This document shows, one piece after another, positions 1-27,099 of a stretch of 27,099 nucleotides of DNA; positions within the stretch are counted from its first letter, which is position 1, and each line of letters opens with the position of its first letter. The translations under genes and the position numbers were made by a program. The notes under the pieces were generated by a model, which worked only from the letters and a program-made list of their open reading frames with translations, was not told where the DNA came from and did no database searches. The DNA is taken from positions 1-27,099 of IMG/VR virus record IMGVR_UViG_3300044634_000251. One strand, 5' to 3'. The stretch comes from a virus.

Positions 1-96
1 CAAAAGAGCGGTATCTCCAAAGGTACTACGGTCAAAATGTCTGGCTCTAAACCTCTGGGCATGAAAAACGGCGGCATGTCAAAAGGCAAGTGCTGA
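1..96 (+). CDS. 3' end of a small Gly/Lys-rich phage protein (5'-truncated)
   Basis: Frame 1 is open from the window edge to TGA at 94-96 and gives 31 residues ending GMKNGGMSKGKC. The piece is basic and rich in Gly, Lys, Ser and Met, with a repeated K-x-GG-M pattern, like the tails of the next two proteins. Its start lies outside the window, so size and domains are unknown. Position and composition suggest another member of the run of small basic proteins that opens the window. I recognise no function. The next gene follows 15 nt later with its own AAGGAG. Confidence 0.6.
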   Translation, partial: QKSGISKGTTVKMSGSKPLGMKNGGMSKGKC

Positions 97-111
97 TTTA
101 AGGAGCCGATC

Positions 112-783
112 ATGGCAAAGAAAAATTTAGGCAGGTTAGCGGGTCTTGCTGCTCTTGCGGGCGCAGCGTACATGGCGTCCAAAGGCAAGGACAAAGATGA
201 CGCGGGCGACCAAAAGACCAGTTCTTACACCGGCGACACTAAAAAAGTCGAAGATAAGGAAGAGCCACGTCGTCAAATTACTGACTACATGAAAAAGTCT
301 GACGGCGACAGTAAACCAATTACTGAGGCCGACGTTGTCATGCCTGAGAAGGCAGCGCCTGCGGCCCCTAAAAAACCCACGCCTCCTCGCGCTCCTACTA
401 CCGACAAGACCGCCCCCCGTGGCGATTCTTCTCGCGTTAATTTGGAAGCCGGTATGAGCCGTGGCACACGTTCTGTACCCAATAACAACTACAGTAACGA
501 AGGTCGTTCTTCCGCAAAGCCACCAAGCACGATGTCTTCTTCCGCAGAAGGTATGAAAAACTACAAGCCGCGCCGTGCGCCAGCAGCAGCCCCGTTTAAG
601 GGTGGCCAACCCGGATACGACGAAGCTGGCAATTTCTTGGGTGGCCGTCGTGGTTACGACGAAGCTGGCAACCCCATGAAAAAGGGTGGCAAAGTCAAGA
701 AGATGGCTTCTGGCGGCATGACCGCATCAAGTCGCGCAGATGGCATTGCCTCTCGCGGCAAAACCAAATGCAAGATGTATTGA
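112..783 (+). CDS. Low-complexity basic protein with C-terminal SRADGIAxRGKT tag
   Basis: 223 aa. ATG at 112 has AAGGAG about 6 nt upstream. After a short N-terminus with an Ala/Gly stretch (LAGLAALAGAAYMAS, residues 8-22) that could be a weak hydrophobic segment, the protein is dominated by Lys, Pro, Ala, Ser and Asp and looks disordered. Residues about 163-190 hold a duplicated 'GYDEAGN' unit (GQPGYDEAGNFLGG then RRGYDEAGNPMKKGG). The last ~30 residues carry MASGGMT and SRADGIASRGKT. The next gene ends with nearly the same tag, so the two tails are paralogous. Upstream of the adaptor genes, it is likely a minor head or virion-associated protein, but no function is established and I see no catalytic motif. 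Confidence 0.7.
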   Translation: MAKKNLGRLAGLAALAGAAYMASKGKDKDDAGDQKTSSYTGDTKKVEDKEEPRRQITDYMKKSDGDSKPITEADVVMPEKAAPAAPKKPTPPRAPTTDKTAPRGDSSRVNLEAGMSRGTRSVPNNNYSNEGRSSAKPPSTMSSSAEGMKNYKPRRAPAAAPFKGGQPGYDEAGNFLGGRRGYDEAGNPMKKGGKVKKMASGGMTASSRADGIASRGKTKCKMY

Positions 784-791
784 GGTTAATC

Positions 792-1034
792 ATGACTGAA
801 GACGACAAAAAAGCTGCGAAGTACCGCAAAGAAGCCAAAATTGGCGGTACTGATGCGCCTGCCCCTCCTGAAATCCTGCAAGAGATTGCAGACAAGAAAG
901 CTGCTGCCAAAGCTGCTGAAGCGCCCACCACCAAAAAGGATATGGGCAAGAAGTTTGCCGCAGGTGGTTCCGCTTCTAGTCGCGCAGATGGTATTGCCCA
1001 GCGCGGCAAAACTCGCGGGACGATCATCCGATGA
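792..1034 (+). CDS. Small Lys/Ala-rich protein with SRADGIAxRGKT tag
   Basis: 80 aa from ATG 792. A start at 768 would sit inside the upstream gene without a good ribosome site, whereas 792 has GAGGT about 7 nt upstream. The N-terminal half is a predicted charged helix (MTEDDKKAAKYRKEAKIGG), followed by EILQEIADKKAAAKAAE. Residues 55-76 hold FAAGGSASSRADGIAQRGKT, nearly identical to the C-terminus of the preceding protein. Its TGA overlaps the next ATG (ATGATGG at 1031), implying translational coupling. Likely a minor virion or virion-associated protein; function unknown. Confidence 0.7.
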   Translation: MTEDDKKAAKYRKEAKIGGTDAPAPPEILQEIADKKAAAKAAEAPTTKKDMGKKFAAGGSASSRADGIAQRGKTRGTIIR

Positions 1035-1309
1035 TGGCGAGTCGTGGCATGGGCGCAATCCGAGCATCTAAGATGCCCGGTAGGAAAGTCGTTCGTCGCA
1101 CCGATAAACCACAGGATGTAGATATGTATGCAGAAGGTGGCAAAGTAAACGCCGCCGGAAACTACACCAAGCCCGGCCTGCGCAAGCGGATCGTGTCTCA
1201 GGTCAAGGCGGCGGCGACTCACGGTACTGGAGCTGGCCAGTGGTCAGCCCGTAAAGCACAACTTGTTGCCAAAAAGTACAAGGCAGCAGGCGGGGGTTAC
1301 CGAGATTGA
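1031..1309 (+). CDS. DUF5872-like protein, N-terminal part (split gene)
   Basis: 92 aa, very basic. The start ATGATG at 1031 overlaps the previous TGA; initiation at 1031 or 1034 cannot be separated. Residues 32-38 are MYAEGGK. The C-terminal half reads PGLRKRIVSQVKAA, then GAGQWSARKAQLVAKK and YKAAGGGY, which I recognise as the N-terminal half of DUF5872-like proteins known from phages and large viruses, normally one polypeptide continuing into the sequence found in the next ORF. Here a TGA at 1307-1309 interrupts the two halves, which lie in different frames. Function unknown; the basic composition would suit nucleic-acid binding, which is inference only. Confidence 0.65.
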   Translation: MMASRGMGAIRASKMPGRKVVRRTDKPQDVDMYAEGGKVNAAGNYTKPGLRKRIVSQVKAAATHGTGAGQWSARKAQLVAKKYKAAGGGYRD

Positions 1310-1539
1310 AAGCGCCGCAGACTTCCCTTAAAAATTGGGGCGACCAAAAATGGAGAACCAAAAGTGGTAAAAAATCTTCTGAAACAGGTGAGCGATACCT
1401 TCCTGAAGCTGCGATCAAAGCTCTCAGTTCTTCTGAGTACGCTGCGACAACGCGTGCAAAAAGAGCAGGTAAAAAAGCCGGAAAACAATTCGTGAAACAA
1501 CCGCCCAAAGTGGCGAAGAAAACGGCAGGATTTAGATAA
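1306..1539 (+). CDS. DUF5872-like protein, C-terminal part (TTG start)
   Basis: 77 aa from TTG at 1306, the only plausible start before the conserved sequence begins; TTGA overlaps the stop of the upstream half, and a G-rich stretch (GGGGG, 1292-1296) lies upstream. Residues read SLKNWGDQKWRTKSGKK, then ERYLPEAAIKAL, EYAATTRAKRAGKKAGKQFVK and a Lys-rich end, typical of the second half of DUF5872-like proteins. The frame is -1 relative to the first half, so the pair may be a fission, a coupled start, or a frameshift product. The stop overlaps the next ATG (TAATG). Very basic; molecular role unknown. Confidence 0.65.
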   Translation: MKAPQTSLKNWGDQKWRTKSGKKSSETGERYLPEAAIKALSSSEYAATTRAKRAGKKAGKQFVKQPPKVAKKTAGFR

Positions 1540-2465
1540 TGGCAACCACCTCTGGACAAACCGGTTTCAATCTAGACCTCACCGACTTGGTGGAGGAAGC
1601 GTTTGAACGCGCCGGGGGTGAGTTACGTACTGGGTATGACTTACGTACTGCTCGTCGCAGTTTGAACATCATGTTCGCTGACTGGGCAAATCGTGGTATC
1701 AACCTCTGGACAATTGAGACAGGTACGATTGACTTCGTGCAGGGGCAAAACACTTACGCCCTGCCTGATGACACCATCGACTTACTTGAGCACGTCATTC
1801 GTACCGGTGGCAACATAGCTTCGACTCAATCCGACCTGACTATTACTCGGATTAGTGTTTCTACCTATGCCACAATCCCCAACAAAATTACCCAAGCCAG
1901 ACCTATTCAGGTTTGGATTCAACGATATAACGGGCAAACTTCACCCACAGGGTTAACCCTAAACGGGGCTATCACAGCCACTTCCACCCAAATAACTTTA
2001 AATTCTGCTGTTGGTTTACCCGCCGCTGGGTTCATCAAGATTGATAACGAGATTATCAATTATGGGTATATCGACGGAAATGTGCTTTATAACTGTTTCC
2101 GTGGGCAGCAAAACACAACTGCCGTAAGTCATACAAGCACAACCGCCGTGTACTGGCAGCAAGTCCCCGCAATTACTGTTTGGCCAACTCCAGACAACGC
2201 ACAGCAATACCAATTTGTGTATTGGCGTCTACGCCGCACTCAAGACGCAGGTGGCGGTGTCAACATCATGGATGTGCCTTTCAGATTCCTGCCTTGTATG
2301 GCGGCTGGATTGGCGTATTACGTAGCTGGGAAAATCCCCCAAGGCGCTGAGCGCCTACAGTTTCTGAAGGCTCAGTATGACGAGGCTTGGGAGCTGGCTG
2401 CGTATGAAGATCACGAGAAAGCCGCTTTGCGCCTTGTTCCCCGTCAAACCTACATCGGGAGGTAA
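1539..2465 (+). CDS. Head-tail adaptor / tail tubular-like protein (P22 gp4 / T7 gp11 type) with inserted beta module
   Basis: 308 aa; ATG 1539 overlaps the preceding stop. The N-terminal ~90 residues are helical and conserved (DLVEEAFERAGGELRTGYDL, ARRSLNIMFADWANRGINLW), followed by beta structure, ITVWPTPDN at 211-219 and a C-terminal helical stretch (PFRFLPCMAAGLAYYVAGKI). This arrangement is typical of ring-forming adaptor proteins that dock under the portal in short-tailed phages; I assign it by resemblance. Residues about 138-207 form an inserted beta module (IKIDNEIINYG, then CFRGQQNTTAVSH) that separates two parts of the core and resembles a module in the nozzle protein at 14660. The neighbouring 242-aa protein also looks adaptor-like, so which is the true adaptor is unclear. 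Confidence 0.65.
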   Translation: MATTSGQTGFNLDLTDLVEEAFERAGGELRTGYDLRTARRSLNIMFADWANRGINLWTIETGTIDFVQGQNTYALPDDTIDLLEHVIRTGGNIASTQSDLTITRISVSTYATIPNKITQARPIQVWIQRYNGQTSPTGLTLNGAITATSTQITLNSAVGLPAAGFIKIDNEIINYGYIDGNVLYNCFRGQQNTTAVSHTSTTAVYWQQVPAITVWPTPDNAQQYQFVYWRLRRTQDAGGGVNIMDVPFRFLPCMAAGLAYYVAGKIPQGAERLQFLKAQYDEAWELAAYEDHEKAALRLVPRQTYIGR

Positions 2466-2467
2466 AG

Positions 2468-2893
2468 ATGGGTAATAGGTTTGCCAGCGGTAAGAACGCA
2501 ATTGCCCAATGCGACCGCTGCGACCAGCGGTTCATGCTCAAGGTATTGAAGACGGAAATCATCAAAACCAAGAACTACAACCTACTGGTGTGCCCAGAGT
2601 GTTGGGACCCAGACCAGCCACAGTTGCAGTTGGGTATGTTCCCAGTGGACGACCCGCAGGCTTTGAGGAATCCACGCCCCGACCGCAGCTATGTGTTCTC
2701 CGGCACGAATGGATTGCAGCTTGTTCCAACAGGGACTGGCCCAGACGGGGCGGGAACAGTAGAAGCGGGTAGCCGCATCTTTCAGTGGGGATGGAATCCT
2801 GTTGGTGGATCTTCGTTTTTTGATGCTGCTCTAACGCCAAATAACTTGGTATTAGCAGTAGAACTTGGTACAGTAACGGTTACAACGACATAA
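2468..2893 (+). CDS. Zinc-ribbon-containing conserved phage protein
   Basis: 141 aa; ATG 2468 is preceded by GGGAGGT overlapping the previous gene's end. Two CxxC knuckles are visible: CDRC at residues 15-18 and CPEC at about 42-45, separated by KVLKTEIIKTKNYNL, which fits a small zinc ribbon of about 35 residues. It is followed by WDPDQPQLQLG, a conserved stretch I associate with phage neck/tail gene clusters. The C-terminal half is beta-rich (SGTNGLQLVPTGTG, VTVTTT). Placed between the two adaptor-like genes, it is probably a minor structural or assembly protein. The four cysteines imply metal binding; the partner is unknown. Confidence 0.65.
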   Translation: MGNRFASGKNAIAQCDRCDQRFMLKVLKTEIIKTKNYNLLVCPECWDPDQPQLQLGMFPVDDPQALRNPRPDRSYVFSGTNGLQLVPTGTGPDGAGTVEAGSRIFQWGWNPVGGSSFFDAALTPNNLVLAVELGTVTVTTT

Positions 2894-2900
2894 GGAGTCG

Positions 2901-3077
2901 ATGATGGATGCAAAGAAAGCAGTTCGCAAGCATGAGCAAAACATGCACCCCGGCAAAACGCCAACCAAGCTGCGTGCTGGTGGCAAGACTAACAGCGACA
3001 TGCTGAAGATGGGCCGTGGTTTGGCTAAAGTTGCCAACCAAATGAACCCCGGTCGTCGTTCTGGTCGTGGAGGCTGA
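2901..3077 (+). CDS. Small basic conserved phage protein (58 aa)
   Basis: 58 aa, starting at ATG 2901 (a second ATG follows at 2904) with AAGGAG 4-9 nt upstream. Read by eye: MMDAKKAVRKHEQNMHPGK, then KLRAGGKTNSDMLKMGRG and a tail ending RRSGRGG. It is strongly basic with no hydrophobic segment. Small proteins with HExxMHxGKxPTKLR-like sequence are, as I recall, common beside adaptor genes in podovirus-like phages; none has a known function. Its TGA at 3075-3077 is immediately followed by the next ATG, so the pair is likely coupled. It could bind DNA or stabilise the head-tail junction; that is inference. Confidence 0.65.
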   Translation: MMDAKKAVRKHEQNMHPGKTPTKLRAGGKTNSDMLKMGRGLAKVANQMNPGRRSGRGG

Positions 3078-3078
3078 T

Positions 3079-3279
3079 ATGGCTGAGTACAAAAAACCCA
3101 AGGTGTATCCTTCTGTGACTGTGGGCGAAGAGCCAGCAAAGACAACTATGCGCAAAGCAAACGTGTCTGTTGCAAACACACGTAGCCAAGACTACCCTCC
3201 TACCAAAACCACTGGTATCAAAATCCGTGGTACTGGCGCGGCTACCAAAGGTTTGATGGCCAGAGGCCCGATGGCATGA
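3079..3279 (+). CDS. Small basic protein with GTGAATKG motif
   Basis: 66 aa from ATG 3079. An in-frame ATG at 3067 lies inside the upstream gene; GGAGG at 3069-3073 sits correctly for 3079. The C-terminus reads GIKIRGTGAATKGLMARGPM, a Gly-rich tag of the same flavour as other small proteins in this window (Gly, Lys and Arg alternating, ending in Met-Ala). The N-terminal half is Lys/Pro-rich. Its stop overlaps the ATG of the next gene (ATGA at 3276). The 'RGTGAATKG' end is, from memory, a recurring signature in metagenomic phage genomes, always next to adaptor genes. No function is known. Confidence 0.65.
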   Translation: MAEYKKPKVYPSVTVGEEPAKTTMRKANVSVANTRSQDYPPTKTTGIKIRGTGAATKGLMARGPMA

Positions 3280-4004
3280 CCTACAACGAGTTGATTGCTG
3301 CTATTCAGTCGTACACCGAGAATACGTTCCCGGAAACGTACCTTGCCAGTGGAGCAACTGTGTCTTCAACGACGCAGTTGAACACCTTCATTGAGCAGGC
3401 TGAGCAGCGCATTTTCAACACGGTGCAGTTCCCATCGTTGCGTAAAAACGTAACGGGCATCACATCAATCGGAAATAAGTACTTGTCATGTCCGGCGGAT
3501 TTTTTGGCGTCTTATTCATTGGCTGTTGAAACCGCCGATGGACAAGAGTTCTTGTTGAACAAAGATGTGAACTTCATCCGTCAGGCATATCCCAAAGCCA
3601 CTGACACTGCCACGCCTAAGTACTACGCCCTGTTCGGGCCAACAACTACCAATGACCCCAGCCCTGTCATCACAAATGAGCTGAGCTTTATTCTTGGCCC
3701 AACACCTGATGCGGCATATAACGTTGAGCTGCACTATTACTATTACCCCGAGTCAATCACCACTGCGGCTTCTGGCCAAACTTGGCTGGGCGACAACTTT
3801 GACACCGTATTGTTGTACGGTTCATTGGTTGAGGCTTACACTTTCATGAAGGGTGAGCAAGACGTGATTGCGCTGTATGACGCCAAGTACAAAGAAGCAC
3901 TGGCAATGGCTCAGCGTCTGGGTGATGGTCTGGAGCGCAGCGACGCATACCGAAGCGGTCAGTTCAGAGTTCCTCCTCTGGCTCAGAATAACGGAGTGCG
4001 TTGA
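3276..4004 (+). CDS. Phage adaptor protein (SU10/T7 gp11-like)
   Basis: 242 aa; ATGA overlap with the previous gene. The N-terminal region is helical (LNTFIEQAEQRIFNTVQFPSLR), leading into beta structure: CPADFLASYSLAVE, FLLNKDVNFIRQAYP, TPKYYALFGPT and LSFILGPTPDAAYNVELHYY. It ends in helices (LLYGSLVEAYTFMKGEQDVI, YDAKYKEALAMAQRLGDG). This order and the motif 'LGPTPDAAY-VELHYYYYPE' are typical of phage adaptor proteins that form the ring between portal and tail in short-tailed phages. I am confident of the family type by resemblance, less so of its exact position relative to the 308-aa protein. The stop overlaps the next ATG (TGATG). Confidence 0.75.
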   Translation: MTYNELIAAIQSYTENTFPETYLASGATVSSTTQLNTFIEQAEQRIFNTVQFPSLRKNVTGITSIGNKYLSCPADFLASYSLAVETADGQEFLLNKDVNFIRQAYPKATDTATPKYYALFGPTTTNDPSPVITNELSFILGPTPDAAYNVELHYYYYPESITTAASGQTWLGDNFDTVLLYGSLVEAYTFMKGEQDVIALYDAKYKEALAMAQRLGDGLERSDAYRSGQFRVPPLAQNNGVR

Positions 4005-4426
4005 TGGCTTTCCAAGGCAACTTCTCATGCAACACGTTGCGTACGGCCTTGATGGACGGCACGATGAACTTCTCGTCCGACGTGTTTAAACTGGCCTTGT
4101 ACACAAATGCTGCAACACTGGATGAAACGACCACGGGCTACACAGCCACAGGCGAGGCTTCTGGTGGCAACTATGTGGCTACCGGGCAAGTAATTGCCGC
4201 CACTGTCTCCACAGCCACGACATCGGCGGGGAGTGTTGTTTACGTCACGTTTGCAGCGCCAGCATGGACTGGGTCGATTACTGCTCGCGGGGCATTGATA
4301 TACAACAACACTACTGGGGCCGCAGTTTGTGTGCTTGATTTTGGCAACGACAAAACCTCAACTTCAACTTTCACCGTGGCGATGCCTGCTAACACCAGCA
4401 CATCAGCACTCATTCGGCTTGTATAA
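4004..4426 (+). CDS. Beta-rich conserved virion-type protein
   Basis: 140 aa, starting at ATG 4004 inside TGATG (a TTG at 4001 would add one residue but overlaps the stop and is less likely). Sequence features: FKLALYTNAATLDETTTGYT near residues 28-47, WTGSITARGALIYN near 86-99, and VCVLDFGNDKTSTSTFTVAM near 107-126. The pattern is an all-beta sandwich rich in Thr and Ala with no signal peptide or membrane segment. I recall similar proteins next to adaptor and fibre genes in many phage genomes, annotated hypothetical. Decoration, collar or fibre-associated roles are possible. Confidence 0.6.
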   Translation: MAFQGNFSCNTLRTALMDGTMNFSSDVFKLALYTNAATLDETTTGYTATGEASGGNYVATGQVIAATVSTATTSAGSVVYVTFAAPAWTGSITARGALIYNNTTGAAVCVLDFGNDKTSTSTFTVAMPANTSTSALIRLV

Positions 4427-4435
4427 GGAGCAACC

Positions 4436-5011
4436 ATGTTCAACGAAAAAGTAGCATCAACAGACAATGTCAGCGCGGGCTTAGTTGCTCGTACCGGTTT
4501 TTCAGAAGGCACCCGCGCAGGCGGCGTGTTTCATGTCGAGTGTTTTGACAAAGACGGCAACTTGAAATGGAAAACTTCCGAACACAACTTGGTTGTGAAC
4601 GAAGGATTGCAGAGCATGAACACCCAGTATTTCAAGGGTTCAACCTACACCGCCGCTTTCTTCCTTGGTTTAATTACCGGCCCCGGTTCTGGTACAACCT
4701 TTGCCGCAGCCGACACTCTGGCTTCTAAAGCATGGACTGAGTACACCGACTACTCTGGCTCACGCAAGGCCGTGACTTTTGGTACGGCTACAACCGCAGA
4801 CCCTTCAGTCATCAGCAACTCTGCTTCGCCTTCTTCCTTCACCATTTCAGGTGCTGGTGGAACAGTGGCCGGTGCATTTTTGTGTACCGTGTCCAGCGGC
4901 ACATCTGGCGTATTGTTTTCGGAAGCCGACTTCCAGTCTCCCGGCGACCGCACCGTTGTGTCTGGCGACACTTTGAACGTGACCTACACATTCAGCCTCG
5001 ACGCTGCTTAA
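4436..5011 (+). CDS. Beta-sandwich conserved virion-type protein
   Basis: 191 aa; ATG 4436 is preceded by AAGGAG with 6 nt spacing. Motifs: DGNLKWKTSEHNLVVNEGL at residues 39-57, YFKGSTYTAAFFLGLITGP at 62-80, AWTEYTDYSGSRKAVTFG near 101-118, and a C-terminal SGDTLNVTYTFSLDAA. The LKW-x(5)-NLVVN-x-GL start and the SGDTLNVTYT end mark a family that, as I recall, is common in tailed phages near head-completion and tail genes. It is all-beta, without membrane segments. A decoration or accessory tail protein is the most likely role, by position only. Confidence 0.6.
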   Translation: MFNEKVASTDNVSAGLVARTGFSEGTRAGGVFHVECFDKDGNLKWKTSEHNLVVNEGLQSMNTQYFKGSTYTAAFFLGLITGPGSGTTFAAADTLASKAWTEYTDYSGSRKAVTFGTATTADPSVISNSASPSSFTISGAGGTVAGAFLCTVSSGTSGVLFSEADFQSPGDRTVVSGDTLNVTYTFSLDAA

Positions 5012-5014
5012 AGC

Positions 5015-5869
5015 GTGTTTGCTGATGCACCGTTTGCTTCCGCCCCCTTCGCCTCTCAGGGGAAGGCTGGGCGAAGTTTTGACTCTGATATAGAAGAGTC
5101 TGCGGCGGCATCAGAATTTACGTCAGCCGTAGCAAACTTTACTCCGTTGGTACTAGAGACCGGAACGGGGTCGGATTCTGTTTCTGTGGCGGCATCTGTA
5201 TTCAATGTAACAGTACCTGAGTCGGCAACAATCTCTGACCCAGTCACTGCGTTGGTGGTTTACGCTACAGCTATAGCTGAAGCTGCGACAGGTTCCGATA
5301 CCGACGTTGCACTAGGCACATTTGAAACCGCTGTAATTGAAGCTTCTACAGTTTCTGAAATTGTGTTTGCGGTGGTCGTTTTTGCAACAGATATTGCGGA
5401 GTTGGTGGCTGGGGGCGACAGCATTGTTGGTGGACAGGTTTATAACTCAATCATTTCCGAGCTTGTAAACGCATTGGATACACCTTCTGCAAACGCAGAC
5501 TTTTTAGCGGCAGTTGCAGAACTTATTTCTGGGTTGGATACCCCTAGCGCAGCCGCCGGGTTTGGTGTTGCAGTTTCTGAAACTGCGGCTGGTTCTGATA
5601 GTGCTTTGGTGGCTCCGTCCACCTTCAATGCACAGGCAAATGAAACCGCCAGAGCGCTTGATTCTGTCTTGGCAGCGGCAACCTTTATTGCTACCATTAG
5701 CGATGGCGCGGTAGGTGTGGATCAGGTTGTTGCAAGGTTGCTTTGGGAAATAATCAATGATGCGCAGACTGCAAACTGGGCAAGCATCAACGATGCACAA
5801 ACCCCGGGCTGGTCAGAAATCAACAACTCACAATCTACCACTTGGCAGAATGTGAAAACCCAATCGTAA
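5015..5869 (+). CDS. Tandem-repeat virion protein with C-terminal Trp repeats (GTG start)
   Basis: 284 aa. GTG at 5015 is the only usable start after the previous stop at 5009-5011 and has no clear Shine-Dalgarno, so it probably depends on coupling. The N-terminus FADAPFASAPFASQG resembles starts I have seen in phage repeat proteins. Residues about 24-240 consist of roughly ten degenerate repeats of ~20 residues with the pattern E-x-A-x-G-S/L-D-S/T...F/Y-x-x-x-I/V, each starting near a Glu (ESATISD, EAATGSD, EASTVSE, ELVAGGD, ELVNALD, ELISGLD, ETAAGSD, ETARALD). The end holds three 11-residue Trp repeats (NDAQTANWASI, NDAQTPGWSEI, NNSQSTTWQNV). Acidic and Ala/Val-rich, it could be a fibrous spacer or adhesin just upstream of the main fibre. 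Function not established. Confidence 0.55.
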   Translation: MFADAPFASAPFASQGKAGRSFDSDIEESAAASEFTSAVANFTPLVLETGTGSDSVSVAASVFNVTVPESATISDPVTALVVYATAIAEAATGSDTDVALGTFETAVIEASTVSEIVFAVVVFATDIAELVAGGDSIVGGQVYNSIISELVNALDTPSANADFLAAVAELISGLDTPSAAAGFGVAVSETAAGSDSALVAPSTFNAQANETARALDSVLAAATFIATISDGAVGVDQVVARLLWEIINDAQTANWASINDAQTPGWSEINNSQSTTWQNVKTQS

Positions 5870-5878
5870 GAGGCACAT

Positions 5879-8719
5879 ATGGCACTCGTAGTCAAAGATA
5901 GAGTTCAAGAAACGACCACCACCGTTGGTACAGGAACAGTGACTCTTGGCGGCGCGGTTCTGGGCTTTCAGACGTTTGCAATTATTGGTAACGGTAACAC
6001 TACGTATTACGCAATTGTTGACCCGACTACAGGCGAGTGGGAAGTGGGCATTGGCACATACACAGCTTCGGGCACAACGTTAAGCCGTACCACTGTTTTT
6101 GAGTCCAGCAATTCTGGTAGTCTGGTGAATTTTGCCGCCGGGACAAAAAATGTATTTTGTACATATCCAGCGGAAAGGGCGGTGTATTTAGACGCAGCAG
6201 GGTCTGCTGTGACTTTGTTAGACATTGGCACACTGGGTGCGAGCACTGCAAACATTACAACGGCAAATATCACGTCCGGTACAATTACCACAACCCCGGT
6301 TAACAACACTGACATCGTTAACAAGGAATATGCGGACGCTATTGCATCTGGCATTCATTTCCACGAAGCGGTGTCCTTGGCAACCACCACAGCGTTGCCA
6401 GCAAACACATACAACAACGGCACATCTGGGGTCGGTGCAACGCTTACAGGAAACGCTAATGGCGCTCTGTCGGTGGACTCAACGCTTACGGTTGTTACAG
6501 AACGCATACTTGTAAAAAATGAAGCAACGGGCGCAAACAACGGTGTGTATGTTGTTACTCAAGTTGGCTCTGCTGGAACGCCCTACATACTGACCCGCGC
6601 TACGGATTTTGATACCGCTGGCACTGGGGTTGACCAGATTGACGAGGGTGACTTTTTCTTGGTTACCAACGGCGTTGTTAACCTCAATACCGCTTGGGTG
6701 CAACAGACCGCCCCACCCATTACAGTTGGCACAACGGCGATTGTTTTCCAGCAGTTTTCTGCCCCTATCACCTATACCGCAGGGACAGGACTGAGTGAGT
6801 CCCCAACCTACACATTCAATATTGCCAACACTGGTACGGCGGGTACGTATGGCTCAGCATCGTCAGTCCCAGTCTTTGTTACCAACGCGCAAGGCCAAGT
6901 TACATCGGTCACAAATACAGGTATTGCTATTTCTTCAGGCGCAGTCTCAGGCTTGGCAGCTTCAGCAACAACGGACACAACCAATGCAGACAACATTACA
7001 TCGGGTACGCTTGGCACTTCACGTTTGTCGGGAAGCTATACGGGAGTTACTGGGGTCGGTACTCTTACTGCTGGCACTTGGAACGCTACTGCTATTAACG
7101 CCGTTTATGGTGGTACGGGTATTACTTCGTATTCTGTGGGAGACATTGTTTACGCCGACACGACCACGTCGCTCGCAAAACTCGCGGATGTAGCTGTTGG
7201 CAATGCGCTGATCTCTGGCGGCGTGGCTGCGGCTCCAAGCTGGGGCAAGATTGGTTTGGCAACGCATGTCAGCGGAACACTGCCAATCGCCAACGGCGGA
7301 ACAAACAGCACAGCTACTCCAACAAACGGCGGGGTTGTTTACGGCACAGGTACAGCACAAGCGTATTCAACAGCAGGCACATCTGGACAAGTTTTAACTT
7401 CGGCTGGCGCTGCTGCGCCAACGTGGACAACAGCAACCAACGCAAATACAGCGTCTGCAATCGTTCAGCGAGATGGCTCTGGCAACTTCAGTGCTGGAAC
7501 AATTACTGCGGCATTAAGCGGGAATGCGTCTACTTCGTCTACTGCAACAAGCGCAAACGGTTTAAGCGGCATAAATTCAAACATCAGCTCCGCAGTTCAA
7601 ACAGGAACAATCAGTTCCATGCTTGCTCAGGATACAAACGCAAGTTTGTACAGATATACGGCGGGGGCAGTTGCCGCGTTTATTACAGGCCAAGCAATAA
7701 ACACCACTGGCAATGCGGCTACTGCAACCGTTTTACAAACCGCAAGAACAATAGGCGGCGTATCTTTTAACGGCTCTGCAAACATTAACTTGCCCGGTGT
7801 AAATGCGGCGGGCAATCAAAACACCACGGGTTCATCAGGTTCATGCACAGGTAATGCGGCAACTGCAACCGCATTGTCCAGCGGGCAATCAAATTGGAGT
7901 GGTACGGGCGTTCTTGGTAACGTGGTTGGTTTGATGGCGTGGAAGAACTACGGCAACAGCCACGTAATTTTTGATGCTTCCAATAGCACATCTCCAAGCG
8001 GCGGGGCAGTAAACAACACCAATTCAAGTGTTGCTTGGAGTGCGACATACCCTACATTGATGGGTTGGAATGGGTCAAGTACTTATGGTGTTCGTGTTGA
8101 TTCAGCAAGAATTTCCAATCTTTCAGATAGAGCGCCAACATACTTTTACATTGACCAAAACTATGGCTATAGCGTAGTTGGACTTTATACCAGCACAATT
8201 TTCCAAGGCGTGTTTGCTATGGGAGATGCGTATAAAACTACTGCTGGCGGCGGCATAAGTAACTTGTATGGAATGACTTGGTCTTATCCATCTGCTGGCG
8301 GTATTGCTGGAAATTTGTCTTCCCACGGAATGATTGTGGCAATCAATGGTGGTTTTGGTTCGTGTATGTCATACAACGTGACAGCATCTGCCAACGTCAC
8401 TGCATATTCTGATGAGCGGCTTAAAAAGAATTGGGAGCCGCTGTGTGACAACTTTGTTGAAAAGTTGGCTGGCGTTAAAGTTGGGACATACGAGCGTATA
8501 GACCAGCCAATCGTTCAAGTTGGTGTCTCAGCCCAATCACTGGAAAAAGTTCTGCCTGAAGCTGTGACAACAGGCTCGGATGACATGCAAACAAAACACG
8601 TTGCTTATGGCAACGCAGCTTTGGCGTCCGCTGTTATGCTTGCGCAGGAAATCGTAGAGCTTAAGAAAATGATGAAACAAATGCAAGAAGAAATTGCAGA
8701 ATTAAAAAGAGGTGCGTAA
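5879..8719 (+). CDS. Tail fibre with C-terminal peptidase S74 intramolecular chaperone
   Basis: 946 aa, starting at ATG 5879 (upstream AGAGG). Residues 1-105 form a virion-attachment-like domain (KDRVQETTTTVGTGTVTLGG ... AGTKNVFCTYPAERAVY). A shaft region follows (IVNKEYADAIASGIHFHEAV near 146-165, then Thr/Gly/Ala-rich repeats with VSGTLPIANGGT and SGQVLTSAGAAAPTW). A receptor-binding-like domain lies at ~700-830 (MAWKNYGNSHVIFDAS, TLMGWNGSSTYGVRVDSARI). From S844 the sequence YSDERLKKNWEPL begins the S74 domain, with VGVSAQSLEKVLPEAV and a terminal coiled coil (EIVELKKMMKQMQEEIAELK). In this family the domain trimerises the fibre and cuts itself off near the Ser-Asp pair; S844-D845 and nearby Lys residues are present. 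It acts as the cell-adhesion fibre; receptor unknown. Confidence 0.85.
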   Translation: MALVVKDRVQETTTTVGTGTVTLGGAVLGFQTFAIIGNGNTTYYAIVDPTTGEWEVGIGTYTASGTTLSRTTVFESSNSGSLVNFAAGTKNVFCTYPAERAVYLDAAGSAVTLLDIGTLGASTANITTANITSGTITTTPVNNTDIVNKEYADAIASGIHFHEAVSLATTTALPANTYNNGTSGVGATLTGNANGALSVDSTLTVVTERILVKNEATGANNGVYVVTQVGSAGTPYILTRATDFDTAGTGVDQIDEGDFFLVTNGVVNLNTAWVQQTAPPITVGTTAIVFQQFSAPITYTAGTGLSESPTYTFNIANTGTAGTYGSASSVPVFVTNAQGQVTSVTNTGIAISSGAVSGLAASATTDTTNADNITSGTLGTSRLSGSYTGVTGVGTLTAGTWNATAINAVYGGTGITSYSVGDIVYADTTTSLAKLADVAVGNALISGGVAAAPSWGKIGLATHVSGTLPIANGGTNSTATPTNGGVVYGTGTAQAYSTAGTSGQVLTSAGAAAPTWTTATNANTASAIVQRDGSGNFSAGTITAALSGNASTSSTATSANGLSGINSNISSAVQTGTISSMLAQDTNASLYRYTAGAVAAFITGQAINTTGNAATATVLQTARTIGGVSFNGSANINLPGVNAAGNQNTTGSSGSCTGNAATATALSSGQSNWSGTGVLGNVVGLMAWKNYGNSHVIFDASNSTSPSGGAVNNTNSSVAWSATYPTLMGWNGSSTYGVRVDSARISNLSDRAPTYFYIDQNYGYSVVGLYTSTIFQGVFAMGDAYKTTAGGGISNLYGMTWSYPSAGGIAGNLSSHGMIVAINGGFGSCMSYNVTASANVTAYSDERLKKNWEPLCDNFVEKLAGVKVGTYERIDQPIVQVGVSAQSLEKVLPEAVTTGSDDMQTKHVAYGNAALASAVMLAQEIVELKKMMKQMQEEIAELKRGA

Positions 8720-9093
8720 TGGCTTTAATCCGCGATTTTGAAATTTTGGGAACAGGGCTTGTTGTGCCAAACGCCTACCATGTTATTGTTCAACTTGATG
8801 TTGAAAAACGTATGGCCGACAGAGGTTCTACACAGCCGACTGGAAGAATGTATCAAGGTGAGCCAGACTTGGATGTTGAATGGACTGCTGGCTACTATGG
8901 CCGCATGGCAATTTGTGTTTGGAAAGACGCTGAGTCACGAGCCGCCAATAGAAACATGCTTGGCGTCATCAACGCAGAATACAACGTACCTGCGGTGTTT
9001 AAACTTGATCCGGCATCAGCAGATAGTTATTTGACCCAAGCATACACATTCTTGAAATCTGTGGGATATTACGCAAACGCAACCGAAGCATAA
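8719..9093 (+). CDS. Small conserved protein following the fibre gene
   Basis: 124 aa; ATG 8719 overlaps the fibre stop (TAATG), so it is co-translated. Sequence: ALIRDFEILGTGLVVPNAYHV at the N-terminus, WTAGYYGRMAICVWKDAESR near residues 55-74, and DSYLTQAYTFLKSVGYYANA at the end. I recall the same 'IRDFE-GTGL-VPNAYHV' protein next to fibre genes in many phages, always uncharacterised. It has no membrane segment or signal peptide and is mixed alpha/beta. Position suggests a fibre accessory, assembly factor or head-fibre component. Confidence 0.65.
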   Translation: MALIRDFEILGTGLVVPNAYHVIVQLDVEKRMADRGSTQPTGRMYQGEPDLDVEWTAGYYGRMAICVWKDAESRAANRNMLGVINAEYNVPAVFKLDPASADSYLTQAYTFLKSVGYYANATEA

Positions 9094-9102
9094 GGATAAA
9101 TC

Positions 9103-10272
9103 ATGAGCAGTACATACTCAGACAGTCTCCGTGTTGAGCTGGTTGGCCCGGGTGACCAAGCAGGCGCATGGGGTACGACAACAAACAACAACTTTGCTTT
9201 CATCTTTGACAAAGCAATTGCCGGGTATCTATCGGTTGACATTACCGTCGCCCCTTATACGTTGACAGAAGTCAACGGCCCAACATCTTCGTCCGCGCTC
9301 AACCAGTCGATCTACGCTTCGCTTCGGTTCTACAACGCCGTTGCTGCATCAACCGTTTATGCCCCAGCGGTTTCCAAGACGTACGTTATCTGGAACGACT
9401 CCAGCTACGCAGTTACCCTGTACAACACAGGCTACTCAACCGGGCCGACCATCGCGGCTGGCGCTAGGGTTTTGGTGTTCTCAACCGGCACTGCGTTCTA
9501 CGAAGTCTCCCCCCAAACCGTGGGCGGCGTTGTCCCAATCACCAAAGGCGGCACAGGCCAAATTACAGCCAACGCAGCGTTCAACGCTTTGGTTCCATCC
9601 CAAACAAGCGCCAACGGCAAGTACTTGAAGTCTGACGGCACAAACACAGGCTGGGATGCAATCGACGTTGGAAGCGCGGACATATCTGGCGTATTGCTTG
9701 GGGCCAACGGTGGTACAGGCGTAGCGAACACAGGCCGGACAATTACGCTTGGTGGGAACGTGTCAACCGGCGGAGCGCTGACAACCGGCGGAGCGCTGAC
9801 AACTTCCGGTGCTTTTGGTGTCACTCTTACTGCTACTGCTCTCACTGCTGTTACTCTGCCAACAACTGGCACTCTGGCAACCTTGGCTGGTTCAGAGACT
9901 TTGACCAACAAGACCATTAACGGCTCAAACAATACCATCACCAACGTCAGTCTGACCGCTGGCGTGACAGGAACCTTGCCTATCGCCAATGGTGGCACTG
10001 GAGCAACCACATTTTCTTCTGGCGCATTGCTCAAAGGCGCTGGAACATCCGCGATCACAACCGCAAGTGCGGCAGACATTGTTGGCCAGATTGGAGCCAC
10101 CGCAGTTACCAACACAACCAATGCAACCCGCATAACAAACAGTGGTGGTTGGAACGTGACCCCCTCTGGAACAACGTTGTACTTCGATTACAACGGGACA
10201 AATGTAGGATCGCTGGACTCGTCTGGTAATTTCACAGTTATCGGTAACGTAACTGCATACGGTTCTGTCTAA
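9103..10272 (+). CDS. Second tail fibre, lacking a C-terminal chaperone
   Basis: 389 aa, start at ATG 9103 (AAGGA 8-12 nt upstream). The N-terminus STYSDSLRVELVGPGDQAGA then WGTTTNNNF is typical of phage fibre attachment domains. The middle is Thr/Gly/Ala-rich fibre shaft with GGTGQIT, VTGTLPIANGGTGATTFSSG and SETLTNKTING units, also seen in the first fibre. An 18-bp direct duplication at 9764-9799 encodes a doubled TGGALT. The protein ends ...SGNFTVIGNVTAYGSV, the point where homologous fibres, including the 946-aa one here (NVTAYSDERLKK), go on into peptidase S74. It therefore stops one step before a chaperone domain. Either it trimerises without one or it is a shortened allele. Still clearly a fibre. 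Confidence 0.8.
   Translation: MSSTYSDSLRVELVGPGDQAGAWGTTTNNNFAFIFDKAIAGYLSVDITVAPYTLTEVNGPTSSSALNQSIYASLRFYNAVAASTVYAPAVSKTYVIWNDSSYAVTLYNTGYSTGPTIAAGARVLVFSTGTAFYEVSPQTVGGVVPITKGGTGQITANAAFNALVPSQTSANGKYLKSDGTNTGWDAIDVGSADISGVLLGANGGTGVANTGRTITLGGNVSTGGALTTGGALTTSGAFGVTLTATALTAVTLPTTGTLATLAGSETLTNKTINGSNNTITNVSLTAGVTGTLPIANGGTGATTFSSGALLKGAGTSAITTASAADIVGQIGATAVTNTTNATRITNSGGWNVTPSGTTLYFDYNGTNVGSLDSSGNFTVIGNVTAYGSV
9764..9799 (+). repeat. 18-bp perfect tandem duplication inside fibre gene
   Basis: The unit CAACCGGCGGAGCGCTGA is present twice in direct succession (9764-9781 and 9782-9799) and a third copy begins with CAAC. It is in-frame (18 = 6 codons) and gives a repeated TGGALT in the shaft of the second fibre, so it lengthens the shaft by six residues. 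It looks like a recent slippage duplication. Confidence 0.9.
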
Positions 10273-10282
10273 GGAGTAATCT

Positions 10283-11260
10283 ATGGTAATGCCATCAAGC
10301 GGCCCTTTGAATATGGGCGGCACAAGTAGCCCAGTCAGCGTTGCGCAGGAGCTTGGCCTTAGTTTGACTGCAACAATTTCAATGAACCAAGCTAACGTCC
10401 GGACGTTAGCTGGTGTTGGCGGTAGTGGTACAACTTGGAGTATGAATTCTTTGTACGGCAAATCAAACGCGTTTTCTTTTACTATTAGCAGCAATCAAAC
10501 CAATGCAAACCTTCGCACACTGGCCGTAAACGCTGGTTGGAATCAGTCTAGCAAAGTTATTGCAACTATTAATGGTGGTATATTCATCAGCAGTAACGGT
10601 ACTGGAACTGCGGCGCTCACAGTCAACGGATCATTCCCCGGAGGAGTTGACCTAATCAACAACGGCACTATTGCTGGCATGGGCGGCGCTGGTGGTATTG
10701 GTGGTGCCATCAACTATAGCAGTGTCGCCGTTCCCGGTACTGCTGGCGCTAGCGGTGGATTGGCGCTTTCTGTTTCTTCTGCTGTTAGCATAACCAACAA
10801 CGGCACTATCGGTGGCGGTGGTGGCGGCGGTGGTGGTGGTCAGGCCTGCCAGAACCGGTACGTCGATCGGGAAACTAGACTTCTTTGGGGTGGTGGTGGT
10901 GGTGGTGGTCAATCAAGCGCTGCGGCCAACTCAGCAGGTGGTGCTGCCGGCAGCGTTGCCGGACAGGTTTCTGCCGGTACCCAACCTCAACCGGGTGGTG
11001 CAGGCACATCTAGTGGTGCTGGGGCGGGTGGAGCAGGAACCGCCAACCCCTATGCAGGGAATCCGGGCTATGGTGGTGCTGGCGGTGCTGGTGGCACACG
11101 AGGTGCGGCTGGCGCAAGTGGAGGAAATTATTCTATCGGTTTCGGCCCTGTTTACGTCACAGCCGGCCCATATAGTGGCGGCAGTGCCGGTGGTGCCGTA
11201 TCGGGCAATGCAAATATAACTTGGCTGGCGTACGGAACTCGCCTTGGAGCAATAACATGA
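10283..11260 (+). CDS. Polyglycine-rich tail adhesin
   Basis: 325 aa; ATG 10283 with AAGGAG 6 nt upstream. An N-terminal ~60-residue domain (MPSSGPLNMGG, SVAQELGLSLTATISMNQAN, VRTLAGVGGSGTTWSMNSLY GKS) resembles the start of many phage fibre-tip proteins. A middle domain follows, then from about residue 145 the protein becomes a glycine sandwich: runs of Gly (176-185 and 203-209), GGAGG, GAGAGGAGT, GGAGGAGGT. This layout is like the polyglycine type-II sandwich of T-even-like gp38 adhesins, which sit at the fibre tip and recognise the receptor; relationship by descent is not claimed. Segments between the Gly runs (CQNRYVDRETRLLW, YSIGFGPVYVTAG) are the likely exposed receptor loops. The Gly runs are coded by GGT repeats. 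Confidence 0.7.
   Translation: MVMPSSGPLNMGGTSSPVSVAQELGLSLTATISMNQANVRTLAGVGGSGTTWSMNSLYGKSNAFSFTISSNQTNANLRTLAVNAGWNQSSKVIATINGGIFISSNGTGTAALTVNGSFPGGVDLINNGTIAGMGGAGGIGGAINYSSVAVPGTAGASGGLALSVSSAVSITNNGTIGGGGGGGGGGQACQNRYVDRETRLLWGGGGGGGQSSAAANSAGGAAGSVAGQVSAGTQPQPGGAGTSSGAGAGGAGTANPYAGNPGYGGAGGAGGTRGAAGASGGNYSIGFGPVYVTAGPYSGGSAGGAVSGNANITWLAYGTRLGAIT
10390..10411. repeat. 22-bp perfect palindrome in adhesin gene
   Basis: The half AGCTAACGTCC (10390-10400) is followed directly by its exact reverse complement GGACGTTAGCT (10401-10411), with no spacer. On the coding strand it encodes QANVRTLAG. A perfect 22-bp dyad is unlikely by chance in a 27-kb window. It has no T-tract, so it is not a classic terminator. 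It could be a protein-binding or recombination site, or simply codon coincidence. Confidence 0.9.
10811..10909 (+). repeat. GGN trinucleotide runs (polyglycine coding)
   Basis: Ten consecutive GGN codons lie at 10811-10840 and seven perfect GGT codons at 10889-10909, separated by a non-repetitive stretch coding CQNRYVDRETRLLW. Runs of this kind are prone to slippage in steps of three, which would change the length of the polyglycine sandwich without breaking the frame. Confidence 0.85.
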
Positions 11261-11292
11261 ACATTACATATACATTTGGAGCAATAACATGA
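11257..11292 (+). CDS. Leader mini-ORF 1 (MNITYTFGAIT)
   Basis: Eleven codons and a TGA. The ATG overlaps the adhesin stop (ATGA at 11257-11260) and GGAG lies 7 nt upstream. The peptide repeats the first six residues of the downstream 149-aa protein (MNITYT) and ends GAIT like the adhesin. Translation is plausible but not shown by sequence alone. Confidence 0.4.
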   Translation: MNITYTFGAIT

Positions 11293-11324
11293 ACATTACA
11301 TATACATTTGGAGCAATAACATGA
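11289..11324 (+). CDS. Leader mini-ORF 2 (MNITYTFGAIT)
   Basis: Identical peptide from the second repeat. Its ATG overlaps the TGA of mini-ORF 1 and its own TGA overlaps the ATG of mini-ORF 3. Because the unit is 32 bp, each copy sits in a different frame from its neighbour. Confidence 0.4.
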   Translation: MNITYTFGAIT

Positions 11325-11356
11325 ACATTACATATACATTTGGAGCAATAACATGA
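11321..11356 (+). CDS. Leader mini-ORF 3 (MNITYTFGAIT)
   Basis: Third identical peptide; its TGA (11354-11356) overlaps the ATG (11353) of the 149-aa tail assembly chaperone-like gene. Together the three form a stop-start ladder that could pass ribosomes from the adhesin gene to the downstream gene. Confidence 0.4.
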   Translation: MNITYTFGAIT

Positions 11357-11802
11357 ACATTACATACACATACGAAATTATTTCTGTTGACCAACAGGCC
11401 CGTTGCATGGAGGTTGTGTACACCGCAGAGGGCTATCAAACAATGCACATTGGAGCAAGACTTCCATATGAAGGCGAAACCCTTGAAGCCATTGTTCAGA
11501 TGTATGCTCCAGTTCGGTACTGGGAAGAACAAAATACACCAGTTGTTACGGTAAACCCCGGACAAACAGGCAGCGTGCAAATTCTTCCACCTATAGTTCC
11601 TAGTGCAGCAGAAACTGCCAGAAGACGGCGCAACCTTTTGCTTACAGACAGCGACTGGACTCAGTTAAGTGATGCATCAATTGGTGAGCTTGAAAAAACT
11701 GAGTGGCTTGGATATCGTCAGGCACTTCGCGACTTGCCAAGTCAAACGGGTTTTCCTGACGCTATTGTTTGGCCTCTTTCTCCCGGCTTGGAGCTTCGCT
11801 AA
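11353..11802 (+). CDS. Tail assembly chaperone-like protein (Phage_tail_APC type)
   Basis: 149 aa. ATG 11353 lies in the fourth repeat with GGAG 7 nt upstream. Residues 1-80 are a poorly recognisable beta-rich N-terminus. From about residue 88 the sequence reads RRRRNLLLTDSDWTQLSD, then ELEKTEWLGYRQALRDLP and FPDAIVWPLSP, a clear match to the phage tail assembly chaperone signature (R-xx-LL-x-x-x-DWTQ ... W-x-x-YRQ-x-LRDLP ... FP-x-x-x-WP). In this family it assists fibre or tail assembly and is often placed after fibre genes, as here. The stop overlaps the next ATG (TAATG). Confidence 0.8.
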   Translation: MNITYTYEIISVDQQARCMEVVYTAEGYQTMHIGARLPYEGETLEAIVQMYAPVRYWEEQNTPVVTVNPGQTGSVQILPPIVPSAAETARRRRNLLLTDSDWTQLSDASIGELEKTEWLGYRQALRDLPSQTGFPDAIVWPLSPGLELR

Positions 11803-12335
11803 TGCGATCTGAAGATTGTTTGCAACAGATTATTCCCGGCATCGCTGACGCTGGTGTGTTAGTAGAGGTTGGCGTATTGCGTGCGACTAACCTGTTGGCT
11901 TTGGCCGCAAGATTCCCAGCAATGCGCTTGATTGGTATTGATTCCTATGAAACGTACACTGATCCTTTGCATGGCGGCTACGTTGTCACAGCTGAAATGA
12001 GTCGGATGAATGAAGATATTGCTAAAAGGCGTATCAGCAAAAGCAACTTTGCCGATAGAATTGAACTTAGGGTAGAGCGGTCCGACTTAGCGGCATCAAA
12101 AATGTTGGATGCAAGTGTCGATCTTGTGTACTTGGATAAGGGCTTCACAGCCGCCGAACAGTTTGATGACGTAACTAAGTGGTTTCCCAAGGTGCGACCC
12201 GGGGGCATCTTAGCAGGACATGAAGCACACACTCCAGAGGTGGTGCGTGCAACCAAAGAAGCTCTCAAGGCGCTTGGAGTAATACCAGAATTAAAAATCA
12301 TTAGCGGTCAGGTTTGGTATTTCAGAAAGCAATAA
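11802..12335 (+). CDS. Class I SAM-dependent methyltransferase (Methyltransf_24-like)
   Basis: 177 aa from ATG 11802; an in-frame upstream start at 11769 is inside the previous gene. Motif I-like LVEVGVLRATNLLALAARFP (residues 20-39) carries the E-x-G core of the SAM-binding loop, although the usual second glycine is absent (GVLRA). An acidic strand end follows at LIGIDSYE (D47). DLVYLDKGFTAAEQFDDVTK then WFPKVRPGGILAGHEAH match the motif IV/V region of Methyltransf_24-type enzymes, with GHE where GHD is common. Relatives modify small molecules, sugars or proteins; the substrate here cannot be read. Lying between a fibre chaperone and the lysis block, it may modify the fibre or a host surface molecule. 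Confidence 0.7.
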   Translation: MRSEDCLQQIIPGIADAGVLVEVGVLRATNLLALAARFPAMRLIGIDSYETYTDPLHGGYVVTAEMSRMNEDIAKRRISKSNFADRIELRVERSDLAASKMLDASVDLVYLDKGFTAAEQFDDVTKWFPKVRPGGILAGHEAHTPEVVRATKEALKALGVIPELKIISGQVWYFRKQ

Positions 12336-12336
12336 C

Positions 12337-12399
12337 ATGCCCTACGCCTTCCTGAACTCCGACGGCTCCATCAAGGTGGTGGCGGAGGCTGTAAATTGA
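12337..12399 (+). CDS. 20-aa ORF, possibly a gene remnant or leader
   Basis: ATG 12337 follows the methyltransferase stop (TAA 12333-12335) in the context GCAATAACATG, the same 11 bases that precede each ATG in the 32-bp repeat. It encodes MPYAFLNSDGSIK and seven more residues before TGA at 12397-12399. The start resembles that of a tail or fibre-related protein as I recall, so this may be a truncated copy. It ends exactly on the start region of the next gene, with GGAGG (12384-12388) inside its 3' end, so it may also couple ribosomes to that gene. Confidence 0.4.
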   Translation: MPYAFLNSDGSIKVVAEAVN

Positions 12400-13090
12400 T
12401 CCGATCAGCATCCTCTTTGCCGCAAATGCTTGTGTTGCCGCCATCAAGGAAGGGTGCGAGTTATACAAGCAGGCCAAGACCTCTTTCATGGAGGTCAAGG
12501 CTACAGTTGATGAAGCTGTTGGGATTGCCAAGGAAGTTCATGGGTTCTGGGGCAAGCTTGCCAAGATGTTTGGTGGAAACCCCACCCCCGCCGCGCTCAA
12601 GCCTGTGGCGAAAAAGAAGGAAAAGTACGTTGCTGTTGACGAGTCCAAAGTCATGGCGGATGTTGTCAGCCAGCTTACTGAGTTCTTCAAGCTGCAAGAG
12701 CAGTTGGCAGCGCATATAAGGGAAGAGGAAGAAAAGAGCCAGACTGTCTACGACCCCAATGCCAACCTGATGGAAGCCGCCCTGAAGAGGGTCATGGCTC
12801 AAGACCAGATGGCTGCGTTGGAAGTGACAATCAGGGAAACTATGGTGTATCAGTCACCGCCAGAAATGGGGGCGCTGTATTCCAAAGTGTTTGAGATGCG
12901 TGGCGTGATACAGGAGGAGCAGGAGAAGGCAAGGTTGAAGGAAGAGGCGCAGGAGAGGTACAAGCAATGGCAACGACGGGAGGAAAAAAGAAACTTCCAA
13001 GCAAAGTCGGCGTATCTCGTAGCGACTATCCTATTCCTCCTTTACCTGTGGTTGTGGCTCCTGTTCGTCAGTCGTTTGGGGAAGACGTAA
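12395..13090 (+). CDS. Membrane-anchored protein of unknown function, probable ATT start
   Basis: 231 aa if initiated at ATT 12395. The first in-frame ATG (12488) would remove a hydrophobic stretch, IDPISILFAANACVAAIK, that looks like a genuine start of this family (proteins beginning 'M-DPI...AANA-V..IK.G'). No ATG, GTG or TTG is available in-frame between the upstream TAA (12392-12394) and ATG 12488 except a GTT/ATC region, while GGAGG sits 6 nt before the ATT. Residues 32-90 are Lys-rich (VHGFWGKLAKMFGG), 95-195 predicted helical and charged (coiled-coil-like EEEEK, EEQEKARLKEEAQER), and residues 205-224 form one transmembrane segment (SAYLVATILFLLYLWLWLLF). It may belong to the lysis/envelope block; function unknown. 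Confidence 0.6.
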   Translation: MDPISILFAANACVAAIKEGCELYKQAKTSFMEVKATVDEAVGIAKEVHGFWGKLAKMFGGNPTPAALKPVAKKKEKYVAVDESKVMADVVSQLTEFFKLQEQLAAHIREEEEKSQTVYDPNANLMEAALKRVMAQDQMAALEVTIRETMVYQSPPEMGALYSKVFEMRGVIQEEQEKARLKEEAQERYKQWQRREEKRNFQAKSAYLVATILFLLYLWLWLLFVSRLGKT

Positions 13091-13338
13091 TGGGCTGGAT
13101 TGCCGCTTGCGTGTTGGTCGCCCTCATGCTCCCAGTGCTCGGGATGTTGTACTTGGACATCTTGGAAGCCAAGCATGAAGTGAAGACGCAAACTGAGAAG
13201 CTTGAGCGGTTAAGGCGTGAAATTGAAAGGGAAAAACGTGAAAAGAAGCCTAGCGATACTATTTCTGATAGCCCTGTATTTGATCGGGTGCGAAGACCGT
13301 TTCCGTTACGCTTGCCAAGACCCGACAAACTGGAATAA
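12967..13338 (+). CDS. TM plus coiled-coil membrane protein (spanin-like)
   Basis: 123 aa if started at ATG 12967, which has AGGAGAGG 8 nt upstream and reads KKKLPSKVGVSRSDYP then PPLPVVVAPVRQSFGED; the first 124 nt overlap the preceding gene in another frame. A shorter 82-aa form could start at ATG 13090 (TAATG overlap, GGGGAAG upstream). Both include one membrane helix, WIAACVLVALMLPVLGMLYL, followed by a long charged helix (LEAKHEVKTQTEKLERLRRE IEREK). A single N-terminal TM and a C-terminal coiled coil is the architecture of an i-spanin, and a lipoprotein gene starts inside its 3' end. No sequence family is recognised, so the spanin role is inference. Confidence 0.6.
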   Translation: MATTGGKKKLPSKVGVSRSDYPIPPLPVVVAPVRQSFGEDVMGWIAACVLVALMLPVLGMLYLDILEAKHEVKTQTEKLERLRREIEREKREKKPSDTISDSPVFDRVRRPFPLRLPRPDKLE

Positions 13339-13420
13339 CCCCGAGTGCAAGCCCCCGATCTGTACTGCCACTGGCACTTGCCCCGAACAACTTGTTAAAC
13401 CTGAACAGGAGAAAAAGTGA
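13238..13420 (+). CDS. Small Cys-rich lipoprotein (60 aa, GTG start)
   Basis: Two GTG codons are in-frame (13217 and 13238). The second is preferred: AAAGGG sits 6 nt upstream and it yields a proper signal peptide, KRSLAILFLIALYLIGC, with lipobox L-I-G-C and the lipidated Cys at residue 18. The mature part, RYACQDPTNWNNPECKPPIC and then TGTCPEQL, has four more cysteines and ends in a charged tail (KPEQEKK). I recall similar 'CEDRxRY-CQDPxNW' lipoproteins in phage lysis regions. It overlaps the 3' end of the TM/coiled-coil gene in another frame, as o-spanin genes overlap i-spanin genes, but a bona fide Rz1 lies further downstream, so its role is uncertain. Confidence 0.7.
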   Translation: MKRSLAILFLIALYLIGCEDRFRYACQDPTNWNNPECKPPICTATGTCPEQLVKPEQEKK

Positions 13421-13740
13421 TGCCTACTGTTGCCTACAAAACAAATAACCGCCTGACCGCCGAAGAGATTGAGGTGCGTGTCTGGGCTTTCGTGATTGTG
13501 GTGCTGGTCAGCATCCTGCTCGGAGCGATGGCCATGTTCCTGTACTCGGTGACCTACGTCACCCAACCTATGTCCGGCATGGCCCCAATCGACAAGATTT
13601 ACACAAGCCAGATTAGCACCATCATGGTGTTCATCACAGGCGTTCTGGGTGGGGTTGCTGGCCGGTCAGGTATCAAAGCTGTAGCCACCGCCATTTCCAA
13701 ATCAGAGGCCAACGATAACGATGAGCCTCCCAAGCCATGA
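13420..13740 (+). CDS. Two-TM membrane protein, holin candidate
   Basis: 106 aa from ATG 13420 (TGATG overlap; AGGAG 8 nt upstream; a GTG at 13417 would add one residue). Two hydrophobic segments: VWAFVIVVLVSILLGAMAMF (about residues 22-41) and ISTIMVFITGVLGGVAG (about 67-83), joined by a loop (VTQPMSGMAPIDKIYTSQ) and followed by a charged tail (SKSEANDNDEPPKP). Size, two helices, charged C-terminus and position before Rz/Rz1 and the endolysin all suit a class II holin, but holins lack reliable motifs. Another phage membrane protein remains possible. The stop overlaps the Rz start (ATGA). Confidence 0.6.
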   Translation: MPTVAYKTNNRLTAEEIEVRVWAFVIVVLVSILLGAMAMFLYSVTYVTQPMSGMAPIDKIYTSQISTIMVFITGVLGGVAGRSGIKAVATAISKSEANDNDEPPKP

Positions 13741-14186
13741 AGGGTTTACTCTCTGGATTGATTGCCCTGCTGCTGACATTTGGCGGCGGGTATTTCTACG
13801 GCAAGCACGTTGAGAAGGAAGCCCAACAAGCCGAGGTTGACCGCCTGAATACCGAAGCCCGGGCCAAGGAACAAGCCTTGGCTTCTGCTGTTACTACCAC
13901 CGCTGAAGCACTGAGGAAGACAAATGAGAAAGCCAAACTTGCCACAAAAGAGCGCGATGCTGCTATTGACTCTGGCGCTTTGCGGTTGCGCGTCAAAACG
14001 ACCTGCCCCGTACCAGCCGCCGCAGATACCGCAGTTGCCGCCGGAGATAACCGAGGAGAGGCACGAGCCGAACTTGACCGAGAGACTGCTAAAGCTCTTG
14101 TCGCCATAACCGACGAAGGCAACCGAGCCATTGAAAAACTGAACGCCTGCATCACCCTTTACAACAACGCTAGGAGCGCACAATGA
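13737..14186 (+). CDS. Rz: i-spanin (Rz-like)
   Basis: 149 aa, near the length of lambda Rz (153 aa). ATG 13737 overlaps the holin stop. One N-terminal membrane helix (LLSGLIALLLTFGGGYFYG, residues 4-22) is followed by a coiled coil (KHVEKEAQQAEVDRLNTEAR to EALRKTNEKAKLATKERDAA), then RLRVKTTCPVP and a second helix ending in LNACITLYNNARS. TM, coiled coil, 'L-R-V-x-x-x-C' and a C-terminal 'ITLYN' are typical of Rz spanins. It spans the periplasm and joins the outer-membrane lipoprotein Rz1, encoded inside it in another frame, to fuse inner and outer membranes in the last step of lysis. Evidence for a Gram-negative host. Confidence 0.85.
   Translation: MKGLLSGLIALLLTFGGGYFYGKHVEKEAQQAEVDRLNTEARAKEQALASAVTTTAEALRKTNEKAKLATKERDAAIDSGALRLRVKTTCPVPAAADTAVAAGDNRGEARAELDRETAKALVAITDEGNRAIEKLNACITLYNNARSAQ
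13924..14109 (+). CDS. Rz1: o-spanin lipoprotein (Rz1-like), nested in Rz
   Basis: 61 aa, entirely inside the Rz gene in the +1 frame, as in lambda. ATG 13924 has GAGGA 6 nt upstream. The signal peptide MLLLTLALCGC carries lipobox L-C-G-C with the lipidated Cys at residue 22, then a Pro-rich stretch (KRPAPYQPPQIPQLPPE) and a short C-terminal helix (LTERLLKLLSP). Short, proline-rich, lipidated and nested: all hallmarks of Rz1. It sits in the outer membrane and pairs with the C-terminus of Rz. Confidence 0.85.
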   Translation: MRKPNLPQKSAMLLLTLALCGCASKRPAPYQPPQIPQLPPEITEERHEPNLTERLLKLLSP

Positions 14187-14647
14187 ATCTGACCGCCAAC
14201 TTCTCCCTGCACGAACTGACCAAATCCGAGACCGCCCTGCGCATGGGCTTTGACAACACCCCCGGTGAAGCCGAGATCGAGGCTCTGCGCCTGCTGTGCG
14301 AGAAAGTCCTCCAGCCCGTGCGCGACCACTTTGGCAAAGGCGTCAAGGTGAACTCAGGGTTCCGCGCTCCAGCCGTCAACCAAGCCACCGGAGGCTCAAA
14401 GACCTCAGACCATTGCCTTGGCCGAGCAGCCGATATTGAGATACCCGGAGTAGCCAACGCAGAGCTTGCTCAATGGATAATGGATAACCTAGAATACACC
14501 CAGCTCATTCTTGAGTTTTACACCCCCGGCATCCCTGACAGTGGCTGGGTGCATGTCTCTTATGACCCAAGCAACCTGAAGCAGCAGGAGTTGACCGCTA
14601 CAAAAGTAGCAGGTAAAACAACCTATCTTCAAGGTCTTGTAGCCTAA
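14183..14647 (+). CDS. Endolysin, peptidase M15 (M15_3-type)
   Basis: 154 aa; ATG overlaps the Rz stop. N-terminus NFSLHELTKSETALRMGFDN is the usual start of phage M15_3 peptidases (F-S-x-x-E-L-x-x-S-x-T-A). The zinc site is visible: SGFRAPAVNQATGGSKTSDH with H77, then GRAADIE with D84, and GWVHVSYD with H124. The family cleaves peptide crosslinks in peptidoglycan. There is no signal peptide, so export should depend on a holin. Size is normal for a single-domain M15 endolysin. It closes the lysis block. Confidence 0.85.
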   Translation: MNLTANFSLHELTKSETALRMGFDNTPGEAEIEALRLLCEKVLQPVRDHFGKGVKVNSGFRAPAVNQATGGSKTSDHCLGRAADIEIPGVANAELAQWIMDNLEYTQLILEFYTPGIPDSGWVHVSYDPSNLKQQELTATKVAGKTTYLQGLVA

Positions 14648-14659
14648 AACGAGGGTGTT

Positions 14660-16960
14660 ATGCCATTACAGAAACTGCAATTTAGACCCGGCGTAAACCG
14701 AGAAGGCACAACACTTGCCAACGAAGGTGGATGGTTTGAGTCGGACAAAGTGCGTTTCCGTTCTGGCTACCCAGAAAAGATTGGCGGCTGGATTTTAGAT
14801 ACCGGCCCCGACAACTCAAGCTCGCCAGCCGGTACATTTGTTGCAAATGGAACAACCACCCCCGCCAACCCGCCTTCTGGCAATTTTTGGGGTATCTGCC
14901 GAGCCATGTGGAATTGGCTGAACTTGGCGGGCTACAACCTGCTGGCAATTGGTACCAACCTCAAGTACTACATCCAGAACGGTGTAAACGGCAATATATT
15001 TGACATCACTCCAATTCGCTTCAGCACAGCGGCTGGAGATGTAACGTTCACTGCATCTACGGGCTCTCCAGTTATCACGGTTACAGATGCGGGTCATGGT
15101 GCGCAAACTGGTGACTTTGTAGTTTTTAGTGGCGCGGTATCTTTGGGCGGAAACATCACAGACGCTGTGCTTAACCGTGAGTACCAAATAACCGCCTACG
15201 TCAGTTCAAACCAGTACACCATCACGGCTTCGGTTAACGCAACCGCAGGAGATTCTGGTAATGGTGGCTCTTCCACGATTGGTCGATACCAAATTACAAC
15301 GGGCAATGAAATCTTTACCCAAAACGTGGGCTGGGGCGCTGGCCCTTGGGGTGGTGTTTTTATCGGCACAACCACCACCGCAATATCCGGCGGAACACTG
15401 TCTTCTTCAAACACCACAGTAACCGTTACATCTACAGCAGGTTTTTCTACCCCTACCGGCACAATCTTGATTGAATCAGAAACAATCACGTATACCGGCA
15501 CTACAGGCACAACATTTACAGGCTGTACTCGCGGGGTCAGTGGCACACCGGGCTCAGGCGCGGCCACCACTCATGCCAACGGAACTGCGGTTGTTCAATC
15601 AACAAGCTTTACTGGCTGGGGCTCTCCTGCCAACACAGGCATTGGCTCTCAACTCCGCTTGTGGAGCGAATCCAATTTTGGCGAAGACTTGGTGTTCAAC
15701 CCCCGTGGCGGCGCTCTGTACTACTGGGCAAACGCACCTGCGGCAAACACCTTTAATAGAGGGCAGCGTCTTGGCCCCAATGCAACGGTTGTTACAAAGA
15801 ACGGTACTTTTACGGTTGACGACTATTGCCCATCGTTTGCCAACATTGTGGCGGTATCAGATTCATCGCGGTTCATTATTGCGTTCGGCGCAAATGATGC
15901 CACTCTGCTTGACACCACATTGCGGTTGGTTCAAAACCCAATGTTCGTCTGCTGGTCTGACCAAGAAAGACCGGATATTTGGTATCCAGACGCGACCAAT
16001 CAAGCGGGTAGTTACACGCTGAGTCATGGCTCACAGATTGTCACGGCAATCCAGACCCGCCAAGAAATTTTGGTAATCACCGACTCTGCCATCTACTCCA
16101 TGCAGTACCTTGGCCCACCATATGTGTGGGGCTTCCAGTTGATGGGCGACAATATTTCTATTGTTGGGCCGAACGCAGCGGCGACAGCCAACAACGTGAC
16201 ATACTGGATGGGCACAGATAAGTTCTACATGTACTCAGGCCGTGTGGAGACACTCCCTTGCTCCCTGCGTCAGTATGTGTACAACGACATCAACCTCACG
16301 CAGTCATTCCAATTCTTCGCCAGCACCAACGAGGGCTACAACGAAATTTGGTGGTTCTATTGTTCTGTCTCTGGGCCGACTGGAACCAACACGCCAGCCA
16401 ACCCAAACACAACCCTTGACCGCTATGTCATCTTCAACCACTTGGAGCGCACTTGGTATTACGGCACGATGCCTCGCACGTACTGGCTTGACAGCCCACT
16501 GCGCCCAACGCCAATGTCTGCTGGCTACAACGGCAAGCTGATTTACCAAGAGAACGGTAATGACGATGGAGCAACTACGCCGGGCACTCTTTTGCCTATT
16601 GAGGCTTACGTGCAGTCCTCTGACTTTGATATTGGTGACGGGCACAATTTCGGCCTTGTTACTCGCATCATTCCCGACGTAACGTTTGACGGCTCAACTT
16701 CTGCCGCTCCTTCTTTGGACTTTGCTGTGCGTCCTCGTCAGTTCCCCGGCACGAACTACGGCACGGCGGATGCGCCTACTGTGACCAGCGCCGACAACTA
16801 CACAAATGACCGCTACTACCCGGTGCAGCAATTTACCGAGCAGGTGTTTGTTCGTATCCGTGGCCGTCAGATGGCGCTCAAAATTGTTTCTAATGACTTG
16901 GGTGTTGCTTGGCAGTTGGGCGTGCCTCGAATTGATACTCGACCAGACGGCAGGAGATAA
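14660..16960 (+). CDS. Tail nozzle protein (P22 gp10 / T7 gp12-like) with inserted beta modules
   Basis: 766 aa; ATG 14660 with GAGGGT upstream. N-terminus LQFRPGVNREGTTLANEGGW, FESDKVRFRSGYPEKIGGW and AMWNWLNLAGYNLLAIGTNL, then LRLWSESNFGEDLVFNPRGG (about 330-350), VCWSDQERPDIWYPDATNQA and VTYWMGTDKFYMYSGRVETL match the phage stabilisation/nozzle family (P22 gp10 type). In such phages it forms the distal tail tube. Two beta modules are inserted: residues about 125-200 (VTFTASTGSPVITVTDAGHG, then LNREYQITAYVSSNQY) and about 237-315 (IESETITYTG, FTGCTRGVSG), the latter like the insert in the 308-aa adaptor. It lies after the lysis genes, not next to the adaptors as in T7. Confidence 0.75.
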   Translation: MPLQKLQFRPGVNREGTTLANEGGWFESDKVRFRSGYPEKIGGWILDTGPDNSSSPAGTFVANGTTTPANPPSGNFWGICRAMWNWLNLAGYNLLAIGTNLKYYIQNGVNGNIFDITPIRFSTAAGDVTFTASTGSPVITVTDAGHGAQTGDFVVFSGAVSLGGNITDAVLNREYQITAYVSSNQYTITASVNATAGDSGNGGSSTIGRYQITTGNEIFTQNVGWGAGPWGGVFIGTTTTAISGGTLSSSNTTVTVTSTAGFSTPTGTILIESETITYTGTTGTTFTGCTRGVSGTPGSGAATTHANGTAVVQSTSFTGWGSPANTGIGSQLRLWSESNFGEDLVFNPRGGALYYWANAPAANTFNRGQRLGPNATVVTKNGTFTVDDYCPSFANIVAVSDSSRFIIAFGANDATLLDTTLRLVQNPMFVCWSDQERPDIWYPDATNQAGSYTLSHGSQIVTAIQTRQEILVITDSAIYSMQYLGPPYVWGFQLMGDNISIVGPNAAATANNVTYWMGTDKFYMYSGRVETLPCSLRQYVYNDINLTQSFQFFASTNEGYNEIWWFYCSVSGPTGTNTPANPNTTLDRYVIFNHLERTWYYGTMPRTYWLDSPLRPTPMSAGYNGKLIYQENGNDDGATTPGTLLPIEAYVQSSDFDIGDGHNFGLVTRIIPDVTFDGSTSAAPSLDFAVRPRQFPGTNYGTADAPTVTSADNYTNDRYYPVQQFTEQVFVRIRGRQMALKIVSNDLGVAWQLGVPRIDTRPDGRR

Positions 16961-16962
16961 AC

Positions 16963-17286
16963 ATGGGTTTAAAAAATGCGGTTCAACCTCGTTTGCCTGC
17001 TGCGCCTATGCAGTATGACGCTCAGTACATGGAGCAGCTCATCAACGTTTTGCGGCTGTATTTTGCGCAGTTGAACAACGCCTCTCCCGCTGTGTTTGCT
17101 TCACAAGGCGTGGGCTCCACAAAGGTGGTGACCGCAATAACTTTTGCTCAGCCCGACCCCACTATTTCCGGCGCATCAGTAATCAGCTTGCCGACACAGG
17201 CGGATTTTGCCAATCTTCGCTCTGGCGATGTGTATTGCGACACATCTGGTGGTGGCACAAGCTACCCACTGAGGATCAAAGTGTAG
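16963..17286 (+). CDS. Small conserved protein after the nozzle
   Basis: 107 aa; AGGAG lies 6 nt before ATG 16963, just after the nozzle stop. It starts NAVQPRLPAAP, followed by an amphipathic helix (QYMEQLINVLRLYFAQLNNA, about residues 21-40) and then beta structure (TISGASVISLPTQADFANL, RSGDVYCDTSGG, SYPLRIKV). I recall the 'Y...L...LRLYFNQLDN' protein beside nozzle genes in related phages, always uncharacterised. It may be a minor tail or tip component. No catalytic or membrane motif. Confidence 0.6.
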   Translation: MGLKNAVQPRLPAAPMQYDAQYMEQLINVLRLYFAQLNNASPAVFASQGVGSTKVVTAITFAQPDPTISGASVISLPTQADFANLRSGDVYCDTSGGGTSYPLRIKV

Positions 17287-17315
17287 TTGTCCATAAACGC
17301 CCAACATGATAGTAT
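17287..17315 (+). promoter_or_regulatory. Candidate sigma70 promoter with extended -10
   Basis: TTGTCC (17287-17292) is followed after exactly 17 nt by TAGTAT (17310-17315), and TGA directly precedes the -10, making an extended TGn-10. Both hexamers match consensus at four of six positions. It lies in the longest gap between genes of the window, ahead of the internal-virion block, with AGAGG just before ATG 17344. Moderate support; weak matches of this kind also occur by chance. Confidence 0.4.
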
Positions 17316-17343
17316 CCACCAACCCCCGTTTTAAGAGGCAAAA

Positions 17344-18777
17344 ATGAGCCTACACGCTGCCGCCCAACACCTTTCCGGCCAAGGCCGAGGCCCCGACAAT
17401 ACGCTCGTCCACATGTCCAGTAACGAGGTAAAAAGCCTGAACGAATTGGCAATGGCTCACGGTGGCCAACTGACCATCAACCCCCAAACTGGCCTGCCCG
17501 AAGCTGGCTTTCTGAGCAAACTTCTCCCTGCGATTATTGGCGTTGGACTGACTGCCGCTACTGGTGGCGCAGCAGCTCCTTGGATGATTGGGCTTGGTGT
17601 TGGCGGGGCCGAGGCTTTGCGCACAGGTGACTTAAAAAAGGGTTTGATGGCGGGCCTTGGCGCTTATGGTGGCGCGGGTATCGGCAGTGCTTTTGCCACT
17701 TCTGGAGCGCAGGCTGCGGTTGGCGCGGACGCTGGAGTCCAAGCCGCCCAACAAACAATGCAGGGTCAGGCCGCTAATCTTGGTAATTTGGCCAAAGAGC
17801 AAATAGCCGCAGGTACTTTTAATCCCACAAACTTCGCGGCACAAGCTCAAGGCTTGAGTGCTCCGTATGCCGCCGCCCAGAACGCCGCGCTAGAAGCAGC
17901 CAAGAGCAATTTTGCGAACGCTAGTTTTACCGACAACCTCAAAACAATGGGGCAGGGCGTGAAGGGCTTGGCGCAACCCGGCGCTCCCACTCAGTTCTTA
18001 GAGAACCTTGGCAACGTAGAGGGCACGTTTGGGCCTAAAACTACTGCGGCTGCGGCTGCGGCCCCCTTGATTTCGGCGGCAATGAACACCCAAACCGAGA
18101 TGCCCACAACGCCAGAGGACACTGATCCCGGCCAACAGTATTTGTACTCTTCCGGCAGGGTAGAGAAATTTCCGGAACTTGACCCATCTGGGCGGGAGCA
18201 AACTTACTTCCAGCCTAAATTCACGCCAATTAGCCACGCCGAGGCCAAAAGAGTTTACGGCTACGCAGGTGGTGGCCCAATTGAGAAGATGTCCAATCAA
18301 AACGCTATCGGGGCCAACACAGGCTATCCAATGGCCGACATCAGCAAGGGTGCGTACGCTACGCCCTTTCAAACCCCAATATCTCAGAATGTTGTGGCGG
18401 GTAGCCAAGATATAGCTGTTGACCCCTACACAGGCCAAGAACAGCGCACCGCCCCTGCTCCTCAAGCACAATTTGCTCGCGGTGGGCTGTCTGACCTTGG
18501 CGACTATTCCGACGGTGGCCGGTTGCTCAAAGGCCCCGGCGATGGCGTGTCTGACTCCATCCCTGCGGTGATTGGCAAAAAGCAACCCGCACGTTTGGCC
18601 GACGGTGAATTTGTTGTGCCTGCGCGTATTGTTTCTGAGTTGGGCAATGGCTCGACCGAAGCTGGCGCACGTAAGCTGTACGCCATGATGGACAGAATCC
18701 AGAAGGCTCGCGGTAAAACAGTCGGTAAGGGCAAGGTTGCCAAGAACAGCCGCTCTGAGAAATACTTGCCCGCATGA
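17344..18777 (+). CDS. Ala/Gly-rich internal virion / ejection-type protein
   Basis: 477 aa; AGAGG before ATG 17344. N-terminus SLHAAAQHLSGQGRGPDNTL and VHMSSNEVKSLNELAMAHGG are conserved in a phage family I recognise only by look. A hydrophobic Ala/Gly region follows (LLPAIIGVGLTAATGGAAAP, WMIGLGVGG, then LMAGLGAYGGAGIGSAFA, residues about 59-118), which could enter a membrane. The C-terminal third carries YAGGGPI (307) and FARGGLSDL (377), then GVSDSIPAVIG, PARLADGEFVVPA and ARKLYAMMDRIQKARGK. The arrangement resembles ejected proteins such as P22 gp7/gp20 or T7 gp14 in composition and position, without demonstrated homology. It heads the block of internal-type proteins and is overlapped by the next ATG. 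Confidence 0.6.
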   Translation: MSLHAAAQHLSGQGRGPDNTLVHMSSNEVKSLNELAMAHGGQLTINPQTGLPEAGFLSKLLPAIIGVGLTAATGGAAAPWMIGLGVGGAEALRTGDLKKGLMAGLGAYGGAGIGSAFATSGAQAAVGADAGVQAAQQTMQGQAANLGNLAKEQIAAGTFNPTNFAAQAQGLSAPYAAAQNAALEAAKSNFANASFTDNLKTMGQGVKGLAQPGAPTQFLENLGNVEGTFGPKTTAAAAAAPLISAAMNTQTEMPTTPEDTDPGQQYLYSSGRVEKFPELDPSGREQTYFQPKFTPISHAEAKRVYGYAGGGPIEKMSNQNAIGANTGYPMADISKGAYATPFQTPISQNVVAGSQDIAVDPYTGQEQRTAPAPQAQFARGGLSDLGDYSDGGRLLKGPGDGVSDSIPAVIGKKQPARLADGEFVVPARIVSELGNGSTEAGARKLYAMMDRIQKARGKTVGKGKVAKNSRSEKYLPA

Positions 18778-19238
18778 CGATAGAGTACGCAAATGAAGAC
18801 CCCTCCACTTTCATCGAGGAGTTGAAATTGCTGCTACCTGAGCACTACGAAGAGCTTTGCGTTACCAAGGACTTTCCCTTGCTACCGGATTACGAGGCGT
18901 ATGGCCGACTGGTTGTAGCCGACATGCTCCGGTGCATCACTTGCCGCAGTGACGGCAATCTGATCGGGTACGCTATCTTTGTTGTGCAACCGCATTTACA
19001 CTACAGGTCTTGCAAAACAGCATTTGAAGACCTGTATTTCGTCAAGAAAGAATTCCGTCAGGGCCGTATAGGGATACGATTATTCCAGTACGCAGAAGAC
19101 GTGCTCAAAAAAGCTGGTGTGAACAGAATCATCATGCACACCAAAATCCATTTGGATAACTCTCGGTTGTTTGAGTACCTTGGGTACAAACATACCGACA
19201 AACTTTTTACCAAGATACTGAGCACGGAGCCTGTATGA
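18774..19238 (+). CDS. GNAT family N-acetyltransferase
   Basis: 154 aa; ATGA overlap with both neighbours, so clearly part of the internal-protein transcript. GNAT hallmarks: beta strands LIGYAIFVVQPH (63-74) and CKTAFEDLYFVKKEFRQGRI (80-99), an acetyl-CoA pyrophosphate loop RQGRIGIRLFQYAE (95-108), and the C-terminal NSRLFEYLGYKHTDKLFTKI (129-148) with the usual 'LGY/F' turn. The loop is RQGRIG rather than canonical R-x-x-G-x-G, a variant I have seen in phage GNATs. It likely acetylates a small molecule or protein amine using acetyl-CoA; substrate unknown. Flanked by virion proteins, it may be packaged or modify virion or host proteins. Confidence 0.75.
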   Translation: MTIEYANEDPSTFIEELKLLLPEHYEELCVTKDFPLLPDYEAYGRLVVADMLRCITCRSDGNLIGYAIFVVQPHLHYRSCKTAFEDLYFVKKEFRQGRIGIRLFQYAEDVLKKAGVNRIIMHTKIHLDNSRLFEYLGYKHTDKLFTKILSTEPV

Positions 19239-21910
19239 ATTACTCCCGTAGACAACTTGAAGCATTTGGCGAGCCGCTTGGCGAATCAGTTACCCGTTTA
19301 AAACCCGGCGGACGCATCTATGGTGGCGGCGGATCAAAAGCCCCTGCCCAAACATCCCAAACCAACACTACGGATTTGCCCGAGTGGGCAAAGCCACATG
19401 CCAAAGAAATTTTGGCTAGGGGTAAAGCGTTATCCAATGCTCCATACGAGACATACGGCGGAGACCGCACGGCTGATTTTGGTGCCATGCAAAAAGGCGC
19501 TATGGAGGATGCAGGGACAATGGGTCCTGCGGCTCAGTTGGGCACGGCTACCGGTTTGGCTGGGGACGTTGGACGACGTGCTATGGGCACGAACTACGAA
19601 GCCGGTCAGTTTGCCAACCAATTCCAAGCTCCTGACGCATACCAAGCTGGCCAGTTCAATCCTGCGAATGTCCAAGCCCAAGGTTTGCAGCAATATCAGA
19701 TGGGGCCAGCCGAACGCGTACGTACCCAGAGTTTTGCTCGCCCCGGTGCAGCGGAATCATTTATGTCCCCCTACATGCAGAATGTGGTGGATGTTCAGCA
19801 ACGTCAAGCCCAACGTCAAGCAGACGTTGCAAGAACGGGGCGTAGTGCCCAAGCTGTAGGCGCAGGTGCGTTTGGTGGTTCTCGTCAGGCCATCATGGAA
19901 TCTGAAGCCGCTCGTAATCTGGCGCAACAAAAAGGCGACATCCAAGCGCAGGGACTCCAGTCTGCTTACGGCCAAGCGCAACAACAGTTCAATGCTGAGC
20001 AACAAGCTCGTTTGCAAGCCCAACAAGCCAACCAACAGGCTGGACTTACTGTTGGGGGTCAAAACCTTGGCGCTTTGCTAGGTGTTCAACAACTGGGCGC
20101 GGGCCAGAACCTCCAAGCACAGTTGGCTAATCAGCAAATGGGTTTGAATGCCCAACAGATGTACGAACAATCTCGTCAGTTTGGCGCTGGTCAAGGTCTG
20201 CAAGCTGCGGGGCTCGGCGCTCAGTATGGTCAAGCCGCTCAACAGTTGGGTGAGCAGTCTCGTCAGTATGGCGCGGGCTTGGGGATGCAGGGGCTTCAAA
20301 CCGCTTTGCAATCCGCCGGACAGCTTGGTCAGCTTGGCGGTCAGCAGTTCCAGCAAGGTATGGACATCAACAAGTTGCGCTCTGCTTACGGCGGAATGGA
20401 ACAAGGGCAGCGCCAAAGAGATGCGGACATTGCGTATCAAAACTTTGTTAATCAACAAAGCCACCCGTACAAGCAAGTGGGTTTTTACTCCGACTTGTTG
20501 CGTGGTACGCCTACTGGCTCTTCAAGCGTTACCAACATGTATCAGCCTCAAGGTTCTGGTTTGCAAGATGCAGCCGGGGTAGCTATGGGCATGTACGGTC
20601 TGAGCAAGTACATGGCTGAAGGTGGCGTGACCAGTCAAGGTAACGTAGAAAGCATTATTGACAAGCTTGGCCCAGATCAGTTGCAGCAAGCTCGTGAAAA
20701 TGCCTTGGACCGCCGGGATATGGACACCGTAGCTGCAATTGACGAGCGTTTGGCTGAGCTTGCTCAGTCTAAGTCTATGTATGCGGGTCTTGGCGGCGCG
20801 TTTGACCAAATCCCAGAAGATCGCCAAGAAGCAATGATGGCGGGCGGCGGTATTGTTGCGTTTGCTAATGGTGGTTCTTATTTAGACCAAGCCGAAAAAT
20901 CACGCGCAGAACAACTTGCTTATATAGATCAAGCAACCACAATGCCTACTCCAGAAGACCGGAGAAAAGATATTGTGGCGCAACGGGACATGATCAAAGG
21001 CTTGTACGAACCAAGCGTTTTACCTAAGTATCTGGAAGAGACAAAGGCTGAGCGTGCCAACCTTGGCAAGAACATGGATGAGGCTAGAGGTCTTGGCGCT
21101 CTACTGGCTGCTGCGGAAATGATTGGCGCTAGAAACTTCCGCGAGGGAGCCAAGGCTTCTACTAAGGCATTTGTTGGTGAAGTAAGTCGTGTTGCTAAAG
21201 AGAACAAAGAAGCAGACCGCTTGCTCCGTCAGTCTGAGATTCAGCTTGCCACAGCAAGCGAGTTGTACAACAACGGTATGACTGATAAGGCAATTGCCGA
21301 AGCTGATAAGGGGCGCTCCGCAAAAGCAAGAGCCGCTGAACTTAAAGCTGGCGTTGCTGGTGACACAGCCAAGATGTACTCACAACTTCAAAATACACAG
21401 CTTGGTAAGGATGCCACTATTGCGGCGGCAAACATCAGCGCCAAAGCTCATCGTGATACGGCCAACAAACCCGGCCAGTTGGAGCGTATGGTTTCTGACT
21501 ACGAGCAACGCCTCGGTAGAAAGCTCACGGCTGAGGAATACGTGAAAGCTACGGAGAAAATGGGCGCTGCTTCGTATGGTGCAAAATACACCGGCCCGGA
21601 CACCACGTTTACAAATTCTGCAAAGTTCCAGAAAGACCTTGCGGATCGTACAAAAATGTTGCAGTTACAAAAGAGTATGCCCAACAAAACACAGGCAGAA
21701 ATAGACGCAATAGATTCACAGATAGAAGCAGAGCGCCAAAAATTGGTGGAAGAGTATCGGGCTACCATAGCTTCTGGTGTTACATCAAAAGCCGCCCCCG
21801 AAGCTGCTCCAGCAGCCGCGCCCAAAGGTCCACGTCCGGGTACGATACAGGATGGCTACCGTTACAAAGGCGGTGATCCAGCAAATCCAACCAGTTGGGA
21901 AAAGGTGTAA
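19235..21910 (+). CDS. Gln-rich internal virion / ejection-type protein
   Basis: 891 aa; ATG 19235 overlaps the acetyltransferase stop. N-terminus ends in a Gly-rich turn (RIYGGGGSK). Residues 190-375 are Gln/Ala-rich with coiled-coil-like repeats (QQFNAEQQARLQAQQANQQA, then LGALLGVQQLGAGQNLQAQL, QQLGEQSRQYGAGLGM). YMAEGGVTS (459) and MAGGGIVAFANGG (535-547) are short Gly-rich turns. Residues 560-760 are helical and charged. It ends PGTIQDGYRYKGGDPAN. No enzymatic motif. Length, helix content and position before the giant ORF suit an internal core or ejected protein like T7 gp15; homology is not proved. TAA at 21908. Confidence 0.6.
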   Translation: MNYSRRQLEAFGEPLGESVTRLKPGGRIYGGGGSKAPAQTSQTNTTDLPEWAKPHAKEILARGKALSNAPYETYGGDRTADFGAMQKGAMEDAGTMGPAAQLGTATGLAGDVGRRAMGTNYEAGQFANQFQAPDAYQAGQFNPANVQAQGLQQYQMGPAERVRTQSFARPGAAESFMSPYMQNVVDVQQRQAQRQADVARTGRSAQAVGAGAFGGSRQAIMESEAARNLAQQKGDIQAQGLQSAYGQAQQQFNAEQQARLQAQQANQQAGLTVGGQNLGALLGVQQLGAGQNLQAQLANQQMGLNAQQMYEQSRQFGAGQGLQAAGLGAQYGQAAQQLGEQSRQYGAGLGMQGLQTALQSAGQLGQLGGQQFQQGMDINKLRSAYGGMEQGQRQRDADIAYQNFVNQQSHPYKQVGFYSDLLRGTPTGSSSVTNMYQPQGSGLQDAAGVAMGMYGLSKYMAEGGVTSQGNVESIIDKLGPDQLQQARENALDRRDMDTVAAIDERLAELAQSKSMYAGLGGAFDQIPEDRQEAMMAGGGIVAFANGGSYLDQAEKSRAEQLAYIDQATTMPTPEDRRKDIVAQRDMIKGLYEPSVLPKYLEETKAERANLGKNMDEARGLGALLAAAEMIGARNFREGAKASTKAFVGEVSRVAKENKEADRLLRQSEIQLATASELYNNGMTDKAIAEADKGRSAKARAAELKAGVAGDTAKMYSQLQNTQLGKDATIAAANISAKAHRDTANKPGQLERMVSDYEQRLGRKLTAEEYVKATEKMGAASYGAKYTGPDTTFTNSAKFQKDLADRTKMLQLQKSMPNKTQAEIDAIDSQIEAERQKLVEEYRATIASGVTSKAAPEAAPAAAPKGPRPGTIQDGYRYKGGDPANPTSWEKV

Positions 21911-21913
21911 AAG

Positions 21914-24900
21914 ATGGCTACTGGGCCTTGGGATCAATACAAATCAGGCCCAACCAAAGGGCCTTGGGATCAGTACGCCGCTGCGCAAGAACAAGAACAA
22001 GTCGCGACGCAAAAACCTGAAACAGCACAAGAATCTACTTCAAATCCGTTTGCGGGGATGATTGGTCAAGCTGCGTCTTTAACTGGTGCCGGTATTGAAG
22101 CAGTTGCAGAAGTTGCCGAGCGAGTCGGCGACAAATTGGAATTGGCTGTGCCATTGTCAGACATAAGCCCAGAAGACATTAAGAGCAAAAAACAACTTCA
22201 GCCTTTGTTTGACTGGGCAAAGTCGTTAAAGGATTTTGACGAAAGCATTGGCTACCAACCAAGCACACAACTTAAAGATTTAGGTACTAACCCACTTAAC
22301 GCCGTTCCTTTTATCGCCGAGCGTGTAATTACGTCTGCCCCTGACATGGTCGCCGCAGTTGCTGTTTTACCAGCATATGTAATGGCGCGAACAAAACAAA
22401 TCTTGGACGAGCGTGTTAAGAACGACGAAAAAACGCTTGACGACGCTACTGTTGGCGATGTAACTGCTGCGGCTACTGCCGCTGTCATTGAGTCCACACT
22501 TGAACGCTTCGCCACCAAAGGTTTGTTTAAACCTACTACCGCTAAAACAGGTACAGGTAGGGTCGCCAAAGAAACAGGTATTCAAGCGGGCACTGAAGTT
22601 GCTGAAGAAGAAGCGGCTTATCTTGGCGAAGCTGCGGGCACAAAGAAAGGGCTGAGCGGGGAAGAAGCTCTGACTCGCGGCGCTGAAGCAGCAATTGTTG
22701 GTGGTGGCCTCGGCGCTACTGTGCAAGGCACAAAAGAACTTCTTGCACCAAAGACGCCGCCCACTACCGAACAAGAACGCCAAACAATCCTAGACACTTT
22801 GGCAGGCGACATGCAGGAGCCAGCCGATTTGTTTGCGGATCAAGAAGGCCAGCAAGCTGCACCAAAATCTCAAGTTGATCGCTACAAGCAGCGTGCTGAT
22901 GAAGCGTTGCGGACTTCTGCGCAATCTGCGAAGTATGGTGACGTTGATCAAACATTACCGTCCTCCAACGAGCCACCCGGTTTGTTTACAGATGTAGACA
23001 CCGGCGCTGCAACCACCGCAACATCAAGCGCCCCTGCTGTTCGTGCACCAGCAGCCCCCGCTCAGTCACTTGAAGCCTACAGCGATTTCGTACGGCAGTA
23101 CACAGAATTGCGGGATGAGTACAACTCTCTGCCATCTGGCCAGATAGATCAAGCGGGCATGAACTTGCGTAAGACCATCCAGAAAAATCTGGCTGAAGTC
23201 GTTGACGCCAACATGGGTTTGATCCGCAGCAAAGGTGTGGCCAATCAACTTAAGAACCCTGTGTTTGATGGTTCGCAAGTATTGGCTCGACTTGAGCCAA
23301 ATGTCGGCCAACCCCGTGCTATGCAAGGGAACTTGTTTGGTACGTTCCAAGCTGCCACCCGCCTCGCAACAAACGCTATGGCTTTGTCGGGCCAAAACCC
23401 AGATGGCGCAATCCAAGAATTGGAAAACAAACGCGCTCGTATGCAGGAAAAGGTTGACTCGGGCGGTTATACCGACGCAGAAGTTATCAGCAGACGTCCT
23501 GCTGGTATGACATCTGGCCAAGCACTTAAAAACAGAGATTCAATCCTCCAACGTCTTCTACAAGAAACAAACGCTGAGATTGACCACGCAATCGACATTG
23601 TGCAAAAGCGTACGGGCCAGCCTCGCGCTATGCAGGGTAAATTGTTTGGCCAACCAGAAGGCCAGCCTGACGTTGGTACAGAGAAGGCCGAAAATATTGA
23701 AGACGTGTTTAACGCTGCAAACGCAGCTGAATTGAACAAGTCTCGTATGCGGGCAACAGAAAAATCCAAAAAAATTGAAGCTGCTAACAGGGGCCGCAAC
23801 CAGCAAGCTGGGGCTTCAATGACTGCAAGCGAACGTGTTGCGCTCTTTAAGTCTGAGAGAAAGCGCGTTGAAGGTGAACTTGCAAAAGCCCGCGCTGAAT
23901 TGACGCGGCTGCAAAGTCTCGCCGCCCGCCCTGCTGGTGAGATAGGGTATAGGCCCACATCTGAAGATATTCGTGCGGTGACTGACACCATCAACGGGTA
24001 CGAAAGAACTTTGCAAGGCGTGCGTGAGCAGCTCCAAGATGCAGAAGCCGATTTTGATAACGGCATAGAAACGCCTACTCCACGTCAGCGGCAGGAGATT
24101 CAGCGCGTAGATTTGACGGCTGAACAAGAGCAGTTGTTTGATACAGAAAATTTTGAGGATAACGCCGTAGAAGTAACCGAGCGTAAGGCAGCGCCAATAG
24201 TAGATGAGCGCGGTGCAATAGTGCCATCCTCTAAAAAAGGAGAGAACCCAATTGCATCTGCCGGGTTTAAAACTCTTGATGAAGACAACAACATATCTGA
24301 CAATCTTGTGGGCGCAACTTTTATTACCGGTATGGATGTATCGGCAAGAAACAAAGGCGCTGGTACAAGACTTTTAAACGCAATTACAAACTGGGCTGAT
24401 ACAAATGGCAAGACGTTGGTTCTTGTCCCTTCTGCAAATCCAGACCCTGAGTTGGGTGGGTTATCCCAAAAACAATTAAAGGCTTGGTATGCACGCAATG
24501 GATTTGAAGACCGTGTAGATTACATGGTTAGAGTTCCTACTGAAGAAAGAACTCAAGAAACCGAAAAAATCCAAGAAACTAAACCCGCTGAGATTGTCCG
24601 CGAAGGTAAAAAGCCACCAGAGAAATCTGTAAAAGCCCCTGCTACAGACACAGAACACATTGTGCAGACAGAAGAGGGCGGCAAGATCAAAGGTTTCTTT
24701 GACTCCATCCTGCCTGCATCGAGCTCTCCTGCGGAGCAGGAACGTCACGGTAATTCAAAGAACACCGCTGCTGAAACCATGCTGGAGTTTGATATTGCCC
24801 GACCGGGCGAGACAACCAGCGCTGGTTCACAGAAGATGCTCGACTACCTTGCCCGCCGTGTGGGTGGCCAAGAGAAACTAAACAAACTTCTGGCTGCGTT

Positions 24901-27099
24901 GCAAAATGCGTCGCCCGATGAACAATCGCGCCTACTTAAAAACGCAGGGCTCCCAGACCTCACCACCCGCCGTGGTATGGATGAGTTCAGTTCGCAGGTG
25001 CAGGAATATGTTGACCAGATGGTGGCCACAGGTGAAGGCCCGCTGTACAACATAAGAACAAGCAAGATGCGTCCGTCCCAAGTTACTGGGACAAAGCTGC
25101 CGTACCAAGAAACTATCACCACTGCTGTTACGGTTACACAAAGATACGACACACCTCTTGGTGAAAAGCCACGACGTCCAAGTCAAGGTATCAAAGAAAT
25201 AGTTCGTGACATCAACGACAATAAGCTGCGTGCGGCTGCATTGGTCCTCAAGCAGATGACTGGGAAGATTTCTCCCCAAGCGCAGGCTGCTATTACATAC
25301 CTGACCAACCTGAACCGTTCCACATTTGGGGATGCACTCAGGGATTTGGCGTTCGATCTTGCGTACTTTGAGCTTGACCCTAAATATTACGGTGCAGGTT
25401 CTACGTTCTACAAAGAAGGCGGTAAGTACGCACAAGACTTCCGTGCATGGATTGAAACCAATCTTGATGCAAGCACAGTTGCGTTACTTGATGAGTTGAT
25501 TGCGGAACACAAACAAAACGCAGCAGAAGCTGAAAAGTTTGAGAACGCCATAACTGCTTACAACCAACTGTTAGAAATTGCGGCGGAAAAAAATCGCAAG
25601 AAAGCTGAAGGGCAAGGGGCCAAGTTGCCCAAAGCACCACGCAGGAAGAGAACCGCCAAAGAACGTCTTGCCACTATGCAAGAGGAAGCGGAGACTGAAG
25701 CAGGTGAAGGCGAAGAAACTTTAGAGCCGTTTACAGAAGCAGACACAAGGAACTTACCCACTGTTGAGATGCTTACTGAAGTGCATCCAGCCATCCGTCG
25801 ATTGCTGATGGACGGTGATACACACGGCGCTCTTGAACTTCTTGCGCAAGTAAAAAACAACAAGTACTACGCTGAATTGGCTCAACGCATCCTCGACACC
25901 GGCTTTACAGCTGAGACACGGTTGATTGACCCCGACACTATAAAGTCGTTGTCTAACGACCCGAAAGTAACTGAGTCTTTGAACGAGCGGTTAGATGCTC
26001 TGCGTGATTTGGTTGAAACTTTGTTCCCGCAAGAACAGCAAGCTTCCATCATCAGCGATTTGAAATCCGGCAAGTTGCGTAATCTTTTATACGCGCTTGA
26101 AACCATGCAGGGCACGTTGGAGAAAAACGGTGGGACTGAGTCCAACCAGCAGCTCCTTGATAGCGTAATAGACTTGGTGAACCGCGAGTTTGTATGGATC
26201 GGTAAGTACGAACCAGCCAGCGACATAATCGTCATGCGCCAAGGCGTGGGCCAACTTACGAACCACTTGTTGTTGCATGAGAGCTTGCACGCCGCTGCAT
26301 CTCATCTGTTGGACAACCCTAATCGGTTGGTTGGGATTCAACGCCAAGGTTATGACCGCCTCAATGAGTTGTTCCAGTACTCCAAGGGTTTGCTGGAACA
26401 GAAGGGCATAACTTCAGACACCGTGTATGGTCTGCAAGATTTGCATGAGTTTGTTTCTGAGGCAATGACAAACCCAGAGTTGCAAGCGTTGCTGCGTTCT
26501 ATTCGGTACAAAGCTGCACCGTTCTCTTTGTGGAATCGCTTCACTGACTCTGTAAGCAAACTGTTCAACGTAAAACCCGGCGAGCCAAGCAACGTCATGG
26601 TAGAGGTCATGTTTGCTGCTGATGCAATGATGGCCGGTACGATGTCCTTGGAGGGTATGCAAGGGTCAAGCACTCCAAGAGCGATGGCCACAAAAGGCCC
26701 ACGCCGACGCACAACTGTGCCACCCGGTATGCCAAACCAGCCTTCGACAATTCGTCGCTGGATGATGGCCGATACGTGGACATCAGGAAAGATGCGAGAG
26801 ATTCGCAGTATGAACGCAGGGGCGCGTAAAGCGTATCTCGGCATGTTGACATTGCGCCAGATCAATGATTTGGTTGGCGGACGTATCGGGCAGATTGGCA
26901 ACTTCATCAATGTGACTGAGAAGTTCCTCGCCCGCAAGTCTCAGATATTGAAAGAGTCGGGCGATATTGCCCAGAAGTGGGAACGTCTGCAAGCTGCTGA
27001 CCCTGAGATGTCTCGTAAGCTCGGTGTAGTGATGCACAGCGCAACCATTCTTGAGATCGACCCAGACAAAGCTACGTTGGCCCAGCGTACAAACAACGC
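21914..27099 (+). CDS. Giant polyvalent-type protein with GNAT-like and HExxH metallopeptidase-like domains (3'-truncated)
   Basis: ATG 21914, three nt after the previous stop, opens a frame that I read to 27099 without a stop: more than 1,728 codons, C-terminus outside the window. N-terminus has GPWDQY twice (residues 4-9 and 16-21). Residues 60-270 are partly hydrophobic. GQPRAMQG-x-LFG occurs at 465-476 and 568-579. Residues about 765-876 form a GNAT-like domain (RNKGAGTRLLNAITNW, 812-827; WYARNGFED, 858-866). Residues 880-1440 are helical and charged. LLLHESLHAAASHLL carries HExxH at 1455-1459, with LHEFVSEAM (E1512, E1516) as possible third ligand. The last stretch (LGMLTLRQINDLVGG, VVMHSATILEIDPD) resembles regions of large phage polyvalent proteins. 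It is probably packaged and injected with DNA to act early in the host; that is inference. Confidence 0.7.
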   Translation, partial: MATGPWDQYKSGPTKGPWDQYAAAQEQEQVATQKPETAQESTSNPFAGMIGQAASLTGAGIEAVAEVAERVGDKLELAVPLSDISPEDIKSKKQLQPLFDWAKSLKDFDESIGYQPSTQLKDLGTNPLNAVPFIAERVITSAPDMVAAVAVLPAYVMARTKQILDERVKNDEKTLDDATVGDVTAAATAAVIESTLERFATKGLFKPTTAKTGTGRVAKETGIQAGTEVAEEEAAYLGEAAGTKKGLSGEEALTRGAEAAIVGGGLGATVQGTKELLAPKTPPTTEQERQTILDTLAGDMQEPADLFADQEGQQAAPKSQVDRYKQRADEALRTSAQSAKYGDVDQTLPSSNEPPGLFTDVDTGAATTATSSAPAVRAPAAPAQSLEAYSDFVRQYTELRDEYNSLPSGQIDQAGMNLRKTIQKNLAEVVDANMGLIRSKGVANQLKNPVFDGSQVLARLEPNVGQPRAMQGNLFGTFQAATRLATNAMALSGQNPDGAIQELENKRARMQEKVDSGGYTDAEVISRRPAGMTSGQALKNRDSILQRLLQETNAEIDHAIDIVQKRTGQPRAMQGKLFGQPEGQPDVGTEKAENIEDVFNAANAAELNKSRMRATEKSKKIEAANRGRNQQAGASMTASERVALFKSERKRVEGELAKARAELTRLQSLAARPAGEIGYRPTSEDIRAVTDTINGYERTLQGVREQLQDAEADFDNGIETPTPRQRQEIQRVDLTAEQEQLFDTENFEDNAVEVTERKAAPIVDERGAIVPSSKKGENPIASAGFKTLDEDNNISDNLVGATFITGMDVSARNKGAGTRLLNAITNWADTNGKTLVLVPSANPDPELGGLSQKQLKAWYARNGFEDRVDYMVRVPTEERTQETEKIQETKPAEIVREGKKPPEKSVKAPATDTEHIVQTEEGGKIKGFFDSILPASSSPAEQERHGNSKNTAAETMLEFDIARPGETTSAGSQKMLDYLARRVGGQEKLNKLLAALQNASPDEQSRLLKNAGLPDLTTRRGMDEFSSQVQEYVDQMVATGEGPLYNIRTSKMRPSQVTGTKLPYQETITTAVTVTQRYDTPLGEKPRRPSQGIKEIVRDINDNKLRAAALVLKQMTGKISPQAQAAITYLTNLNRSTFGDALRDLAFDLAYFELDPKYYGAGSTFYKEGGKYAQDFRAWIETNLDASTVALLDELIAEHKQNAAEAEKFENAITAYNQLLEIAAEKNRKKAEGQGAKLPKAPRRKRTAKERLATMQEEAETEAGEGEETLEPFTEADTRNLPTVEMLTEVHPAIRRLLMDGDTHGALELLAQVKNNKYYAELAQRILDTGFTAETRLIDPDTIKSLSNDPKVTESLNERLDALRDLVETLFPQEQQASIISDLKSGKLRNLLYALETMQGTLEKNGGTESNQQLLDSVIDLVNREFVWIGKYEPASDIIVMRQGVGQLTNHLLLHESLHAAASHLLDNPNRLVGIQRQGYDRLNELFQYSKGLLEQKGITSDTVYGLQDLHEFVSEAMTNPELQALLRSIRYKAAPFSLWNRFTDSVSKLFNVKPGEPSNVMVEVMFAADAMMAGTMSLEGMQGSSTPRAMATKGPRRRTTVPPGMPNQPSTIRRWMMADTWTSGKMREIRSMNAGARKAYLGMLTLRQINDLVGGRIGQIGNFINVTEKFLARKSQILKESGDIAQKWERLQAADPEMSRKLGVVMHSATILEIDPDKATLAQRTNN

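Follow-up and report, generated by a model that had tools for sequence, protein, structure and literature searches.

A copy-variable tandem array of putative coupled mini-cistrons at the adhesin/chaperone junction of a phage tail locus

The DNA analyzed here (the window) is a 27,099-nucleotide stretch, positions 1 to 27,099 of IMG/VR virus record IMGVR_UViG_3300044634_000251. It carries a tandem array at the junction of an adhesin gene and a tail fiber assembly chaperone gene, in a neighborhood of tail and lysis genes that includes a tail fiber with an S74 domain and, further downstream, spanin and endolysin. The features discussed below are as follows.

9319..12930, plus strand: cassette identical to contig L007 bar one 32-bp unit (alignment)
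10283..11260, plus strand: gp38-like glycine-rich tail-tip adhesin gene (AlphaFold fold match to gp38; phrog_10745)
11244..11371, plus strand: tandem array, four copies of the 32-bp unit TTGGAGCAATAACATGAACATTACATATACAT (Tandem Repeats Finder and direct reading)
11246..11249, recurring at 11278, 11310, and 11342, plus strand: Shine-Dalgarno (SD)-like GGAG, copy 1, 7 nt before ATG; anti-SD duplex −5.6 kcal/mol
11257..11292, plus strand: mini-ORF 1, MNITYTFGAIT and stop (sequence)
11289..11324, plus strand: mini-ORF 2, MNITYTFGAIT and stop (sequence)
11321..11356, plus strand: mini-ORF 3, MNITYTFGAIT and stop (sequence, unit as in mini-ORFs 1 and 2)
11353..11802, plus strand: tail fiber assembly chaperone (Phage_tail_APC), beginning MNITYTYEIISVD (PF16778, E = 1e-22; phrog_4912)

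Tandem Repeats Finder placed the array at 11244–11371 with a period of 32, 4.0 copies, and 98% matches, and its score of 249 was the top of 16 rows. The copies at 11244–11275, 11276–11307, and 11308–11339 are identical to one another, and the copy at 11340–11371 differs from them by a single C for T (31/32). An ATG lies 7 nt 3′ of each GGAG (11257, 11289, 11321, and 11353), and every TGA overlaps an ATG, giving 4-nt ATGA overlaps all along the array, the adhesin stop codon (11258–11260) lying inside the first of them. A sequence-only reading of the window had described these repeated, self-contained start-stop units, each with GGAG, ATG, and a TGA overlapping the next ATG, and both direct reading and Tandem Repeats Finder confirmed them; it had located the array correctly, although its span of 11246–11366 was slightly short. 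All four matches to the 32-bp unit in the 27,099-base record fall inside the array. Because the repeat is long and perfect, and because it is present in other assemblies, a chance origin is excluded.

The AlphaFold model of the adhesin (mean pLDDT 71.9) matches gp38 of PP01 (E = 3.2e-12) and S16 (E = 2.5e-9), and the protein combines the gp38 fold with polyglycine regions, which place it as gp38-type. A Pfam search with the ORF at 10283–11260, whose C terminus reads GTRLGAIT, gave no match, tblastn found no relatives of the adhesin among phage isolates, and its profile returned just one weak, unrelated match among PDB sequences (E = 0.092). The chaperone scored 80.1 bits against PF16778, above the gathering score of 26.6, and matched phrog_4912, tail fiber assembly, with an E of 1.2e-19. 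The gp38 fold match and PF16778 thus uphold the earlier assignment of an adhesin upstream and a tail chaperone downstream. Among phage isolates, the chaperone gave partial matches only, in 39 records, none covering 80%, and a search of genome contigs for its N terminus gave 29 pattern-matched stretches, none of which was confirmed. We detected neither an E. coli match nor a matching family in an Rfam search, and no promoter or terminator was found on the plus strand of 10900–11700, the single promoter-like match in that interval being on the minus strand and at shuffle level. A perfect 18-bp repeat (2.2 copies) occupies 9764–9803 within the ORF at 9103–10272; the related contig L009 is without 36 bp at about 9760, suggesting that this repeat may vary in length in frame.

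The mini-ORF peptide is composed of its two neighbors, MNITYT being the chaperone start and GAIT with its stop the adhesin end. Judged by its sequence, the array unit arose by tandem duplication of the adhesin/chaperone stop/start overlap. When the duplication of an ATGA overlap measures 2 mod 3 in length, the copied start falls in frame with the copied stop, and every extra copy would become a closed 11-codon cistron running from chaperone start to adhesin stop. Because a single duplication of suitable length, about one in three, suffices to produce closed start-stop units, their closure is no evidence of design. The upstream copies read TATACAT, and the last copy reads TACACAT, as do the single-copy contig L010 and contig L011. 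The T of the upstream copies is shared by the two-copy contig L009, which suggests a single duplication, after which the upstream copy was amplified.

Copy number was surveyed by an exact 27-mer scan of IMG/VR, the counts resting on assembled contigs. The array junction was detected in six contigs besides the four-copy window, with 4, 4, 4, 3, 2, and 1 copies, and all six carry the unit at the same adhesin/chaperone junction: L005, L006, and L008 have four copies like the window, L007 has three, L009 two, and L010 one. The junction in L011 and L012 is a plain single overlap. The counts are not fully independent, since L005, L006, and L008 are locally near-identical to the window; L005 differs from it by one SNP up to position 14276 and by 32 mismatches beyond. 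When 50 records were searched for the unit, two matched, those of L010 and L009, at one and two places, respectively. Between the window and L007, no SNP occurs across 9319–12930 (3.6 kb), three versus four copies being the sole difference, and outside this interval the aligned sequence is 7–24% divergent by block. The identical flanks indicate that unit number shifted before any base in the cassette did, which agrees with the recent slippage-like change that the sequence-only reading had suggested, and the natural range of one to four copies likewise bears out its view that copy number can change with the downstream frame kept, neither gene being harmed. An identical cassette within a diverged background points to recent movement of the adhesin-chaperone cassette between diverged phages. 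A study of Alteromonas phages (PMC10579305) describes unrelated phages exchanging modules of tail fiber plus chaperone, in keeping with this tract. At 6750–7750 of the window there is a second mismatch-free block relative to L007, inside a tail fiber gene whose other parts diverge by as much as 20% per 250 bases, a pattern of patchwork exchange.

Among 81 chaperone loci (80 and the window), an enlarged gap was present in 10: six of the window clade, L170 and L171 (contigs of L035 and L036), L179, and L176. The last has an extra small gene at the equivalent junction, a cysteine-rich ORF of 55 aa beginning MTTDERLQTCNSCEK (L176:2837–3004) between adhesin and chaperone. Of 124 distinct adhesin ends, 100 had the next long frame no more than 15 nt away, and the 24 exceptions comprised 8, from five lineages, with a duplicated or scarred junction and 16 with longer gaps or other neighbors. 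The 100 ordinary junctions are mostly overlaps, with an offset of −4 in 49 and −1 in 18. Beyond the window clade, independent duplication or scarring of the junction has occurred in no fewer than four lineages. In L035/L036, the period is 44 and the mini-ORF is VITTYKTGTHLGAST and stop, the L035 copies being merely 25/46 identical; L201 has a period of 104 with copies 102/104 identical; in L269–L272, the period is 33 bp and the duplication is closed by a new TAA. The fourth is L179, where a mini-ORF, MEYKIVSANRTTGDRYGSIS and stop (L179:2927–2989), joins a type-2 chaperone start to the adhesin end ahead of a type-1 chaperone, an apparent scar of cassette exchange. Arrays with three or more copies were confined to one clade among the adhesin ends examined.

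In 394 sequences (3.7 Mb, overlaps included), gene-called junctions clustered at 80% showed DNA-level duplication in 3/81 adhesin clusters versus 3/1603 others (Fisher p = 0.0019); L035 and L179 are undetected at the DNA level and therefore stand outside these counts. Without the window clade, p was 0.020, and the same comparison in a smaller, earlier set gave 0.027 when clustered at 80% and 0.0047 when clustered at 90%. The adhesin/chaperone boundary is most likely a hotspot at which duplications arise and cassettes are joined. Eight events, either duplications or scars, had outcomes that could be classed by reading: the window, L201, L035, L179, L335 (its junction that of L085), L269, L349 (that of L161), and L100. 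Closure is in the native frame for five of the eight (p = 0.088 versus one-third), so that a bias toward coupling-keeping frames was not established, and the duplications in L100 and L349 break the chain. Closed short-ORF chains were present in 86/694 uncalled ORF-end clusters versus 4/58 adhesin clusters (p = 0.94), the control class being not gene-called and including antisense ORFs; that such chains are common by chance weighs against a stronger claim for the array. At another gene pair, a 42-bp junction duplication produces the mini-ORF MALALKDLPS and stop (L335:5296; junction as in L085:1644). The pattern-scan matches L101, L104, and L105 are not junction duplications, L283 is unrelated to junction duplication, and L103 is a different array. 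On the latter, an unrelated viral contig, a gene is preceded by four diverged repeats of 34 bp (L103:1772–1941), every one having an SD and an ATG, and further degenerate SD-start repeats lie upstream, making a second, older-looking array of start modules.

We favor, with fair confidence, the reading that the array is an amplified junction duplication with ribosome relay, which persists mainly since it is harmless to either gene. Unit number would change by slippage or unequal recombination, and ribosomes would pass from copy to copy by termination-reinitiation. In three native E. coli gene pairs, reinitiation is almost gone at a gap of +38 nt, and in E. coli reporters it needs no more of the upstream gene than its last 15 nt (PMC10666635); for most of the E. 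coli pairs tested, the SD makes a difference (PMC6728339). Since +38-nt gaps nearly abolish reinitiation, a plain insert of 96 bp would presumably leave the chaperone uncoupled, and overlapping mini-ORFs should relay ribosomes. The chaperone would then stay coupled to the adhesin, with a copy-dependent loss that is modest at most, and the array may be kept mainly because neither gene suffers, at a site of frequent adhesin cassette exchange. Its effect on the chaperone is most likely mild tuning at most. In a simple model with reinitiation of 0.5 and de novo initiation of 0.1 per start, chaperone flux was 0.60, 0.40, 0.30, and 0.25 for one to four copies; with reinitiation of 0.9, the change was 0–21%, and over the range of the model, four copies versus one meant anything from zero to an approximately ninefold loss, set by the reinitiation rate.

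Selection might instead keep copy number variable to set the chaperone:adhesin ratio, making the array the length-variable translational attenuator that the sequence-only reading had proposed. This would accord with copy number as the sole difference between the window and L007 across 3.6 kb, with the modeled fall in flux from 0.60 to 0.25 at a reinitiation of 0.5, and with a native junction that is an overlap in most relatives. However, the modeled change is slight at a reinitiation of 0.9, the four-copy records (window, L005, L006, and L008, though locally near-identical) show no variation, and arrays exceeding two copies belong to one clade. The array RNA was less folded than 200/200 shuffles (z = +3.2), shuffling also destroying the repeat. 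The unpaired probability of the last SD was 0.07, 0.13, 0.15, and 0.14 for one to four copies, no less open with more copies, and that of the last ATG was 0.50, 0.31, 0.29, and 0.27, somewhat less open. We saw no alternative RNA structures or structural switch on folding junctions with one to four copies, and weak folding together with a last SD that is no less open gives no hint of an attenuator acting through structure. The mini-ORFs follow mechanically from the duplication, and chains of this kind arise commonly by chance. A selected attenuator, possible but in our judgment unlikely, is unsupported: there is no copy-dependent RNA structure or switch, no conserved peptide, and no significant frame bias.

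It is more doubtful that the duplicated adhesin-chaperone overlap serves as an evolvable rheostat, each copy costing one reinitiation step and so retuning the chaperone after adhesin exchange. Similarly doubtful is an origin of the first extra copy in adhesin cassette exchange between phages, left as a scar by illegitimate recombination rather than made by within-genome duplication. The fused mini-ORF of L179, the low identity of the L035 copies (25/46), the one-base difference between the first and last window units, a base also occurring in L012, and adhesin ends that differ at 80/291 between the window and L009, both of which have the unit, would all suit such a scar, whereas the 31/32 identity of the window units and the 102/104 identity of the L201 copies are as internal duplication predicts. 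Short-read assemblies can miscount 32-bp arrays, but an assembly artifact, which the sequence-only reading had allowed for, is very improbable given that the array occurs in several contigs that form a natural series of copy numbers and that the last copy carries a distinguishing base. Least credible is an 11-aa peptide functional in its own right: three identical copies would multiply its dose, but it is absent from single-copy relatives, the fusions of other lineages are unrelated, and one L201 copy has already changed from GGIS to GGIL.

The amplified, ribosome-relaying duplication that we favor has partial counterparts in known systems. In bicistronic design (BCD) leaders of synthetic biology, the first cistron is short, contains the SD of the second, and brings ribosomes there; a mini-cistron of the array would likewise hold the SD of the next and deliver ribosomes to it, the phage array differing in being natural, repeated, and variable in number. 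The upstream protein shares its fold with gp38 of T-even-like phages, but here a Phage_tail_APC chaperone follows, with a duplicated junction. The tandem copy number of mycobacterial interspersed repetitive units (MIRUs) differs between strains, as that of the array does between contigs (4, 4, 4, 3, 2, and 1). A MIRU is a short repeat that carries a small ORF; where the repeat inserts, this ORF is coupled to the adjacent gene through a −4-nt overlap, with little harm to that gene (PMC12548453), and the array mini-ORF is joined to its neighbor gene by the same −4-nt overlap, a likeness of sequence architecture only. MIRUs appear mobile and interspersed (PMC12548453), whereas the phage unit is found at its own junction only and consists of sequence native to it; across the 27,099-base record, the six contigs, and the 50 records, it was not interspersed, mobile, or placed at many start codons. 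The array thus resembles a MIRU in its working but is not one. The ATGA termination-reinitiation pairs share with the array a 4-nt overlap with an internal SD, and the cases described in PMC6728339 and PMC10666635 are single two-gene overlaps, whereas the phage array is a chain of up to four. In the literature searched, at the level of titles and listings, no report of a phage array of coupled junction repeats was found. From its sequence features, we regard the array as a chain of putatively coupled mini-cistrons that arose in place, varies in copy number, and has the MIRU as its nearest known kin.

The finding is real but modest, the copies probably letting ribosomes step on to the chaperone gene and nothing more. 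It follows a simple rule, in which a duplication of length 2 mod 3 across an ATGA keeps the coupling of the junction. The natural series of one, two, three, and four copies of coupled mini-cistrons, with the three- and four-copy forms in identical flanks, offers a ready test of the cost of each termination-reinitiation step, and the hotspot at the adhesin/chaperone boundary bears on how phages change receptor specificity.

Follow-up and report, generated by a model that had tools for sequence, protein, structure and literature searches.

Matched terminal tags and upstream C-terminal domains suggest a docking system for a giant polyvalent protein in a phage ejection module

Introduction

Except in a few models, little is known of how phages choose the proteins that they load and inject together with their DNA. 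In encapsulin cargo-loading peptides, cohesin-dockerin pairs and polyketide docking domains, a short terminal element or mini-domain addresses the cargo and is portable between cargos. The closest described systems among phages are those of T7, in which gp16 forms a tape that stitches the C-terminal parts of gp15 (PMC8954989), and of N4, in which the giant polymerase gp50 is thought to follow via its N-terminal domain contacting the tunnel protein gp51 (PMC12633501). N4 gp50 also carries an MPTase (HExxH-type) domain, as described in the study that defined the polyvalent class of proteins and listed LPD39 as potentially enzymatic (PMC5512222). A giant homologous to the one analysed here, gp69 of Burkholderia phage JC1, was detected with 51 unique peptides by mass spectrometry of purified virions (PMC9144972).

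Here we analyse a viral contig of 27,099 bases (IMGVR_UViG_3300044634_000251), referred to as the window over its whole length, which ends within the gene of a giant protein. As in T7 gp15-gp16, the larger ejected protein of this locus would bind, through a stretch at its N-terminus, the C-terminal part of a tunnel protein. The T7 contact is, however, made by an extended tape, whereas the window giant carries short, typed tandem tags, and no exchangeable C-terminal mini-domain like that of the window pair was found in a review of the T7 system (PMC8954989). The N4 pair is alike in its giant last-ejected protein and its HExxH-type domain, but gp50 is a virion RNA polymerase, and its interaction is not described as one of typed tags, unlike the typed and modular pair of the window. 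No RNA polymerase family was matched across the 2,564 aa of the window giant, which thus does not class as an N4-type virion RNA polymerase. The proposed partner is a neighbouring ejection protein, whereas that of encapsulin peptides is the shell, and several apparently orthogonal types occur within one phage family here, in distinction to the encapsulin, cohesin-dockerin and polyketide cases.

Results

A giant polyvalent protein follows ejection-type genes

The frame at 21914-27099 begins with an ATG and stays open over 1,728 codons, which reach the window end, as the sequence-only reading of this DNA had described. A scan of viral contigs retrieved a second record (L002, IMGVR_UViG_3300034018_000288) that is identical to the window in an overlap of 13,336 bases (0 mismatches) and extends the frame past 27099 to a TAA. 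The complete protein has 2,564 aa, and neither a stop nor a frameshift lies near the window end. In L002 the TAA is followed by a G+C-rich hairpin and then by a convergent DUF927 primase/helicase-type gene.

Family models place the giant among known proteins. Beyond the window, the PLxRFG model (NF032893) is matched over positions 1-680 of 681 with 444.6 bits (cut-off 100), and LPD39 (PF18858) is matched with 68.7 bits against a gathering cut-off of 27. The C-terminal half also matches PHROG families, including the DarB-like antirestriction family phrog_10089 (8.6e-85); among isolated phages it matches 69 records, with identities of about 24-29%. Wide conservation is restricted to this half, which lies beyond the window: a tblastn search with the window part of the giant alone matched no phage record. 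A scan of bacterial genomes for a host, with the alignment of the giant's clade, gave no match.

Like other polyvalent proteins, the giant is a large polypeptide that unites several distinct domains (LPD39, PLxRFG, HExxH and GNAT-like regions), and its gene stands among those of virion proteins, with an ejection gene upstream. The LPD39 and PLxRFG models above their cut-offs and the PHROG matches bear out its earlier description as a polyvalent-type protein. The further suggestion of an undescribed host-takeover system is not supported, since NCBIfam, Pfam and PHROGs already have a name for the family. The giant adds an ordinary, if large, member to the known PLxRFG/LPD39/"DarB-like" polyvalent proteins. 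A role in host takeover is possible, and the match to phrog_10089 predicts one in anti-restriction. The giant has in common with its relatives in Bcep22, JC1, Skulduggery and PEp14 the C-terminal half, the large size, the multi-domain layout and the gene position after ejection-type genes. It differs from them in its N-terminal half and in being shorter (2,564 aa versus about 3,000-5,000), and it has at its ends tandem tags that match the upstream protein and that are absent from the Bcep22-like relatives examined.

Table 1 Features of the ejection module in the window, with positions counted from its first base.
Feature	Position	Strand	Remarks
Virion structural protein, 766 aa	14660..16960	+	phrog_3287, 1e-54
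Ejection-module protein, 477 aa	17344..18777	+	
Separate GNAT acetyltransferase gene, 154 aa	18774..19238	+	Ejection module
Upstream ejection-type protein, 891 aa	19235..21910	+	phrog_4287 DNA ejection protein, E 2e-6
C-terminal mini-domain of the upstream protein	21827..21907	+	Putative socket for PWxxY tags
Giant PLxRFG/LPD39 polyvalent protein	21914..27099	+	First 1,728 of 2,564 codons; ends outside the window
Candidate docking tag 1, GPWDQY	21923..21940	+	Residues 4-9
Candidate docking tag 2, GPWDQY	21959..21976	+	Residues 16-21
GNAT-like insert in the giant	24203..24508	+	Residues about 764-865; optional in relatives
HExxH domain	25736..26638	+	Residues about 1275-1575; motif itself at 26276-26290
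Start of the LPD39 domain	26822..27097	+	Residues 1637 on; runs outside the window into PLxRFG

The genes upstream of the giant are listed in Table 1; the 477-aa protein had no family match. A similar order, consisting of a structural protein, an acyltransferase (GNAT), one or two virion structural proteins and the giant, is found in several of the matched isolate phages (Bcep22-like and related), and Skulduggery, Parlo, Atu_ph08, LASTA and JC1 have an acyltransferase gene at the position of the 154-aa GNAT gene. The family models, this Bcep22-like order and the presence of JC1 gp69 in virions agree with the earlier proposal that the giant lies next to ejection-type proteins and is likely packaged. 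We infer from the homologues, in particular JC1 gp69, that virions carry the giant and eject it together with the DNA. In one related contig (L003:1-1360) the body of the upstream ejection protein has diverged from that of the window, the junction is identical and the giant matches, which looks like recombination.

HExxH and GNAT-like regions of the giant

The HExxH motif (residues 1455-1459) is invariant in 27/27 relatives at identities down to 46%, as is a glutamate downstream of it, in an HEF motif of a later helix. Zincin-type metallopeptidases combine HExxH and a third ligand within a zincin fold. An AlphaFold2 model of the region reached a mean pLDDT of 83. Nothing in the PDB was matched at E below 0.001, while matches with probability 1.00 were obtained to large polyvalent proteins, to a virion RNA polymerase and, in Pseudomonas podoviruses, to internal core proteins. 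For the core proteins and the virion RNA polymerase the E values are 2e-3 to 3e-3 and the TM-scores low, and only part of the model therefore resembles them. The resemblance to these three groups places the HExxH module among virion-found proteins. The LPD39/PLxRFG half is predicted to be helical, at low confidence (AlphaFold pLDDT 56.5).

The GNAT-like domain is less clear-cut. All six members of the insert match Acetyltransf_7 (best 5e-5) and have the G-x-G, but the window copy, at 21.9 bits, stays below the Pfam cut-off of 27, and several close relatives of the giant are missing the insert. Profile comparison gave no support for its being a copy of the adjacent GNAT gene.

The giant carries typed tags that match the C-terminus of the upstream protein

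The N-terminus of the giant (MATGPWDQYKSGPTKGPWDQY) contains the tag GPWDQY twice, and its C-terminus (GPWNKYKTPAMETAEE), read from L002 beyond the window, contains a third copy, GPWNKY, at residues 2549-2554. Close relatives of the giant have ends of the types GPWxxY, NPFxxF or DYAxLASQFGG, in two N-terminal copies and one C-terminal copy, with a single type per protein; the C-terminal copy of one of them (L012) is degenerate, NPFGRD. In a census of 94 full-length PLxRFG proteins, made with shuffled controls, tandem tags of many types stand at the N-terminus of about a third. C-terminal copies that match them occur in two clades, that of the window and another with NFFDQFD/NYFDQFD.

The C-terminus of the upstream protein changes with the tag. 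It reads GTIxDGxRxKGGDPxNPxxWEKV beside PWxxY tags, PSxxxxxFDxxFGPGAAAKxLG beside NPFxxF or NFFDQF tags, APDGKTYRFxTQAEADxF beside DYxxLA tags and FLxAARxxNPxxSDxxLxxYYxxxYG beside DPF tags. Tag type and upstream type agree in 22/22 PLxRFG giants with typed tandem tags: PW/GGDPW in 3, NPF/FGxGAA in 10, DPF/YYxxYG in 7, which are all the giants on which the DPF pair rests, and DYLA/APDGKTY in 2. The C-terminal copy, about 7.5 kb from the junction, is of the same type in all 13 giants that carry one, which come from two clades. None of eight upstream C-terminal ends scored above a family cut-off in Pfam.

In 59 further PLxRFG pairs there is neither a typed tag nor a typed upstream domain, which, together with the census, rejects a rule that all PLxRFG giants carry matched ends. 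Because these pairs include the Bcep22-like type, for which there is virion evidence, the proposed docking pair is not essential for packaging in this family.

Among same-residue degenerate codons, 261/529 differ between tandem copies. The repeats are thus held at the protein level, and a recent DNA duplication is rejected as the origin of the tandem tags.

Some giants begin with other tandem repeats: NWWESAPLAQE (L019), GFSFADA (L040), FDPDAYLAKK (L122), LDDIDxMLQ (L033), TNPKTGEKLFLVGGxW (L072/L121) and FDxxGAxxAGY (L151/L153/L156). The upstream proteins beside them end in LPSGTTFLAPDGSVRTKP or DQQALEWAKANPDDPRAAQIKQKLG, among others, and these are perhaps extra pair types. In Skulduggery, Parlo, PEp14 and LASTA (L020, L021, L025, L029) the upstream protein has a DxKTGxxx-like end and the giant a single PLxxxxxxLSEQ-like motif at its start, perhaps a pair type without tandem copies.

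The pairing recurs in distant phages and with unrelated cargos

A tblastn search of a phage collection with the last 30 residues of the window's upstream protein returned 25 records. In 7/7 distinct phages examined (F116, 8P, USP_18, EBPR podovirus 2, Bradyrhizobium ppBeUSDA76-2, Aeromonas BUCT695 and phage T5S1) the domain forms the C-terminus, and tandem PW tags stand at the start of the next gene. The tagged cargos range from 197 aa to about 5,000 aa and include a virion-type lysozyme. This 197-aa protein, from phage T5S1 (L173:12505-13098), resembles internal virion lysozymes and has two N-terminal PW tags, and its gene adjoins the matching C-terminal domain. Searches of isolate phages with three other C-terminal domains gave no or few weak matches.

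We then scored the first 70 residues of the next gene in 150 loci of viral contigs that were fetched by three of the upstream domains alone. The few loci already known are among them, and all come from one collection and are hence non-independent. A matching tag was present at 70/70 loci with the PW domain (tandem in 62), at 65/70 with the NPF-like domain (53 tandem) and at 9/10 with the DYxxLA domain (7 tandem); the remaining five NPF-like loci and one DYxxLA locus had no regex tag. Only one tag of a foreign type, a single copy, was seen across the 150 loci, and 569 other ORFs of the same loci gave a background of 2 PW, 12 NPF and 1 DYLA matches, none of them tandem. The NPF and DYLA patterns were revised once after a first pass, in which stricter versions had matched 38/69 and 5/11 loci, and the PW pattern was left unchanged. 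The gene with the N-terminal tag was adjacent to that with the upstream domain in 126 cases and non-adjacent in 0. Most cargos have no C-terminal copy: among 103 complete ones, one had a regex match. A narrower scan with the DPF partner domain, for which a first scan had found no conserved stretch, returned already known loci only.

Bodies and ends have different histories

Between the window and the relative L009, the upstream bodies are 91% identical over 846 residues and the C-terminal bodies of the giants 88%, and the ends are 22% (last 30 residues of the upstream protein), 19% (N-terminal tags) and 25% (C-terminal tag) identical. L004 shares the window's type, and the two upstream proteins are 50% identical in the body but 67% in the last 30 residues. 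The cargos form one large cluster that mixes all three types and about 30 small ones, and the upstream proteins do likewise. Fast and therefore rough trees require at least 27 class changes for the cargos, 24 for the upstream bodies and 9 for the giants. Exchange acts separately on the bodies of the cargos, the bodies of the upstream proteins and the tags.

Discussion

Comparison of the sequences establishes the pairing, its specificity, its exchange, its independence from both protein bodies and its maintenance at the protein level. We consider it probable that a cognate docking pair physically couples the giant, a virion-carried PLxRFG/LPD39 protein, to the ejection protein encoded upstream. 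Tandem aromatic GPWDQY tags in a flexible N-terminus, together with one C-terminal tag, would bind a domain of roughly 27 residues that forms the C-terminus of the upstream protein. The latter would be a tunnel or core subunit, as are T7 gp15 and N4 gp51, and the giant a last-ejected cargo, as are T7 gp16 and N4 gp50. An oligomer of the upstream protein would present several sockets, and a cargo with two or three tags would gain avidity. Through the pair, the cargo would be loaded into the particle and would leave it in a set order. That the proteins bind directly, that the giant is loaded into virions and that ejection follows this order is what we infer from the comparisons.

Tag and domain are always adjacent, and therefore linkage alone could preserve the pairing. 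A mobile junction cassette, made up of the 3' end of one gene and the 5' start of its neighbour, would then recombine as a single unit, with no binding between the proteins; the adjacency in 126/126 cases where both were seen would suit this, as would the contig L003, identical to the window at the junction and different in the body of the upstream gene. The distal C-terminal copies of 13 giants are the main evidence against pure linkage, because their types match away from the junction: at a distance of about 7.5 kb the tag switches type in step. The tags are, moreover, repeated and conserved at the protein level with different codons, and the pairings persist across very distant phages and unrelated cargos, which makes a cassette of this kind unlikely.

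The tags might instead serve an activity of the giant after injection, such as DarB-like anti-restriction, the upstream domain being merely a structural end. Polyvalent proteins are indeed proposed effectors (PMC5512222), the C-terminal half of the giant matches DarB-like families (phrog_10089), and an optional GNAT-like insert suits an effector cargo. An effector role is compatible with docking and does not exclude it, but taken as the explanation of the tags it leaves both the tracking of the neighbour's C-terminus by tag type and the presence of the same tags on a lysozyme and other cargos unaccounted for, and we regard it as very unlikely. That the tags bind the interior of the capsid or portal, in the manner of encapsulin cargo-loading peptides, would be in keeping with the layout of tandem short motifs in flexible proline-/glutamine-rich ends. 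Tag type, however, follows the upstream C-terminus with almost no exception, and such loading seems highly improbable.

A docking pair thus remains our preferred reading, and the recurrence of the matched pairs in far more than a hundred other phages suggests that a tag/domain system of this kind couples injected proteins in general. It is apparently undescribed, and the sequence-only reading had not noted it: in the open-access literature there was no prior report of the tag motifs or of ejection-protein docking. Several mutually exclusive pair types exist and are swapped as matched sets between phages and unrelated cargos. Chances are about even that these form a modular orthogonal docking code of at least four pair types, probably more, which joins exchangeable cargos, lysozymes as well as giant polyvalent effectors, to the ejection apparatus, with payloads gained by swapping matched ends. 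If true, this code would serve phages as a general system for addressing the proteins that they deliver and would explain how payloads are swapped in ejection modules without loss of the connection. A tag and a domain that can be read from sequence would list likely injected cargos from genomes, including "hypothetical" ones, and the interaction of ejection proteins would become testable with short peptides.

Other features of the locus

The convergent DUF927 gene just behind the giant encodes 950 aa (L002:16108-18957, minus strand) and is of constant length in L002, L004, L008 and L011; a SNF2-type helicase lies farther on (L002:20629-22020). At 5879-8719 the window encodes a tail fibre of 946 aa, which has a Peptidase_S74 chaperone domain close to the C-terminus. 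Inside the giant, GQPRAMQGxLF(G) occurs twice, at residues 466-476 and 569-578 (23309-23341 and 23618-23647). Sister clades keep these copies as Q-G/S-x-LF, and we take them to resemble the bacterial sliding-clamp binding motif.
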